From Rubritalea marina DSM 17716 (GTDB lineage Bacteria; Verrucomicrobiota; Verrucomicrobiia; Verrucomicrobiales; Akkermansiaceae): a DNA stretch of 64,000 nucleotides. Positions 1 through 64,000 of this stretch are shown here, one piece after another. The notes beneath the pieces are model-generated. The model saw nothing but the letters and a program-made list of their open reading frames with translations, made no database searches and was not told the DNA's origin. The translations under genes were made by a program, and so were the position numbers. The stretch spans positions 124,001-188,000 of the forward strand of contig NZ_KB899250.1 in the NCBI RefSeq assembly GCF_000378105.1, in the 5' to 3' direction. Numbering within the stretch: position 1 is the stretch's first letter; each line of letters begins with the position of its first letter.

Positions 1-91
1 GCAAGGAGTCGTACAATACGCCGAAGTCCTCGAAGTCCCTAGCGACATGCCCGACTTCGAAGCCATCCAGCAGTGCCTCAAGGGCCTTTAG
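1..91 (+). CDS. 3' end of an unidentified protein gene (partial)
   Basis: An open frame enters from the left edge and ends with TAG at 89-91, giving about 29 residues that include PDFEAIQQCLKGL. A strong hairpin terminator follows 26 bases later, which supports this being a real gene end. The tail is too short to recognise a family. The gene is cut by the window edge. Confidence 0.6.
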   Translation, partial: QGVVQYAEVLEVPSDMPDFEAIQQCLKGL

Positions 92-117
92 CCTAAGCAA
101 CACCTCCTCTCTCAAGT

Positions 118-155
118 AGCAGTCCCGCCGGTTTAGCCGGAGGGGCTGCTTTTTT
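118..155 (+). terminator. Rho-independent terminator after the partial gene
   Basis: A GC-rich stem of about 14 bp (arms AGCAGTCCCGCCGG and CCGGAGGGGCTGCT, one mismatch, loop TTTAG) is followed directly by a run of T. It closes the partial gene ending at 91. Confidence 0.85.
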
Positions 156-294
156 GTTGAACCCTAGCCAATGATTGAAGCCGCCCCTCATGGCCAAGCA
201 GCCAACAGAACTGTAAATATTACAGCCTCAAGCCATCGCTTGCTGTAAGCCATACAGGAGCACAACTGCATTCATCACCCGTGGACAAACCCAC

Positions 295-352
295 AACCCT
301 TGACTTATCAAGGATCACAACCACTCACATCCATCTTGGCACAGTGCCTGTA
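295..352 (+). promoter_or_regulatory. Partly decayed copy of the sigma-54 promoter module
   Basis: An inverted repeat (CTTGA-CTTA-TCAAG, 299-312) within AACCCTTGACTTATCAAG is followed 23 bases later by TTGGCACAGTGCCTGTA (336-352). The -24 half matches the sigma-54 consensus, but the -12 half reads CTGTA instead of TTGCA. The same arrangement is repeated with a perfect -12 at 1075-1131. No gene directly follows this copy. Confidence 0.45.
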
Positions 353-390
353 TAAATAAACTAGCTTGCGCGTCCCCCGCAGCGCAACAC

Positions 391-460
391 CCCCAAACAC
401 CCCCAAACACCCCCAAACACCCCCAAACACCCCCAAACACCCCCAAACACCCCCAAACAC
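391..460. repeat. Seven perfect tandem copies of a 10-bp unit (CCCCAAACAC)
   Basis: The unit CCCCAAACAC is repeated seven times without error, preceded by a partial unit. On the minus strand it becomes runs of four G separated by six bases, so it could form a G-quadruplex. It lies between the two promoter modules. Confidence 0.95.
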
Positions 461-490
461 ATTGATCCTCATCCCCCCATGGGGATCAAT
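461..490. repeat. Inverted repeat abutting the tandem repeat
   Basis: ATTGATCC (461-468) and GGATCAAT (483-490) are perfect reverse complements. Further C/G pairing is possible inside the loop. It starts at the base after the last 10-bp repeat unit. Confidence 0.7.
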
Positions 491-517
491 GCCCCCCTTT
501 CCCCTCGATACCCCAAT

Positions 518-555
518 GCGATGAAATTGCTCACCCCCGCTAAACAATTTCACGC
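518..555. repeat. Imperfect hairpin
   Basis: GCG-A-TGAAATTG (518-529) pairs with CAATTTCA-CGC (545-555). The arms pair over 11 bp with one bulged A and a 15-base loop. There is no T tract, so it is not a typical terminator. Confidence 0.5.
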
Positions 556-559
556 TAAC

Positions 560-672
560 AACACACTCTGGTAAACTAAGGTCCATTCGATCTGCTCACA
601 CCCCAAGCAGGTCAAATTGATGATGCTGAGATCCATGATCAGTCAGCTGTAGATAGGAAACCAGAGTGTGTT
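560..672. repeat. 13-bp perfect inverted repeat with an 87-bp spacer
   Basis: AACACACTCTGGT (560-572) and ACCAGAGTGTGTT (660-672) are perfect reverse complements. The span of 113 bp resembles the ends of a very small non-autonomous element or a structured transcript. I saw no flanking target-site duplication. Confidence 0.45.
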
Positions 673-1074
673 TTTGGGTTTTAGTGGGCGTCCCCCCCCT
701 CTCCCGATTTTCTCCGACGCCGGCAAGCATGCACATTCTCTCTGCACGGCAGTCCAGCCTCCCTCCAGTGCTTGCCACCCTTCCATCCATCTGGTCACCA
801 GTACTTTGATCCTAGTCCACGACTCCAGGGGGCACCTCGGGTGACCGCAAGCTACCACATAGCCCCCCAATGAAGATGTGTCTCTTCTAGATCATGATGG
901 CATTTCTAAAGTCTTCTTCATGAGAAGGAAATCCTCCCCCCCCGCTCTGATCAAGTGAGATGCTTCACCTCTTTTGAATGTTTTCTCCTGCTGTGTAATC
1001 TTTACGGATCACGTTCAATCAAGACGGTAAATTATACAGGTTTTTTTGAGCACCTTTGAGCCACCTGGCCACGA

Positions 1075-1131
1075 AACCCTTGATTTAACAAGCTTTTGAA
1101 CCCTCTCTGAAAACTTGGCACAGTGGTTGCA
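1075..1131 (+). promoter_or_regulatory. Sigma-54 promoter with upstream inverted repeat, for the PEP-CTERM-like gene
   Basis: TTGGCACAGTGGTTGCA (1115-1131) matches the sigma-54 -24/-12 consensus (TTGGCACR-N4-TTGCW) at every defined position. Transcription would start near 1142, giving a leader of about 140 bases before the ATG at 1284. An inverted repeat (CTTG-ATTTAA-CAAG, 1079-1092) lies 22 bases upstream and is shared with the copy at 295-352. RpoN control of PEP-CTERM genes is known from the PrsK/PrsR systems of other bacteria. Its use here is inferred. Confidence 0.8.
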
Positions 1132-1283
1132 TAATAGTTCATCGAGCATCGGCCGCCGGCCAAGCTCCTCCACCTCCAGATAAAACATTGAACGCCTTCT
1201 CGGCTGAGTGATACCATCACTTAATCCCTAAACCGCGTGAATGTCAGGCTGGCTCACAAACCTCCAAACCAACCTTATAGACG

Positions 1284-2117
1284 ATGACTCCTAAACTCAC
1301 TAAAACGATCCTCTTCGCCGCAGCTCTAACCGTGCCAGCACTTACTAATCACGCAATCGCCGGCTCACTCCTCGTTTCAGTCTCTGACGCTGGCCAGACC
1401 ACCAGCGCCTTGGACAACACCAACGTGTTCGATTTTAACGACCTCTCCACAGGCTACAACTATGACGTCTCCATGGAAGGTGTCGGTTCATTTGATCAAC
1501 TCTTCATTTCTAACGCCAATGTATGGGGCGGCGCAGTGGACGAGAGCACAGGACAAGCTTCCAAGTTCTCTTGGGTAGGCAACCGCTGGTCAAACACAAC
1601 CACACTCAGCCTCAACTCCCCAAGCTCCTACTTTGGATTTTGGTGGTCAGCTGGCGACGCAAGCAACTTACTCACTTTCTACAGTGGCGCCGATGTGGTG
1701 GCTGAGTACACCACGGCTTCCATGTTCGACAACCTCGCTCTTGGCACTGACTATTATGGCAACCCACTCACAGGTGGCAACAAAGGCGAGCCTTATGCCT
1801 TCATCAACTTCTTTGGCGATGAGAACACCAGCTGGGATAGTGTCGAGCTTACCACCCAAGGAGGCGGCGGCTTCGAGTCGGACAACTACACCACCCGCAT
1901 CGAATCATTCAACCCACTCTCCGATAGCATCGCAGACATTGGTACCGTCGTAGGCGAAGTCAATGGCACCCAAACCACCACTGTAGACAGCGGCACCACC
2001 ACTTGGGTATGGGCTCAAGAAAGTGCTCCAGGTGCCCCAACACCACCACTGTACGCACTCATGCTTTTCGCCGCAGTCTTGGGCATGAAAGACAAAATCA
2101 GAGAGTTCAAACGCTAG
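1284..2117 (+). CDS. Exosortase-sorted surface protein with atypical C-terminal signal
   Basis: The 277-residue product begins with a signal peptide (hydrophobic stretch 9-22, Ala-rich end near residue 26). The middle is rich in Ser, Thr, Asn and Gly and contains aromatic strand-like segments, as in secreted surface proteins. The C-terminus has the tripartite layout of a PEP-CTERM signal: a short motif (GAPTPPLYAL), one hydrophobic helix, then a basic tail (KDKIREFKR). The usual V-P-E-P is replaced by P-T-P-P. It is the gene before the exosortase at 2361, which is therefore the likely processing enzyme. A sigma-54 promoter precedes it and a terminator follows at 2172. Its surface role is unknown; it may be a matrix or adhesion protein. 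Confidence 0.75.
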   Translation: MTPKLTKTILFAAALTVPALTNHAIAGSLLVSVSDAGQTTSALDNTNVFDFNDLSTGYNYDVSMEGVGSFDQLFISNANVWGGAVDESTGQASKFSWVGNRWSNTTTLSLNSPSSYFGFWWSAGDASNLLTFYSGADVVAEYTTASMFDNLALGTDYYGNPLTGGNKGEPYAFINFFGDENTSWDSVELTTQGGGGFESDNYTTRIESFNPLSDSIADIGTVVGEVNGTQTTTVDSGTTTWVWAQESAPGAPTPPLYALMLFAAVLGMKDKIREFKR

Positions 2118-2171
2118 AACCTGGTGCCCAGTTGCCACCTAGCAAGCGAACAGACGAACTTAGAGCAAAGC

Positions 2172-2197
2172 CCCACATCACAATGTGGGTTTTTTTC
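2172..2197 (+). terminator. Rho-independent terminator
   Basis: CCCACAT (2172-2178) pairs with ATGTGGG (2183-2189) around a CACA loop, followed by seven T. It separates the surface-protein gene from the exosortase gene, so the two are probably separate transcripts. Confidence 0.85.
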
Positions 2198-2360
2198 ATG
2201 CTATCAGCGTCACTTTATTGGAGCCCCCTCAAGAGACTCCAATCTAAATCTTTGTTCTACTATCATTGATTTGTGACTCAGAGCTGTGCTAGACTAACAA
2301 CCTATGATGCAAGATTGGGTTTAATAAAATCCAGGGTGCCGCACCTAACTATCCTCCTCC

Positions 2361-3803
2361 ATGACCCCTCCCTCCTCAAACTCCCAGGAAAAACCACCCC
2401 TCTGGAAAGGTCTGATCCCTTTGATCATTGTCTCACTATTGGCTTCTCAAGAGACAGTGGTCAGCGCCTATGGCGAGATCTGTAAGCCGATCGCCTTGTT
2501 CATCCTAAGCCTCTTTGGACTGAGCACCGCAGATCACGGCAGCTACATGAATGTGGCGCACCTCCAAGTTCCATGGACACGCGACTGTGCTGGCATGAAC
2601 TTGCTTTTGGTGTTACTTGCCATCTTCGCTTGGATGAACCGTAACGTGAAGCAAGACCGCCGCTATTGGCTGCGCATGCTCGCGGTAATCCCTCCAGCTA
2701 TAGCCGCCAATGTCTTGCGTGTGCTCACACTCGTCATGTATCGATTCGCCGTCTACCCAGAAGTTGAATCTCCACAGCTGCATTATTTCTTCGGGTTTAT
2801 CTGGCTCATCCCATTTGCGCTTCTCTCGATCCCTCGCCAGGCTCAACACGCCAAGAAAGCCTTCTGGTTTGAACTTCTCCACATCTCTGCAATCCTTGGA
2901 TTGCTAGCCCCACTACTCAGCCTTCCCAACCACTGGATCACTGCTGTGGGCGCACTCTTGTGCATGGTAAACTCGCGTTTTACGGAAACATTCCACAAAC
3001 GTCACATCGTCGCAATTGCCGTATGGGCCCTGCTGGCATTTGCCATCGCATGGGCTGGAATCGAGTCCCTCTGGCTACCATGGCTCCTCATCAGCCCTCT
3101 CACCATCAATTTTAGATGGCTCATGCGTCCCGCTGGTATTGCCTGCGTCGCCACAGCCTGCCCACTTTTTGTGCTTATCCCGGGTTCTAACGTCCTCGCT
3201 AGCGTGATCTTTGCCTACCTAGCTTATGATTGGTACCGTCGGAGCGAGACCCACGCCATCGATGCTCCCAATCGGCTCAGCCTCAATTGGGAGCGACTCC
3301 TCACTACCGTCTCAGCACCTCTGCTCTTTCTGCCATTTTTAGCAGCCATTCTTTTCACCCTAAACTCAGAAAGCCTCGTGCCGCCAGATAACGTTCAAAA
3401 ACGCGTGATCGAAGGGATGGGCTACGAATTAAAAATAGAGGGACAACCCGCCAAGCTCGGACTCATCTGGTACGACGCCCAAGGAAGCGATAGACACCAC
3501 GCCGTAGAGGTCTGCCTCAAATACCGTGGCATCGAGCTAGAGCCCGCCGATGTCCCCTCAGTAAAAACCGATGGCAAGCATTGGTACTGCGAATACTTCA
3601 TCGTCAGCCACAAACTGATCCAGGACCACCAAAGCTACGTCAAACAAACCTTTGGCTTCCGCCAAGATCCAGGCGTCCACCTCATCCTCATCGCCAAAAA
3701 TCAAGATTTCAGCGCCGAAGACTTTGCGGAACAATCCAGAGAAGTTGCCACGCAATTGTTCAACAATATCAAGAAACCAAGCGTCGCCAGTACCACGCCA
3801 TGA
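2361..3803 (+). CDS. Exosortase with fused C-terminal EpsI-like domain
   Basis: The product has 480 residues. It is a multi-pass inner-membrane cysteine protease/transpeptidase-like enzyme that cleaves PEP-CTERM-type signals. The three family-defining residues are visible: Cys76 in RDCAGMNLL, Arg120 in AANVLRVLTL and His141 in QLHYFFGF. About ten hydrophobic helices run to about residue 335. A soluble tail of about 145 residues (from roughly SLVPPDNVQKRV) resembles the EpsI domain often found fused to or next to exosortases. ATG at 2361 is chosen because it opens directly before the first helix; no strong ribosome binding site is visible. The neighbour at 1284 is the probable substrate, and the canonical PEP-CTERM protein at 61961 may be another. 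The enzyme call is firm; the exact exosortase subtype is not. Confidence 0.88.
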   Translation: MTPPSSNSQEKPPLWKGLIPLIIVSLLASQETVVSAYGEICKPIALFILSLFGLSTADHGSYMNVAHLQVPWTRDCAGMNLLLVLLAIFAWMNRNVKQDRRYWLRMLAVIPPAIAANVLRVLTLVMYRFAVYPEVESPQLHYFFGFIWLIPFALLSIPRQAQHAKKAFWFELLHISAILGLLAPLLSLPNHWITAVGALLCMVNSRFTETFHKRHIVAIAVWALLAFAIAWAGIESLWLPWLLISPLTINFRWLMRPAGIACVATACPLFVLIPGSNVLASVIFAYLAYDWYRRSETHAIDAPNRLSLNWERLLTTVSAPLLFLPFLAAILFTLNSESLVPPDNVQKRVIEGMGYELKIEGQPAKLGLIWYDAQGSDRHHAVEVCLKYRGIELEPADVPSVKTDGKHWYCEYFIVSHKLIQDHQSYVKQTFGFRQDPGVHLILIAKNQDFSAEDFAEQSREVATQLFNNIKKPSVASTTP

Positions 3804-3976
3804 GAGGTAGCTCTCTGCAGCCTCTCTCTCCACATCATCGAAGAAACAGCCACAGACTGATTACCCTGCTTCTACACTTGTTAGGGGCTGTGCAACACTA
3901 GGCGTTTACAAATGATGATTTTGAGACTACAGCGTGGAGTCGCGCAGGCATGCGCTATCATCAATCCACCTCGATC

Positions 3977-4327
3977 ATGGCAGCTCCAAAGAAACAAGAT
4001 CCCGCAGTTATGCAAGAACGCGCCGAAGCCTGGACTGGCGACGCCGTACTCGCGCTCTACGTCCGTGAATGGATTCTCCAAGAACATGGCAGGATGGATG
4101 GCGAAATGTTCGTGCGCTTCACGTCAAATGAATTCCTCAGCTGCTACGGCAACCCCACTTCAGTGGAAGCGCAAATTGGCCGCATCTACGCTAAGGATGG
4201 CTTGCAAGCTGGCTTCGATTGGATCGAGAAAGAACTACAACCAAAGTTCCTCATTGCAGAGAAAGAATACCAACGCCTCCAACAAACCCAGGTACCTCGC
4301 AGGCTGCGTAAGTACGGTAAAAAGTAG
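3977..4327 (+). CDS. RNase III-domain protein of Mini-III type
   Basis: About 116 residues from ATG 3977 (MAAPKKQ); an in-frame upstream start at 3950 would add nine residues. The RNase III fold signatures are visible: WTGDAVLALYVREWIL matches the first acidic motif (GDAVL), and VEAQIGRIYAKDG matches the second (FEALIGAIYLDGG in classical enzymes). There is no double-stranded RNA-binding domain, and the length fits Mini-RNase III, which matures 23S rRNA in Firmicutes. The first glutamate of the classical ERLEFLGD motif is not clearly kept. It converges on hrpB with only three bases between the stops. Activity is inferred from the fold. Confidence 0.7.
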   Translation: MAAPKKQDPAVMQERAEAWTGDAVLALYVREWILQEHGRMDGEMFVRFTSNEFLSCYGNPTSVEAQIGRIYAKDGLQAGFDWIEKELQPKFLIAEKEYQRLQQTQVPRRLRKYGKK

Positions 4328-4330
4328 GCT

Positions 4331-6880
4331 TCAGGCCGGTGGGTGTGGATTCACCCAATCGTGCTTCGGGTAGCGCCCAGCTAGGTCTTTGCGCATTTGC
4401 TCAAAACCACGCGCCCAAAACCCTTCTAGATCCTGCGTCATTTGCCACGGGCGTTGGTTGGGAGCGCAAATATTCACCAACACCTTCACCTTGCCATCTG
4501 CTATCGTTGGAGTCTGCTTCACCCCAAAAAGCCGCTGAACCTGCAGTGCGATTGCCGGAGCCTTGCCAAGCTCGTACTTGAGCTTCACTTCCCTACCATT
4601 ATCTAACTTCAACCTTGTGGGGGCGTAATGATCCATAGCCGCCGTCTGTGCAGAAGAAAGCCAGCCCCTCAAAGCCGGCATCACTTCACGATCTTTAATC
4701 TCCTTGTAAGACACCGCGCCTTCGCAAATTTGCTCAAACGCGATCGCGCGATCCTCCTCATCAAAGCCCGGCAGCTCCAGCTCCGGTAGCCACTCGCGCA
4801 GGCACAACAATCGTGCGATCCATTGCTCAGCGCTTGCATCCCACTTCTTCAACTTCAACTCACCCGCTGCGACACGCTCCGCTAACAACTGTGAAGCCAT
4901 CGACGCATCGGGAACGCCTCCGTCCTTTGAGGAAATAATGAGATCTCGGAACTTCAATTCATGACTCTGTACCACTCGCCGCAGCCCTTCGTCATAACGC
5001 GCACCCTCGCTCTCATAAAAATCTCCTGGAAATTGAGCCGCCAATTGCCCCTGATCGATCGCAACACCACGATCTAGATACAATTGAACCTCTTTACCCT
5101 GCACCTCGGTAAGCTGCGTTGCAACAAACATCGCTGCATCCGCCACCGCACTAGTTTCCTTCAGCCTACCCCTGCGCTTCCCTACCAAGCGACAAGCATA
5201 ATTCCCACGTCCCAAACGCATCGCCACACGATCACTAAACGCCACCAAAACCGAACGACTGATCGCCTCAGCTTTCATCGAAAAATCCACTTCATTGAGT
5301 ACAAGCCCCGCGCGTTCGCACTGCTGGATGATCTGACGGTATCCTTGATCAAGCTCACGCGCCGTTCGCGCCATCACCCCGATCCCCTGACATCTTTGTA
5401 GATCAAAGCGCATGGCTCGGGCCGACTCGAATGCTCGCCACTCAGCCACAAAATCGGAAGCGTCATCAGCATAGCGAAATTGCCCCACACCGTCACCATG
5501 CTTGGCAAATAAATCGCCCACCGGGACTGATGCCATGATGAACGCCACCTCTGCTAAACATCCTTCCCGCTCACCCTCAATCAACATGCGAGTAAACCTT
5601 GGATGCTCATGCCAATGCAGCATCGTCTGCCCAAGCTCAGTCAGAGTGCCATCCGCATCAGTCGCTCCAAGCTGCGCCAACAACGCCTCCACTTGTTGCA
5701 GCAATTCTTCGTTCGGTTGCTCAAACCACGGAAAATCACGCACATCACTATAACCCAATTGCTTCAAGCGTAGCACCTCAGCCGCGAGATCCACGCGCTG
5801 CACCTCGGCGGCATCAAAAGCCACCCGCCTCGCGTGGTCTGCTTCACTCCAAAGACGCACACAAACCCCTGGGCCAGTTCTCCCTGCACGCCCAGCTCGT
5901 TGCTCCGCCGATGCTCTCGAAATTTTCTCAATCAATAATGTATCCAACCCTCTCACTGGATCAAACTGTGCCACCCGGGCAGTACCAGCATCCACCACAG
6001 CACGCACACCGTCTATGGTCAGAGAGGTCTCTGCCACATTGGTCGAGATAATGATACGCCGCCGCTCCGAACCATCTCCATAGACAGCGAGATCTTGCTT
6101 ATCTGCTGCTAGACTACTGTATAAAGGACACACCATGAAAGCGCGTGCCCAGCCAGCGGCTTCGATCAACTGCACCGTCTTGTTGATTTCAAACACTCCC
6201 GGCTGGAATACCAAAATATGCCCTTCTTGGAAGCGCCCTACCAGATCGCGTATTGCTAAAGCACAACGCTGCCACGAGTCCACTGGCTTGCGTGCACCAC
6301 GTGCTGCAGCCGCCTCAGCACGATACTCAACCTCAACTGGATAACTGCGGCCCATTGACTCAAGTTCGACACACTCCTCCCCCAGATACTCCGAAAGCGC
6401 CCCCAACTCCAAGGTCGCAGACATCACCATCACCCTCAAAGGCTGACGCCGCTGCATGTCTAAGCTGAGGGCCAAGGAAATATCATTGGCCACCCTGCGC
6501 TCGTGAAACTCATCAAAAATGACCATCCCCACACCATCCATCTTCGCTCCCGTCAGCCATGACTCCAGCACACCGTCCGTCACAAACACCACACGTGTGG
6601 CCGCACTCATCTTGCGGTCAAACCTCACCACATACCCAACTTCCCCCCCCAAAGCGACACCACGCAAGCTAGCCACACGCCGAGCAAGCATCCTCGCCGC
6701 AATACGACGCGGCTGCACCACCACAATCAAACCATCAACAAGCCCAGAATCACATACAATCTGAGGCACCACTGTAGACTTCCCCGATCCAGTAGGGGCT
6801 TTAAGTAAGAGACGAGCATTCTCGTTCCCTAATGCATCAATGATCTTATTCCTAACGTCCTCGACCGGTAGCCTCACCAT
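4331..6880 (-). CDS. hrpB: ATP-dependent RNA helicase HrpB
   Basis: The product has 849 residues and is a DEAH-box helicase, similar in length to proteobacterial HrpB (about 810). Walker A (PTGSGKST, about residues 29-36), the DEFHERR box II and SAT motif III (VMSATLELG) are visible. Motif VI (EQRAGRAGRTGPG) closes the helicase core. The C-terminal half carries the HrpB-specific region (for example LKLDNGREVKLKYELGKAPAIALQVQRLFG, quoted here in part: DNGREVKLKYELGKAP). The family acts on RNA, but its cellular role is not well defined. The start MVRLPVEDVRNK fits family N-termini. No operon partner is visible. Confidence 0.92.
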   Translation of the reverse strand: MVRLPVEDVRNKIIDALGNENARLLLKAPTGSGKSTVVPQIVCDSGLVDGLIVVVQPRRIAARMLARRVASLRGVALGGEVGYVVRFDRKMSAATRVVFVTDGVLESWLTGAKMDGVGMVIFDEFHERRVANDISLALSLDMQRRQPLRVMVMSATLELGALSEYLGEECVELESMGRSYPVEVEYRAEAAAARGARKPVDSWQRCALAIRDLVGRFQEGHILVFQPGVFEINKTVQLIEAAGWARAFMVCPLYSSLAADKQDLAVYGDGSERRRIIISTNVAETSLTIDGVRAVVDAGTARVAQFDPVRGLDTLLIEKISRASAEQRAGRAGRTGPGVCVRLWSEADHARRVAFDAAEVQRVDLAAEVLRLKQLGYSDVRDFPWFEQPNEELLQQVEALLAQLGATDADGTLTELGQTMLHWHEHPRFTRMLIEGEREGCLAEVAFIMASVPVGDLFAKHGDGVGQFRYADDASDFVAEWRAFESARAMRFDLQRCQGIGVMARTARELDQGYRQIIQQCERAGLVLNEVDFSMKAEAISRSVLVAFSDRVAMRLGRGNYACRLVGKRRGRLKETSAVADAAMFVATQLTEVQGKEVQLYLDRGVAIDQGQLAAQFPGDFYESEGARYDEGLRRVVQSHELKFRDLIISSKDGGVPDASMASQLLAERVAAGELKLKKWDASAEQWIARLLCLREWLPELELPGFDEEDRAIAFEQICEGAVSYKEIKDREVMPALRGWLSSAQTAAMDHYAPTRLKLDNGREVKLKYELGKAPAIALQVQRLFGVKQTPTIADGKVKVLVNICAPNQRPWQMTQDLEGFWARGFEQMRKDLAGRYPKHDWVNPHPPA

Positions 6881-7072
6881 GGCCCGTTTCTATCGACAGC
6901 CCAGGAACTTGTCAACCAAGCCCCAATATCTCAGCCAGACGTAAAAATGACTAATCTGAAAAACAAAACATCTAACCCCATTGATTAATCTCACTCTAAC
7001 AGAGCAAGCGAGGCTAGATGATTACTGTGCACCACACCTCGGCTGAGGCAGGTGCAGAATATGCTTCTTGTA

Positions 7073-7846
7073 CTATTGCCTGCGGTAGGTGCGGCGGTAC
7101 ATTGACGGGCTCATGTTCATCACCTTGCGGAAGCCACGTGTGAAATTCGCGTGGTCTGAATACCCCACACTGACACCGATCTCTTTGACACTCATCTGAG
7201 TGCCAATCAAGCGCTCACAAGCGGTGGAAACCTTAGCCTGAATAATGAACTGCTTCGGAGTCGTGTTCATGTTTGCCTTAAACAAACGCTCTAAACTAGA
7301 AACTGATAAACCAACTGATTCAGCAATCTTACTCACCTTGATGTCTTTATCCACACTCTTGTAGATTGCCCCCACAATGGCAGCCATGTCCCGCTGCTGA
7401 CTCGGAAGCGGCACACCCTCAGTGAGTCCAACACGACGGCTAATCCCCGCAGTCCCCACCACCATACCGTCACGGTTCTTCAGCGGCACCTTACTCGTAG
7501 CACGCCACTCAACTCCGTCTGTGGCCGTGACAACAAGCTCCACTTTGTTCCAAATCGACTGATCGGTCTCCATCACCGTTTGGTCATCTTGCATGTACAC
7601 CTGAGCCATTTCCACCGGCACCATGTCACAATCACGCATGCCAACTTGTGGCTTGATTCTCAAGTGCCCACGGAATGCGTCATTAAAGTAGATAAACTCC
7701 CCTTTGGAGTTCTTTATCCAAAACATCACATCAGGCATCGCCTGAAATAAAACCAATGAAATCTGACCTGGTCGCAAGGCATCTAAGAACTCTTCTACCT
7801 CCTCCTCGTTGATATCAGTCACGTTTAAATCTTTAATCACACTCAT
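7073..7846 (-). CDS. AraC-family transcriptional regulator with N-terminal PAS domain
   Basis: From ATG 7846 the product has 257 residues; an upstream GTG at 7864 would add six. A PAS domain occupies about residues 25-140 (MPDVMFWIKNSKGEFIYFND, then a C-terminal strand near GTAGISRR). A two-helix-turn-helix AraC domain fills the last 100 residues, with VGLSVSSLERLFKANM and VGYSDHANFTRGFRKVM as the two recognition units. It is divergent from the MFS gene at 8100 and so likely controls the sugar cluster 8100-13520. The PAS domain could bind a small ligand directly. The inducer is unknown. Confidence 0.85.
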   Translation of the reverse strand: MSVIKDLNVTDINEEEVEEFLDALRPGQISLVLFQAMPDVMFWIKNSKGEFIYFNDAFRGHLRIKPQVGMRDCDMVPVEMAQVYMQDDQTVMETDQSIWNKVELVVTATDGVEWRATSKVPLKNRDGMVVGTAGISRRVGLTEGVPLPSQQRDMAAIVGAIYKSVDKDIKVSKIAESVGLSVSSLERLFKANMNTTPKQFIIQAKVSTACERLIGTQMSVKEIGVSVGYSDHANFTRGFRKVMNMSPSMYRRTYRRQ

Positions 7847-8099
7847 CCCCTGACGAAATATCACAAAAACAGAAAACCGTCCACACTTTTTATCTATTAT
7901 CTAACACACTCTACGCCAATATCCATTCAACGAACATGTAGAAATTAATCAAGTAGGGTGAAAAATCAATTTCGACTAAGAGTTAGAAAAATGTGTCTGA
8001 TGGAATCTCAATGCTAGACAGTATCATTGATAATGGTTATAGGCAGGCCGGTTGCGGCTAACAAAACAGCCAAAACCCAAAACCTTAACACTAATAACT

Positions 8100-9620
8100 A
8101 TGGAAAACGAACAACTAACGGAAAGCCAAAAGAAAGTTCTATTTTGGGCTAGCTTCCTTTCCCTCATGGCATCCGGCATGGCCTTCACATACCGCGCCCT
8201 CAGCCTTGGCGAGTGGGGTAGCAAGTTCAACCTGAGTGGAGCAGAACTCGGCGGAATTGTACTAGGTAACTACTTCTGGCCAATTGCGATCACCATGATC
8301 GTCTTCAGCTTGATTGTTGACTTTGTAGGCTACAAGCCATCAATGATCATTTGCTGGGTACTTCATGCGATCTCCGTCTACATGTCCTTCACTGCTGAGT
8401 CTATTGATCAAATCAAGTACGCAGCAATCTGTGCTGGTTTCGCTCACGGTATCGTAGAAGCGGTCATCAACCCAGTTTGTGCAGCAATCTACAACAAAGA
8501 CAAAACAAAGTGGCTCAACATTCTCCACGCTGCCTGGCCTGCTGGCCTCATGGTTTGCTGTGTGATCATGTTCTTCACTTCTGATCTTGGCTACCAAACA
8601 AACGCACTTTGGACTGGTATTCCAATCCTTGCCTACGGCGTCATGTTCCTCATCTCTAAGTTCCCAGTAGACGAGCGTGTTGCTGCAAAGATCCCATACA
8701 AAGAATCTCTTAAGGATGTCGGTTTCCTCTCTGCTTCTGTAGCAGGTTTCCTTCTCACCCACGCGGTTTACGGCGTGATTACTGGTCAGCAAATGGACAT
8801 CTACGTTGCTGCTGGTATCGGTCTAGTAATCGGCGCAATCTTCGGCTTCATCACGAAGTCTGTTGGTAGTGTCATGTACTTTATTCTCTGCTTGCTCATG
8901 GTACCACTTGCTACCACCGAGCTAGGAACTGACGGCTGGATTCAGGAACTCATGCGCTCTTCTATGGGTAAATATGCTGGTCTTGCTCTTGCTCTTTCAG
9001 CAGGCATCATGATGGTTCTCCGCTTCCAAGCTGGCATCTTCACCAAGCTTTTCACAGCTCCAGTGATCCTTACTATCAGCTCCTTCTTCTCCATGACTGG
9101 TCTGATTCTCCTTTCACAGGTGAGCAGCGCATTCATGATCATCCTCGCATTCGTTATCTACGCAGTAGGTCAAACATTCTACTGGCCAACTGTTCTTGGC
9201 TTCACTTCCGAGCAGTTCCCTAAAGGTGGCGCAATGGCACTCAACACAGTTTCCGCGATTGGTCTTCTCTCCGTGGGTATCATCGGCACACCACTCATCG
9301 GTGCGTTCCAGGATCACCACGCTCAGAAGAACGTCAGAGAAATCTCTACAGAGATCTACGAAGCTGCTAAGAAAGAAGCTGCTATGTTCAACTTCAAGTA
9401 CGAAGCACTTGATGGCGCAAAAGCTGCAGAAATGGCTGAAGAACTCGGTCTTGAAGAAGAAGTTTCCACAGCCAAGGCAATGTCCGGCAAGCAGGCACTC
9501 TTCACCACGGCACTTGCCTTTCCACTCGTGATGGGCATCTGTTACTTCTTTATCGCAGTATGGTACAAGTCACGCGGCGGCTACAAGCCAGTCGAACTCG
9601 ACACCAACACTGAATTCTAA
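8100..9620 (+). CDS. MFS transporter, probably for a sugar
   Basis: About 506 residues from ATG 8100 (MENEQLTESQKKVLFW). There are about twelve hydrophobic helices, and the N-terminal half has the look of sugar permeases of the major facilitator superfamily. A charged segment of about 70 residues (HHAQKNVREISTEIYEAAKK to about VSTAKAMSGK) precedes the last helix; it is Ala/Glu/Lys rich and probably a cytoplasmic helix. It is the first gene of a five-gene sugar locus with the AraC regulator opposite and a carbohydrate kinase 64 bases downstream. Codon use is highly biased (few synonymous codons), suggesting strong expression. The substrate cannot be read from sequence. Confidence 0.82.
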   Translation: MENEQLTESQKKVLFWASFLSLMASGMAFTYRALSLGEWGSKFNLSGAELGGIVLGNYFWPIAITMIVFSLIVDFVGYKPSMIICWVLHAISVYMSFTAESIDQIKYAAICAGFAHGIVEAVINPVCAAIYNKDKTKWLNILHAAWPAGLMVCCVIMFFTSDLGYQTNALWTGIPILAYGVMFLISKFPVDERVAAKIPYKESLKDVGFLSASVAGFLLTHAVYGVITGQQMDIYVAAGIGLVIGAIFGFITKSVGSVMYFILCLLMVPLATTELGTDGWIQELMRSSMGKYAGLALALSAGIMMVLRFQAGIFTKLFTAPVILTISSFFSMTGLILLSQVSSAFMIILAFVIYAVGQTFYWPTVLGFTSEQFPKGGAMALNTVSAIGLLSVGIIGTPLIGAFQDHHAQKNVREISTEIYEAAKKEAAMFNFKYEALDGAKAAEMAEELGLEEEVSTAKAMSGKQALFTTALAFPLVMGICYFFIAVWYKSRGGYKPVELDTNTEF

Positions 9621-9683
9621 GATTCTTCTCGATAGGAATTCTTTGCTTGGAATTTCCCCTAACATTCCTTTATAAAGCAAAGT

Positions 9684-11189
9684 ATGTATCTTGGTCTCGA
9701 CTGTTCTACCCAAAGCCTCACGGCCACACTCATAAACGCTGAGTCAGGAACAGTCGAAATCCAGGAGTCCGTTCACTTCGAGACAGAATTACCTCATTAC
9801 CAAACTCATCATGGCTTCGTGCGCGGCGCGGAACCTGATGAGTTTTTTTGTGACCCCTTGATGTGGGTCGAAGCACTCGATCTTCTCTTAGAGAAGATGA
9901 AAAAAAGCAATGCTCCGCTCGATCAAATCAAAGCAATCAGTGGCTCCGCTCAGCAACATTCCACCGTCTACCTCAACCACAACTTCGAACGCACGCTCGC
10001 ACACCTGCGTTCAGACCTGCCACTGGTAGAACAGCTGAAAGATAGCTTCACTCGTCCTGTATCGCCCATCTGGCTAGATGCATCTACCGTGAAAGAATGC
10101 GATGAAATCATCGAAACTCTAGGCGGAAATCGCGAATCCGTGCAACGCACCGGCTCATCCATCATCCCGCGCTTCTCAGCCTCACAAATTCGCAAGCACG
10201 CGAAACAATTTCCCGGCCATTGGCAAGACACCTTCAAAGTGCACCTGGTCTCTTCCTTCATGGGCTCACTCATGGTGGGCCACTCAGCGAACATCGACTA
10301 CGGCGACGGCGCAGGCATGAACTTGATGCACATCACCCGCCGCAATTGGGACAAAAAGATGGCCGATGCCACCGCGCCCGGCACCATCAAGCGCCTCCCT
10401 GGCCTCGCCAGCACGACCGACATTGCCGGCACCGTCTCACATTACTTTACCCAACGTTATGGAATTCCTGCAGATGCCAAATGCGCGCATTGGACGGGTG
10501 ACAACCCGGCCAGCCTTGTTGGCATGGGAGTGACCACCCCAGGCGAATGGGTCATCTCACTCGGCACCTCCTACACCCTCTTTTCAGCCACCCAAACCCC
10601 CTTCGTCGACCCCCAAGGCTACGGTCACATCTTTGGCAACCCCCTGGGTAACTATATGTCGCTTTCCTGCTTCAAAAATGGCGCACTAGCGTGCATTGCG
10701 CTCAAGGAACAACTCAACATTACCTGGGATGATTTTGATCGAGCACTGCTGGTGCCGCGCACACCAGATAGTCCAGTCAGCTTACCATTTTACGACACTG
10801 AAATCACACCTCCTGCTCGCGCAGTGGATCAATCAAAAACCACTGCAGCTTCATTGGTGGATGGCCAATTTCTCAACATGCGCCACCATTCCCTGTGGCA
10901 TGGCCCAGCGCCAGAGTCGATCGTCGTCACCGGCGGAATTTCACAGAGTGATGGCGTCTGTCAAACCATTGCAAATATTTTCCAACGGCCAATCAAGCGC
11001 CTCTACACCCACGCATCGGCCTCTCTCGGAGCAGCGATGATCGCAGCCTATGCCGACGGGCACCAAATCGAGCAGCTCGCCCATGACTTCTGCAAATCAA
11101 AGCAACGCCGCGCCATCACTCCCCAGCCCGATTCTGAAGTGATATACACAAGCCTTGGTGAAAAGTTCACAGAACTCCTTTATCGGTAA
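9684..11189 (+). CDS. FGGY-family carbohydrate kinase, xylulokinase-like
   Basis: The product has 501 residues and starts with the phosphate-1 motif of the ASKHA fold (MYLGLDCSTQSLTATLI). Later motifs include ISGSAQQHSTVYL, DYGDGAGMNLMHI, HWTGDNPASLVGMG and the C-terminal adenosine motif VVTGGISQSDGV. Length and layout match FGGY kinases acting on ketopentoses or related sugars. It would phosphorylate the product made by the downstream isomerase and oxidoreductase. The gene lies between the MFS transporter and the isomerase on the same strand. Substrate preference (xylulose or another ketose) cannot be decided here. Confidence 0.85.
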   Translation: MYLGLDCSTQSLTATLINAESGTVEIQESVHFETELPHYQTHHGFVRGAEPDEFFCDPLMWVEALDLLLEKMKKSNAPLDQIKAISGSAQQHSTVYLNHNFERTLAHLRSDLPLVEQLKDSFTRPVSPIWLDASTVKECDEIIETLGGNRESVQRTGSSIIPRFSASQIRKHAKQFPGHWQDTFKVHLVSSFMGSLMVGHSANIDYGDGAGMNLMHITRRNWDKKMADATAPGTIKRLPGLASTTDIAGTVSHYFTQRYGIPADAKCAHWTGDNPASLVGMGVTTPGEWVISLGTSYTLFSATQTPFVDPQGYGHIFGNPLGNYMSLSCFKNGALACIALKEQLNITWDDFDRALLVPRTPDSPVSLPFYDTEITPPARAVDQSKTTAASLVDGQFLNMRHHSLWHGPAPESIVVTGGISQSDGVCQTIANIFQRPIKRLYTHASASLGAAMIAAYADGHQIEQLAHDFCKSKQRRAITPQPDSEVIYTSLGEKFTELLYR

Positions 11190-11284
11190 ACAAAAATTGT
11201 AAAATCGATCAATTTAATCTCGATTTCTAGTCACGCCATCGCTTTATTTGCTAGGTCATTCAACCACCCACTAGACAAATAAAT

Positions 11285-12322
11285 ATGCGTAACATCACAC
11301 TATTCACTGGCCAATGGGCCGATCTTTCAGCTGACGAACTACTCCCACGAGTCAAAGAAATGGGATACGACGGAGTAGAACTCGCTTGTTGGGGCGACCA
11401 CTTCGACGTTCAAAAAGCTCTCAATGAAGATGGCTATTGCGAAGCAAAGTGGAAGCAAATCACTGATGCAGGACTGGATTGTTACGCCATTTCCTCGCAC
11501 CTAGTTGGTCAGGCAGTCTGCGACCCAATCGACTCTCGCCATGAAGCCATCCTCCCCCCGCACATCTGGGGTGACGGCGAGCCAGAAGGCGTGCGCCAAC
11601 GCGCCGCAATAGAGCTCAGCGAGACAGCACGCGCTGCACGCAAGTTTTTCAACCTTCGTCCTGGTGGTGCGCCAGAACGCGTTGTCGTCAACGGCTTCAC
11701 CGGCTCCTCCATCTGGGGCGCTCTCTACGCCTTCCCACCAACCTCACAGGAGTACATCCAGGCTGGCTTCGATGACTTCGCAAACCGCTTCAACCCAATC
11801 CTCGACGCATTCGAGGCTGAGGACGTCTACTTCGCTCTCGAAGTACACCCGACCGAGATTGCCTTCGACATCGCTTCAGCGGAACGCGCGCTCGACGCAC
11901 TCGATCGCAACCCACGCTTCGGCTTCAACTACGATCCATCCCACCTCGCCTATCAGGGTGTGGATTACGTGAAATTCATCCATCGCTTCGAAGACCGCAT
12001 CTACCACTGCCACATGAAAGACGTCTGGTACGGTCACGGTGATGGCTCCGTAGGCGTATTTGGCGGGCACACCGACTTTACCGACCACCGACGCTACTGG
12101 GACTTCCGTTCCGTAGGCCGTGGTGACGTCAATTTTGAAGAAATCATCGTAGCACTCAACGACATCAAATACGCTGGCCCGCTCTCTGTTGAATGGGAAG
12201 ACGGCAGAATGGATCGCTTCTTCGGTGCCAAGGAATCTTGCGAATTCGTCCGCAAGCTAGACTTCACACCGAACGAGAATCTTGCCTTCGACGGAGCATT
12301 CGACAACAGCGCGCAAGGCTAG
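11285..12322 (+). CDS. Sugar phosphate isomerase/epimerase-type TIM-barrel protein
   Basis: The product has 345 residues of the xylose isomerase-like (AP endonuclease 2) fold. Typical metal-site elements appear in order: [51 protein letters not shown] and [12 protein letters not shown]. These supply the Glu, Asp, His and Glu ligands expected in the family. It is 43 bases upstream of a Gfo/Idh/MocA oxidoreductase, and this pairing is common in sugar pathways that pass through keto-sugars. The reaction is unassigned; isomerisation or epimerisation of a free sugar or sugar acid is most likely. Confidence 0.82.
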
Positions 12323-12365
12323 CTCTCACACCTCAACCTTTAATCACAACTTTCTACATATTCTT

Positions 12366-13520
12366 ATGGCTAAAATTCGTATGGGAATGATCGGTGGTGG
12401 CCGAGGCGCCTTTATTGGTGCCGTTCACCGCATTGCAGCGGCGATTGACCAACAGATCGAACTCGTCTGCGGCGCGTTCTCCTCTGACCCACAACGCTCC
12501 AAAGACTCTGGCTCTGACCTCTACCTTCCTGAAGACCGTTGCTATGGCACCTTCGAGGAAATGATGGAAAAGGAACTCGCACTTCCTGAAAGCGAACGCA
12601 TGCAATTCGTTGCCATCGTCACCCCAAACCACGTCCATTTCCCAGCCGCTAAGGCTGCACTCGAAGCCGGCTTCCACGTGATGTGTGATAAGCCTGTGAC
12701 CCTCAACAAAGCTGAAGCCATCGAGCTCAAGTCGATCATCGAAAAGTCCGGCAAGCTCTTCGGCCTCACCCACACCTACTCCGGCTACCCAATGGTCAAG
12801 CAGGCACGCCACATGGCCGCCTCTGGCATGCTCGGAGAAATTCGCAAGGTCGTGGTGGAATACCCGCAAGGATGGCTCGCTGACGCCATTGATACCGAAG
12901 GTCAAAAGCAAGCAGCATGGCGCACCGATCCAGAGAAGTCAGGCGCCGCAGGCTGCATGGGAGACATCGGCACACACGCTGAAAACCTCGCAGAAGAAAT
13001 CTCGGGTCTCCACGTCGACGAGCTCGCTGCTGACCTCACCGCTTTCGTTCCTGGCCGCCGTCTTGACGACGATGGCAATGTGCTACTCCGTTTCGAAGGT
13101 GGAGCCAAAGGAATTCTCATGGCATCGCAAATCGCCGTAGGTGAAGAAAATAACCTCAACATCCGAGTTTGGGGAAGCGATGGCGGCCTTGAGTGGCACC
13201 AAAAAGAGCCAAACACCCTCCTCTTCAAACCTAAGGACCAACCAGCACAGGTCTACCGTACGGGCAATGAATATTGTTGTGATGAAGCGAAAGCAGCCAC
13301 CCGCACTCCAGCGGCTCACCCAGAAGGCTACCTAGAAGCATTCGCCAATCTCTACCTCAACTTCAGCAAGCACATCCGCGCGGTCGAAGCCGGTGAAGAA
13401 CCATGCTCAGTCGCCCTCGATTACCCAAAAATCGACGACGGAATCCGCGGCATGGCATTCATTGATGCCGTCGTTGGATCTAGCGCCAAAAACGCAGCCT
13501 GGACCAAAATCGAAGCCTAG
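12366..13520 (+). CDS. Gfo/Idh/MocA-family NAD(P)-dependent oxidoreductase
   Basis: From ATG 12366 (MAKIRMGMIGGGRGAF) the product has 384 residues. The Rossmann motif GGGRGAFIG is at the N-terminus, followed by VAIVTPNHVHFPAAKAAL and CDKPVTLNKAEA, which contains the catalytic-type E/D-K-P. A C-terminal GFO_IDH_MocA domain contains GDIGTHAENLAEEISG, matching the conserved G-x-H region. It is the last gene of the sugar locus and a terminator follows at 13557. It probably oxidises a sugar or inositol-like substrate. The specific substrate is not readable. Confidence 0.88.
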   Translation: MAKIRMGMIGGGRGAFIGAVHRIAAAIDQQIELVCGAFSSDPQRSKDSGSDLYLPEDRCYGTFEEMMEKELALPESERMQFVAIVTPNHVHFPAAKAALEAGFHVMCDKPVTLNKAEAIELKSIIEKSGKLFGLTHTYSGYPMVKQARHMAASGMLGEIRKVVVEYPQGWLADAIDTEGQKQAAWRTDPEKSGAAGCMGDIGTHAENLAEEISGLHVDELAADLTAFVPGRRLDDDGNVLLRFEGGAKGILMASQIAVGEENNLNIRVWGSDGGLEWHQKEPNTLLFKPKDQPAQVYRTGNEYCCDEAKAATRTPAAHPEGYLEAFANLYLNFSKHIRAVEAGEEPCSVALDYPKIDDGIRGMAFIDAVVGSSAKNAAWTKIEA

Positions 13521-13556
13521 GCATCGCCAGCAAATATTCGATTGTAGCAATCACCA

Positions 13557-13590
13557 AAGCCACCCTCTATCCCAGAGGGTGGCTTTTTTT
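13557..13590 (+). terminator. Rho-independent terminator ending the sugar locus
   Basis: AAGCCACCCTCT pairs with AGAGGGTGGCTT around an ATCCC loop and runs into seven T. It lies 37 bases after the oxidoreductase stop. Confidence 0.9.
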
Positions 13591-13831
13591 CTCGTCGGCT
13601 CTCGCCTCCGAACATCAGCCCCCTGCAACGCGAGTCAACCCGCCGAAAACACCCAGAGCGCAGATCCTACTGAGCAGCAATCACTAAGATATCTCACCTC
13701 AATCCCGCAACTGTCGCTTCTAAAAAAACTCTAATTTCATCGTAATTTTTTATTGCATCTCTCTCGTTGCTAGCGTAATCATTCGCCCGCAAGCAGCGCC
13801 GAAAGGCTCTAAATGCACACTATCCAACGAT
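13591..13831. other. Intergenic region before tRNA-Gln
   Basis: About 240 bases without a supportable gene. The tRNA promoter must lie here; I did not identify clear -35/-10 boxes. No repeat or further hairpin stands out. Confidence 0.5.
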
Positions 13832-13905
13832 AGGCCTATGGTGTAATGGTAACACTCCGGATTTTGATTCCGTCATTCTAGGTTCGAGCCCTAGTAGGCC
13901 TACCA
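13832..13905 (+). tRNA. tRNA-Gln (anticodon TTG), CCA encoded
   Basis: The acceptor stem AGGCCTA/TAGGCCT is perfect. The D arm is GTGT...ACAC, the anticodon loop is TTTTGAT (TTG), and the T arm is CTAGG-TTCGAGC-CCTAG. Discriminator A and an encoded CCA follow. One C/T mismatch sits at the top of the anticodon stem. A strong terminator follows 8 bases later. Confidence 0.95.
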
Positions 13906-13912
13906 CTTCTCA

Positions 13913-13951
13913 AAACAAGCCGCTGAGTCACACTCAGCGGCTTGTTTGTTT
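13913..13951 (+). terminator. Rho-independent terminator after tRNA-Gln
   Basis: A perfect 16-bp stem (AAACAAGCCGCTGAGT, 13913-13928, with its complement 13932-13947) has a 3-base loop and runs into GTTTT. Confidence 0.92.
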
Positions 13952-13997
13952 TACTCCTTAATTTTTTCTCTCGCAGGTTTACTACCGCACATCTAAC

Positions 13998-14705
13998 ATG
14001 TTTGGTATGAAACGATTCACAATCACAGCATTGAGTCTAGCGATTATGGGTAGCAACTTGAATGCTCGCACATGGACCAGCTCCGATGGTTCAAGAACCT
14101 TTGAAGGGCAATTCAAAAGCTACCATGAAGAATCTGGGATGGTGACGGTCACCAAAGGCTACAAGAAACTTTCATTCCCCCTCACTAAGCTCTCTTTAGA
14201 GGACCGTCAGTGGATACGCCTCGAATCTCAAAAGGAAACAACCGCTGAAGATTCCGCCTCGGTCAAAGAACAACTCGCCGAGCAAACTATAGGGAAAAAC
14301 CTCAAACCCGGAATCCTCGAAAAGCTGGATGGCAACCGCTTCGTACGCGCAGAACTCGACAAAGCTCCAGAATACTACCTGCTTTATTTCTCAGCCAGTT
14401 GGTGACCGCCCTGCCGCACTGGAGCGCCACAGTTAGTGGCCAAATACAACGAAATCATCGCCAATCATCCCAGCGTCGAAATGATCCATGTTTCGCTAGA
14501 TCGAGATGAGAAAGCAGCCCTTCAATGGGCTCAAAAAGAAAACTTCCCCTGGTTTCACGTGCTGCCCGATAAAGTCAAACGATCCAAGCTAGGCAAATAC
14601 CACACCTCAGGCCGCGTGCCATTTTACGTCCTACTCGACAAAGATGGCACCGTCCAAGCGAAAGGCTCCCCGACAGTCTTCAATACTGCCAAGTCGCTGA
14701 AATAA
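13998..14705 (+). CDS. Secreted SHD1-thioredoxin-like protein with in-frame UGA: probable selenoprotein
   Basis: Reading through TGA at 14403-14405 gives one 235-residue protein. Residues 1-23 look like a signal peptide (alternative start ATG 14007). Residues about 24-77 (RTWTSSDGSRTFEG through LTKLSLEDRQWI) resemble the SHD1 domain common in Planctomycetes and Verrucomicrobia. The rest is a TlpA/thioredoxin-like fold: YLLYFSASW-U-PPCRTGAPQL, then EMIHVSLDRDE and the cis-Pro region SGRVPFYVLLDKDG. The UGA is codon 136, exactly the first cysteine of W-C-x-x-C. The frame on both sides is intact and homologous, which argues against random decay. A hairpin at 14426-14440 suits a SECIS. SelD is encoded in the same window. 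A nonsense mutation remains the alternative. The role is probably extracytoplasmic thiol/selenol redox. Confidence 0.8.
14426..14440 (+). promoter_or_regulatory. Candidate bacterial SECIS hairpin
   Basis: GCCAC-AGTTA-GTGGC forms a 5-bp stem with a 5-base loop. The loop begins 25 bases after the UGA and has G as its second base. As I recall the bacterial SECIS model, this fits its loop size, stem length, loop guanosine and spacing limits. The stem is short, so folding energy should be checked. Confidence 0.5.
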
Positions 14706-14800
14706 TACCGCACTCACCTTCCACATCTCCAAACGCAAAGATCACCACACTCTAACTAAACGCAATATAGTTGCATTTACCTGAAACTTCATGCTACCAG

Positions 14801-15400
14801 ATGTGGCAAATGAAAGCGGAAGGAATCGATGAAAAGCGTTTGAGGATACTCCTAAAGGACTGCGCAACAGGCTTCTATCAACAAATGTACTTCTTGGGGA
14901 AGGATGTGATGCACCCGTCTGGCAATCAACTTGAGGCATTTGGCTTTAAAAAAACACCTTCTAAAGGACTCAAAGGCACCAGTTGCTATACCTTAGAACG
15001 CGATGGCCTCAGTATCGAACTCCATGGTTCCTGCGCTGCCGCCTACACGCATGAAGGTAGCGTGGTCTTTCTGCGCAAACGCAACAGCTTTTACAGCTGG
15101 CTTCCAGAAGAGCCAGTGGTACCCGGCAAATGGACTCAGGATGACATCCGCCGCCAGCCCCCGTGCAAGATGCTAGAATCGCTATGCCCCCTGTTGGAAT
15201 GGTGGATTGAATATGAGGCCTGGATTGCGGATCGACTGCCAGCGAGTTACCGCAAGTTCTGCCAGTCTGAGTGGCGCAAGCTCAAAAGCATGCCCGTATG
15301 GCTCACACCAGAAACAGCCCCACGGTGGGTGGAAGGCCTAATCACCAACAAAGACCAGCAGGCACGACCGAGACACTTCGAACTAGCAAACGCATTGTAA
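14801..15400 (+). CDS. Unidentified protein
   Basis: About 199 residues from ATG 14801 (MWQMKAEGIDEKR); a TTG at 14771 would add ten. I do not recognise the family. It has no signal peptide and no membrane helix. It is rich in Trp, Tyr and Cys, with segments such as LEAFGFKKTPSKGLKGTSCY, HEGSVVFLRKRNSFYSWLP and LLEWWIEYEAWI. Length, start context and the lack of overlap support a real gene. It follows the selenoprotein candidate by 95 bases and could be co-transcribed, since I see no terminator between them. Confidence 0.6.
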   Translation: MWQMKAEGIDEKRLRILLKDCATGFYQQMYFLGKDVMHPSGNQLEAFGFKKTPSKGLKGTSCYTLERDGLSIELHGSCAAAYTHEGSVVFLRKRNSFYSWLPEEPVVPGKWTQDDIRRQPPCKMLESLCPLLEWWIEYEAWIADRLPASYRKFCQSEWRKLKSMPVWLTPETAPRWVEGLITNKDQQARPRHFELANAL

Positions 15401-15456
15401 AGTGGCTGAGATGCTTGCTTTTCATTTGCGGTCAATCCGTTAGTATACCCACTGTT

Positions 15457-15954
15457 ATGATATACCCAAAAACCTTCTCTCATATTGGCATCTCAGTACC
15501 TGACCTCGAAGCCGCGGTAAAGTTCTACAAAGACGTTATGGGCTGGTACACCATCATGGCTCCCACCACCGTAACAGAAGAAAATGACACAGCTATCGGC
15601 AAGATGTGCATCGACGTCTTCGGCACCGGCTGGGGCTCGTTCAAGATTGCCCATATTTCTACCGGTGACAAAATCGGCATCGAGATGTTCGAATTCCCGA
15701 ACAACTGCACGCCTTCGGAATTCGAATACTACAAGACCGGCACCTTCCACTTCTGTATTCAGGATCCAGACATCGAAGGGCTCGTCGAAAAAATTGTGGC
15801 TCATGGAGGTAAGCAACGCATGCCCATCAGGGAATACTACCCGGGCGAAAAACCCTACCGCATGGTCTATGTCGAAGACCCCTTTGGCGTGGTCTTCGAA
15901 ATTTATTCTCACAGCTACGACCTTACCTACTCGCAGGGCGCGTACCAAGGCTAG
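15457..15954 (+). CDS. VOC-family (glyoxalase/dioxygenase fold) protein
   Basis: From ATG 15457 (MIYPKTFSHIGISVPDLEAAV) the product has 165 residues. Two beta-alpha-beta-beta-beta units of the vicinal oxygen chelate fold are visible. The first carries FSHIGISVPDLEAAVKFYKD and IEMFEF; the second carries TFHFCIQDPDIEGLVEKI and DPFGVVFEIYSHSY. His, Glu, His and Glu are all present at the usual metal-ligand positions, so a metal-dependent lyase, isomerase or dioxygenase is likely. The substrate is unknown. It converges with the phosphatase gene at 15923 and overlaps its 3' end by about 30 bases. Confidence 0.85.
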   Translation: MIYPKTFSHIGISVPDLEAAVKFYKDVMGWYTIMAPTTVTEENDTAIGKMCIDVFGTGWGSFKIAHISTGDKIGIEMFEFPNNCTPSEFEYYKTGTFHFCIQDPDIEGLVEKIVAHGGKQRMPIREYYPGEKPYRMVYVEDPFGVVFEIYSHSYDLTYSQGAYQG

Positions 15955-17542
15955 CGCGGGCTATATCCACAGCCACTAGGCAAACGTCATCGCCAAATTC
16001 GTCAGTGCCACCATGCGCACTGGCGACAGTGAGCACTTTGTCGATCGTGAGACCGCCGGCTCGGCATGGGCTTCCAGCCAAGGCGTTCACGAGCCCCTCA
16101 ACCCCCAGCTCTTCTCCTGCCGCATTCTCTACTTCATAAATACCATCGGTGTAGAGCAGTATCTGCTCTAGCTCTTCCAGAGCCACCACACAAGATCGAT
16201 ACGGAGCATCTTCGATCATCCCGAGGGCTGGACCGCGCATCGGGGAATCAGGTTCCAGCACACTCACTTTCCCTGCATTACTAACGAGTGGCATCGGATG
16301 GCCAGCCGAACTCATCTGCATATCTCCCTTTTCCAGATCCAAAACCATATAACAAGCCGTCGCAAACATCTGAATACCAGCGTGCCCAAAGATATCTACC
16401 AATCGCTCATTGAGGATGCTTAAAAACTTCTCGGGAGCTGAGGCCATGGCCTCGCCCTTCTCGATCATTCCACGAATCAGCGCCACCGTGAGAGCAGCTT
16501 TCACTCCGTGCCCCATCACATCACAAATCAAAACACCAGCCTTGCTTGAGCTGATTGGAAAGACTTCATAGAAGTCTCCAGCCATCTCGCTGTCGGGCTT
16601 GTAAAACGGGGTGAATTGTGCGCGCCATTCCGTCGCAAAATCTCCGCGTGGGAATGAGGCTGGGCTGGCATCTAGCGCCGCTTGCTGGACTTGCTTCGCC
16701 AGCTCTAGCTCATCGTAATACCTGGTATTCATATCCTGCAACTTTGCCGTCGCTTGGGTAAGCCGCTGCTGCACTTGTACCATTTCTGTGACGTCACTGG
16801 TGACGCCAAAGGTTCCAAGTACTTTGCCATCCGAGTCAAACCAAGGAATCTTGTATGACACCCCCCAGGTATCCGCGTCGCCATTCCAAAGTTCACGAAT
16901 CAACTTCGGCTTACTCACGCGGTCATTGCGCATCACTGCCAGCTCTTCATCACGTGAAAAGTCAGCGTGCTTCTTATTGAAAAAGTCGTGATCTGACTTA
17001 CCGAGAATTTGCTGCACGCGGCTCAGGCCCATCTTCTCAGCAGTCGCTTGGTTGGCCATGACAAAGCGTGACTCAAGATCCTTAAAATAAAGGTTGTGTG
17101 GGATATTCTCGATCAATTGGTGGAGTAGGAAACGTTCATCATCAAGTTTGATTTCCGTTTCCTTACGCCGAGAAATATCGATCATCGATCCCGCCAAAAA
17201 CTCCAAGTTGCCGTCACCCCCGAGGATCGCAGAAGCTCGAATTCGCAACCAAGTGACGCCACCATCCATCCGCTTCACTCTGCCCTCAACCGCCATCAAT
17301 GGATGGTTGTATGGATCCTCTAGCACCAACTGGATCGCGGCCCTCACACGCCGTAGATCCTCAAAGTGAAAGTGCCGCTCAGGATCGAGAAAAATATTGT
17401 CATAGCCATCACCTTTAGCACCCAGAAAACTCAGACTACGTGCCGAATACAGGATCTCACCATCCTTGACGCACCATTGCCAGAGTCCCTCATTCGAGGC
17501 TCTCAAAGCCAAATCAATCCGTTCTAGTTGCTTCTCATCCAT
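15923..17542 (-). CDS. PAS-PAS-SpoIIE PP2C-type phosphatase
   Basis: The product has 539 residues. PAS 1 covers about residues 5-125 and PAS 2 about 135-255, each with the downstream PAC strand (GSMIDISRRK; GTFGVTSDVTEM). A short coiled coil (about 255-290) leads into a SpoIIE/RsbU phosphatase domain, about 300-530. Its metal motifs are present: MAGDFYEV, ICDVMGHGVKAA and LLYTDGIYE. No membrane helices, so cytosolic. Such proteins dephosphorylate anti-sigma-factor antagonists in partner-switching systems. It is followed 10 bases upstream by a paralogue of the same layout. No anti-sigma partner lies nearby. Confidence 0.85.
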   Translation of the reverse strand: MDEKQLERIDLALRASNEGLWQWCVKDGEILYSARSLSFLGAKGDGYDNIFLDPERHFHFEDLRRVRAAIQLVLEDPYNHPLMAVEGRVKRMDGGVTWLRIRASAILGGDGNLEFLAGSMIDISRRKETEIKLDDERFLLHQLIENIPHNLYFKDLESRFVMANQATAEKMGLSRVQQILGKSDHDFFNKKHADFSRDEELAVMRNDRVSKPKLIRELWNGDADTWGVSYKIPWFDSDGKVLGTFGVTSDVTEMVQVQQRLTQATAKLQDMNTRYYDELELAKQVQQAALDASPASFPRGDFATEWRAQFTPFYKPDSEMAGDFYEVFPISSSKAGVLICDVMGHGVKAALTVALIRGMIEKGEAMASAPEKFLSILNERLVDIFGHAGIQMFATACYMVLDLEKGDMQMSSAGHPMPLVSNAGKVSVLEPDSPMRGPALGMIEDAPYRSCVVALEELEQILLYTDGIYEVENAAGEELGVEGLVNALAGSPCRAGGLTIDKVLTVASAHGGTDEFGDDVCLVAVDIARASLGTRPASR

Positions 17543-17552
17543 GGCATCGTTC

Positions 17553-19139
17553 TCAATCTGCAGACCTCACAGAGATCAAACACACATCATCTTCAAAATC
17601 ATCTTGCTCGGTCCACTGGCAGATCGCCTGAGCAAGCTCGCGACAAGGACGCTCCGCATCCGCAGCCTGCATCGCCAACGCAGCCAAGCGAGCCAAACCC
17701 AGAGACTCACCCTGAGGGTTCTTACTATTGCGTGCACCATCCGTGCTAAACAGAAACATCCCAGCCTCAGAGAGAGCAATGCTATGGCTTTTAAACAAGG
17801 CGTCACGGTCCACGCCTAGCTCCATCGACGGCTCAAAGTCACCCTCGCTCAGCTCGAGAACCGCATCACACTCAGGGGTGAATACCAAGGGCTCCATATC
17901 ACCCGCCACCGCCACAGTAGCAATGGCCGTATTAAAATCCATCACCGTGTAACAAGCTGCCGTTGGCAACTTGCCCATTGTCTCGCCTAGTAGGTTAATC
18001 ATCCCCGCATTGAGACTGTGCAAAAAAAGCGTTGGTTCATCAGCTACCTTCATCGCTTTCTCAATCAAGCCCCGAATCATCGAAACGATGAAGGCTGATC
18101 GCACGCCAATCCCAGACACATCGCAGATAAAGACACCTAGCTTTCCATCTGATAGAGGTAGGAGGTCATAGTAATCCCCAGCCAGCTCCAGGGCTGATTG
18201 GTAGCTCGAGTCGATCCTAGCGTGCTGGCTGAGGCAATCCACACGTTCCTGCCAGTACCCATCATTCACGGGCAAAATTGCCTGCTGAAGCTCGCGCGCC
18301 ATCGCCAATTCTTCGCGGTATGATTGCACCTTACTCTGCAGGTCAATGGCCACGTTCTCCAGCTTGCTCTGAAGCAAGCGTAAGCGAGTCACATCAGTCG
18401 CAGCACCAAAGGTCCCAATGACCTCGCCATCACGATCAAGCCAAGGATACTTCACCTCCTTGACGAAGGAATCTGGCTTATTCTTCCAGTGCTCGTGGCG
18501 AATTTTTTCAGGAATCGGCTCACCACTTTCAATCACACGTAGTTCATCGCGATGGATGCTAGCTGCCGTCTCTGCGGAATAAAATTGCGCGTCGGTATGC
18601 CCCACGACATCTTCCATGCTCGAACAGCCCAGCCACTCCACCATCTTGTCATTGACGATGCGATAACGTGAGTAACGATCCTTAAAGTACATCAAAACCG
18701 GCACGTTATTGACCACCATTTCTAACATCGAACGCTCGCGCTTCAAGGATTGTTCGTGATTGCAGCGCTCTGAGATATCAATCATCGTGCCCACCAAGCG
18801 CTGCACCCTTCCGAGCTCACGCACAATGACCGCACGAATGCGTAACCAACAGACACTCGCATCAATTCGCATGGCTCGGCAGTCGATTGCAAAACATTCG
18901 GCCGTTGGATCATCGAGCGCCTGCTGCAAGGTCCTCCGGAAACTCACCAAGTCTTTAGGGTGAATCACTCCATCTGGCTTACGGAAAAAGTTCTCCAAGT
19001 CCGAACCTGGGATTCGCCCCAAAAAGGTGTGGATGCTGGTGCTGAAATAAATTGAATCAGACGCGAGTGACCAGTCCCAAATCCCTTCATTTGAGGCATC
19101 TAATATGGCGTCGATATTTTGCTGGAACTTAGGATCCAT
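17553..19139 (-). CDS. PAS-PAS-SpoIIE PP2C-type phosphatase, paralogue
   Basis: The product has 528 residues with the same layout as its downstream neighbour: PAS 1 (NIDAILDASNEGIWDWSLA), PAS 2 (NVPVLMYFKDRYSRYRIVND), linker coiled coil and SpoIIE domain. The phosphatase motifs are altered. The neighbour's CDVMGHG reads CDVSGIG here, and TDGIYE reads TDGARN. The first metal motif LAGDYYDL is intact. It may be less active or regulatory. Ten bases separate it from the next gene, so the pair is almost surely co-transcribed and arose by tandem duplication. Confidence 0.82.
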   Translation of the reverse strand: MDPKFQQNIDAILDASNEGIWDWSLASDSIYFSTSIHTFLGRIPGSDLENFFRKPDGVIHPKDLVSFRRTLQQALDDPTAECFAIDCRAMRIDASVCWLRIRAVIVRELGRVQRLVGTMIDISERCNHEQSLKRERSMLEMVVNNVPVLMYFKDRYSRYRIVNDKMVEWLGCSSMEDVVGHTDAQFYSAETAASIHRDELRVIESGEPIPEKIRHEHWKNKPDSFVKEVKYPWLDRDGEVIGTFGAATDVTRLRLLQSKLENVAIDLQSKVQSYREELAMARELQQAILPVNDGYWQERVDCLSQHARIDSSYQSALELAGDYYDLLPLSDGKLGVFICDVSGIGVRSAFIVSMIRGLIEKAMKVADEPTLFLHSLNAGMINLLGETMGKLPTAACYTVMDFNTAIATVAVAGDMEPLVFTPECDAVLELSEGDFEPSMELGVDRDALFKSHSIALSEAGMFLFSTDGARNSKNPQGESLGLARLAALAMQAADAERPCRELAQAICQWTEQDDFEDDVCLISVRSAD

Positions 19140-19209
19140 CAGATTGATAGATTAGACACCAAATTGATAGAGAATGCAATTTGATTGGAAATCTATCCCA
19201 GTAAATCCG

Positions 19210-20019
19210 TCACTTTGCCTTATTCCACTCAGCATCCATTTGCTCCAGGCTGGCTCCTTCAAGCGTCTCTCCCCGCGCACGCAAACCAGTCTCTACCTTC
19301 TCAAACCGTTGCAGAAACTTACGATTGGTGCAATCGAGCGCGAGCTCTGGATTGATCTTAAGTTTACGAGCCACATTGATGAGTGAGAAAAAAACATCTC
19401 CTAGCTCAGCCTCTATATCTTTAAGGTTTCTGGTATTTTCTTCCTGATCTAGCAGCTCCTCTAACTCGGCCACCTCTTCATGCACCTTATCCATCGTCGA
19501 CTTCAGGTCGGGCCAGTCAAAGCCCACTTTAGCCGCCTTTTTTTGTAACTTCAGTGCTTTGAGTATCGCCGGCAACCCATCACCTACGCCAGCGAGATAA
19601 GACTTCTCTTCGATCCCCTTTTCCTGGCGCTTGATCTCATCCCACTGAGTCAGTACGGCATCGGCATCCTGCGCGTCGCTCGATGCGTAAACATGGGGGT
19701 GCCGTCGTATGAGTTTCTCCGAAATTTCTTGAGCCACGTCATCAAAAGTAAACTGCCCGGACTCCTCAGCAATTTCGCTGTGAAATACGACTTGGAGTAA
19801 TAGATCCCCGAGTTCCTCGCGCATGTGCTCGAGGTCACCACGCTGGATCGTATCCACCGTTTCGTATGCTTCTTCTATCAAATGCGGCAGCAGGCTTTGA
19901 TGGGTTTGTTCAGCATCCCACGGGCACCCACCCGGAGCACGCAGACGGTGCATGATAGCGCGTAGGCGTTCTACTTGTCGTGCTGGCTCAGAGCACTCAA
20001 CCATTTCTTGATCATTCAT
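19210..20019 (-). CDS. mazG: Nucleoside triphosphate pyrophosphohydrolase MazG
   Basis: About 269 residues from ATG 20019 (MNDQEMVECSEPARQ). The open frame extends further upstream but would overlap the rhomboid gene fully, so I reject that start. Two MazG domains are visible. The first carries GGCPWDAEQTHQSL, EEAYETVDTI and REELGDLLLQVVFH; the second carries HEEVAELEELL and EAELGDVFFSLINVA. The E-x-x-E and E-x-x-D metal motifs are intact. The enzyme hydrolyses NTPs to NMP and PPi for house-cleaning or stress control. Its ATG overlaps the rhomboid stop (ATGAATGA), so the two are translationally coupled. Confidence 0.92.
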   Translation of the reverse strand: MNDQEMVECSEPARQVERLRAIMHRLRAPGGCPWDAEQTHQSLLPHLIEEAYETVDTIQRGDLEHMREELGDLLLQVVFHSEIAEESGQFTFDDVAQEISEKLIRRHPHVYASSDAQDADAVLTQWDEIKRQEKGIEEKSYLAGVGDGLPAILKALKLQKKAAKVGFDWPDLKSTMDKVHEEVAELEELLDQEENTRNLKDIEAELGDVFFSLINVARKLKINPELALDCTNRKFLQRFEKVETGLRARGETLEGASLEQMDAEWNKAK

Positions 20020-20866
20020 TGTTCTTTTGGGAAACATCGAGAAGCTTTTTACGTTCAAGCTCGGTGAGAGAATGAATCCCCTCTGCTGAAACCTTATCGA
20101 GAATGCGGTCGATCTCAGAGGCATCTTCACGCATCGAACTCCGAGCTTTGATCTTTGGTTCGTAGCGACGCGTTGCTTTCTTCTTGCGCTGAGGCATCCG
20201 CATGGAAGCTCCACTTCCTATGCGCTCCGCCCAGTCCAACAAGCCAGGCTTACGCATCAAGATGAAACCTAGCAAGGCCCCACCAAGGTGCCCTGCCTCG
20301 CCACCCGCATTGTTACCATTGATCATCACCGTGAAGACACCAAAGCCAAGAATGATCATGCCAAAAGTCTTCAACTTCATCGGAATCGGCGGGAATAACA
20401 ACATCACTCGCATGTCCGGAGCCACCACAATCAAAGCCACTAAGATTCCAAAAATCCCAGCCGAAGCCCCCACTAAGACACCAGTTTCTAGCCACCCAAC
20501 AATCACCAAAAATGAATAGAACAAAGCCCCAGCAACACCACATAACAAGTAGTAGGCAAGGAACCTGCGCGAGCCCATGATCTGCTCCACCGTTGCCCCA
20601 AACATGTAGATCGCAAACATATTGAAAAATAAATGAAACAAATCACCATGCAAAAATTGAAATCCTATCAAACGCCAGACCTGCCAATCGTAAAATACAG
20701 AAGGCACAGTGAAGGCCAAATACGGAGCCAAACGTCCTAGTCGATCATGCCCAGCACCAGCCACGTCCAGCATGAAGAACAGGATATTGAGGATCAATAG
20801 GTACTTGGTAACCGGAGCGCCTTGAAACTTGCTGGCTATCTGATTGCTCATACTTGCTTGATTCAT
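20012..20866 (-). CDS. Rhomboid-family intramembrane serine protease
   Basis: The product has 284 residues with about six membrane helices. The catalytic serine lies in GASAGIFG, and the partner histidine is in AGHLGGALLG. An Asn-rich helix-2 region (HLFFNMFAIYMFGATVEQ) matches the oxyanion element. A hydrophilic tail of about 75 residues, rich in Lys and Arg, follows the last helix (PQRKKKATRRYEPK). Rhomboids cut membrane-anchored proteins within the bilayer; the substrate is unknown. It is the first gene of a pair with mazG. Confidence 0.9.
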   Translation of the reverse strand: MNQASMSNQIASKFQGAPVTKYLLILNILFFMLDVAGAGHDRLGRLAPYLAFTVPSVFYDWQVWRLIGFQFLHGDLFHLFFNMFAIYMFGATVEQIMGSRRFLAYYLLCGVAGALFYSFLVIVGWLETGVLVGASAGIFGILVALIVVAPDMRVMLLFPPIPMKLKTFGMIILGFGVFTVMINGNNAGGEAGHLGGALLGFILMRKPGLLDWAERIGSGASMRMPQRKKKATRRYEPKIKARSSMREDASEIDRILDKVSAEGIHSLTELERKKLLDVSQKNNE

Positions 20867-20996
20867 CTAGCAGCAACGGTACGTCCAGATACCAATTCCT
20901 GCAAATGAAATCACCAGCAAGCTTTCCTGCTCACCGCAATTCCTCAAATAACAATTTTGCATTGAAGATTTCATCTATCAACCACACATTGCCTCT

Positions 20997-22337
20997 ATGC
21001 CGAAGCTGCTGCGCAGAGCCCTACCGCCTATTTTACTTCTTCTTTTTGGAGCGGCAGCCTCATATTATCTGTGCCCGATTGAGCAAGCTGCGGTGAATCA
21101 GCAGGTGATCGGCTACCCGAACTCCGTGATTCCAGCCTACGAGCTGCGCCCATGGCTATTGGCAGCCATGTTGTTCATGCCCTTCCTCACCTCGATCTAC
21201 TACAACTGCTGTGGACTTCTCGATCGCTACACGCTGCGGATTTTCCTCAATTCCTTCGGCATTTGCTTTGGCGCCCTCTTCATCTTGATCATGCTCGAAG
21301 ACGTGCAGGACAACCTACCCGACTTCATGGAGAACGACGAAGCGCTGCGACTGATGGGCGAATATTACCTCATCAAACTCCCTGCACTGATTTCCTTTAT
21401 CCTGCCATACACTTTGATGCTCGGATTGCTCTGGGCTCTGGGGAAAATGTCCAAAGCACAAGAAATTGTCTCCATGGTGCAGACTGGCCGCAGTGTCACG
21501 CGCATCGTCACCCCATTGATTTCATTTGGTTTCATCTGCACCCTTCTTTGCCTGATCTTCAATTATCATTGGGCTCCCTACGCTGATAGCCAAGAAAGCC
21601 GCTTGCTCGAAGAAGCCAAAGGGATCGCCGCCAGTGAAGCCCGTCACGTGGCCTTTCAAAATGACGACGACACACGCCATTGGTACGTAGGAGCCTTTCC
21701 CGCTGATGACCAACACGGCAAGCCGCTAAAGTCCGTCAACGTCGCCGAACTGAAAGATGGGGAAATACAATCGCGCATCATCAGTGACAGTGCTGTCTGG
21801 GATCAAGAAACTGCTATCTGGACCTTTGAAGCCCCACTCGTTTTCGACTTAAGCTCCAAAGACATCACTGCCACAAAGTATGATGATAATCTCACATTCG
21901 ATTGGGTAGAAACACCCTTCCAAATCATCAACCCCGGCTTGAAGCCCCACTTTCTGGGCATCCCTGAGCTCACCAGTTGGCTTAGCAACCACCGCGACCA
22001 CCCGCTTTCTGACAAGCGCTCCTATCTAACTCACTGGCATTACCGTCTGGCCCAACCCTTCATCTGCATGATCACCATCTTGCTCGCAGCGCCACTCGGA
22101 GTCGTCTTCAGCAGACGCGGTGTCGGCGGCGGCATCGCCGTAGCCATCTTCCTCTGTGCTGGAATGATCTTCTGCTCCACCGTGTTTCCGACGCTAGGCG
22201 AGTCTGGCTACCTCAGCCCCATCGCCGCTGCTTGGGCTACCAATGTCCTATTCACCGTCGTTGCGATGATCCTATTCAAGCGCAGAACCAGTGGTCAGCC
22301 GATCTACCAAACAGTGAAAAACTTTTTCACGCCATAG
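20997..22337 (+). CDS. LptF/LptG-family permease
   Basis: The product has 446 residues. The canonical start of the family (LLDRYTLRIFLNSFGI) appears only at about residue 75. It is preceded by two extra hydrophobic helices, which is unusual. Six family helices flank a periplasmic jellyroll-like domain (about residues 200-330, e.g. DSAVWDQETAIWTFEAPL). Such permeases move lipopolysaccharide from the inner membrane with LptB. The presence of an LpxL-like gene at 24641 fits a Gram-negative outer membrane. I cannot say whether this is LptF or LptG. Confidence 0.85.
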   Translation: MPKLLRRALPPILLLLFGAAASYYLCPIEQAAVNQQVIGYPNSVIPAYELRPWLLAAMLFMPFLTSIYYNCCGLLDRYTLRIFLNSFGICFGALFILIMLEDVQDNLPDFMENDEALRLMGEYYLIKLPALISFILPYTLMLGLLWALGKMSKAQEIVSMVQTGRSVTRIVTPLISFGFICTLLCLIFNYHWAPYADSQESRLLEEAKGIAASEARHVAFQNDDDTRHWYVGAFPADDQHGKPLKSVNVAELKDGEIQSRIISDSAVWDQETAIWTFEAPLVFDLSSKDITATKYDDNLTFDWVETPFQIINPGLKPHFLGIPELTSWLSNHRDHPLSDKRSYLTHWHYRLAQPFICMITILLAAPLGVVFSRRGVGGGIAVAIFLCAGMIFCSTVFPTLGESGYLSPIAAAWATNVLFTVVAMILFKRRTSGQPIYQTVKNFFTP

Positions 22338-22372
22338 GCTCTCAACCCTGGTAGCTCAGGATGCCGTGCGCG

Positions 22373-22404
22373 AAAAAACCGCTGACCCGTCATGGCCAGC
22401 GGCT
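22373..22404 (-). terminator. Terminator for the minus-strand regulator/carbonic anhydrase pair
   Basis: On the minus strand CCGCTGgCC pairs with GGgtCAGCGG and is followed by six T. It lies between two convergent genes. Confidence 0.7.
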
Positions 22405-22436
22405 TAAAACATGGTTCTATCCCACAAGCTGGATCT

Positions 22437-22730
22437 CTATCCTAGTAATTGCAGTAGCTCACCGACCTTGTGCTTGCTCTCCATCGGATGCTTGAGGTGC
22501 ACGTTGTGATCAATCGTGTAGGTGTTTCGACGCCCCACTTTTTCACTGTTGATCACCTCGATCTCAGCGAGTTCCGCGAGAATCTTCTGAACAGCACGCT
22601 CGGTGATCCCCACTTGATCTGCTATATCACGGATCCTCGAATCCGGGTTCTTATGCAGCACCAACAACACATGAAAATGGTTGGTTAAAAAAGTCCAATG
22701 GGACGATAAATTCGAACGTACTTCACTCAT
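22437..22730 (-). CDS. Small winged-helix transcriptional regulator
   Basis: About 97 residues from ATG 22730. A winged helix-turn-helix of MarR/ArsR type is visible: RIRDIADQVGITERAVQKILAELAEIEVI contains the recognition helix (GITERAVQKILAEL), and VGRRNTYTID forms the wing. There are no metal-binding cysteines. It lies 20 bases downstream of the carbonic anhydrase on the same strand and is probably its operon partner. The ligand is unknown. Confidence 0.75.
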   Translation of the reverse strand: MSEVRSNLSSHWTFLTNHFHVLLVLHKNPDSRIRDIADQVGITERAVQKILAELAEIEVINSEKVGRRNTYTIDHNVHLKHPMESKHKVGELLQLLG

Positions 22731-22750
22731 GATCAACGCTCCTGCTTAGC

Positions 22751-23350
22751 TTAGCTGAGAAGTTCGACTCTCTGCGACTCTAGATCATAGATTGCAGGTA
22801 CGAGCAGGACTTCACCTTTCTTGGCAAGATCAGCGATGCCAGGGCTACTCTTCTTGATCTCCTCGACCACATGCACTGCATTCTGCGCCGCCACGGCGTC
22901 AATGAATGCTGCAGAATCAAAGTCAGTACCTTCAGAGGCATCAGCCTTCGCTTGCTCAATCGCTGGCTGAATCTTGTCGAGCAACTGGGTCAAACTTCCA
23001 AGCTCCACGTGCGCACAAGCTCCCTTCACCGCACCGCACTTTGTATGACCGAGCACAATCACCAGCTTCACCTCATTGGCTATTAACGCAAATTCCAGAG
23101 AACCCACAATGTCATCATTCATCACATTGCCCGCCACGCGCGCCACAAACAAATCACCCACACCTTGGTTGAACACACGCTCCACTGGCACTCGTGAATC
23201 CAGACAGGAAACCACCACCGCTTTCGGAAACTGTGGACTCGCAGAATGCGTCTGATCCCGCTCCCTGTCATAGGCTACCACTTCCCCACTCGCGTAGGCT
23301 GCGTTTCCACGTACCAATTCATCCAAAATGTCTTTTGCTGTCGCACTCAT
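22751..23350 (-). CDS. Beta-class carbonic anhydrase
   Basis: About 199 residues from ATG 23350 (MSATAKDILDELVRGN). The Zn site is complete: SCLDSRVPVE gives Cys and Asp-Ser-Arg, and GHTKCGAVKGA gives His and Cys. It converts CO2 to bicarbonate, which carboxylases such as the AccA-containing enzyme consume. It is cytosolic, with no signal peptide at this start. The open frame extends 27 codons upstream, but that part is not family-like. Confidence 0.92.
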   Translation of the reverse strand: MSATAKDILDELVRGNAAYASGEVVAYDRERDQTHSASPQFPKAVVVSCLDSRVPVERVFNQGVGDLFVARVAGNVMNDDIVGSLEFALIANEVKLVIVLGHTKCGAVKGACAHVELGSLTQLLDKIQPAIEQAKADASEGTDFDSAAFIDAVAAQNAVHVVEEIKKSSPGIADLAKKGEVLLVPAIYDLESQRVELLS

Positions 23351-23522
23351 TCTCTTGTCGTTTTGTCTAGATACCTCGAGCTCAAGCACCATACCCAAGC
23401 ACTCAGTACACCTTGGAAATCGCAGCCTCATCGATACATGTCAATTTAAACATGAAATTAATTGCCTATTTCCTATCCAGGTCGACTTCCTGTTAAATCG
23501 CCACTTATCCTGGAAAAAGTAG

Positions 23523-23550
23523 AAGGGCCATCCGCAATTGGATGGCCCTT
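23523..23550 (-). terminator. Terminator after tRNA-Pro
   Basis: AAGGGCCATCC (23523-23533) and GGATGGCCCTT (23540-23550) are perfect complements. On the minus strand a CTACTTTTT tract follows. Confidence 0.8.
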
Positions 23551-23553
23551 TTA

Positions 23554-23633
<80 letters not shown>

Positions 23634-23833
23634 ATATGGAGTGGTTGCACCGGACATACCCCTTGGTTTCCTTGCGGAACCTTGAAGTAAACTTGGTCGC
23701 TTTCGCGGTGCGGGCGCAATCTGCACGAATCACTCAGCGATTGCAAGCTCTCTTTTGTTAAAAAAGATATTTTTTTAAGACTCTGAAATGGCGCACAAAT
23801 TCAAGCATCTTCTTGCTCGTTTACTATCAGTGA

Positions 23834-24547
23834 TTAGGCTCTTGAAAGAGGGCCAGCATCCGCTGATTGTGCGAGCATTCTCACCGCTTGCACCGAATCT
23901 TCTGAGCCATAAATCATGATCTGATCGCCTTCATAAATCATACAATCTTTGTCGGGGGCTCCACTAAATTGCCCGTCTGGACGGCTGATATTTAAAATCA
24001 CCACGCCAATGTCGGAGGGTCGCGATTCACGTAGGCTAAGGGATGCCCACGGGTGCCCATCGACGATGGTCAGCTCAGCCACTGAAAAGCCATCTTGCAC
24101 CTTGAGTAGCAATTCATAATCTTGGACATCGACGACGCCTGAATGCTTGAGGCTGCGCACAATGATCGAATCAATCGGTGCCTTAACGAGCTTGAGGTTT
24201 GCTAAAAATGCAACAGATAAGACGGCCACGATAATGATAAAGAGCTGCAGCCCATTGTTGATCGAACTATTATCCTCATGCATCAAGGTCGCAATCAAAG
24301 TGGCCAAGGCAGAGGTAATCCCAATATTCCCCGCCACAATCAAGTGCAACACGATGCGACGGCGCGCAGGGTGACGCATCACTAGCTCAGCTTCATTGGT
24401 GGTGTAGCCCACACCAAAGAATGCCGAGGCAGCCTGAAACTGCGCAGCCTGTGCAGAAACGCCAGTAAGTTGCAGCGCATTCGAGCCGATGCGTACCGCC
24501 AACAATGAAAGCAAAACGATGGTGAGAAGCACAGAGAGTGAAGCCAT
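23834..24547 (-). CDS. Membrane protein with TrkA-C (RCK C-terminal) domain
   Basis: About 237 residues from ATG 24547. Three hydrophobic helices lie within residues 1-120. The C-terminal 85 residues look like a TrkA-C domain (FSVAELTIVDGHPWASLSL, then YEGDQIMIYGSEDSVQAVRML). The N-terminal half resembles membrane proteins annotated with this domain rather than a full K+ channel; no selectivity-filter motif was seen. The role may be cation or ligand-gated transport. It is a single-gene unit. Confidence 0.7.
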   Translation of the reverse strand: MASLSVLLTIVLLSLLAVRIGSNALQLTGVSAQAAQFQAASAFFGVGYTTNEAELVMRHPARRRIVLHLIVAGNIGITSALATLIATLMHEDNSSINNGLQLFIIIVAVLSVAFLANLKLVKAPIDSIIVRSLKHSGVVDVQDYELLLKVQDGFSVAELTIVDGHPWASLSLRESRPSDIGVVILNISRPDGQFSGAPDKDCMIYEGDQIMIYGSEDSVQAVRMLAQSADAGPLSRA

Positions 24548-24640
24548 GATCAATACTTGCTAGATTATGCAGAACGAAGCAAGCGCTTCTTCTCTCCGAA
24601 GATCAAGCGCGTCATTGACAATGCTTCGATGTGAACGACA

Positions 24641-25543
24641 ATGCCCGAACTGTCATCTATGATACTCGACCGCCTCAAATCCATCCCAGTGATCGTTGCC
24701 ATTTCGCTCGTGAACATCTTGTTCCGTTACATGAAGGTCGAAACCACCTGGCTCATTGGCGACATCGTGGGCGCTATCGGCTACCGCATCATGCCAAAGC
24801 GCCGTGCAATCATCGACAACAACATGCGCATCGTCGCCAAGCAGCATCCTGAGGTAGTGCCATCTCCGGCCCTCAGTGAAGCCATCTTCCGCCGCAATGT
24901 TTCTCAGCTTGCCTGCACACTAAAAACATACGGCATGACGCCTGAGCAACTCAGCGAGCACATCACCATCCACATCTCCACAGAATACCAGCAAGCAATC
25001 CTCAACAACAGCGGAGCAGTACTCTGCCTAGCCCACATGGGTAACTGGGAGATTCTCACCAAAATCAGCTCTCTCCTCGACCCCGAACCTAAAAAATTCG
25101 GCGCAGTCTACCGCCCACTCGACAGCAAAGCAGCCGATCGCTACGTTGCTCAGCAACGCGAAGAGTACCATTGCCAGATGTTCCCGAAATCAACCTCACC
25201 CAGCAAACTGGCAAACTTCATCCGCAATGGCGGTATTCTTGGTGTTTTGGCCGATCAACGATCTGGTGGACCAAAGAATACACGTCCCTTTTTTGGCATC
25301 GATTCAGCCCGCAGCAAGCTCCCAGCAATACTCCACTTACGCACCCAAGCCCCACTGTTCAGCCTCAGCCTCAGCTCTCCTGAGCCAGGCCAATGGCTGG
25401 TAGAGATTCTCCCAGTCGACCTATCAAAATGCTCTGCTGAGCCGCAGCGTGATGAGGTCATTGATGCCATCACCGCATCCTACGAGAAGAGCTTTAGCAA
25501 GCATCTGCTCGATGTGTTCTGGCTCCATCGCTACTGGGCATAA
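24641..25543 (+). CDS. Lysophospholipid/lipid A acyltransferase (LpxL/HtrB family)
   Basis: The product has 300 residues. An N-terminal hydrophobic helix (VIVAISLVNILFRYM) anchors it to the inner membrane. The catalytic H-x4-E motif is AHMGNWEIL at about residue 132. GGILGVLADQRSGGPKNTRPFFG matches the second acyltransferase block (ADQ...F-F-G). The C-terminus DVFWLHRYWA parallels LpxL's W-x-H-R-R-W region. It likely adds a secondary acyl chain to lipid A. The start at 24641 precedes the helix directly. Confidence 0.88.
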   Translation: MPELSSMILDRLKSIPVIVAISLVNILFRYMKVETTWLIGDIVGAIGYRIMPKRRAIIDNNMRIVAKQHPEVVPSPALSEAIFRRNVSQLACTLKTYGMTPEQLSEHITIHISTEYQQAILNNSGAVLCLAHMGNWEILTKISSLLDPEPKKFGAVYRPLDSKAADRYVAQQREEYHCQMFPKSTSPSKLANFIRNGGILGVLADQRSGGPKNTRPFFGIDSARSKLPAILHLRTQAPLFSLSLSSPEPGQWLVEILPVDLSKCSAEPQRDEVIDAITASYEKSFSKHLLDVFWLHRYWA

Positions 25544-25555
25544 TCGACTGGGCAC

Positions 25556-26002
25556 TCACGCATCACGTGGCCAGAGGCGATCGAGCATAGCGCCTTGGAT
25601 TCCCTCCATTGTAGCGCGTTCATCTGCCGCTGCGTCCTCATGCCCGGAAAGATGGAGCAAGCCATGAATGATATAGAGCATCAGCTCCCGCTCCATGCTA
25701 TGGCCATACTCAGCAGCATAGCTTTTTGCAGTCTCCACACTGACCACGATCTCACCATGCGCAAAGGTGATCACGTCAGTAGCACCTGGGATATCCATGA
25801 AGTCTCGGTGCACTTGGTCAATCGTGGGGTCATCAACAATACTGACCTCCACGAGCTCTAAGTCCGGCAACACACCACCGCCATGCGACGGATTTTCCAG
25901 AGCCATCGGGAGAGCGAGCCTCCCGAGTGCTTCAAATTTCTCCAAGACGTCACCAGCAATGGCGATCACTTCTTGATTGTTGTATACCTCAAGCATCCCC
26001 AT
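25556..26002 (-). CDS. ybeY: Endoribonuclease YbeY
   Basis: The product has 148 residues. The Zn-binding signature H-G-x-L-H-L-x-G-H-x-x-x-A (HGLLHLSGHEDAAA) is present at about residues 111-123. DVITFAHGEIVVSVETA matches the upstream conserved strand. YbeY acts in 16S rRNA 3' maturation and ribosome quality control. Its start overlaps the end of the 7TM-HD gene by 14 bases, and this pair is conserved in many bacteria. Confidence 0.93.
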   Translation of the reverse strand: MGMLEVYNNQEVIAIAGDVLEKFEALGRLALPMALENPSHGGGVLPDLELVEVSIVDDPTIDQVHRDFMDIPGATDVITFAHGEIVVSVETAKSYAAEYGHSMERELMLYIIHGLLHLSGHEDAAADERATMEGIQGAMLDRLWPRDA

Positions 26003-27659
26003 CGTCAGCTTTCACCAATTGGCGTTCAGACATCTTAGCCACTGACTCGGGGCGGTCTTCCACGCGCAACTGCAAGCTCGATGGACGGCCAGCAGCGCGG
26101 CGCTCAGCATCGTTCTTTCGGTCTTCCTCTTTCGGATAATCAATGCGTGAATGCAGCATATTGCGCAGCGTCTTACTAAAGCTTCCTCGCACCAGCTGGA
26201 GTTCACGCAATGTGAGGCCACAGTCGTCAAGCTGCCCTTCAGCGATTCGCTTGTTGATGATGTCATCGACGAGTGAAGAAATCTTTGCTGGAGTCGGTTT
26301 TTTCAAACTACGGGAAGCACTCTCGACACTGTCGGCCAGGCTGATGATCCCGCTCTCAGGAGTGCGGGGGCGCGGGCCCGGGTAGCGGAAGTTTTCCTCA
26401 TTCACATCCGGAAGGTCCTCCATGTTCTCTAAGCCTTGACCAGCTTTTGATTCGGCCATTTTTCGAGCTTCACGTGCCTTGTGGTAGAAATAATAGACAA
26501 GGGAATCACCATGGTGTTCACGGATCACATCCACGATCATTGGGTTGAGCTTGTGCTTCACCGCCAAATCGACCCCATCTTTCACGTGGGCAATGATGAT
26601 CAATGCTGACATACTCGGCGTGAGCGCATCATGCGGATTCACATCACCCTGGTTCTCAATAAAGTACGTGGGCTTCTTCAACTTACCAATATCGTGAAAA
26701 TAAGCGCAAACACGGCACTGCGTGGCATTGGCCCCCACTTCTTCAGCAGCAGTTTCAGCCAATGACGCCACAATCAAGCTGTGATGAAATGTCCCGGGAG
26801 CCTCAAGCTGCATACGACGCAGCAATCGATGGTTCAAATCACTCATCTCCAACCAACTAATATTGGTGGTGATTCCAAATAAAGACTCAATGATTGGTAA
26901 AATCCCCCCCACGACCATCGTCACAAACATCGACACCCCAATCACAGCCAGAGTCTTCAAGCCAAACTCTCGGAACAACACAGAATCGCCTGGAATGAGA
27001 ACCAACTCAAACATCACCGAAAGCAACAAGACTCCAATGCCCGCGTAGAAACCTGCACGTAAAATGTCGCTGCGGCGGCGCACTTGCTTCGTCAGCATCA
27101 CCACCGTGAGGCCAGCAATCAAGCTCAACACCATGTATTGCAAACGGAAATCAACAGGCACTAGGGTGGCCCCCAGCAATGTCACCACGTAGCTGGTATA
27201 CATTCCACTCAGACGCCCCAACAACACCGTGTTGGTAAGAGGAGCAATGAGGAATGGTACCAAGAGCAACGAATAACTCGGATCTAGCTTCATGGCCTCC
27301 ACCACGAAACTGACAGCGTGGATCAAGCTGAGCTGGACCGCCATACTGCCGAAAAGCAAGATCGCTCGGCTGTTCTTCACCTTGTGCTGATGCTGCACAT
27401 CAAAGATGACGATCAAGCCGATCACTAAGAAGGTAGCCACAAAAATGGCGTTAGACGAAGCAATGTGCCCCAAGACACTGCTGCTGTAGACCAAAAAGGA
27501 CACAAGAACAATGAACAAGGTATAAATGAGCACCCGGAAAAAGGGGCTGCGCTCCATCGACCCCGCCATCTGGCGTTCACCTGGCGTCCTGCGTTTCTTC
27601 CCAGAAGACAACCCCTTCAAGGCAAGTTGCCTACGCTTAATTAAATCAAAAAATCCCAA
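25989..27659 (-). CDS. 7TM-HD (PgpH-like) HDIG-domain membrane protein
   Basis: The product has 556 residues. Seven or eight helices span about residues 40-260. An HD phosphohydrolase domain follows: HHSLIVASLAETAAEE, then CAYFHDIGKLKKPTYFIEN, and the late motif IIREHHGDSLVYYFYH (partly quoted). The HD and H-x-D metal residues are present. PgpH-type enzymes hydrolyse c-di-AMP. The extracellular 7TMR-HDED domain typical of PgpH is absent or short, so this is a compact form. It precedes and overlaps ybeY. Confidence 0.88.
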   Translation of the reverse strand: MGFFDLIKRRQLALKGLSSGKKRRTPGERQMAGSMERSPFFRVLIYTLFIVLVSFLVYSSSVLGHIASSNAIFVATFLVIGLIVIFDVQHQHKVKNSRAILLFGSMAVQLSLIHAVSFVVEAMKLDPSYSLLLVPFLIAPLTNTVLLGRLSGMYTSYVVTLLGATLVPVDFRLQYMVLSLIAGLTVVMLTKQVRRRSDILRAGFYAGIGVLLLSVMFELVLIPGDSVLFREFGLKTLAVIGVSMFVTMVVGGILPIIESLFGITTNISWLEMSDLNHRLLRRMQLEAPGTFHHSLIVASLAETAAEEVGANATQCRVCAYFHDIGKLKKPTYFIENQGDVNPHDALTPSMSALIIIAHVKDGVDLAVKHKLNPMIVDVIREHHGDSLVYYFYHKAREARKMAESKAGQGLENMEDLPDVNEENFRYPGPRPRTPESGIISLADSVESASRSLKKPTPAKISSLVDDIINKRIAEGQLDDCGLTLRELQLVRGSFSKTLRNMLHSRIDYPKEEDRKNDAERRAAGRPSSLQLRVEDRPESVAKMSERQLVKADDGDA

Positions 27660-28274
27660 AATGCTGTCGTTGAATTATCGCATTGGTGGGGTACCCCCGG
27701 AGGCCAACGCTGAGTCCGAATGTGTATACCGCTCAGCCAAACTAATCAACTAACAAATCAGTCACAAACCACAGCTTGCGCCACATGATTCTTGCACAAG
27801 CGCCACGTTTAAAATCACTATTTCAGCCAAGGTCAAGCTTCCCCCATGGCAGTCTAAGCCACACGTTCTGGCTGGCTATGACGCCTCAGCTGGTGCGACT
27901 AAGTGCCACCATTTCACCCGAATTGGGCACATCGCCGCATCAAGATGGCCCCCTCATGCCGGAGGATGAAAAAGATCTATCGCATCAATGCCTGACAAAA
28001 ATAGCCCTTTCACCAAGGAAATTCTCTTCCCTGATTGTCAATACCGCCGCAGCCTGGCAGGCCCAGCTTGAATCAGCCGAAAAATGCTTTAACAATCCTA
28101 ATCATTTTCTTATCTTGGGGCGGCGGACCAGCGTCTAGAGCATCCACTTCATCCGTGAGATCGCGTCAGCTGCAATTTTTTTCGAACACAATCTTGAAAA
28201 TTGTGACTACTGAGTCTCTGATCCATTTAGTGACTCGCTGCTGAAATGATGAAGCAGCCAACTAGCTTCTACTC
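27660..28274. other. 615-bp region without a supportable gene
   Basis: Divergent gene starts flank this region (7TM-HD minus, outer-membrane protein plus). A frame of 120 codons at 27776-28138 has no recognisable domain and an odd composition, so I do not call it. Promoters for both flanking genes must be here. I saw no tRNA or strong repeat. Confidence 0.45.
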
Positions 28275-29186
28275 ATGCCGCGGATCATACATTATCTCCT
28301 CAGTTTCTTTTTAACGGCAACGATGCTCCACGCCCAAGAGCTTACGCCACGTCGCTGGAGCCACCTCCCAATCGACACCAACTTTGCCGGGACCGCCTAC
28401 GTCTACACCGACGCAGACATCTTCATTGATCCAGTTCTCCAAGTGGAAGACCTTCAAGCTGATATTCACACCCTCGCCTTCCGCTACATTCGAAGCCTCG
28501 AATTCCTAGGGACGACCTCGCGCTTCGAGATCGGCCAAGCGGTGCAAGATGGCACATGGCAGGGCCTGCTGCAAGGAGAGCCAGCCAGCACCACGCGTCG
28601 TGGCCTTACCGACACGGTGATGCGCTTTTCCTCGATCCTTTATGGAGCCCCGCCACTGAAAGGCAAAGCATTCAAAGAATACCGCCAACAAGCCTTTGAG
28701 CAAGAGACACTCATCGGGGCAGCACTGATCGTCCAGCTTCCCACTGGCGACTACAGTGCTGAGCAATTGATCAACATCGGCAGCAACCGCTTCACCTTCC
28801 GCCCTCAGTTCGGGGTGATTCACCAACGCCGCAAATGGACCTATGAGCTCTCCACTTCAGCTTGGATCTATTCGGATAATGACAAATTCTGGCAAGGTAC
28901 CAAACGCCAGCAGGATCCCTTCTACACCCTCCAAGGGCACGTCATTTACACCCACCGACCGGGCGTTTGGTGTAGCGCCAGCACCGGCTATGGGGTCGGT
29001 GGACAGAACCGCATCGACGGCATTCACAAAGCTGACTCAGGAGAGAACTTTGCCTTCTCACTCGCCGCTGGCTACTCACTCACCAAGCGACTCGGCCTCA
29101 CTCTGAGCTACACCGGAACCCGCACCCAAACCGAGAAGAGCTTCGATAGTAACAACTATGCTCTCGCCTTATCTTGGCTTTGGTAA
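28275..29186 (+). CDS. Outer-membrane beta-barrel protein (MetA-pathway-like transporter family)
   Basis: The product has 303 residues with a signal peptide (LLSFFLTATMLHAQ, cleavage after HAQ). Alternating strands and aromatic girdle residues continue to a terminal Trp (ALALSWLW), as in outer-membrane barrels. Segments such as GAALIVQLPTGDYS, NIGSNRFTFRPQFGVIHQ and KRLGLTLSYTGTRTQT resemble the phenol-degradation MetA-like family. The substrate is unknown. An inner-membrane permease follows 15 bases later and is probably co-transcribed. Confidence 0.75.
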   Translation: MPRIIHYLLSFFLTATMLHAQELTPRRWSHLPIDTNFAGTAYVYTDADIFIDPVLQVEDLQADIHTLAFRYIRSLEFLGTTSRFEIGQAVQDGTWQGLLQGEPASTTRRGLTDTVMRFSSILYGAPPLKGKAFKEYRQQAFEQETLIGAALIVQLPTGDYSAEQLINIGSNRFTFRPQFGVIHQRRKWTYELSTSAWIYSDNDKFWQGTKRQQDPFYTLQGHVIYTHRPGVWCSASTGYGVGGQNRIDGIHKADSGENFAFSLAAGYSLTKRLGLTLSYTGTRTQTEKSFDSNNYALALSWLW

Positions 29187-29201
29187 GCCCCCCCCGTATC
29201 C

Positions 29202-30407
29202 ATGATCAATCTCATCATCATCGTCGTGGCATTAGGTTTAGGCTCGTACCTGTCCTTCTCACCAACGCTACGACGCTCAAGCAAGTGGCAAGCACTGGTC
29301 ACCCCCTTGGCCTCGATTATGGGGAGCGGCTTCCTCGTCAGCGCCCCGCTACTCGGAGGGCTCGTAGGCAATCGTGCCCTGCTCTGCATGGCCGTGCTCT
29401 TGTTGCTAGCGTATGCTGTGGGTTCCGCTGTGCGCTTCAACATCCGGCATTTCGAACCAGTAGAAAACGAACGGGGACCCGCGCAATCAATTGCCTTTGT
29501 CTCACGCATCGTCCTCGCTGGCGCATACTTTGTCTCGGTGAGCTACTACCTCCAGCTGCTCGCCGCGTTTGTCGGTCAGGCGCTGGGTATCACCGATCCT
29601 CACACTACCAACCTCTTCACCACCGCCTTGCTCCTCCTCATTGGCGGCATTGGCATGTGGCGAGGTCTCGGCATGCTAGAGTTTTTAGAAAAATACGCGG
29701 TCAGCCTAAACCTCGGCATGATCGCCTCCTTGCTGGTCGCCCTCGGCATCTATAACATCGAACTCTTAGGTGAAGGGAAATGGCAGCTTGCCAACATCTC
29801 ATCAGTGATCGACTTCCATGACATGCGTGTGCTGCTAGGGCTACTCATCGTGGTCCAAGGCTTTGAGACTTCACGCTACCTTGGTGAAGCGCACTCCGCT
29901 GATGAACGAATCCAGACCATGCGCTGGGCCCAGCTGCTCTCATCGTGCATTTATCTCATTTTCATCGGGCTTGCTACGGTACTCTTCCATGAAGGCTTAG
30001 GCTCGGATGTCACTGCCATCACCGAGTTGATCCGGCCAGTGGCACTCCTCCTACCCATCCTGATTGCCATCGCCGCTGTGGGCAGCCAGTTCAGTGCCGC
30101 TGTGGCAGACAACGAGGGAGCCGGTGGACTCATTCGCGACATCAGCCGCAAGAAAATCTCTCCCCGTTTCGCCTACGCACTGATTCTTGTTATCACAGTT
30201 GTCCTGACCTGGGCCACCGATGTGAATAGCATCATCGCCGTCGCCTCTCGTGCCTTTGCCCTCTTTTACATGCTTCAGTGTGTCGTTGCCTTACTCATGG
30301 CCAAACAACTGCCACAGCTTAAAAGCCGCGGCCTGCAAATGACTCTCTTCGCCGGCCTAACACTAGCGTGCCTGCTAGTCTTCATTCTCGGCATTTCTTC
30401 AGAGTAA
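29202..30407 (+). CDS. Multi-pass membrane transporter, APC-like
   Basis: The product has 401 residues with about eleven helices. The GSGFLVSAPLLGGLVGNRALL segment near the N-terminus (partly quoted) resembles the broken helix 1 of amino acid/polyamine/cation permeases. VVQGFETSRYLGEAH matches the helix-6 region of this fold (GFE). Later helices contain IAAVGSQFSAAVADNEGAGG. I infer an APC-superfamily carrier of unknown substrate. It is paired with an outer-membrane barrel gene upstream, which suggests an uptake pair. Confidence 0.65.
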   Translation: MINLIIIVVALGLGSYLSFSPTLRRSSKWQALVTPLASIMGSGFLVSAPLLGGLVGNRALLCMAVLLLLAYAVGSAVRFNIRHFEPVENERGPAQSIAFVSRIVLAGAYFVSVSYYLQLLAAFVGQALGITDPHTTNLFTTALLLLIGGIGMWRGLGMLEFLEKYAVSLNLGMIASLLVALGIYNIELLGEGKWQLANISSVIDFHDMRVLLGLLIVVQGFETSRYLGEAHSADERIQTMRWAQLLSSCIYLIFIGLATVLFHEGLGSDVTAITELIRPVALLLPILIAIAAVGSQFSAAVADNEGAGGLIRDISRKKISPRFAYALILVITVVLTWATDVNSIIAVASRAFALFYMLQCVVALLMAKQLPQLKSRGLQMTLFAGLTLACLLVFILGISSE

Positions 30408-30432
30408 CAGCCTCACCAAGAAGGGGTAGAAC

Positions 30433-30804
30433 TCATACATTCTGAAACATTCTAAGCTTCAAGGATAGATAGATCGCCCCCAACATGATGACACACTCAA
30501 CGAGCAGCGAAAGCGCCGCCTGTGACGATAGAATGAGCTCCATAGTACTAGGGAATTGTGCCTGACCATGAAAGATCAGCTGATAGCACAAATACATCAC
30601 ACTCGTCTGCAATAGATAGACGATAACACATGCTACTAGCCTTCTATCTGCAGAGACACTCGCCGTCACAAAATACACCAAAAAGCTGATCAAATACGTC
30701 CAATGATCCAAAGATAACGCATACCACTGGGCCAAGATCGTCTGTAGTGAAACGAGCAATAGGCCAAGCAATAAGCCCAGTATAATGGCTGACGGGAGTC
30801 TCAT
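30433..30804 (-). CDS. Small four-helix membrane protein, unidentified
   Basis: About 123 residues from ATG 30804 (MRLPSAIILGLLLG); a longer start at 30849 is possible. Four hydrophobic helices fill the whole length, and the loops are short. No motif was recognised. It lies between the APC-like permease (convergent) and the nitrate reductase gene (same strand, 128 bases upstream), and could be a late member of that operon. Confidence 0.5.
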   Translation of the reverse strand: MRLPSAIILGLLLGLLLVSLQTILAQWYALSLDHWTYLISFLVYFVTASVSADRRLVACVIVYLLQTSVMYLCYQLIFHGQAQFPSTMELILSSQAALSLLVECVIMLGAIYLSLKLRMFQNV

Positions 30805-30931
30805 AGCTATATGTAGATCTATAATGTTAGATCTAACAAATACTACCACATTTCACCATGATCGCTATCCGATAAACATACTAGTTGCTAGAGACTAACA
30901 ACGAATCCGTAATGGAGGATCAGTGAGCCCT

Positions 30932-33154
30932 TCAATCTACGGTGATATTGACAGCACAGAACTTATAGCTTGGCTGGCGTGAGTACGGATCAAAGGAGGC
31001 GATGGTTAGCTTATTTGCCTTGGCATAATGCATTGGCATAAACAACTGGCCTGGATAAACACTAGGGGTGACGCTCGCTGTCACCTCCACAGTAGAACGG
31101 CGGGAAACGATCTTGATCTTACTATTCGGCCTGATTCCTAGTCCTTTGGCATCGTCAGGGTGGATCTCAACGTAGATCTCTGCTGGGTGTAGCTTGCGCA
31201 GCACCTCAGACTTGATGGTGCGGCTCTGGGTATGCCATTGGGCGGAGCTTCCACGCCCAGTGAGAAGAACGTATGGGAATTCCTCATCGGTATCTTCCAA
31301 GACCGGCGTAGCGTCGCCGAAGACAAATTTAGCCTTTTGATCTGGATGGTAGAATTTGCCGTCTTCAAAAAGGCGACGCTGATTGTCACGGGAGAGTGCC
31401 GGCACATCCTCCGCACGGCACGGCCATTGGATGCCTCCGAATTCGTCCACCATCTGATAACTCGAAATGCCTGTCATATCGCACGCTTGTCCTGCACTGA
31501 GCTCGGTAAGCATCTTGAACACGGCCTCTGGGCTACTCCACTTGGCGAAACGCTCACTCACCCCCCAATAATGGGCAATCAAACGGAAAATATTGAAGTC
31601 GGAGAGTGCCTGACCAGGTGCTTCTGCCACCTTCTTCACCAAGCCTACTCTGCGCTCGGAATTGATAAACACCCCATCTTTTTCAGCCCAGCCCGCAGCA
31701 GGTAACACAAGATCTGCTTGTTGAGCAGTTTCGGTGCTACTGTACATGTCTTGCACGACGAGGAAATCGAGCTTCTCCATCGCCTCGCTGTACTTGTCCT
31801 GCTGGATCCAGGAATGCGATCCATTCGTCGCGAGAACCCAGAGACCTTTAATCTTTCCGGCATGAATTCCATCGACAATTTGATCGTAGGTCCAGCCCAG
31901 CTCTTTGGTGATGTTTTCAGCACCCACCCCGGTGATGGCGCCCACCTTTTCACGATGGGCCTCATTGGCAAAATCGTGGCCACCTAGAAGGTTGGTAGTG
32001 TTGGAAAAAAGGCGCGATCCCATGGCGTTACACTGGCCGGTGATCGAGTTGGCCCCTGTGCCTGGGCGACCAATGTTGGCTGTCATCAACGCGAGGTTGA
32101 TGATCGCTTGTGCAGTACGCACCCCTTCGTGGCTCTGGTTGACTCCCATGGTCCACCAGAATGAGACGCGCTCACCCTTATGGATTGTTTCTGCAAGCTT
32201 GAGCATCTGCTCAGGACTGATGCCCGATTGTTGCTGCACAAATTCTGGGGTAAAGCTAGCCACATGGGTTTCAAACTCTGCAAAGCCATTGCAATGTTCA
32301 GCAATGAAACCACGGTCTACCCATCCTTGATCGATTAGAACTTTAGCCAATCCGTAAAAGAAACTGAGATCCGACTTGGGCAAAATCGGGTAGTGTTGCG
32401 TGCCTGCCACTGCGGTCTCGGTACGGCGTGGATCGATCACCACGATCTCAGGGTTGTGCTTGTTGCGCTCAATGCGCTGCCACATGATCGGGTGTGCAAT
32501 ACATAGGTTCGAACCGACTAGAATGATCACATCGGATTCTTCAAAATCTTGGTAAGTGTATGGAGGTGCGTCAAAGCCGAAGCTTTGCTTGTAGGACACC
32601 ACAGATGTCGCCATGCATTGGCGTGTGTTGCCGTCGCCGTGTTTGATCCCCATGCCGAACTTACTCAAGGCCCCGAGGAATGCCATTTCTTCGGCCACAA
32701 TCTGTCCAGTACTGATGAAGGCTACCGATTCCTCTCCATGCTCAGCTTGAATCTCTTTAAAGCGCCCACAAAAAGTCTCCATTGCCTCCTCCCAGCTCAC
32801 AGCTTCGAGCTCACCACCACGTTGCTTACGCAGCATGGGAGTGGTCGCACGGTCATCTGACTCCAACGGCGTCAAGGCCTCCCAACCTTTAGGACACGCC
32901 ATCCCTAAGTTGACAGGGTAATTGGTGGAAGGAGTGAGTGACACAGCCTTGCCATCTTTGAGGTGGACATTCAAACCACAACCCGTGGAACAAAAGCCAC
33001 AAACTAAGTTGGTGGTGGCGTCTGGCTTCACGCTAGTGGGCACCTGACCTAGCCCAAACTTTCCAGGACTACGCAGCAACTCAGCCGTCTTTGGGCCTTT
33101 CCATTGACGGATCGGCGGCAGCGACTGAGCGAGTTTTTTTGCGAGTGTTTTCAT
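30932..33154 (-). CDS. nasA: Assimilatory nitrate reductase, molybdopterin catalytic subunit
   Basis: The product has 740 residues of the DMSO reductase/Nap-Nas superfamily. An N-terminal [4Fe-4S] site is made by Cys52, Cys55, Cys59 and Cys87 (CGFCSTGCG ... ACPKGW). Cys180 in [15 protein letters not shown] is the probable Mo ligand. The C-terminal molybdopterin dinucleotide-binding domain contains [17 protein letters not shown] and [13 protein letters not shown]. Length fits cytoplasmic NarB/NasA types, and no Tat signal was seen. It is the last large gene of the minus-strand nitrate cluster. The electron donor may be the Fe-S protein directly upstream. Confidence 0.9.
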
Positions 33155-33157
33155 GGA

Positions 33158-34894
33158 TTAATGGGCTTGAATTCTGGAAAGCTCACCAGGCATCTTCAGT
33201 GTCACCACAGCCTGGAAGAAAATACAACGTTCGAGGAGTTCGCCAAGGATCACCGCAGGAAGGATCAAGGCCCCAAGAGCGGGCACGAGTGTTGCAAACA
33301 TTGCAGCCACTGCAGCCACTGCGAAGGCGGCCCATCGGATGCTTAGTGTCTTGCGCAGGGAGTATAGTTGGATCATGCCGCTCTTCTTGGAGAAGCTCCA
33401 AGCATCCTCTCGCGCCGGCAGGATCAGACTAGCTTCAACGACCGCTTTAAATAAGATAGAGACGAGCATCCCCACGGACAACCACGCACTCACAGTCCCC
33501 ACAGAAACTAGCTCAGAAAAGGATAACACCGCAAAGGCTCCAACCAGCGAAGACCCAACAAAACGACCGAGTGTCTTCCACATACTCCAGAACTCACGCT
33601 TCGTGTCCACATAAACCATCACTGAGCAAAAGACCGACACAAGGCCGAGGAAAAAGGCCATTGCCCCAGCTCCTAGGGTGAGCCACTGAGGAACTTCAAA
33701 CACCAAAGCCTCAGGTAAAAGCCCACTGACTGCAGGGTACTAGATCAAGGCGGCATACACCATCAACGCGGGCATCCAAGCCCCAAAGAGCACCACCTCG
33801 CGGCTGAGCCATGAAGTCTTGAGGCCTAGAAATACCCTCCAGGCACCCAGCGGGCTGCCTAAGTGGAGCAGGCTGGCGACCAAGCCAACCTTCCCTAAAA
33901 CCACTGCCGCTGTGATCGCGACAAGCGATGTCGTACTGGAGCTATAGAGGTCAAAGGCTCTCGCTAGCAGATCAATGCCGCTGGCCCCTACAGCCACCTG
34001 AGTCAGCACCAACATCCACACCAAAGGTACGTGGTTGTGTGATGGAGTCAGATCATTCTCATCCGCAGCCTCCATGGACTTGCTGAGATCGCGTTTGCTT
34101 CGGAAATTAGTAGTTGGCAAGGTGTAATCAGAGCGGAACGCACCCGCCACCATAGAGCCACCCTCAAGTGACTTCTGACGTGATTCCTCGATATTCACCA
34201 ACTGAATAGATATTGCACCATTCGGGCAGGACTGGACACAAGCAGGAGCTTCCCCCTCGGCGAGGCGCTCGTGACACATGTCGCACTTGCGTACGATCCC
34301 AAGCGCGTCGTCATACTTGGGTACATCATAGGGGCACTTCAAAGAGCAATACTGGCAACCGATGCATTGATCATCGAGATGCTTTACCACACCAGTATCT
34401 TCGAGCTTTTCATAAGCACCTACTGGGCAACCACTCAAGCAACCAGGATCGATGCAATGGTGACATGCTGAGGTAACCGTCTGCTGCTGTGGTTCGTTAT
34501 CCACCACCCCGCGGATGGTGCCGATGTCACGCCATGATTCTTTCTCTTTGAGTCCATTGAGGCTGTGGCAAGCGACAACACAAGCCTTGCAGCCGGTGCA
34601 CTTGTCCATGTCCACTTCAAAGGCGTATTGCTCACCTGTCGATGGCTTACGAATGGGGATAAGATCTTTGTAGTAGCGCGCCTGAATCGGCGAAACAGCG
34701 TCGGAATGCTTTTGACTAAAACGCTCAATAGCGGTGAGCGAGCGCTGCTCTTCGAGCAGGGCATCCACCAGGGTGCGCTCAGAAGTAGCGGCACGCTCTA
34801 GCTCTAGAGCATCCACCTTTTCCTCCTCCTTCACTCCTGATGGCATCAACGTCATACCCTGTAAAAAGCACATTGTGTGCCATGGGAGCCGCAT
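33158..34894 (-). pseudogene. Fe-S (DmsB/NrfC-like)-DmsC membrane anchor fusion interrupted by one in-frame TAG
   Basis: One frame of 578 codons is broken only by TAG at 33740-33742 (before it YAALI, after it YPAVSGLLPE). The first part, 384 residues, has four 4Fe-4S cysteine clusters: CTGCKACVVAC, CHHCIDPGCLSGCP, CIGCQYCSLKCP and CDMC...CVQSCP. It then enters DmsC-type helices (LGSPLGAWRVFLGLKTSWLS). The second part, 182 residues, continues the DmsC helices. The fusion itself is seen; that it is one gene is inferred from the unbroken frame. The break could be a real mutation, a sequencing error or amber read-through. The Fe-S part could still act as an electron donor to the reductase 3 bases downstream. 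Confidence 0.75.
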
Positions 34895-34948
34895 TCACCA
34901 TGAGTGAAAATCACAGAAGACCATGAATCAAAATCATCCAACCGCACC

Positions 34949-36691
34949 CTAGAACACCAAAGAACAAATCAATCCGATCAATAGCAACAACGAAACCACC
35001 TGCCAAAACCGCTCTGGATTGCGGGCCATCAAGGGCATGTGACGAGACTCGATGTACAGCGGGTTCGGCTTTTGTAGATCACTCACGAACTCACTCATAC
35101 TACTGTACCGCCCATCAGTATCCACCCGAAGGGCGCGCTTCAACGCACCATCAATCCACACTGGCACCATGGGCTTATGCTTGTGAGCTGGGATGTACTC
35201 CAAAGTCGCAAAATTCTTGAAGGACCTTGCTTTGAGCCAAGCCTCCCCATAGGGGGACTCCCCACCGGTGAGCAAATGGTAGGCGATCATCGCGATTGAA
35301 AATTGATCTGATCGCGGGCCGATGTCGGCAGCAATTTCGAGGCGGTACTCAGGTGCTGAAAAGTCGATGGTTCCAGGAGCATCTACTTCACCAGCACCGC
35401 GGCCCTGACCATGCAAGCTCTCAACCCTACAGGAGCCATAATCAATCACGACAGGTCTCCCGTCCTCAGTTAGCATGATATTGTCCAACTTCAGATCTTG
35501 ATGAATAGTTTCCTTACGGTGCAGGGCGCGAACACCCGAGACGATTTGCTCAATCACACGCACCACCTTCAAGGTATCGATATCCCCTTCATGCTGCTCC
35601 ACCCATTGCGCCAGGGTCACACCTGAAACCTCTTCCATCAGGTAATAGAGGAAGGTCGCTTTGTGCTCACGCTCCACCACCTTCACCAAGTTCTTATGAT
35701 CGACGCGACGGCCAATCCACTCTTCAGCCGCAAAACGATCGATGTACTCTGGGTCGTCACTAAAATTCGGTGATGGCGTCTTCATCGCGTAGTGCTTGCC
35801 ATCATGCACATCCTTCACTCTGTACAACTGACTACGTGCGCTCTCGAACAAGACCTGCTCCACCTCCAAGCCATCTACAGAGACCCCGGGGTACAGCAAT
35901 GGAGGAAATGGGCGTTCACTCAAAAAACGCCGAATTTCATCCTGACTAGCGCCCGGCAAGGCATCGATGCGCAGCATCATGGCACTCAAATTATCATTAC
36001 TACCAGAGACCAAGGCAGACTCCACCATGTGCTCGACCGCCGCCTCAAGCGTGGCCGCATTTTGAGCTATTTCTAATAACTTTTGATCAAGCAACCACCC
36101 GTGCACTCCATCCGAAGTAAGCAAGTAAAGATCACCTTCTTGAACCCCCAGCTCTTTGTAGTCGACCTTAGGGTTGAGATTCAAGCCCATCGCCCGACTC
36201 AAGTAACTGGTCTTCCGCGAGATTTGGGTGCTGTGATCTTTAGTGAGCAACTCGATCACCCCCTCACGAATGCGGTAGATCCGCGTGTCGCCAATATGGA
36301 AAATCGAGGCAGTATTCGACACAAAGATGATCGAGCTATGTGTCGAAAGGTAGCCTTTTTCATCAGCGAGCCCCTCACTGTGCCCCTGACTGTATAACCA
36401 GCGATTAAGCGCCGTGAGCACCTTCTGCCCGGAGGTTTTTACCGACCAAGAGTCAGGTGTGCTGTAATAATCTGAAAGGAAGCTATGCACACACATTTCC
36501 GCAGCTTGCTCCCCACCACTGGCAGCACTCACACCATCCGCAATCGCCGCAGCATAGCCTTTGGTGTAGATGAGGCTCTCGTCTGGCTCATAGAAGCCAG
36601 TACTATCCTCATTACGAGCTTTCACTCCGGGTCGGGAGCAACGTCCCACAGAGATCTGTAATTGATTCTCGGTAGGTTCATTTAAAATCAT
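34949..36691 (-). CDS. Bifunctional PP2C phosphatase / serine-threonine protein kinase
   Basis: The product has 580 residues. The PP2C domain (about 1-250) carries GVKARNEDSTGF, AIADGVSAASGGEQAA, FHIGDTRIYRI and SGSNDNLSAMML. The kinase domain (about 275-545) carries the catalytic loop IHQDLKLDNIML and DYGSCR in place of DFG. A C-terminal helix (VVSLLLLIGLICSLVF) anchors it to the membrane. The catalytic HRD is HQD, so activity should be tested. Similar kinase/phosphatase fusions occur beside nitrate transport genes in other bacteria. A role in nitrate transport or reductase control is inferred from position only. Confidence 0.88.
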   Translation of the reverse strand: MILNEPTENQLQISVGRCSRPGVKARNEDSTGFYEPDESLIYTKGYAAAIADGVSAASGGEQAAEMCVHSFLSDYYSTPDSWSVKTSGQKVLTALNRWLYSQGHSEGLADEKGYLSTHSSIIFVSNTASIFHIGDTRIYRIREGVIELLTKDHSTQISRKTSYLSRAMGLNLNPKVDYKELGVQEGDLYLLTSDGVHGWLLDQKLLEIAQNAATLEAAVEHMVESALVSGSNDNLSAMMLRIDALPGASQDEIRRFLSERPFPPLLYPGVSVDGLEVEQVLFESARSQLYRVKDVHDGKHYAMKTPSPNFSDDPEYIDRFAAEEWIGRRVDHKNLVKVVEREHKATFLYYLMEEVSGVTLAQWVEQHEGDIDTLKVVRVIEQIVSGVRALHRKETIHQDLKLDNIMLTEDGRPVVIDYGSCRVESLHGQGRGAGEVDAPGTIDFSAPEYRLEIAADIGPRSDQFSIAMIAYHLLTGGESPYGEAWLKARSFKNFATLEYIPAHKHKPMVPVWIDGALKRALRVDTDGRYSSMSEFVSDLQKPNPLYIESRHMPLMARNPERFWQVVSLLLLIGLICSLVF

Positions 36692-36714
36692 GGTGTGTTA
36701 AAGCGGTAAATAAA

Positions 36715-36750
36715 ATGAGAGTAATGAGGAATGGAACTCACTACTCTCAT
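36715..36750 (-). terminator. Hairpin between narK and the kinase gene
   Basis: A 14-bp stem with one mismatch (ATGAGAGTAATGAG, 36715-36728, with 36737-36750) is followed on the minus strand by TTTATTT. It may attenuate transcription within the nitrate cluster. Confidence 0.55.
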
Positions 36751-36808
36751 AAAATGACTCAACAACAATCGTGTGCAAAGTCGCTATGAAAATCGTCTGG
36801 CTTCTCGG

Positions 36809-38305
36809 TTAAGAAACTTCGATGAGTTCAACGGATCCATCTGGCATCACCTCAGCGGTATGTCCAGCAGGTTCTTCAAGGAAATAGGTCGCAATGAAGC
36901 CAATCGAGCTAGAGGCGGCGATAATCATGAAGAACGTGGAGGCATCCACAAAGGAGAAAATTGTCAAAAAGACCACAGCCCCTACATTCCCATAAGCACC
37001 TGCCATGCCAGCTATTTGACCAGTCATCCGGCGCTGAACTAACGGCACCATAGCAAAAACAGCACCTTCACCAGATTGTACAAAAAAGGAGCAACACATG
37101 GTGGCCAACACCGCCAGCGGAATAGCCCAAGTGCCATCGATCTGACTCAACGTGAAGTAACCAATCGCAAGCCCTACCATGAAAATCATCATGGACTTTC
37201 TGCGGCCAAACTTATCGGAAATCAACCCACCAGCCGGGCGCGCCACGAGGTTCATGAACGCAAAGCCGGAGGCCAGGAGACCAGCCTTGACTGGGCTCAA
37301 ATCAAAGGTCTCCATGAAAAAGAGAGGCAGCATCGAAACCACAGCGAGCTCAGATCCAAAAGTAACAAAGTAATTCAGATCCAGAATGGCCACTTGCTTG
37401 AACTTGTAGCGGAACATTTCCGGCACCCCACCTTCTTTGAGCATCGTCTTATTGACTCGGTAAATCTGACTCACCTGAAATGCGAACAATGCCGCTAGTG
37501 CAAAGTAAATCACATACACCACATTCTGAGTGAGAAGGCCCACACCAGAGGGTGAAAGCTTCCACGCAAGCACCGCGAGCGCGGCATACATCGGCACCGT
37601 CATGATCAAGAGGAAATAGAAATCCTTGCGGTTACTCACTTCCATACCACCACTTTTCTTAGGCTTGAAGTAGGTTGCTCCCTTCGGGGTGTCACGCGCC
37701 ACAATATAAAAGAAGATCCCATAGCAAAATGCCATGGCTGCGGTGCAATAAAGAGCATACCTCCAGCCGTTTTCACCACCAAAGGCTGCGACTAATGTGG
37801 GCAATGCCATAGCGGCTGCAGCTGAACCAAAGTTCCCCCAGCCACCGTAGATCCCCTCAGCAAGCCCAACCTGGCGCGCTGGAAACCACTCACCAACCAT
37901 GCGAATGCCAATGACAAATCCAGCTCCCACAAACCCCATCGCAAAGCGTGCGATAGCGAGCTGCTCATAGGATTGCGCTGAGGCAAACCAAGTACACAGA
38001 AGCCCAGAAATCATCAATAAGGTGGAATAGGTCTTACGCGGACCCAGCTTGTCCACCAACATCCCAACGATCACTCGTGATGGAATAGTCAGGGCAACAT
38101 TCACAATTAACAATGCCTTCCACTGCGCTTTGCTTAGATCGAAGGCTTCTGAAATAATCGCTCCCAGTGGCGCATGGTTGAACCACACCACAAAGGTGAT
38201 GAAAAAAGCAACCCAAGTCGTGTGCAAGGTACGAATACTTGGGTTCTTGAAATCTAGTACGTTTAATTTTGCGTTGTTCACAGGCAGAACATGAGCACCA
38301 GTCAT
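36809..38305 (-). CDS. Nitrate/nitrite MFS transporter (NarK/NasA type)
   Basis: From ATG 38305 the product has about 498 residues; ATG 38314 and GTG 38320 are alternatives. There are twelve helices. The nitrate signature is present in [20 protein letters not shown] and in [20 protein letters not shown]; the second matches the conserved Gly-rich element of nitrate porters. The first loop contains [18 protein letters not shown], the MFS A-motif. It imports nitrate or exports nitrite. An ABC nitrate importer is encoded in the same cluster, so uptake is duplicated. An inverted repeat at 38319-38349 overlaps its upstream edge. Confidence 0.9.
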
Positions 38306-38318
38306 GCCAAGCATGAAC

Positions 38319-38349
38319 ACTCACACTCATGTTAGACATGAATGTGAGT
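38319..38349 (-). promoter_or_regulatory. Inverted repeat upstream of narK
   Basis: CTCACACTCATGT pairs with ACATGAATGTGAG with one mismatch (both on the plus strand). It sits between nrtD and narK and covers the region of the GTG start choice. It could affect translation or act as a weak terminator. No T tract follows. Confidence 0.4.
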
Positions 38350-38384
38350 AATGAAAATCAATGAATGAGATTAATGATTCAAAC

Positions 38385-39275
38385 TTAGGCTACTACGGCC
38401 TCACTCTGGTGCTGAATCTCCTCAATTTCCTCTTTATTGAGGAAGCCGAGAGTCTCACCAGCAGAGAAAACACGCGTGTCACCTTTGATATGGGAGCGCT
38501 GTTCTAGGAAGGCCAGGAGGTGCTCGCGGTAGGAGAAGAACTTAGGATCACTGAAGATCTCCTCGCGGTTGCGTGGACGCGGGAAATCGATTTCTAGAAT
38601 CTCGCCAAGTCCGGCACGCGGCCCATTTGACATCATGACACAGCGATCGGCCATAAACACCGCCTCATCCACATCGTGGGTCACGATCATGGCGGTTAGC
38701 TTTTCGCGCTCAAGGATATCGATAATCACATCCTGAAGCTCCATGCGAGTGAGTGAATCGAGACGACCAAATGGCTCATCAAGAAGAAGCACCTTAGGCT
38801 GAAGGGCGATCGCACGGGCGATACCCACGCGTTGCTGCATGCCACCCGAAAGCTCTTTAGGATACTTTTTCATGGCGTCTGCTAGACCCACCACAGATAG
38901 AGCGTGCTCGACAATTTGTTTTTGAGTCGCCTTGTCCACGTGCGGGTAAACATTCTTCACTCCTAGCATGACGTTTTGGTAGGCTGTCATCCACGGCATG
39001 AGGCAAGGAGCCTGGAAGACCACTGAGCGATCCGGGCCAGGCCCGTCAATTTCTCGATCTCCCACAATGATACCACCGCCAGAGATCTCATTGAGACCAG
39101 CCAGCATCGTGAGAACGGTAGACTTACCACAACCAGAGTGACCAATCAGGGAAATAAACTCACCCTCTTTGATGTTGAGGTTGAAATCCTCAACCACACG
39201 AAACGGATCGCCGTATGGATTGGGGTATTCTTTAATGAGATTGGATATTTCTACAAACTTTGAATTCGTACTCAT
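38385..39275 (-). CDS. nrtD: Nitrate ABC transporter ATP-binding protein (NrtD-like)
   Basis: The product has 296 residues. Walker A is GHSGCGKST, the ABC signature is [14 protein letters not shown], and Walker B is [11 protein letters not shown]. The family insert [15 protein letters not shown] is typical of nitrate/taurine-type ATPases. It forms a heterodimer with the next ATPase gene (39280). Only 4 bases separate the two. NrtC in cyanobacteria has an extra NrtA-like regulatory domain; neither ATPase here has one. Confidence 0.88.
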
Positions 39276-39279
39276 GGTC

Positions 39280-40185
39280 TTAAGCTACGTTGTTGTTGCC
39301 CTTACGGGATACTGGGTTTTGCTTGAATGTTGGCGACAATACTGGAGGTGCAAAGCTCTTAGGCTCCACCTTCGGCATCGGAATAATGTCTGCCGCGAGT
39401 TCCTTACTTTCCTTATTGAGCCCCATCATGAACTTGGTGATCTCAGACTTCAGGCGCATAAACTCGGGATGATCGTTGAGCGTGTGGCGATCTCGAGGGC
39501 GAGCCATATTCACTTCAAATTCCTCTGCAAGTGTCGCGCCCGGCCCCATGGTGAGTGGCACAATGCGGTCGGCCATTAGCACCGCCTCATCCACATCATT
39601 GGTGATCATCACCACGGTGCGCTTATCTTTTTCCCAGATATTGAGAATTTGATCCTGTAACTCGGAGCGAGTGAGTGCGTCGAGTGCGGAGAGCGGCTCG
39701 TCAAGTAGCAACACTTCAGGGTCGAGTGAGAGCGTTCTTGCTAGCGAGGCGCGCTGGCGCATCCCGCCTGAAAGCTCATGCGGTTTCTTATCAAAAGCGT
39801 GATCGAGCTTCACCATCTTCACATAATGATGCGCTTTTTCGTCCAACTCAGATTTGCTAATCTTTGGTTCAACTGCACCGATCGCAAGCTTGACGTTATC
39901 AAGAACACTCAACCACGGAAGCAAGGAATAGTTTTGGAACATCATACCTAGGTCTGGACCAGGCTCTTTGATGGACTCTCCCTTGTAGAGAACTTCACCA
40001 GAGCTTGGCTGTTGAAGTCCTGATAGGAGATTCATGAGAGTACTCTTACCTGCTCCTGAGAACCCGATCACTGCCACAAACTCATTCTCCTTCACTGAGA
40101 GCTGGAGGTCCTTGAGGACGTCGGTGCGGTTGGACGGTGGGCCGAAGCTCACCGAAGCATTGTTGATTTGTAAGATGTCGTTCAT
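39280..40185 (-). CDS. Nitrate ABC transporter ATP-binding protein (second ATPase)
   Basis: From ATG 40185 ([19 protein letters not shown]) the product has 301 residues. The reading frame extends further, but that would run into the permease gene. Walker [10 protein letters not shown], signature [16 protein letters not shown] and Walker [12 protein letters not shown] are intact. The last 50 residues are longer than usual and Lys/Pro rich ([19 protein letters not shown]). It pairs with nrtD at the membrane with the permease upstream. Confidence 0.85.
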
Positions 40186-40205
40186 AGTCTGTTGGGAGTG
40201 AAAGT

Positions 40206-41825
40206 TTACACACTGACTGAACCTTCGAATGTCACCATACGCTGGAAGACAATCATGATTCGGTCGAGGATGAGGCCGATGATCCCTACGAGGAACACCA
40301 CCACCATCATCTTGGCGAGTGAGTCGGAGGCTCCATTGTTGAACTGATCCCACACAAACTTACCAATACCTTCAGAGGATGAGAGTAGTTCAGCGGCAAT
40401 GAGCACCATCCAGCCCACTCCAAGTGAGATTCGAAGACCTGCAAAGATCAGTGGAAGCGCTGACGGAATCACAATCTTGAAAAGACGAGCGAAGAAGCCA
40501 AGCTTGAGTACGCGAGCCACATTCATGTGATCTTTGTCGATGGATGCCACACCGAGCGCGGTGTTGGCGAGCGTTGCCCAGAGTGAACAAAGAGCCACAG
40601 TCACAGCAGATGCAATAAATGCTGGGTTGATCTTGTACTCACCAATGAGTGGAAGATCCCAGAGGAACAGCATCAGCGGGTTGTTGTCTGGGTCCGGGAT
40701 GAGGCCCGAAACGATGATCAAGGCGATCGGAAGCCACACGATCGGAGACACTGGCTTAAAGATTGCAATGAATGGTGTCATGGCCGCCATGAAGGTTGAA
40801 TTCAAACCACAGAGGATACCGATTGGCACTGCAATCGCCGTTCCAATGATGAAGCCTGTGAACACACAGAAGATGGAACGCTTTACCTGGTACCAGATAG
40901 TCGCCGGCTGAGCGTATGAGGAACTCTCCATCTTACTGAGACGCTCTTTCGCCTTGGCGATAGAACGCGCCTTGTCGTAGGCAGCCTTTCCTGTGAGGCT
41001 GAGAAACTCCTCATTGTATGTGCTGATCATGCCTGTAGCAGTTTCAACCTGCACGGCGCGGTTGCGATCGCTGAGGAGCTCAATCTGCTTGCTAAGATAC
41101 TGCGCTTCTTCAGCAGCGAACGTTTGCTCGAGGAGTGCTTTAGCAACCTCAGGCGACTTGATCTCACGAATCTTATCAATCTTCTTCTTTAGTATGCTGA
41201 GCTCTTCTTTCTCCTGAGCAGTCTTCACGACAGACTCTTCCACCTTTTCGTAATAAGCGTTGTACTCAGCCACGTTGCCAGCCTTGAGAGAATCAGCATC
41301 TGTCACGAGGACTGCTTTGCGAGCTTTCGATGCTGCTTTGTACTGACTCTTGAGTTCCTTATATTCCTTATCGAGTGGAGCAATAAGTTCTTTTGTTTGC
41401 GCATCCACTGCCTCTTTGGCAGCAGTCACAGCAGCATTGGTTTCAGCTACTTGAACCTTCACCTCAGCGAGACGATCCTCTGCGTCGGCAAGCATCTGGT
41501 CACGCTCTTCACCAACCAACTCATAAGAGGTTTTCTTCAAACCCTCACGCTCTGCTTGGGTGTCAATCGCGTTGTACCCCTGCCAGGTTTCAACCGGATT
41601 CGGCAGAGTGCCTGACTTGGTCTGGATGCTTCCAGAGGTAATGTGCCAGAGGAATAGGAATGCACAAACACCCGCGATTGGCACCAGGATCCATTGCCCG
41701 ATTTTCTGAAGTTGCACCTTCGGTTCCTCGCCATAGCAGAGTCTCACGATGGGTGCTAAAAATGTCAGACCACTGAGGTCGATGACTTTTAATAATGAAT
41801 ACTTAAGTTGTTTTAGTAGTTTCAT
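40206..41825 (-). CDS. nrtB: Nitrate ABC transporter permease (NrtB-like) with long coiled-coil insertion
   Basis: The product has 539 residues, almost twice the usual NrtB length. Helix 1 is at about residues 44-62. The family segment LPNPVETWQ follows at 74-82. Residues about 85-305 form a charged Ala/Glu/Lys-rich stretch with heptad-like spacing and no helices, probably a periplasmic coiled coil. The permease domain resumes at about 310 ([15 protein letters not shown]) and contains the ABC permease loop [19 protein letters not shown], ending in [15 protein letters not shown]. The call is firm for the permease part; the insertion is unusual. Confidence 0.85.
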
Positions 41826-41954
41826 GACGTATGTCGTTGCACGGTTGGCATACCTTCAGCAGGCGGTAGACCAGCAAGCATTAATTTGATTCATCTTTTA
41901 CAAGAATGTGAAACAAGCTAACACATCAACCAACTCACCATGAGATAGATACAC

Positions 41955-41992
41955 CAAAAAAAAATGGGACCCCACAATGTGGAGCCCCATCT
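41955..41992 (-). terminator. Terminator between nrtA and nrtB
   Basis: On the minus strand a stem of ATGGGgctCCAC and GTGGggtCCCAT (loop ATT) is followed by nine T. It sits between the binding-protein gene and the permease gene, so it probably lowers expression of the downstream genes. Confidence 0.8.
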
Positions 41993-42031
41993 ATGAACAA
42001 CATCAATTACCGATGTATTTAACAGAATGAA

Positions 42032-43402
42032 TTAAGCTTCAGGATCTTTGTTACCGATGGTGTGGCTGTTGAGGTACTTAATTGGCTCTTTACCATTGTA
42101 CTCAACACCGTCGATGAAGTCTTTAGTTGGAGCTTTGAAGCCGTCAGCATCCCATGGGATTTCAGCTTTTTCGACGTGACCATCTTCGAGGAGAAGCTTA
42201 GCAGCTGCGAGGTAAACCTCTGGCTTGTAAACGCTCTTGGCAGTCTCGTAGTACCAGTCCTTAGACTTAGGCTCAGAGATCTGACCCCAGCGGCGCATCT
42301 GAGTGAGGAACCAAATACCGTCAGAGTACCATGGGTAGGTTGCGTGATCTTTGAAGAACACGTTGAACTCAGGCATCTCACGCTTGTCAGTCTTCTGGAA
42401 GTAGAAGTAACCAGTCATGGAGTTCTTGATCACGTCATAGTCAGCACCCACATAGTCTGAGCGTGAAAGGATACGTGCGGCTTCTTCACGGTTCACAAGC
42501 TTACCGGACTCATCAGCTGCGTCGAGCCACTTACCAGCACGGATGAGTGCTTTTGTGACCGCGAGGTATGTCTGTGGGTTTTCGTCAGCCCATGATTTGG
42601 AAACACCGAATACTTTCTCTGGGTTATTCTTCCAGATGTCGTAGTTCGTTGTCACTGGGACACCGATTCCTTTGGATACTGCCTGCTGGTTCCATGGCTC
42701 ACCAACACAGTAGCCTTGGATGTTACCAGACTCGAGAGTCGCTGGCATCATTGGCGGAGGAGTCACAGAAAGCTCTACTTGAGCGTCAGTACGACCACCT
42801 ACGTCAGACTTGGTGTACATGCCTGGGTTGATACCAGCAGCAGCGAGCCAATAACGAAGCTCGTAGTTGTGAGTGGATGTTGGGAAAACCATACCCATCT
42901 GAAGCTTCTCACCATCTTCAAGCTTCTCTTCTACGATTGGCTTGAGTGAATCCGCAGTGATTGGGTGTGGAGGCGTGTCAGAATCGAGCTTCTCGTCGTT
43001 CGCCTGCATTTGCTCCCATATGTTGTTGGAAACAGTGATACCGTTGCCGTTAAGATCCATGGTGAAGGCGGTGATGATGTGCGCCTTGGTACCAAAGCCG
43101 ATCGTAGCAGCGAGTGGCTGACCGGAGAGCATGTGCGCACCGTCAAGATCGCCAGAGATCACGTTATCCAGAAGAGTCTTCCAGTTTGGTTGTGCTACAA
43201 CGTCTACCTGAAGACCTTCATCTTCGAAGAATCCCTTTTCCTTGGCAATCACGATCGGCGCACAGTCAGTGAGCTTGATGAAACCAAATTTAAGTTCGGA
43301 CTTCTCAACGTCGAGTTGCTCGGCGGCAACGAACGATGTCATCGCCATACCAGCAGCAAGAGATAGAGAACCTACATGTTGTTTGAGTGTGTGTGCTTTC
43401 AT
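42032..43402 (-). CDS. nrtA: Nitrate ABC transporter substrate-binding protein (NrtA/NasF-like)
   Basis: The product has 456 residues. A signal peptide covers about 1-27 ([18 protein letters not shown]). [21 protein letters not shown] and [19 protein letters not shown] match the nitrate-binding ligand region. [19 protein letters not shown] matches the second lobe. Codon use is highly biased, fitting an abundant periplasmic protein. It is first in the minus-strand block, with a sigma-54-like site and palindrome upstream. ATG 43402 is the only start that gives a signal peptide. Confidence 0.92.
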
Positions 43403-43424
43403 AATCTAAGAACATCACTCACTC

Positions 43425-43449
43425 AGCACTGGTCGTGCCAACATTGGCA
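43425..43449 (-). promoter_or_regulatory. Sigma-54-like promoter overlapping a 14-bp palindrome, nitrate operon
   Basis: On the minus strand TTGGCACGACCAGTGCT (43441 to 43425) matches TTGGCACR-N4-TTGCW with a single change in the -12 half. TGCCAACATTGGCA (43436-43449) is a perfect palindrome that overlaps the -24 half. Predicted transcription start is near 43414, about 12 bases before the ATG, which is a very short leader. A regulator binding the palindrome would block the promoter. Confidence 0.5.
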
Positions 43450-43658
43450 TCCTGGCACTCCCCTAAATTTTCAAAAACCATGAATCTCACTCATGCCGCT
43501 ATATTTCAGGTTTTTAATGAACCCGATTAATACCCACGAAAAGGCAGCCTACAGCAGATTACCGCTAGCGAAAATCACACCAGCCGGAAAACCGAGCGCC
43601 TCACACGGCACTCAGGAGACCCCGCTCACGACTCAAGCCGCTTGACCTAGCAAGCACC

Positions 43659-44492
43659 CTAGATCAGGCCACTTTCGAAGCATTGATTCATATCCATGGC
43701 AGGACGGTTTGCCTTCCCCATCTTCTTCGCAGGGATACCAGCCACCGTCACGTGAGGAGCCACGTCAGAGAGAACTACAGAACCAGCCCCCACCTTGGCA
43801 CAGTGCCCAATCTCAACGCGTCCCAGAATCTTTGCGCCAGCTCCAATCAGAACACCACTACGCACCACCGGGTGACGATCGCCAGAGACTTTACCCGTTC
43901 CCCCCAGCGTCACCTCATGCAGAAGAGACACATTGTCCTCCACGATCGCAGTCTCGCCAATGACGATACTAGTGGCATGATCTAAGAGAATCCCGTGACC
44001 AATTCTAGCGGCGGGATGGATATCCACACTGAATACTTCACTGCAAATACTCTGGAAGTAAAGCGCGAGTGGCCTGCGACCAGCATTCCACAGATGATGT
44101 GCCACTCGATATGTTGTCATCGCCAAAAACCCCTTAAAGAATAGCAAGGGCTCAAGCGGGGAATGACAGGCGGCATCGCGTTCCTTAATCGCCATCATAT
44201 CAGCCGAAGCACTCACCGTGAGGCAATCACTCTCGGTAAAAATAGACACCAACAATGGCATCAATTCCTCACGACTCATATCCTCACGTGCCAGCTTGCG
44301 CGCCAAACGCGCAGCCAGGGCCTCCCCCAGACTCTCACGGTCGAGTAACACATCGTGCACGAGCGCACTGAGCTGAGGTTCCTTCTCCGCAAGATCAGAG
44401 CCAGCACAGCGGAGCTGTTGCCAAACCTCCTCTGTCGATACATTAGTAGATTGGCAAAGTTTTAAAGGAATAAGACTCGTTTTTTCTGACAT
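43659..44492 (-). CDS. cysE: Serine O-acetyltransferase CysE
   Basis: The product has 277 residues. An N-terminal helical domain is followed by left-handed beta-helix hexapeptide repeats: GILLDHATSIVIGETAIVED, LHEVTLGGTGK and VRSGVLIGAGAKILGRVEIG. The catalytic His/Asp region DIHPAARIGHG is intact. It makes O-acetylserine for cysteine synthesis. Its start lies 20 bases from the divergent Rrf2 regulator, which probably controls it. Confidence 0.92.
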   Translation of the reverse strand: MSEKTSLIPLKLCQSTNVSTEEVWQQLRCAGSDLAEKEPQLSALVHDVLLDRESLGEALAARLARKLAREDMSREELMPLLVSIFTESDCLTVSASADMMAIKERDAACHSPLEPLLFFKGFLAMTTYRVAHHLWNAGRRPLALYFQSICSEVFSVDIHPAARIGHGILLDHATSIVIGETAIVEDNVSLLHEVTLGGTGKVSGDRHPVVRSGVLIGAGAKILGRVEIGHCAKVGAGSVVLSDVAPHVTVAGIPAKKMGKANRPAMDMNQCFESGLI

Positions 44493-44512
44493 AGTATGGT
44501 GTTAGTAAGCGC

Positions 44513-44926
44513 GTGAGAGTATCCCAAAAATTAGAATACGCCTGTCGCGCAATGGCTCAGTTGGCTAAGCAAGCTGATGCCAAAACCATTACACGACTCG
44601 ACGAGATTGCGCAACGGGAAGATATTTCTTCGAACTTTTTAGTTCAAATTCTCAATGACCTCCGTCGCTCAGGACTCGTTTCTAGTAAGCGAGGGAAGCT
44701 AGGTGGCTACCTACTAGCCCAGAAGGCTGACGAGATCTCACTCTTTGATATTGTCCAATCAGTGGAGCCCAATTTACTAGACGACACCACGGTCAGTGAG
44801 GGAAGCTCTGGATCAGGCGTCAATAAGGCATGGAAAAAAGCTGGGGCAGTCTTTAGCGCGCACCTCAAACAAACCACCTTGAGCACCCTGATTGAAGACG
44901 AAGACACACCAATGTTCTACATCTGA
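44513..44926 (+). CDS. Rrf2-family transcriptional regulator, CymR-like
   Basis: The product has 137 residues from GTG 44513. The winged helix-turn-helix contains LEYACRAMAQLAK and EIAQREDISSNFLVQILNDL, then SKRGKLGGYLLA as the wing. The three cysteines that bind an Fe-S cluster in IscR and NsrR are missing; Cys11 is the only cysteine. It therefore resembles CymR, the cysteine-metabolism repressor. The divergent cysE gene supports that role. Start codon choice is uncertain. Confidence 0.82.
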   Translation: MRVSQKLEYACRAMAQLAKQADAKTITRLDEIAQREDISSNFLVQILNDLRRSGLVSSKRGKLGGYLLAQKADEISLFDIVQSVEPNLLDDTTVSEGSSGSGVNKAWKKAGAVFSAHLKQTTLSTLIEDEDTPMFYI

Positions 44927-44955
44927 CCTAGCAGGTACGCAACGCTCAGAAAAAA

Positions 44956-44991
44956 GGTCACCCAAGATCTAACAATGAACCTTGGGTGACC
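44956..44991. terminator. Bidirectional hairpin terminator
   Basis: GGTCACCCAAG (44956-44966) pairs perfectly with CTTGGGTGACC (44981-44991). On the minus strand a run of T follows (44950-44955), closing the ThuA gene. It may also stop read-through from the Rrf2 gene. Confidence 0.8.
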
Positions 44992-45036
44992 AAACTTGCT
45001 GAGTCTCGCACGCGTTGCGAGTCAAGATTAAGCATT

Positions 45037-45858
45037 CTAAGTAGCGGATACTGCCCAGAGCATGCCATTGGCAATCACCTGAAGGTACTCTTTAGTTTGC
45101 ACCGTTTCATTGTGATGACCGATGGTCGTTCCAAAGACTTTGGCCTTACCGTACTCATTGACCCAAACCACCGGCTGGCCATCAGCATGGCCATTGTTGC
45201 CTTCAGCTAGTACGGTCGCACTTGGGTAAATCTGGTGGATGTTGTAGAGCTCACCTTTCGGTGTCTTCCATTCCTTATTCGCTGGGCGATACGCCGGGTG
45301 ATCCACTTCGGTTTTCTTTGCCGTGATCGCTGGGCCAACTGGGCCGTGATTCATCGAACGCACACCAAGCAATTTGTTCCATTCTTTGTCCTGCTTAGAT
45401 TCACGACCTCCTCCCACATTCCAGTGGTAGGAATGCATCGAACAATGGATGGCAACCATAGGCTTACCAGCCTTGTGAACGTTCACCACACTATTGATGT
45501 AGGCTTCATCATTCTCATGCGCATGACAGATGTTGTAGACCACAATGTCATAAGGGTCCGCCCACCCCTTTGCGGAAAGTGCCTTCTTGGTATCGACAGA
45601 CTTTTCGTCGTGCCAGATCGTCCATTCCACATCAATGAGCTCGCTCACGCCTTCGGTGAGAATCTTCTTTTGTGCTTCGTAATCGTGGTGGCCTCCGCCA
45701 GTGACCAACAAGGCTTTGATTTTCTTGGGTGCTGAGTCTTTAGCTGAGGCAGGGCTAGATAAACCAGCGATGCCAAAGGCCGCGCCAGCTAGAACTCCTT
45801 GCTTCATAAAGCCTCTACGGGAGAATGGGACAGTGTTACTCGAATTTTGTTCAGACAT
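45037..45858 (-). CDS. ThuA-like protein with Tat signal
   Basis: The product has 273 residues. A twin-arginine signal is visible (SRRGFMKQG, then LAGAAFGIAGLSSPASA). The mature part is a ThuA/class I glutamine amidotransferase-like fold: IKALLVTGGGHHDYEAQKK, YDIVVYNICHAHENDEAYI, AIHCSMHSYHW and TTIGHHNETV. Such proteins are common next to sugar oxidoreductases in Planctomycetes and Verrucomicrobia, but the reaction is not settled. Neighbours do not help here. Confidence 0.85.
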   Translation of the reverse strand: MSEQNSSNTVPFSRRGFMKQGVLAGAAFGIAGLSSPASAKDSAPKKIKALLVTGGGHHDYEAQKKILTEGVSELIDVEWTIWHDEKSVDTKKALSAKGWADPYDIVVYNICHAHENDEAYINSVVNVHKAGKPMVAIHCSMHSYHWNVGGGRESKQDKEWNKLLGVRSMNHGPVGPAITAKKTEVDHPAYRPANKEWKTPKGELYNIHQIYPSATVLAEGNNGHADGQPVVWVNEYGKAKVFGTTIGHHNETVQTKEYLQVIANGMLWAVSAT

Positions 45859-46031
45859 CTTTGTAGTATTGAATGCGTGAGTCAGGTAGTGTGCTGGCTC
45901 ACTAATGAATTATGACAAGGCCACATGCGACGTGAAACATCACAAAATGCATGAAACCCTCCATAGAATATACTACTAAATAGACATTCTACATCTATCA
46001 CGATCTGGCTCGGATTTCACCATACGGAAAG

Positions 46032-46060
46032 AGCCTTGAGATTTTTCCCAAGGCCCTTAA
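46032..46060 (-). terminator. Terminator after accA
   Basis: On the minus strand AAGGGCCTTGGGA pairs with TCTCAAGGCTCTT with two mismatches around an A-rich loop and is followed by TTTCC. It begins about 25 bases after the accA stop. Confidence 0.6.
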
Positions 46061-46082
46061 GAATTATGACGATAGCTCGAGC

Positions 46083-47042
46083 TTATTCTCCCTGCCACTC
46101 ACCGTACTTACGGTACTTGTCGTAGCGTTGCTGGATCATTTCTTCAGTACTCAAGGCTTGGATTTCCTTAAGCTGCTTGAGCAATGAAACTTTCAAGTTT
46201 TCAGCAGACTGCACGTGGTCGTGATGCGCTCCACCCTTAGGTTCCAGCACCACTTCATCAATCAGACCTAGTTTGCCAAGATCTGGCGCTGCAATCTTCA
46301 TCGCCTCAGCAGCTTCTGGTGCATGCTTTCGGTGCTTCCATAGAATGGCTGCACATCCTTCCGGACTGATCACAGAATAGTAAGCATTCTCCATCATCAG
46401 CACGCGATCAGCCACGCCAATGCCTAGCGCACCACCTGATCCACCTTCGCCTAGAACACATGCGAGAATCGGCACCTTCAATAGAGCCATCTCACGCAGG
46501 TTAAAGGCAATTGCTTCAGCAATGTTGCGCTCCTCTGCCCCAATCCCAGGAAATGCCCCAGGTGTGTCGATGAGCGTGATCACAGGAAGCCCAAAGCGCT
46601 CCGCAATCTTCATCAAGCGCAGCGACTTGCGGTACCCTTCTGGGTGCGCACTGCCGAAATTACGCTTTAAATTCTCTTTGGTATCACGGCCTTTTTGATG
46701 GCCGAGGACCACAACGCGTTGGTCACCGAGGCGTGCAAATCCTCCCGGCATCGAATGATCGTCTCCAATGTGGCGATCGCCGTGCAGCTCACAGAAGTCC
46801 TCAAAACCATGCACCACATAATCCAACATGAATGGACGATTGGTATGGCGAGCGATCTGAACCCGCTGCCAAGGTGTGAGGTTGTTATAAATTTCGTCGC
46901 GAGTCTGGCGGAGTTTTTCTTCCATGGAAGCGATCTGCTCACTCATGTCGATATCCTGTGACGATGATTTCGCCTGCAACTTCTGAATCTCAGCTTCGAG
47001 TTCAGCGATTGGTTGTTCAAATTCCAGCGGCTTCGTGCTCAT
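46083..47042 (-). CDS. accA: Acetyl-CoA carboxylase carboxyltransferase subunit alpha
   Basis: The product has 319 residues, the normal AccA length. LEFEQPIAELEAEIQKLQ, HTNRPFMLDYVVHGFEDF and FCELHGDRHIGDD are family signatures. The carboxyltransferase core has PVITLIDTPGAFPGIGAEER and LGEGGSGGALGIGVADRV. It pairs with AccD (not in window) to form malonyl-CoA. The ACP gene at 48696 serves the same pathway. Confidence 0.95.
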   Translation of the reverse strand: MSTKPLEFEQPIAELEAEIQKLQAKSSSQDIDMSEQIASMEEKLRQTRDEIYNNLTPWQRVQIARHTNRPFMLDYVVHGFEDFCELHGDRHIGDDHSMPGGFARLGDQRVVVLGHQKGRDTKENLKRNFGSAHPEGYRKSLRLMKIAERFGLPVITLIDTPGAFPGIGAEERNIAEAIAFNLREMALLKVPILACVLGEGGSGGALGIGVADRVLMMENAYYSVISPEGCAAILWKHRKHAPEAAEAMKIAAPDLGKLGLIDEVVLEPKGGAHHDHVQSAENLKVSLLKQLKEIQALSTEEMIQQRYDKYRKYGEWQGE

Positions 47043-47085
47043 AATATGGTTACTAGTGTGTCGTATTCGTTGCGCTTGGCAAAGT

Positions 47086-47988
47086 TTAATATCGAATTTC
47101 TACGGAATTGCTAGAGCGTAATAACACCGAAAGTTCTTCGATGTCTGCGCGCTTCATAAAGATCGTTTGCTCGGCAGCTAGAGCATCATCACCAACGGCA
47201 CGCACCTCCACTTGAGGGCTATTAAGGATCAAAACCTTAGAGCTATCTCGATAGCTTGAACCTGGGCCTTTGATTCGCTTACCAGCTAGGTGTCCCTCCA
47301 CAGCGAGCAACTCCGTACTCACGTCTGCCTCCCTCTGAGGAAGCGTGTGAGACTGGATAGAATACCCCTTCACAAAGCTCACACCGTCCCAAATCGATAA
47401 AATCCCCCTCTTCACATCCACCTGCATTCGATACTCTTGAGCCATGACTTTGAGCTTCTGCCCTGGGTAAAGGCGATCCACTCGATGCAATTGATTGATA
47501 AACATCAAAAAATCGAGACTCATCTCATGCTGATTCACAATCTTGTAGTAGGAGTCCCCCTTTTGCACCGTGTACTCTTGAATTTGCTCATTATTGGCAT
47601 CAAACAAGCTATCAAGATTCATCTCGCCGATAATCCGACGCGCATCGTCGGCAACCGCCGCACTCGGGTAATACGCATTCACATACTGAAGCTTCTGCTC
47701 TGCCGCGATGAATTCTCCAGCCTCTAGTAAAGCACAGGCTGCCTCATAGGCTCTAAGCCCAGGCGTGATGTCCGGCATGTGCTCAACATCCAACTTCGAG
47801 AGCAAACGCTCCACCGCAGCTTCATTCACTCGGTAGTCTGGCACAATCGCCTCCACTGCATTGCGCGGTGCTGCCACCTCTGTTCCTGCATTCACAAGAA
47901 CCATTCGCTGCGTCACCATCACCGTCGCCCCCACCATCACGAGCACTGCCAGTGCCGCCACGATTTTGATGAAGGTCGTTACTTTCAT
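47086..47988 (-). CDS. Membrane-anchored LysM-domain protein
   Basis: The product has 300 residues. A signal anchor (IKIVAALAVLVMVGATVMV) leads into a periplasmic part. A LysM domain occupies about residues 143-187 (YTVQKGDSYYKIVNQHEMSL, then RLYPGQKLKV). The remaining 110 residues resemble the strand pattern of L,D-transpeptidases, but the H-G-T and S-x-G-C motifs are absent. It probably binds peptidoglycan without catalysis. It lies 43 bases upstream of accA. Confidence 0.75.
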   Translation of the reverse strand: MKVTTFIKIVAALAVLVMVGATVMVTQRMVLVNAGTEVAAPRNAVEAIVPDYRVNEAAVERLLSKLDVEHMPDITPGLRAYEAACALLEAGEFIAAEQKLQYVNAYYPSAAVADDARRIIGEMNLDSLFDANNEQIQEYTVQKGDSYYKIVNQHEMSLDFLMFINQLHRVDRLYPGQKLKVMAQEYRMQVDVKRGILSIWDGVSFVKGYSIQSHTLPQREADVSTELLAVEGHLAGKRIKGPGSSYRDSSKVLILNSPQVEVRAVGDDALAAEQTIFMKRADIEELSVLLRSSNSVEIRY

Positions 47989-48000
47989 GATGATCAGAAC

Positions 48001-48531
48001 TTAATCTAACAACCCTCGACGCTTAAAGTCGAATTGATTGATCGCTTGAGATTTTTCGATCATCTCGACGGTAAAACGGAGAATCCCGATCTCCCAGGCT
48101 TCATCGACACCCTCGAGCACCACCGCCATTGGATCACTTTCTTGATGGGCATGCTCGAGCACGCGTTCTTTCACCATTTCCAGCTGGTCGTGGTAGAGTT
48201 TTTCTTCCACTTCGCTTCGCTTAAATTGGAAGCCATATTGAAAAAAGGTTGGCTCCACGCCCTTTTCTTTCATCCACTCGAAATACTCACGAGCGCTGTC
48301 GTTAAAACCTTCAAGCTCAATCTCGTTGTACATGCTAGGCTTGATGATCAGAGGCTTCTGCGCCTCGACCTCGCCCGTACGCACTTTCACCTTACCCACT
48401 GAATCCATCAACTCCGTGATCATGGTGAAACGAAACCTAGTGGACTGGAAAGTATCAATACGGCGGTCCGGCTCAAGTAACACTTGAGTATTTTCCATCG
48501 CATACTGAATTGCATCTAAGTCTCGGTCCAT
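48001..48531 (-). CDS. Unidentified cytosolic protein
   Basis: The product has 176 residues. No signal peptide, helix or known motif was recognised. It is acidic and rich in Glu and Met (IELEGFNDSAREYFEWMKEK, EEKLYHDQLEMVKERVLEHA). FRFTMITELMDSVGKVKV and EIGILRFTVEMIEKSQ look like beta/alpha segments. It ends 12 bases before the LysM gene start, so the two are likely co-transcribed with accA. The function cannot be stated. Confidence 0.65.
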   Translation of the reverse strand: MDRDLDAIQYAMENTQVLLEPDRRIDTFQSTRFRFTMITELMDSVGKVKVRTGEVEAQKPLIIKPSMYNEIELEGFNDSAREYFEWMKEKGVEPTFFQYGFQFKRSEVEEKLYHDQLEMVKERVLEHAHQESDPMAVVLEGVDEAWEIGILRFTVEMIEKSQAINQFDFKRRGLLD

Positions 48532-48620
48532 GATCTCGCTCTCTATCTAGAAAGGTTCGCCAGCCAAGCCACATCGCTTGGCCCGCTTCAAGGTACTCGC
48601 ATACCGTGGGCTGGCAAGCA

Positions 48621-48653
48621 AAAGGGGTGATTCACTTAGTATGAATCACCCCC
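48621..48653 (-). terminator. Terminator after acpP
   Basis: GGGGTGATTCA (48624-48634) pairs perfectly with TGAATCACCCC (48642-48652). On the minus strand TTTTGCTT follows. A second 9-bp palindrome lies at 48664-48682 (TACAACGCC-A-GGCGTTGTA) between it and the gene. Confidence 0.85.
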
Positions 48654-48695
48654 AAAATTGTATTACAACGCCAGGCGTTGTAGCGGTCCCTCGAA

Positions 48696-48932
48696 TTAGG
48701 AAACCTTCTCGATGTACTCGATGACGTGGCTCACTGCTGTAAGCTTCTCAGCTTCTTCGTCTGGCACTTCGATGCCGAACTCCTCTTCGAAAGCCATAAC
48801 GAGCTCAACGGTGTCGAGTGAATCTGCGCCAAGATCGTCGATGAACTTGGACTCAGTCTTAACCTGGTCTGGAGTAACATTGAGCTGCTCTACGACGATA
48901 TCCTTTACTTTTTGTTCGATTGAATCAGACAT
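48696..48932 (-). CDS. acpP: Acyl carrier protein
   Basis: The product has 78 residues. The phosphopantetheine site is Ser38 in [16 protein letters not shown]. The protein is highly acidic, as usual. It carries growing acyl chains in fatty acid synthesis and supplies the LpxL-like enzyme. No fab genes are adjacent, which is less usual than the fabG-acpP-fabF arrangement. Two hairpins follow it. Confidence 0.97.
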
Positions 48933-49052
48933 GATGAAATGCTTGTGTTTTTGTTGTTAATTTTGATTAACAGATCCCTTTGATTAGACCTAAGACCTAG
49001 CGATTGCAAGCACCAATGCCTGCGAATCTAATAATTTTAAAGATGTGCAGAA

Positions 49053-49874
49053 TTACGCTGACTGGGGAGCTTCTTTATCACCCTCATCCTCGTCATCTTC
49101 CACGAATGAAATGAGCTCTCCCTTGAAGTTTGCTAATATCTGCTGGAACAACTTTTCTGCAGGCGCTCCTTCCTCAGCCTTAAACTGGCCATAGACCATT
49201 CCATCCACTTTGCAGCGACCACTCTTACCATCAATCTCGTACTCGATGGTTGCGAGCCCCTTCGAATCCCACTTGCGTGTGTCAATTCGACGCATGCTGG
49301 CATAAGGGACTTCCACCCCACCAGGAGCAATGTACGCAGTCTCGGTCACCTCCATCCGTCGGCTCAAAATACGTAGGAAAACCACGAGGACTAGTAGCGC
49401 CAGAGTCGCAGAGCCGTATGCCATCCCCATCTGCGTCTTCAACGAGCTCGTGTCTTCTGGATGATCCATGACATCCGCCCCCCATCCGCGTTCACCTGAA
49501 TACTCCAGCCACAGGTCATAGCCCGCATTGCTCTCGTTCTTCAAGTCCTGATAGGCTTCGGAGAGGCTCTCAGGCCATGGCTGGCTGCGGTCAAAACCTT
49601 CTGGCAATGGAATGGACTCCTCATCGCCACTTGGCACGGTGGAACTGCCCACCAATGCCTTCCAGGCTGCTTCATCCTCGACTTCTTCTACCAACTTAGG
49701 CGCCACACCGACGAACAATTCATGCATCACGTAGTGCTCGTTTTTCTCCCGATACCCTACCGTGCCATCGTGGTAGAATAGATAGGCGAACACCAAAAAC
49801 ATCACTAAGATTAACACACCTCGGAGTTTCACCCAGGTCGTTGGCTTGCATACTATGGAGGAATTTTCAGACAT
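49053..49874 (-). CDS. Unidentified two-helix membrane protein
   Basis: The product has 273 residues. Helix 1 (about 15-32, LRGVLILVMFLVFAYLFY) and helix 2 (about 145-165, ALLVLVVFLRIL) enclose a periplasmic loop of about 110 residues rich in Glu and Ser. The cytosolic tail includes TAYIAPGGVEVPYASMRRID and a PH-like strand pattern (GLATIEYEIDGKSGRCKVDG). It ends in an acidic tail. No family was recognised. It is a single-gene unit upstream of acpP. Confidence 0.6.
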   Translation of the reverse strand: MSENSSIVCKPTTWVKLRGVLILVMFLVFAYLFYHDGTVGYREKNEHYVMHELFVGVAPKLVEEVEDEAAWKALVGSSTVPSGDEESIPLPEGFDRSQPWPESLSEAYQDLKNESNAGYDLWLEYSGERGWGADVMDHPEDTSSLKTQMGMAYGSATLALLVLVVFLRILSRRMEVTETAYIAPGGVEVPYASMRRIDTRKWDSKGLATIEYEIDGKSGRCKVDGMVYGQFKAEEGAPAEKLFQQILANFKGELISFVEDDEDEGDKEAPQSA

Positions 49875-49983
49875 CTAACTCTTAGGAATCATTAATTTGA
49901 TTATCCAATCAAGCAATCTAGCAAAAAAAAGCAATCAATATCACTCGTCACGGCCACGATTCAGAGCTATAGCTAGAGTCATA

Positions 49984-51036
49984 ATGAGCAAAGAATCCAT
50001 CACTCGACTAACCAGCTTGGCATCCTGCGGCGGATGAGCTTCGAAGCTCGACCCTGCGTCACTCGCGCAAGTTTTGCGCGATCTACCTAGTCCATCTGAC
50101 CCCAAACTCCTCGTCGGCTCAGCCAGTGCCGATGATGCTGGCGTGTACCAACTCAGCGACGACATTGCGCTGGTGCAGACACTTGATTTCTTCACCCCAA
50201 TCACTGACGACCCGTTCACCTTCGGCCAAATTGCTGCGGCCAATGCCCTTTCCGACGTCTACGCCATGGGGGGGCGCCCTATCACAGCAATGGCAATCGC
50301 AGGCATGCCTACCGAGCACCTCAGCAATGCAGAAATTGCGGAAATTTTCCGAGGAGGCGCTGAAATGGTGCAGCAAGCAAACTGCACCCTGGTAGGAGGG
50401 CATACCATTAAAAACCCCGAACCAATCTACGGCCTCTCAGTCACAGGCACAGTGCACCCGCAGAAATATCGCGCCAACGCACACGCTCAATTAGGAGACA
50501 TCCTCATCCTAACGAAGCCATTGGGCACAGGGGTGATCACCACCGCCCACAAGAAAGGCGCCTGCTCCGATCAACTAATGCAGGCCGCCATCGATAATAT
50601 GATCTCTCTCAACACCGCTGGAGCAGATCTTGCAGAAAAAAACCTCATCAACGCCTGCACCGACATCACCGGCTTTGGATTCCTCGGCCACCTCATCGAG
50701 GTCGCAGAAGCCTCCGAACTGTGCGCCAACATCCACATGGCTGACATTCCCGCCATATCCCCCGACCTGATCAACTTGATTGATGCTAGTTACATCCCCG
50801 GAGGGTCCAAGGAAAACCTCAAGAGCATGCGCGACAAAGTCAACTTCTCCAGCGAAATCTCCGAATCAGAAAAGCTCCTACTCGCCGATGCTCAAACATC
50901 GGGCGGCCTCCTGATTTCTGTCGCTCCAGAAAACCTAGACGCCGTCTATGCTGTACTCGACGATCACGACACACTCTGCGCGACCCGCGTGGGTATCATG
51001 CAGAAGTCAGGAGACTTTGCCGTAACTTGTAGCTAA
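49984..51036 (+). CDS. selD: Selenide, water dikinase SelD, itself with UGA-encoded selenocysteine
   Basis: From ATG 49984 the product has 350 residues with Sec at codon 18 (TGA 50035-50037): LASCGG-U-ASKLDPASLAQVL. This matches the SelD active-site segment (G-G-C/U-A-S-K-L), where cysteine or selenocysteine acts. Gene callers would start at TTG 50074 and lose the first 30 residues. Later motifs include LVQTLDFFTPITDDPFTFG, ANALSDVYAMGGRP and the metal/ATP segment LVGGHTIKNPEP. A hairpin at 50063-50081 fits a SECIS. It makes selenophosphate for tRNA-Sec charging, so its presence implies selA, selB and selC elsewhere. The call is firm. Confidence 0.95.
50063..50081 (+). promoter_or_regulatory. 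Candidate bacterial SECIS hairpin of selD
   Basis: TCGCGCAA (50063-50070) pairs perfectly with TTGCGCGA (50074-50081) around loop GTT. The loop starts 33 bases after the UGA and its first base is G, as the bacterial SECIS model expects. A second palindrome (GAGCTTCGAAGCTC, 50036-50049) overlaps the UGA itself. Confidence 0.65.
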
Positions 51037-51048
51037 AAACGCACCAAA

Positions 51049-51073
51049 GCCTGCTGAAACCACTCCAGCAGGC
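51049..51073. terminator. Bidirectional terminator between selD and dps
   Basis: GCCTGCTG (51049-51056) pairs with CAGCAGGC (51066-51073). Between two convergent genes. T content is modest on both strands, so strength is uncertain. Confidence 0.6.
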
Positions 51074-51107
51074 ACTGCGCCCATCCTTATACCATGGGGA
51101 CTTCGTC

Positions 51108-51557
51108 TCACTGACCCAAATAACTTTTGAGCATCCAGATCGTCTTTTGATGCACTTGAATACGTGCAATCGCGAGATCTTCTGATTCAGAATCATCCGC
51201 CGCAGCCGCTGCATCGCGAGCCGCCGCAAGGCTCTCCACCACCACGAGGTTGGCAGAAGCTAGATGCGCTACCATGGCGTCAGCATCAGCATCTTCTTCC
51301 AATTCGGTAATACTCGAGCTCTGCGCAAGATTTCCAAGTCCTCCGGGAGCTAAGGCTCCGAGTGCTCGGACACGCTCCGCAATCTCATCCACTGCGGTAA
51401 AAAGTTCCGTGTATTGCTCTTCAAATGCTGCGTGCAAGGCAAAGAAGCCCGGGCCACGAACATTCCAATGGCAGAGGTGGGTCTGCCCCATCAAGGCATA
51501 GGTATCTGCTACAACCTGGCGCAATGCAGCCACAACTTGGTCACTTTGATTAGACAT
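51108..51557 (-). CDS. dps: Dps-family ferritin-like protein
   Basis: The product has 149 residues. The Dps ferroxidase motif HWNVRGPGFFALHAAFEEQY is present, followed by DEIAERVRALG, giving the inter-subunit His/Asp/Glu ligands. Four helices fit the ferritin fold. It stores iron and protects DNA or iron pools from oxidative stress. No DNA-binding Lys-rich N-tail is seen. It is single-gene and converges on selD. Confidence 0.92.
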   Translation of the reverse strand: MSNQSDQVVAALRQVVADTYALMGQTHLCHWNVRGPGFFALHAAFEEQYTELFTAVDEIAERVRALGALAPGGLGNLAQSSSITELEEDADADAMVAHLASANLVVVESLAAARDAAAAADDSESEDLAIARIQVHQKTIWMLKSYLGQ

Positions 51558-51652
51558 AGTGACACAGTACCTTCTTCGATACTGTTTCTCAATCAGATAC
51601 TAAGTATTATGATCCCTACTCACGAGGTCATGCCAGTTTCCCCAAAATGCGA

Positions 51653-52798
51653 CTAGTCCAATACTGGCGGCCCCTTAGGCTTAATCAACAAAGGCTTTGC
51701 TGCTTCAGGAGCTAGATCTTGCGTGGGAAGCCCCCCAGCCTCCAGCGTCATACCTGGAGTCAGTGGCGGCAGCCCTTTGCGCATCTTAATAATCACGCGA
51801 CGATTCGCCGCTTGGGCATCCTTGTCCCCACCTGGCACAATCGGTCGAGCCTTTCCGTATCCAATCGCGATCAGACGATCAGATTCGATTTTCATCGAGC
51901 GCACCAACCAATCTTTTACCGCCTGAGCACGTCGCTGCGACAACGCGGCATTCGCTTGAGCGGAACCGATGGTGTCGGTGTGCCCCTCAATCCAGCAATT
52001 CAAGCCAGGATTTTTATCAATGAGAAGCGCCACCTTAAGCAGGCTGAGGCGAGCCCCTTGCTGCAGATCCGCCTTGTTAAATTCAAATAGAAGATCAGAC
52101 CCGATCATCCCCTTGGTATTCACCAGCTCTCGGCTATTCATCTTAGCCATCGCCGAAAGGGGCGTAAATTCGCCAAGGTTTCCAGAGTTAGCTAAACCAT
52201 CAGCCCCCTGCTTCGCAAGTTCCTCAAGGTAAGCATCCGGATCGAGGATGCCATCCTCTTGCTTGCCTGGATCAATCACAATTTGCCCAGCAATCGCAGG
52301 CTGAAGAATCGTCTCCATCGTACCAAGGTCAGGCAATTCATTTTCCAGTAAAGGTGCCTCAGTCGCCTCCGGCCCCAGGTTTTCTAATCCCGCAGCAGCC
52401 ATGTCATCAAGCAATTCAGAATCCAGCGCAATCTCATCGACCTCGGGCGTAAAGTCCACCTCGGTGTCCAATGGGATCTCCTCAAGAATTTCCATCTCAT
52501 CGAGAGATTCATCCGCGATCTTCTCCGGCTCGGCAATCTCCTCCTCTTCCATTTCTGGAAGCGCCTCACGAAATTCCATCTCACGCACCACAATCGGGTC
52601 AGTCTCCACCTCTTGAAGGAAGCGTGCAGCAGGCCTTTCAAAGCTCCAATGCTGCAACCAATAGATCACTGCCACGTGACTGAGAATAGCAAAAACCACC
52701 GCCATGGTAATGATGCGTCCAGCATGGCGGGTGCGTGGCAACCTGAATGAAGAACGCTGCTGGGTTCGATCCCAAGTGTATTTTGATTGCTTCGGCAT
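51653..52798 (-). CDS. OmpA-domain protein with TonB-like acidic N-terminal part
   Basis: About 381 residues from ATG 52798 (MPKQSKYTWDRTQQRSSF). One signal-anchor helix lies near residues 31-47 (IITMAVVFAILSHVAVIYW). A long acidic stretch rich in Glu, Ile and Leu (EMEEEEIAEPEKIADE) spans the periplasm, as Pro-rich tracts do in TonB. The OmpA peptidoglycan-binding domain follows: FEFNKADLQQGARL, CWIEGHTDTIGSAQANAALS and QRRAQAVKDWLV. It likely tethers inner membrane to peptidoglycan. The N-terminal anchor with OmpA tail is an unusual mix. Confidence 0.82.
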   Translation of the reverse strand: MPKQSKYTWDRTQQRSSFRLPRTRHAGRIITMAVVFAILSHVAVIYWLQHWSFERPAARFLQEVETDPIVVREMEFREALPEMEEEEIAEPEKIADESLDEMEILEEIPLDTEVDFTPEVDEIALDSELLDDMAAAGLENLGPEATEAPLLENELPDLGTMETILQPAIAGQIVIDPGKQEDGILDPDAYLEELAKQGADGLANSGNLGEFTPLSAMAKMNSRELVNTKGMIGSDLLFEFNKADLQQGARLSLLKVALLIDKNPGLNCWIEGHTDTIGSAQANAALSQRRAQAVKDWLVRSMKIESDRLIAIGYGKARPIVPGGDKDAQAANRRVIIKMRKGLPPLTPGMTLEAGGLPTQDLAPEAAKPLLIKPKGPPVLD

Positions 52799-52888
52799 GA
52801 TGCGATTGAGCTCGCTGCACATGCTAGCAAGCCCCTAGTAGTACTCAACCCTGGATTTCATTCTATCACCGCCCAGACACTTCAGGAC

Positions 52889-53647
52889 CTAGAGTCCTGT
52901 CGGGTGATCGATGAAGCATGATTCAATCGCCCACTTGTCCCCGATCAAGCTCGCTAGCTTTTTCACCCCAAACGTCTCTGTCTGGTAATGCCCAGCGTAG
53001 AGCATATTCACCCCCAACTCTTCAGCGAGCGGGTAAGTCCAATGCTGCCCTTCTCCAGTGATGAACGTGTCAATCCCCTGAGCTGCCATGGATTCGATTT
53101 CAGAGCCGGCTCCACCCGTCACCAAGCCAACCATCCCCACAGTGCCAGACTGACGCCCTGGGCACACATGCACCGCCCCACCGACAGCTGTCGAAACTCT
53201 CTGTTGCAGATCATCTAGGCTGATATCCATCGATTGCCTCACACCGAGAAGCGTCCCTTTCCATGGATGGTACGCCTCCCAATTGTCCATGCCGATCGCC
53301 TCAGCCATCAACGCGTTGTTGCCATACTCAGGGTGCCTATCCAGGGGAATGTGGGCGCTATAGATTGCCAGGCCAGCCTCGATCGCTTCTGCAAACTTTT
53401 GGTATGGAGCTCCCACCAACTTCTGCACCCCCTGCCAAAACAAACCGTGATGCACCACCAGCAGATCAGCCCCCTCATCGATCGCCTTGCGAATCACTGG
53501 CAAAGACGCATCTACCGCAGCGGCTACCTTTGTCACCTCTCCACGGTTTTGCAGCTGAAGTCCATTGTGGGCGGCGGGGTAGTCAGGCACCTCCGCCAGA
53601 TCCAACTCAACATCCAAATACTCAACAATCTCGGTCAATCGGGCCAT
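52889..53647 (-). CDS. Nif3-like dinuclear metal-centre protein
   Basis: The product has 252 residues. The metal motifs are visible: VVHHGLFWQGVQKL, YSAHIPLDRHPEYGNN, TGEGQHWTYPLA and YAGHYQTETFGVKKL. These supply the two His/Asp/Glu sites of the YbgI/Nif3 family, which form hexameric rings. The function is still unclear in the family; GTP cyclohydrolase I-like activity has been proposed. It is single-gene, just downstream of the TrkA-TrkH pair on the same strand. Confidence 0.88.
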   Translation of the reverse strand: MARLTEIVEYLDVELDLAEVPDYPAAHNGLQLQNRGEVTKVAAAVDASLPVIRKAIDEGADLLVVHHGLFWQGVQKLVGAPYQKFAEAIEAGLAIYSAHIPLDRHPEYGNNALMAEAIGMDNWEAYHPWKGTLLGVRQSMDISLDDLQQRVSTAVGGAVHVCPGRQSGTVGMVGLVTGGAGSEIESMAAQGIDTFITGEGQHWTYPLAEELGVNMLYAGHYQTETFGVKKLASLIGDKWAIESCFIDHPTGL

Positions 53648-53699
53648 ACCTAGCAGTTATCAGGTTGCGATGCCGCTGGCAACTGATGAGACAAGATTT

Positions 53700-55184
53700 C
53701 TAGTACTTACGCCACAGTGAAGGCACAAACAATACCAGCACAGCATAGAGCTCCAAGCGCCCCAAGATCATTAGCAAGCTCAGAAAAAGCTTCGTCAACG
53801 GCATGAAATGCGCAAAATTCTTGGTCGGCCCACACTCGCCAAAGCCAGGCCCGATATTCGGTAAAGTCGCCAGGACTGCGCCCACCGCAGTGACCATGTC
53901 GATGTCATTCATGAACTCTAATATCCCCATCACAAACGATGACAGGATGACCAAGAACCCATACAAACACACAAAAATTACCGTCTGGCTTCGTCCATTG
54001 GCATCGATTGAATTCCCATTCACCTGCATCTTAAAGACCTTGTGAGGGCGAAATGCCTTCACCACCTCGAAACGTGCAGATCGCAACATCACCAGGAGAC
54101 GCGACACCTTCATCCCCCCAGCAGTGGATCCAGAACAACCGCCCATGAACATCAGCATTGCCAGCAATATCAAGGCGAAGCCCGGCCATTGTTCATAATC
54201 CACAGTCCCAAAGCCGGTCGTAGACGCAATGGACACCACCATGAACCAAGCATCGCGCATCGCAGGCAGAAAGCCCTCTAGCTGGTTGGCCGCAATTCCC
54301 ACTGCAATCATCAAAGAAGACACGAAACAGATCAGAACAAACCACTTACCTTCTTCCTCAGCGCGTAGGCGCTTCCATCGCTTCTTCACCAAGATCACCC
54401 AAATCAAGAAACTCACCGAGCACATGAGCATGAACAAGCTGAGCCACAGCTCGATCAACCAACCATTGCCCCAGTCCGAGTAGTGGCCAATGCTCGCGTT
54501 ATGCGGGCTAAAGCCACCAGTAGACACAGCCGTAAAGCTATGGCTCACCGCGTTGTACCAAGTGAGCCCCATCGCCTTCAGCCCCAAGGCACAAATCATC
54601 GTAATCAGAAGATACACCCGCCAGAGGTTCAAGGCCGTGTCACGGATGCGCGCTGTGCTCGCCTCCCCAGTCTGGAATGAGGATTCATTGCGGAACAAGG
54701 ACTTCGTCCCCACCCCTAGGTAGGAGAGCAGGGCCACGAACAATACCAGAATCCCCAAGCCCCCAAGCCATTGCGTCAGTGAACGCCACATCAATAACCC
54801 GCGCGGCCAAGCCTCGATATCGGTCATCACCGTCGACCCAGTCGTCGTGAAGCCAGAAATCGACTCAAAAAGCGCATCCACCACCGGCATCGCCGGCTCG
54901 CTCAACATGTATGGAAGTCCCCCAAATACGCCTGAAAGAATCCAACCAAGACCAACGATCACCACCCCCTCGCGGCGCGGTATCTTTTCGATTGGCCCCC
55001 AACCCAAGGCCATCATCACCGCCCCGACTGCCGCAGTGATGCCCGACGACTTCGCCAATGCCGAAAACGACCAGGGGCAAGCACAGTGAACATCAAACTT
55101 AGTGAACAAGGCACACAATAACATCGCCGCACTGAGCAAAATCAGCAAGGCTCCCAAGATCTTTCCTAATATACGGAAATTCAT
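53700..55184 (-). CDS. trkH: Trk-type potassium uptake protein TrkH
   Basis: The product has 494 residues with about ten helices. Four selectivity-filter-like turns are visible: ISGFTTTGSTVMTD, TAVSTGGFSPHNASIG, ASTTGFGTVDYEQWP and the last near ATLPNIGPGFGECGP. The core glycines are present. It imports potassium with the gating ring TrkA encoded 10 bases upstream. The operon pair is on the minus strand. Confidence 0.93.
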   Translation of the reverse strand: MNFRILGKILGALLILLSAAMLLCALFTKFDVHCACPWSFSALAKSSGITAAVGAVMMALGWGPIEKIPRREGVVIVGLGWILSGVFGGLPYMLSEPAMPVVDALFESISGFTTTGSTVMTDIEAWPRGLLMWRSLTQWLGGLGILVLFVALLSYLGVGTKSLFRNESSFQTGEASTARIRDTALNLWRVYLLITMICALGLKAMGLTWYNAVSHSFTAVSTGGFSPHNASIGHYSDWGNGWLIELWLSLFMLMCSVSFLIWVILVKKRWKRLRAEEEGKWFVLICFVSSLMIAVGIAANQLEGFLPAMRDAWFMVVSIASTTGFGTVDYEQWPGFALILLAMLMFMGGCSGSTAGGMKVSRLLVMLRSARFEVVKAFRPHKVFKMQVNGNSIDANGRSQTVIFVCLYGFLVILSSFVMGILEFMNDIDMVTAVGAVLATLPNIGPGFGECGPTKNFAHFMPLTKLFLSLLMILGRLELYAVLVLFVPSLWRKY

Positions 55185-55194
55185 AGCATCAACA

Positions 55195-56541
55195 TTAGCG
55201 CACCAGCTTCAAAAATTGCTTCCGCACCTTCGGTGTCACCATCGCGTAGAGCATATCGCCCGGCTCAAGAATATCATCTGGACCGGGCACATTCGCGTGA
55301 ATCCCATGGATCCTAGCCACGAGGACACAACCATCAGGCCATTCAATCTCACCCACCATCTTCTCGGAAACAATCGATCCTCGCTCCACTGTGGTCTCAA
55401 TGATCTCGCCCGCGTCCAGCTTCTTCACTGTGTGGAATTGATCCGAAGTGATAAACTTCTCGAGATCGCGTCGCGTGGCTTCCCGTGGACTCACCGCCGC
55501 GAGCATCCCAAAGTGGCGCCCACTCCCAGAGATCGCACGCGCATAGTCCGCGCGGTGAATCAAAGTCAGACAGTTCTTCGTACCTAGGTTGTTCGCCTGC
55601 AAGCAGGTCATCACATTATCCTCATCACTGCCGGATGTCGCGATAAAGAAATCTGCCTCACCGACCTGTTCTTCCTCCAGCTCGGCCAACACCGTACCAT
55701 CCGTGTTGATCACCGTAGTATCCGACAAGCGATCGGTCAGCTCCTGAGCGCGGATCGGGTCTTTTTCAAAAATCCGCACACGGCAATTCAGGCTCTCAAG
55801 CATCTGCGCCAAGGTGAAGCCATACTCACCACCACCAAAAATCACCACCTTCATCTGCTGATCTTTGTACGTGCCTCCCTGAATTTTCTCAGCGAGAAGC
55901 TTCAGCTTGCGTGGCTCTCCAAAAATCGTCACCACATCGTCGATCTCAATCTTGTCCTGAGCCGTGGGCACAATGCTAGCCCCCCCACGAGTGATCGATG
56001 CCACACGGGTCCGCTCTGGAGCTTTTAAATCGATCAGGCTGGAGCCAGCCACCTCACTCTTAGCACTCACCCGCACCTGCTGAATCTCAATCCGACCACG
56101 CGCAATTTCCTCCACATGCAGGGAGGTCGGGTTGCGCACAAACTTCGCCAACTCAATCGCGCTGAGTCGCTCAGAGCTGAAAATGTGATCAATACCAAAG
56201 TGACTGCGGTAATCAAACAACCATTCCTCTCGTTGCACCTCTGGATGCACACGCGAAATCACCTTCTTTGCCTGCAGCTTCTTGGCTATCGACGCCGCCA
56301 TCACATTGATCGTGTTGTCACTCGTCAGAGCCAAAAATAAATCGCACTCACTCACCCCAGCTTCTAGCAAGCTCGTAACCGAGGTTCCATCCTGGCACAA
56401 CACGCGCGCATCGAGCGAGTCCTCGAGTTCCTGAGCCAGCTCAGGGTTGCTCTCAATCACGGTGATACTGTGTGCTTCTAGTGACAAGGCACTCGCCATA
56501 TGGCGACCAACTTCTCCAGCTCCAATGATGATGATATTCAT
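55195..56541 (-). CDS. trkA: Trk potassium transport regulator TrkA
   Basis: From ATG 56541 (MNIIIIGAGEVGRHMASAL) the product has 448 residues; ATG 56547 is equally possible. Two RCK repeats are visible, each with an NAD-binding N part and a TrkA-C part. The first is GAGEVGRH with LALTSDNTINVMAASIAK, the second GGGEYGFT with FIATSGSDEDNVMTCLQA. It gates TrkH by nucleotide binding. The start is 151 bases from the divergent hprK. The longer reading frame upstream is rejected because it lacks the Rossmann context. Confidence 0.93.
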   Translation of the reverse strand: MNIIIIGAGEVGRHMASALSLEAHSITVIESNPELAQELEDSLDARVLCQDGTSVTSLLEAGVSECDLFLALTSDNTINVMAASIAKKLQAKKVISRVHPEVQREEWLFDYRSHFGIDHIFSSERLSAIELAKFVRNPTSLHVEEIARGRIEIQQVRVSAKSEVAGSSLIDLKAPERTRVASITRGGASIVPTAQDKIEIDDVVTIFGEPRKLKLLAEKIQGGTYKDQQMKVVIFGGGEYGFTLAQMLESLNCRVRIFEKDPIRAQELTDRLSDTTVINTDGTVLAELEEEQVGEADFFIATSGSDEDNVMTCLQANNLGTKNCLTLIHRADYARAISGSGRHFGMLAAVSPREATRRDLEKFITSDQFHTVKKLDAGEIIETTVERGSIVSEKMVGEIEWPDGCVLVARIHGIHANVPGPDDILEPGDMLYAMVTPKVRKQFLKLVR

Positions 56542-56691
56542 AGGCATGCGGTCGAGTCCGCCACTGATCTTCTCAAGAATTGTTGGTCGTACCAGTAAAA
56601 AAAGAATAGCGCCCCTGCATTTGACGATTGTCCACCACCGAACACACACTTTAGGGTTTCCTATTCCCGCTCTGACAGCTATGAGTCTAAC

Positions 56692-57660
56692 ATGAAACGT
56701 AAGATCAAAACCGTCAGCCACATCAGCGTAGGAGAGTTTTTTAAGGAATTTGGTGAGCGCTTGGAAATGCGCCTACTCAACTCAAATATCGGTTATGATC
56801 GCCTCATCCAAGAACCCTCAGTCAACCGCCCAGGCTTAGCCCTTTCAGGCTTCATTTCTTCATTTGCCTACCTGCGCGTTCAAGTGTTGGGAAATTCCGA
56901 CATTCAATACATCAACACCCTGGAACCAGAAACTGTTAAAGAACGCATCCGATTGATCTGCCAGGAAGATGTCCCCTGCTTTGTGGTCTCCCGCGATGCA
57001 GAAGTCCGCCCAGAGCTCATTCAAGTCTGTGATGAACTCAAAATCAGCATCTTCATCACACCATTGATCACCTTGCGATTCATGAACGATGCCACATTCC
57101 ATCTGGAAAACTATTTTGCCCCCTCCACCACCGCTCACGGCTGCATGCTAGACTTCCGCGGCATCGGAGTGCTGATCAAAGGGAAAAGTGGCGCTGGAAA
57201 GTCAGAAACAGCAATCGGTCTGATCGAGCGTGGCGGCGCCTTGGTAGCCGACGACCACGTCAAAATCCGCAATGTCAACGGCACCCTCACCACTTACACC
57301 GAAGACTTCTCCCGCGGCTTCATCGAAATGCGTGGCATCGGCATCATCAATGTCACCAACCTCTATGGCCTAGGCTCCATCCGCCCAGAGACACAGCTCG
57401 ACCTCATCGTCAACCTCCGCCCCTACTCAGACCTCAACGAAGTCGACCGCCTGGGCATGACCCGCGAAACCGAAGACGTCCTCGGAGTCGAAGTTCCCTT
57501 TGTCGATATCCCAGTGGCCCCAGGCCGCGATACCGCACGCCTCGTAGCCGTGACCGCTCTCGAGCTCCAATTACGCAAACTCGGATATGACATGGCCGAG
57601 GAATTCAACAGCCGCCTCAGCGAAAAACTCGCAGGACCATCAGGCGGAATGACACTGTAA
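56692..57660 (+). CDS. hprK: HPr kinase/phosphorylase
   Basis: The product has 322 residues. Walker A is GKSGAGKS (164-171), preceded by TTAHGCMLDFRGIGVL and followed by LVADDHVKI. The HPrK signature FIEMRGIGIINVTNLYG is present, with VPVAPGRDTARLV near the C-terminus (observed as PVAPGRDTARLV). It phosphorylates HPr on Ser46 and reverses the reaction. The HPr and Enzyme I genes follow within 450 bases. Confidence 0.95.
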   Translation: MKRKIKTVSHISVGEFFKEFGERLEMRLLNSNIGYDRLIQEPSVNRPGLALSGFISSFAYLRVQVLGNSDIQYINTLEPETVKERIRLICQEDVPCFVVSRDAEVRPELIQVCDELKISIFITPLITLRFMNDATFHLENYFAPSTTAHGCMLDFRGIGVLIKGKSGAGKSETAIGLIERGGALVADDHVKIRNVNGTLTTYTEDFSRGFIEMRGIGIINVTNLYGLGSIRPETQLDLIVNLRPYSDLNEVDRLGMTRETEDVLGVEVPFVDIPVAPGRDTARLVAVTALELQLRKLGYDMAEEFNSRLSEKLAGPSGGMTL

Positions 57661-57769
57661 GACATTCACCCTCTAGAAACTTACACAACAGAGAAAAAAA
57701 TACCTTCCACTCTCGCCAATCTCCTCCTATTGTTCCATCGTTCCCACACTCATAACCATCTCCAGTACC

Positions 57770-58033
57770 ATGCCCACTAAGGAATTCACCATCACCAATA
57801 AACTTGGAATTCACGCACGTCCTGCTGCACAATTTGTAAAGACAGCAAATACCTTCGATGCTGAAATCACAGTAGAAAAAGATGGTGAAGAGATCGATGG
57901 AAAAAGCATCATGGGCCTCATGATGCTTGCCGCTGGGCACGGCTCCGTCCTCACCATCACCACCGAAGGGCCAGAAGCTGATGCTTCGCTCGAAGCCGTA
58001 GGTTCCTTGATCAGCCGAAACTTCGAAGAATAA
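57770..58033 (+). CDS. ptsH: Phosphocarrier protein HPr
   Basis: The product has 87 residues. His15 is in NKLGIHARPAAQFV, and Ser46 is in GKSIMGLMML. Both phosphorylation sites are present, so it can be used by Enzyme I and by HprK. The gene lies between hprK and ptsI with 109- and 63-base gaps. It is the hub of a PTS that is probably regulatory, since no EII permease is visible. Confidence 0.95.
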   Translation: MPTKEFTITNKLGIHARPAAQFVKTANTFDAEITVEKDGEEIDGKSIMGLMMLAAGHGSVLTITTEGPEADASLEAVGSLISRNFEE

Positions 58034-58096
58034 AGCACCTCCAATCCCCCCTTTAAAGGCCACTCTTGGCACCCACCGCTACCGGCCTCCATTCCC

Positions 58097-59869
58097 ATGT
58101 CCCTGATTCCCGCTCACAAAGAAGTCACACTTCAGGGCACCGCAGTCTCTCCAGGCCTAGCCTTCGGACCCGCACACATCATCTCTCGTGGCCTACAAGC
58201 CCCAGAGACCTACGACATTCCAGAATCTTCCGTAGAATCTGAGGTGGCTCGCTTCCGCAGCGCCCTAGAGACCACAAAAAAGCAAATCACAGGGCTGCAA
58301 CAACACATCGCGGGAATCACAGACGACTCCGAGTCACAGATCTTCGACGCCCACATCATGCTGCTCGACGATCGATCCATGATCAGCAAGGTCGAGAACG
58401 AAATCAAAGGCCGACTCCTCAACGCTGAATTCTGCTTTTTTGCGGTCATCCAAAATTACTCCGAGGCCATGCGCCGCCTCAACGACGCCTACCTCTCCGA
58501 GCGCGCCGCTGACATCGACGACATCGCCCAACGCGTGCTCCACAACTTCTCTCATGCTTCCAGCCTTGAGCTCCAGGAAACGAGACCCGAGCACCACCAC
58601 ATCGTGATCGCCCACGATCTCGCGCCCTCCGACACCGCCACCATGGACCCAGACCAGTCGGTTGGATTCGTCACCGAGATCGGCAGCATCAACTCCCACA
58701 CCGCCATCTTGGCAAGATCTCTAGGCATCCCAGCCATCGTCGGCCTGCCCGACTTGATCATTGAGATCCAAGAAGCGAGCGACCTCATCCTCAACGGCTA
58801 CACCGGCGAGCTCATCATCAACCCCACAGTAGACACGCAGCGCAGGTACCGCGCCATTGCTGAGGAAAAAGCCGCCACCGAAGAGGAACTCAACAAACTC
58901 CGCGATGAGCAAACCACCACACTTGATGGTCGCCCACTCATCCTCTCCGCCAATGCCGAGTTCAAGCATGAGTTCCCACATATCCTCGAATCTGGCGCCG
59001 AGGGCATCGGCCTCTTCCGCACCGAATTCTTCCTCCTCGGAGACGGAGAAATCCCAACCGAAGAAGCCCAATACCAACTCTATGCAGAAGCGGCTAAAAT
59101 CACCAAGCCGCACCGCGCCATCATCCGCACTCTTGACGCTGGCGGCGACAAACTCCCACTAGAACCACTCGCCGAACCAGAACCAAACCCATTCCTCGGC
59201 TGGCGTGGCATCCGCGTCTCACTCAGCCGCGTTGACATGTTCAAAGAACAACTACGCGCCATTCTCCGAGCCAGCGTGCACGGAAAAGTCGGCGTCATGT
59301 TCCCCCTAGTCTCCGCGATCAGCGAACTCGAAGAAGCCATCGCCATCTTCAAAGAATGCATGAACGAACTCGACCAAAAAGGCATCGCATACGATCCTAA
59401 CATCGAGCTCGGCGTGATGATCGAAGTCCCATCGGCCGCCATAATGGCCCATGAGATCGCCCAAGAAGTCGACTTCCTTTCCATCGGCACCAACGACCTC
59501 ATCCAATACACTGTCGCCGTCGACCGCGTGAACCCTCACGTTTCTGGGCTCTACAAACCAAGCAACCCAGCAGTCATCCGCCTCATCAAGATGACCATCG
59601 ATGCCTCCAACAACAACGATAGCTGGACCAGCATCTGCGGCGAAATGGCCTCAGACCTCCGCCTCATCCCACTGCTCGTCGGACTCGGGGTCGACAAGCT
59701 CTCCGTCGGAGCCCACCAACTCCCACGGATCAAAAAAGCCATCTGCAGCCTCAAATACTCTGAGTGCCAAGAACTTGCCGAAGCAGCACTCAAACTCAAG
59801 CGTGGCGACGACATCCTAGAGATCAGCCTCAAGCTAGCAAAAGCCAGCTACCCCGACTTGCTCGATTAA
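58097..59869 (+). CDS. ptsI: PTS Enzyme I (phosphoenolpyruvate-protein phosphotransferase)
   Basis: The product has 590 residues, the usual length. Active His201 is in GSINSHTAILARSLGIPAIVG, one residue off the common GGRTSHTA. The PEP-binding C-terminal barrel is present: GIGLFRTEFFLLGD, MFPLVSAISELEEA and LSIGTNDLIQYTVAVDR. It has no N-terminal GAF domain, so it is EI rather than EI-Ntr. It phosphorylates HPr at His15 using PEP. Confidence 0.95.
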   Translation: MSLIPAHKEVTLQGTAVSPGLAFGPAHIISRGLQAPETYDIPESSVESEVARFRSALETTKKQITGLQQHIAGITDDSESQIFDAHIMLLDDRSMISKVENEIKGRLLNAEFCFFAVIQNYSEAMRRLNDAYLSERAADIDDIAQRVLHNFSHASSLELQETRPEHHHIVIAHDLAPSDTATMDPDQSVGFVTEIGSINSHTAILARSLGIPAIVGLPDLIIEIQEASDLILNGYTGELIINPTVDTQRRYRAIAEEKAATEEELNKLRDEQTTTLDGRPLILSANAEFKHEFPHILESGAEGIGLFRTEFFLLGDGEIPTEEAQYQLYAEAAKITKPHRAIIRTLDAGGDKLPLEPLAEPEPNPFLGWRGIRVSLSRVDMFKEQLRAILRASVHGKVGVMFPLVSAISELEEAIAIFKECMNELDQKGIAYDPNIELGVMIEVPSAAIMAHEIAQEVDFLSIGTNDLIQYTVAVDRVNPHVSGLYKPSNPAVIRLIKMTIDASNNNDSWTSICGEMASDLRLIPLLVGLGVDKLSVGAHQLPRIKKAICSLKYSECQELAEAALKLKRGDDILEISLKLAKASYPDLLD

Positions 59870-60031
59870 GCATCAGCTGCCGCCCCACCACAACAGTGGG
59901 ATCCGCTAGCGCCACCACACACTATCTGGGCCAGATCTCACCAGATCTCGAAACAAATCACAAAACCCGCTTGACTCTCCCCATAAAAACCACTACTCAC
60001 TCGCTCCCGACTCAAAACGAATCATTTTCCC

Positions 60032-60505
60032 ATGGCTACTACAGAAGTTATTCTCCGTACAAAGATCGACAATCTCGGCGCCGAAGCCGACGTTGTAAAA
60101 GTAAAAGCTGGTTTCGCTCGCAACTTCCTTATCCCACAAGGCAAGGCATACGAAGCTACAGCTCAAAACCTCCAGCACACTGAAGACCTCAAAAAGGCTC
60201 GTGCTGAGCGTGAAGCGGCTGAACTTTCTGAAGCTCAGGACCTCGCGGCTAAAATCAAGAAGGCACAACTCACCTTCACTCTCGAACTCGGCCAAAATGG
60301 CAAAGCATTCGGCTCCGTTACTTCCATCGACATTCAGAAGAAGCTCGAAGAAGAAGGCATCGTGCTAGACCGCAAGGCCATCCAACTCGATAGCCCAATC
60401 AAAACATCTGGCGCTTCCAAAGTGGAAATCAAGCTCCTCACTGACGTCACTGCCACACTCAACATCACCGTGGCAGCCCCAGCTGAAGAAGTTGCTGACG
60501 CATAA
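60032..60505 (+). CDS. rplI: 50S ribosomal protein L9
   Basis: The product has 157 residues. TEVILRTKIDNLGAEADVVKV and GFARNFLIPQGKAYEAT are L9 signatures. The central helix is Glu/Ala/Lys rich. It binds 23S rRNA. Highly biased codon use. It normally sits with rpsF, ssb and rpsR; none of these is in the window, so it is a lone copy here. Confidence 0.96.
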   Translation: MATTEVILRTKIDNLGAEADVVKVKAGFARNFLIPQGKAYEATAQNLQHTEDLKKARAEREAAELSEAQDLAAKIKKAQLTFTLELGQNGKAFGSVTSIDIQKKLEEEGIVLDRKAIQLDSPIKTSGASKVEIKLLTDVTATLNITVAAPAEEVADA

Positions 60506-60530
60506 TCTGAGTCAATCAATCGATTTATTA

Positions 60531-60561
60531 AAAAAGGCACACCATCACGGTGTGCCTTTTT
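60531..60561 (+). terminator. Rho-independent terminator after rplI
   Basis: GGCACACC (60536-60543) pairs with GGTGTGCC (60549-60556), extended by A/T pairing, and runs into seven T. It could work in both directions. Confidence 0.9.
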
Positions 60562-60842
60562 TTGCGCCTAACAATACCACACACACTCCGCCACTTCATA
60601 CAAATCAACTAGTACATATGACCCACGCCAAGAACTCTCTTTCAAGCGATTGAAAATTATTTGTCATCTTTATCATGAATCAAATAACTTCTGGAATCCC
60701 TTATACTCTCGACAGCCGATGAATCTCCATCACCCTTTCTTAATCGAATATTAACCATTCCATGCTATTTATGACTTGCCTCAGATAGCCAAAATTTCCC
60801 AGTATACGTCTCAGCAAATTCCTCGCCGTTAAATCCAAACTC
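60562..60842. other. Intergenic region before the TIGR02597 gene
   Basis: About 280 AT-rich bases without a gene. It must hold the promoter of the following secreted-protein pair. I found no sigma-54 site like that at 1115. No repeats stand out. Confidence 0.5.
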
Positions 60843-61925
60843 ATGACCATGAAACACACCCTTTCGCTAACAGGAGGCCTCGCAGCAGCAATGCTTGCGA
60901 CCAGCACCACACTACCTGCGCAGTCGGTGGCAACCGATCCAGTGGGCTACACCACCGTCACCTGTCTGCCGAATTCTGACACCATCGTCTCGGTTCCTTT
61001 CCTCAACACCACCGACAGCATCACCTCCGCAGTCAGTGGCTCTGCCACCGAAGATGGCACCACCGCCACCTTCACCCTCAACGGTATCACTGGCCTCACC
61101 ACCGACCAATACGCCACCTACTACTACGTGCGCTTCACGGGCGGTACACTCGACGGCAACTTCTACCAAATCACCGCCAATGGCAGTGACAACGTCACCA
61201 TCGAACTCAACGGCGATGCCGCCACAGACATCTCCGATACCGACACCCTCAAAGTCTACAAGTTCTGGACACTCGGCACGCTTTTCCCACAAGCGACCCA
61301 AGACACGATAGTAGAGAGTGCTAGCAACCGTCTTTCAGCTCGTCGCACCGAGGTTTTAATTCCTGATAACTCTACCGAAGGCGTCAACCGCTCAGCGGGC
61401 TCCGTTCACTTCCTCAAATCAACAGGCTGGGCAGACGCATCTGACAACGGCGATTCCGACAACAAACTACTGTGGCCTGATTCGTACATTATTATCAGAC
61501 ACCCAGTTGCAGTTTCGACATCAACCACCTATACAGCCTCAGGCACTGTCGATACAAATTCTCAGATTGTCATCCCACTCTCCACTAGAACAACTGGAGC
61601 ACAAGATAATTACGTTGCCGTTCCACGCCCAGTAGACGTAGCTCTCAACAACCTCAACCTATATGAGAGTGGAGCATTCGTAGCGAGTACCAGCTCCCGT
61701 TTGTCAGGCAGAAGAGACGAACTACACATATTTGACAACACAGCTGGATCCCTCAACAAATCTGCATCTAAAATATTCTACCATGACGGCACGAATTGGA
61801 TTGATAGCTCCGATAAATCCACCGCCGACACTGACACCATTAAAGCTTCAGAAGGCATTATCATTAGAAAATATCAAACTCTAGATGGAGCAACTCACTT
61901 TTGGAACAACACACCAAGTTACTAA
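60843..61925 (+). CDS. Secreted TIGR02597-family protein
   Basis: The product has 360 residues. A signal peptide covers about 1-27 (LTGGLAAAMLATSTTLPAQS). The mature part starts VATDPVGYTTVTCLPNSDT and proceeds through SVPFL, the layout of the TIGR02597 family of Verrucomicrobiota. The rest is rich in Thr, Ser, Asp and Asn, with two repeats of NRLSARRTEVLIPDN-like sequence (the second SRLSGRRDELHIFDN). No C-terminal sorting signal is visible. The role is unknown. It ends 35 bases before a PEP-CTERM gene, and they are likely co-transcribed. Confidence 0.82.
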   Translation: MTMKHTLSLTGGLAAAMLATSTTLPAQSVATDPVGYTTVTCLPNSDTIVSVPFLNTTDSITSAVSGSATEDGTTATFTLNGITGLTTDQYATYYYVRFTGGTLDGNFYQITANGSDNVTIELNGDAATDISDTDTLKVYKFWTLGTLFPQATQDTIVESASNRLSARRTEVLIPDNSTEGVNRSAGSVHFLKSTGWADASDNGDSDNKLLWPDSYIIIRHPVAVSTSTTYTASGTVDTNSQIVIPLSTRTTGAQDNYVAVPRPVDVALNNLNLYESGAFVASTSSRLSGRRDELHIFDNTAGSLNKSASKIFYHDGTNWIDSSDKSTADTDTIKASEGIIIRKYQTLDGATHFWNNTPSY

Positions 61926-61960
61926 ATCAAACTAACTACAACCCGACTCACTAACTTTAC

Positions 61961-62584
61961 ATGAAGAACCTACTAACTGGCGCTATCGCCAGCACGATAC
62001 TAGCTAGCAGTGCTCAAGCCTCTGTGACATTAGCATTTGAATTTCTAAGCCTACGTGACTCTCTTGGAACTGAACTTTCAGACGGCAGCACAGTAGCCAT
62101 TTTTGCTGACACCAGCGGCAACCTCACTGGGCCATCTGGATCATCATTCTTAGACGAAACCCTCACAATTGGCAACTCTTACGATGGTGACGAGCTATTA
62201 GCCCTCGGAAGCACTACTACTGATGCTGGTGATGCTGGTTACTTCTTCTTAGGATCTGCATCATACGACTCAGGTAACAACATTAATGCTGGCACATTAT
62301 TTACTGTTGTATGGTTTGATACTACAAGCACAACTATCTCGTCTGGAACTGACTACGGATTGTACTCAAATACCAATTCCGCAGAATCAGAAGCAGGCTT
62401 CGCTATGGTTCGCCCTGGTGATGGAGGCTCTGCTAACATTGCGTATTATGACTCAAACTTCGGAGGGTCAGCCACAGTAGCTGACTTCACAGCAGACATG
62501 ACTGTAGCCGCTGTCCCAGAACCATCCAGCACAGCATTGCTTGGTCTTGGTTGCGTGGGCTTCATTCTTCGTCGTCGTCGCTAG
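61961..62584 (+). CDS. PEP-CTERM surface protein (canonical signal)
   Basis: The product has 207 residues. A signal peptide is at 1-20 (LLTGAIASTILASSAQA). The mature part is Ser/Gly/Asp/Thr rich. The canonical sorting signal ends the protein: VPEPSSTALLGLGCVGFILR then RRRR. It should be cut by an exosortase after export and passed to the outer surface. The exosortase gene at 2361 is about 60 kb away and sits next to a different signal type. A terminator follows at 62624. Confidence 0.9.
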   Translation: MKNLLTGAIASTILASSAQASVTLAFEFLSLRDSLGTELSDGSTVAIFADTSGNLTGPSGSSFLDETLTIGNSYDGDELLALGSTTTDAGDAGYFFLGSASYDSGNNINAGTLFTVVWFDTTSTTISSGTDYGLYSNTNSAESEAGFAMVRPGDGGSANIAYYDSNFGGSATVADFTADMTVAAVPEPSSTALLGLGCVGFILRRRR

Positions 62585-62623
62585 GAATTCTCCTAGTGGT
62601 TTCGACCACCTACACACGAACAT

Positions 62624-62659
62624 CAGCTCCCGCCCTCATGCATGAGGCGGGAGCTTTTT
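62624..62659 (+). terminator. Rho-independent terminator
   Basis: AGCTCCCGCCCTCATG pairs with CATGAGGCGGGAGCT, with one bulged C, and is followed by five T. It closes the PEP-CTERM unit. Confidence 0.9.
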
Positions 62660-62778
62660 CTTGTCTGGAAAGGTGTTCCACAGAGCCTAGGCACTACCGT
62701 ATGCCCAACACCAAAGATTCTACGACACCCCCAACAATTCCCTTTAACTCCCGTCCCTTTTCATTCAACCTTGCGCGC

Positions 62779-63306
62779 ATGTTCAGAATTCTTTGCCTCT
62801 TCATTCTCAGCGTCACCCTATCCTCAGCCGCTGCCTACCAAAACCTTGAGTTCGGCGACACCAAGGAAGTCGTGATTGAAAAGCTCAAGAACAATGAGCA
62901 ACTGAGCTCAAACGTCCCCGTGGAAAACATCGGCAAAGACACCGACCTCAGCGGCATCTTCCAAGTCAACACCCCACTGAAAGGCAACAACTTCTCCCTC
63001 TACTTCAGCTGGAACGATGACAACACACTCAAGAATGTCACGCTGCGCTCGGATGCCGTGTCTGACATCCGCTACAAAACCACCGTCAGCTGGACATTCC
63101 GCGCAGCGCTCCAGCTGATCAACGAAGTCTATGGTGACCCACTCATGGCCAACCCCATGCCTGAAGCAGCTCAAGTCGAGCCTGGCAAAGCACTCCACTC
63201 ACACCTCTGGCCAAAGGACTCAGGCACCGTCCTCATGGGCGTGGCCAACGAAGAAGGGAAATACCAAATCTCAATCACCTTCACAGAAAAGGAGATCAGA
63301 CCCTAG
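62779..63306 (+). CDS. Unidentified secreted protein
   Basis: From ATG 62779 (MFRILCLFILSVTLSSAAAY) the product has 175 residues. A clear signal peptide is followed by a short alpha/beta domain. YQNLEFGDTKEVVIEKLKNN resembles the start of small periplasmic domains (G-D-T/S-x-x-E-V-x-x-x-L), and FSLYFSWNDDNTLKNVTL gives the strand pattern. No catalytic motif was recognised. The longer open frame upstream runs through the terminator and is rejected. Confidence 0.65.
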   Translation: MFRILCLFILSVTLSSAAAYQNLEFGDTKEVVIEKLKNNEQLSSNVPVENIGKDTDLSGIFQVNTPLKGNNFSLYFSWNDDNTLKNVTLRSDAVSDIRYKTTVSWTFRAALQLINEVYGDPLMANPMPEAAQVEPGKALHSHLWPKDSGTVLMGVANEEGKYQISITFTEKEIRP

Positions 63307-63444
63307 CCACCACCGGCTGGAACATTGGCCTACGCACGCGCCACACCCACAACCCACACCTCCATCTGGCAGGTGACATGTCCTCACGTGTCCGCGCACC
63401 AACTAAAATGCACCGACCCCCCTCATTCAAAAAAAACCAGCCTC

Positions 63445-64000
63445 GTGATCGATGAACCATTAAAACACTACTTCGGTCACGACTCCTTCCGCCCCTTGCA
63501 GCGCGAGGTCATCGAGTCAGTCCTCCAGGGCACGCCTAGCTTGGCCATTTTCCCCACCGGCGCCGGCAAGTCGCTCACCTACCAGCTCCCCGCCCAGCTC
63601 CTCCCTGGAACCACCCTCGTCATTGCTCCACTCATTTCACTCATTGCCGATCAGGTGGAGAGCTTACGCGCGCTAGACACCCCCATCCCAGTGGGGCACC
63701 TCGACTCCACACTCTCACCACAAGAGCGAGCAGAGACACTCGAACTCCTGCGCCAAGGAGCCTTCAAGATTTTCTACACCTCGCCTGAGTCACTGGCCAA
63801 TCCTGCACTCCTGAGCATTCTAAAGCAGCTCCAGATCAGCCTAGCCGTGGTGGACGAAGCGCATTGCATCTCATCCTGGGGGCAAAGCTTCCGCCCATCC
63901 TACCTCTACCTCCCCAAATTACTCCGCCAGCTCAAGCCACACGCCACGCTCGCGCTCACCGCCACAGCCACGCGTAAAACCGCCAGCGAGATCAGACGCC
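63445..64000 (+). CDS. recQ: RecQ-type ATP-dependent DNA helicase (partial, N-terminal)
   Basis: About 185 residues from GTG 63445 (VIDEPLKHYFGHDSFRPLQ) run to the window edge. The start is uncertain as no ATG lies in frame nearby. The RecQ core motifs are present: F-R-P-L-Q-x-E, Walker A FPTGAGKSLTYQLPA, VIAPLISLIADQV, the DEAH-like box VVDEAHCISSWGQSFRPSY and TATATRKT. It unwinds DNA in repair. The C-terminal domains lie outside the window. Confidence 0.9.
   Translation, partial: MIDEPLKHYFGHDSFRPLQREVIESVLQGTPSLAIFPTGAGKSLTYQLPAQLLPGTTLVIAPLISLIADQVESLRALDTPIPVGHLDSTLSPQERAETLELLRQGAFKIFYTSPESLANPALLSILKQLQISLAVVDEAHCISSWGQSFRPSYLYLPKLLRQLKPHATLALTATATRKTASEIRR

What the first reader, a model, noticed from the sequence alone, without database searches (positions are those of the whole stretch)
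13998..14705. Probable new selenoprotein: secreted SHD1-thioredoxin with UGA at the redox position
Seen: two reading frames in one phase join exactly across TGA 14403-14405. Read through, they give a complete thioredoxin-like fold with W-U-P-P-C-R. UGA falls precisely on the first redox cysteine. Known: Sec replaces this Cys in many redox selenoproteins, and bacteria that carry selD use Sec. Inference: this is one 235-residue selenoprotein with an N-terminal SHD1-like domain, a combination I do not know as a described selenoprotein. It would be missed or called two hypothetical genes.
Basis: partly seen in the sequence, partly recalled or inferred. Interest (0 to 1): 0.88.

Follow-up and report, generated by a model that had tools for sequence, protein, structure and literature searches.

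The report
Exported selenocysteine thioredoxin in Verrucomicrobiales bacteria
A gene that looks broken by a stop codon most likely encodes one exported redox protein with selenium at its active site, and the same UGA codon sits at the same place in about a hundred related genes of Verrucomicrobiales bacteria.

Summary
Confirmed. TGA 14403-14405 lies in frame exactly on the first redox cysteine (WUPPC) of an SHD1-like plus thioredoxin protein. The genome has tRNA-Sec, selA, selB and selD. About a hundred distinct homologues (109 distinct 45-nt contexts) carry TGA at this codon, with no second TGA in the matched domain; 42 of 42 named loci do, three from cultured strains. Other homologues have TGC/TGT. 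In 260 family genomes UGA genes and selA co-occur: 58 both, 6 UGA only, 12 selA only, 184 neither. A SECIS-like hairpin with an AGUU loop follows the UGA: AGTT in 103 of 109 UGA contexts, 0 of 28 Cys homologues. Gln145 is CAG in 96 of 96 (background 46%), Leu146 is TTR in 93 of 93 (background 14%): the RNA is under selection beyond the protein. Against: RNAalifold predicts no structure, and the single-sequence fold is not unusually stable. Most likely it is an exported tryparedoxin/ResA-like thiol-disulfide reductase working through a selenolate; export, substrate and reductant are inferred. UxxC thioredoxin-fold selenoproteins are known; the SHD1-fused Verrucomicrobiales family was not found in the searches made. 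There is no protein-level proof.

The parts
13998..14705 (+). Selenoprotein gene (235 codons with UGA=Sec, stop TAA); conserved start probably ATG 14007
14007..14066 (+). Probable export signal (residues 4-23)
   Evidence: By sequence and homologues: 54 of 59 SHD1-type relatives have a strongly hydrophobic 9-mer near the N-terminus and 52 of 59 a small-x-small site before R-x-W; no signal-peptide predictor was run
14067..14207 (+). SHD1-like SH3-type domain (about residues 24-70)
   Evidence: Profile of 12 relatives matches PDB 2hbp (Sla1) at E=0.0053; PF03983 in 8 of 28 relatives at E<=1; predicted strands 24-61
14277..14702 (+). Thioredoxin-fold domain (about residues 94-235), active site W-U-P-P-C
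   Evidence: Pfam, tryparedoxin by profile, predicted structure and fold matches
14403..14405 (+). In-frame UGA read as selenocysteine at the first redox position (codon 136 of the frame as given)
14426..14440 (+). SECIS-like hairpin: stem GCCAC/GUGGC, loop AGUUA (14431-14435), loop starts 25 nt after the UGA
   Evidence: fits the loop and spacing rules quoted
49984..51036 (+). selD, itself a selenoprotein gene (CGGUASK), same pathway
   Evidence: (381.2 bits, 1 TGA inside); the ATG start is inferred
50035..50037 (+). In-frame UGA of selD
50063..50081 (+). Hairpin of selD with the same AGUU-type loop (UCGCGCA AGUUU UGCGCGA), loop 32 nt after the UGA

Best explanation
The locus is one gene for an exported selenoprotein. 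During translation SelB with Sec-tRNA-Sec (from SelA, SelD and the tRNA-Sec gene) binds the AGUU-loop hairpin that begins about 20 nt after UGA 14403-14405 and selenocysteine is inserted there; this rests on comparative evidence. The protein is then exported through an N-terminal signal (inferred); the mature form has an SH3-like SHD1-type domain, a helix and a tryparedoxin/ResA-like thioredoxin domain with a U-P-P-C site. Inferred mechanism: the selenolate of U136 attacks a disulfide or oxidised target outside the cytoplasm, C139 resolves the selenenylsulfide, and a membrane DsbD/CcdA-type carrier (two DsbD_TM proteins are encoded) re-reduces it; SHD1 would place it on a partner. The confidence given is for the selenoprotein reading; thiol-disulfide reduction outside the cytoplasm is the likeliest function (about 0.65); substrate and partner are unknown.
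For: Machinery in the own genome: tRNA-Sec 54.3 bits over the Rfam cut-off and called SeC by ARAGORN, selB 290.9 bits, selA 494.8 bits, selD 381.2 bits, all over cut-off. Conservation: 94 distinct UGA contexts from the first loci, TGA at the aligned codon with no second TGA in the match (these loci were fetched because one search flagged a TGA, so only the position, not the fraction, is evidence). 42 of 42 named loci are UGA (their search pattern favours this clade and many are the same contigs as the unnamed ones). Co-occurrence with selA in 260 family genomes: 58 both, 6 UGA only, 12 selA only, 184 neither; outside the family 22 of 22 fetched genomes with an aligned UGA have selA. Hairpin: 87 gapless sequences, 90.4% of cells paired against 80.7% in shuffles, 36 double-change cells against 5.9; 19 changes between Watson-Crick pair types needed on the protein tree in 91 rows. 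Codons: CAG 96 of 96, TTR 93 of 93, AGTT in 103 of 109 UGA contexts against 0 of 28 Cys homologues. Sister pair: Cys gene L197 and Sec gene L198 both encode A-P-Q-L-V, spelled CCG CAA CTC against CCA CAG TTG. selD in these genomes has a like hairpin, AGUU in 11 and AGUC in 5 of 18 located contexts. Function: thioredoxin/tryparedoxin folds at Z 14.8 to 12.9; N-terminal signals and lipobox-like patterns; two DsbD_TM proteins.
Against: RNAalifold on the 87 sequences predicted no structure. The fold around the UGA is no more stable than shuffles (z -0.05), and the best fold of the 47 nt after the window's UGA is a different one. The number of pairs with a double change (5, shuffles 3.3) was reached by 44 of 500 shuffles. 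The window copy forms 5 of the 6 consensus pairs. Only 1 of 28 Cys homologues has Gln at 145 (spelled CAA), so their lack of AGTT partly reflects other residues. Six UGA genomes show no selA, though five of them have selD; 12 selA genomes have no listed UGA gene. Sequences are related, so counts are not independent, and the tree is poorly resolved. Neighbouring genes are not conserved. No peptide, selenium-label or mutant data.
Confidence: 0.95

Rival explanations
1. Pseudogene or sequencing/assembly error: a Cys codon became a stop by mutation or miscall.
For: Raw reads were not seen; each half of the gene would be called as a fragment.
Against: The same UGA in 109 distinct homologous contexts, also in records of three cultured strains; the part after the UGA is conserved at 40-58% identity to the window copy in 22 relatives; synonymous sites after the UGA are constrained.
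Confidence: 0.02
2. UGA is read another way: near-cognate read-through inserting Trp or Cys, or UGA reassigned in this organism.
For: Read-through would also give the full-length protein.
Against: TGA ends 13 of 55 non-overlapping long ORFs in the window, so it is a normal stop; UGA genes go with selA; the AGTT hairpin goes with UGA.
Confidence: 0.02
3. A selenoprotein with another activity: peroxidase-like, linked to methionine sulfoxide, or a disulfide isomerase/oxidase rather than a reductase.
For: Glutathione peroxidases also align to the fold (2p31 Z 11.3, 7l8l Z 10.8); Sec serves peroxide reduction in other families (established knowledge).
Against: U-x-x-C with a resolving Cys, and tryparedoxin, ResA, StoA and DsbE among the closest relatives, point to thiol-disulfide reduction; the motif is not U-x-x-T.
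Confidence: 0.3
4. Both products matter: selenium supply switches between a truncated exported SHD1 protein (stop at UGA) and the full selenoprotein.
For: The first 135 codons hold a signal and the SHD1-like domain; termination competes with Sec insertion at UGA (established knowledge).
Against: About 65 residues between SHD1 and the UGA would be left over; 36 UGA relatives without a full-length match (no SHD1 seen) have the same UGA, where truncation would leave little.
Confidence: 0.05

Closest known systems
Thiol-disulfide isomerase-like selenoprotein, UxxC (4 Sargasso Sea sequences, PMC1088965; listed with pfam13905 Thioredoxin_8 in PMC9312934 and with cd02966 in PMC13188914)
   Same: Thioredoxin_8-type domain and UxxC; may include members of this clade
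Trx-like 1 selenoproteins (COG0526, UxxC, 321 Global Ocean Sampling sequences, PMC2398784)
   Same: UxxC thioredoxin-fold selenoproteins
   Different: A broad class by domain; no Verrucomicrob in the main text; relation not tested
NCBIfam selenoprotein models NF053656 (TUGYCR motif), NF045694 (TsoB), NF040769 (SelL-related)
   Same: Thioredoxin-fold selenoprotein models that weakly match 2, 4 and 1 of 32 relatives (E 0.0013, 3.3e-4, 0.0056 at best)
   Different: Weak, few members, and none listed for the window protein
Tryparedoxin-type thioredoxins
   Same: Best PDB matches by profile and fold; WCPPC site (recalled)
   Different: Parasite (eukaryotic) Cys proteins; this one is bacterial, probably exported, with Sec for the first Cys
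ResA, StoA, DsbE/CcmG and TlpA thiol-disulfide oxidoreductases
   Same: Weak NCBIfam matches and fold matches
   Different: Window protein far below cut-offs (31.5 of 170 bits for ResA); Sec at the active site
SHD1 domain (PF03983; yeast Sla1, 2hbp)
   Same: N-terminal domain aligns over about 50 residues
   Different: Weak; a designed SH3-like barrel scores better (0.0015); the binding role known for Sla1 (recalled) is not shown here

Membership tests
Bacterial selenoprotein | In-frame UGA aligned with a catalytic Cys of homologues | tested here: met
Bacterial selenoprotein | Sec machinery (tRNA-Sec, selA, selB, selD) in the genome | tested here: met
Bacterial selenoprotein | bSECIS: 3-9 nt loop, 4-16 bp stem, G in the first two loop positions, 16-37 nt from UGA (rules from PMC13188914 section 5) | tested here: met
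   Loop AGUUA, 5 bp, 25 nt in the window copy; conserved with covariation
Bacterial selenoprotein | bSECIS minimum free energy of -7.5 kcal/mol or lower (same source) | tested here: inconclusive
   -13.7 kcal/mol for 61 nt but no better than shuffles; the 47 nt after the UGA fold best otherwise; RNAalifold gives none
Bacterial selenoprotein | Selenium present in the protein | not testable with these tools
   Needs 75Se labelling or mass spectrometry
Thioredoxin_8 UxxC selenoproteins ('thiol-disulfide isomerase-like') | Thioredoxin_8 domain with UxxC | tested here: met
   PF13905 at 5.3e-16; U-P-P-C
Thioredoxin_8 UxxC selenoproteins ('thiol-disulfide isomerase-like') | Sequence relation to the published members | not tested
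SHD1 (PF03983) | Pfam gathering score | tested here: not met
   Not listed for the window protein at E up to 10; relatives at best 3.1e-4
SHD1 (PF03983) | SH3-like fold like Sla1 SHD1 | tested here: inconclusive
   2hbp E=0.0053 by profile; strands predicted; the domain was not searched alone by structure
ResA / DsbE (NCBIfam) | Curated cut-off | tested here: not met
   31.5 of 170 and 29.7 of 123.15 bits for the window protein

The most novel reading that the evidence does not exclude
Verrucomicrobiales run a selenium-based redox system outside the cytoplasm: a multigene family of exported Sec-thioredoxins (SHD1-fused soluble forms and lipoprotein-like forms, up to three in tandem), possibly a main reason why these bacteria keep the Sec machinery, with repeated swaps between Sec and Cys in which the RNA signal decays even at synonymous sites.
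Probability: 0.4. Interest if true: 0.68.

Novelty: new variant of a known kind. Interest (0 to 1): 0.55.

Why it matters
It adds a large, well-supported selenoprotein subfamily in a group whose name does not occur in the main text of seven selenium/selenoprotein papers that I searched for it. The window protein is over no NCBIfam cut-off among its listed matches, so annotation would probably show two fragments (inference). Close Sec/Cys relatives, with the RNA signal present or gone, make the gain and loss of selenium use testable, and cultured carriers exist.

Tried and rejected
Rfam on 13600-15100 gave only the tRNA over its cut-off. RNAalifold on A1 gave no structure. Gene neighbourhood (42 named loci, the window and the own paralogue; clusters present in at least 4 loci among the first 40): apart from the family's own frames, clusters were shared only by subsets of loci, so no partner could be named. 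Model R1 over 387 phylum genomes matched 8 at E<=0.01: 4 with UGA genes (G000, G187, G189, G190), 1 at a Cys homologue (G058), 3 weak ones (G441, G456, G563) whose stretch does not begin with TGA and which lack selA. R1 on the own genome gave two strong matches and 11 with E above 1; other kinds of selenoprotein in this genome were not surveyed. G397 was listed with '1 TGA' but its aligned codon is TGC, so it is not counted as UGA. The 94 of 106 contexts are not an unbiased fraction: loci flagged with TGA were fetched, and 10 stretches with Cys genes as a sample.

Dropped rows: L042 and contexts with N before the counts; 3 of 94 Sec rows. In one search, 4 of 23 selD loci were not located and L227 was mislocated; of the other 18, 11 have AGTT with a 7-bp stem, 5 AGTC, 2 neither. 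Start codons were chosen by a rule of mine. The structure search lists the thioredoxin part only (model residues 94-235). Rows were thinned by a text-similarity ratio, not a proper identity. Of two structure jobs one was used.

Full report
Observation. TGA 14403-14405 joins two reading frames of one phase; read as Sec, 13998-14705 gives 235 residues with W-U-P-P-C. Of 13 non-overlapping ORFs of at least 100 aa ending in TGA in the window, it has the longest open continuation, 100 codons against 44 for the next; TGA is otherwise an ordinary stop (13 of 55 such ORFs).

Domains. Pfam finds Thioredoxin_8 at 5.3e-16 across the UGA. SHD1 is weak: not listed for the window protein, in 8 of 28 relatives at E<=1, best 3.1e-4; a profile of 12 relatives matches the Sla1 SHD1 structure 2hbp at 0.0053, second to a designed SH3-like barrel at 0.0015. 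AlphaFold2 on 32 sequences gives mean pLDDT 89.6, with strands 24-61, helix 67-95 and a thioredoxin domain whose Sec precedes helix 137-154. The nearest solved folds are a thioredoxin and tryparedoxins (4fyu Z 14.8, 9fov Z 13.9). Export is inferred from sequence: a hydrophobic 9-mer in 54 of 59 SHD1-type relatives, a small-x-small site before R-x-W in 52 of 59, and a loose lipobox pattern in 22 of 36 short relatives, but also in 10 of 59 SHD1-type ones.

Machinery. The own genome (3.01 Mb, 95.5% complete) has tRNA-Sec, selB, selA and, in this window, selD with its own in-frame UGA in CGGUASK.

Conservation. P0001 matched 173 of 260 family genomes at E<=1e-10. From the loci fetched, which were mostly those flagged with a TGA plus a sample of Cys genes, 106 distinct contexts cover codon 136: 94 TGA, 11 Cys, and one GAT in a divergent match. 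No TGA-containing match had a second in-frame TGA in the matched stretch. Three records are named strains: Roseibacillus ishigakijimensis KCTC 12986, R. persicicus KCTC 12988, Persicirhabdus sediminis KCTC 22039. At order level (386 genomes) UGA forms also occur in four other families, beside close Cys forms.

Link with selenium use. selA was found in 70 of 260 family genomes. With 64 listed UGA genomes the table is 58 both, 6 UGA only, 12 selA only, 184 neither. Five of the six UGA-only genomes have selD (G183, G184, G208, G240, G243), so gaps in assembly are likely. Of 50 genomes chosen have selA; the 22 with an aligned UGA all do. G369, with a close Cys gene, has none; G305, G355, G275 and G296 have selA with a Cys gene.

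SECIS. The 87 sequences align without gaps after the UGA. Columns 23-28 and 34-39 form a 6-bp stem around A-G-U-U-N: 90.4% of cells paired against 80.7% in shuffles, 36 double-change cells against 5.9, slid versions at most 56.5% paired; but the number of pairs with a double change, 5, was reached in 44 of 500 shuffles. On the protein tree the six pairs need 7, 5, 2, 0, 4 and 1 changes between Watson-Crick types, 19 in all, over 91 rows; the tree is poorly resolved. In 109 distinct UGA contexts Gln145 is CAG in 96 of 96 (background in the same genes 46%), Leu146 is TTA/TTG in 93 of 93 (background 13.9%), and AGTT is present in 103; it is in 0 of 28 Cys homologues, of which only one has Gln there, spelled CAA. 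That one is L197 (G355): with its closest Sec relative L198 (SH-aLRT 100) it shares A-P-Q-L-V but not the codons. selD of these genomes has a like hairpin: of 18 located contexts 11 have AGUU, 5 AGUC, 2 neither. Of 2832 TGA triplets in the window on both strands 5 are followed by such a hairpin. Against: RNAalifold gave nothing, and the local fold is not more stable than shuffles.

Evolution. A quick tree of 119 thioredoxin domains needs 6 changes between Sec and Cys, at least 4 forced by starred branches; it has few columns and many open forks. Tandem UGA copies occur, three in G205. The own genome has a second UGA thioredoxin without SHD1 at C1:38968-39405.

Mechanism. Supported by comparison: UGA at the redox position, RNA-level constraint, machinery, co-occurrence. 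Inferred: export, selenolate attack on oxidised substrates, C139 as resolving residue, recharging by one of two DsbD_TM proteins. Neighbouring genes give no partner.

Literature. I read section 5 and part 1 of 3 of section 7 of PMC13188914 plus found passages, and passages only of PMC9312934, PMC1088965, PMC9402790, PMC12013277, PMC5029168, PMC2398784 and PMC4807772. They list UxxC thioredoxin-fold selenoproteins, one under Thioredoxin_8. SHD1 does not occur in the main text of PMC13188914 or PMC12013277, nor Verrucomicrob in the first seven papers. PMC4807772 describes selenoproteins of Planctomycetes; its tables are supplements and were not seen. Library searches for selenoprotein with Verrucomicrobia, Verrucomicrobiota, SLA1 homology domain or Roseibacillus, and selenocysteine with Akkermansiaceae, showed no paper on such a protein among the titles and abstract starts listed (30 of 68 and 20 of 25 were listed); one search listed 12 of 117. 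Supplements and most subscription papers were out of reach. For the window protein all NCBIfam matches listed are below their cut-offs; for 32 relatives only E-values were seen, with weak matches to three selenoprotein models. I file it as a new variant of UxxC thioredoxin-like selenoproteins; overlap with the four Sargasso sequences was not tested.

Noticed in passing
window 49984-51036 (+): selD is itself a selenoprotein gene (UGA 50035-50037) with an AGUU-loop hairpin like that of the thioredoxin gene.
   Followed up: yes
L098 4969-5490 (-), own contig C1: Second UGA thioredoxin in the own genome, short form without SHD1, UPPC.
   Followed up: partly
L037/L096 (G205:C58): Three UGA thioredoxin genes in tandem, each with TGA at the redox position.
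   Followed up: partly
L042 (G183:C76): UGA gene whose resolving Cys position is altered (UPSA), in a 96% complete genome where selA was not found but a UGA-containing selD is present; decay or assembly error.
   Followed up: no
L209 (G047), L210 (G011): Two Cys homologues from the genus coded g2 with an in-frame TAG after the active site; broken genes or errors.
   Followed up: no
L218-L224 (genera g6, g8): selD with no in-frame stop in seven genomes without a selA match; selenium use other than Sec is a guess.
   Followed up: no
window 13832-13902 (+) and about 13921-13950: A tRNA gene (TTG anticodon by eye) and, by eye, a terminator-like hairpin lie just upstream, so the selenoprotein gene probably has its own promoter.
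   Followed up: no
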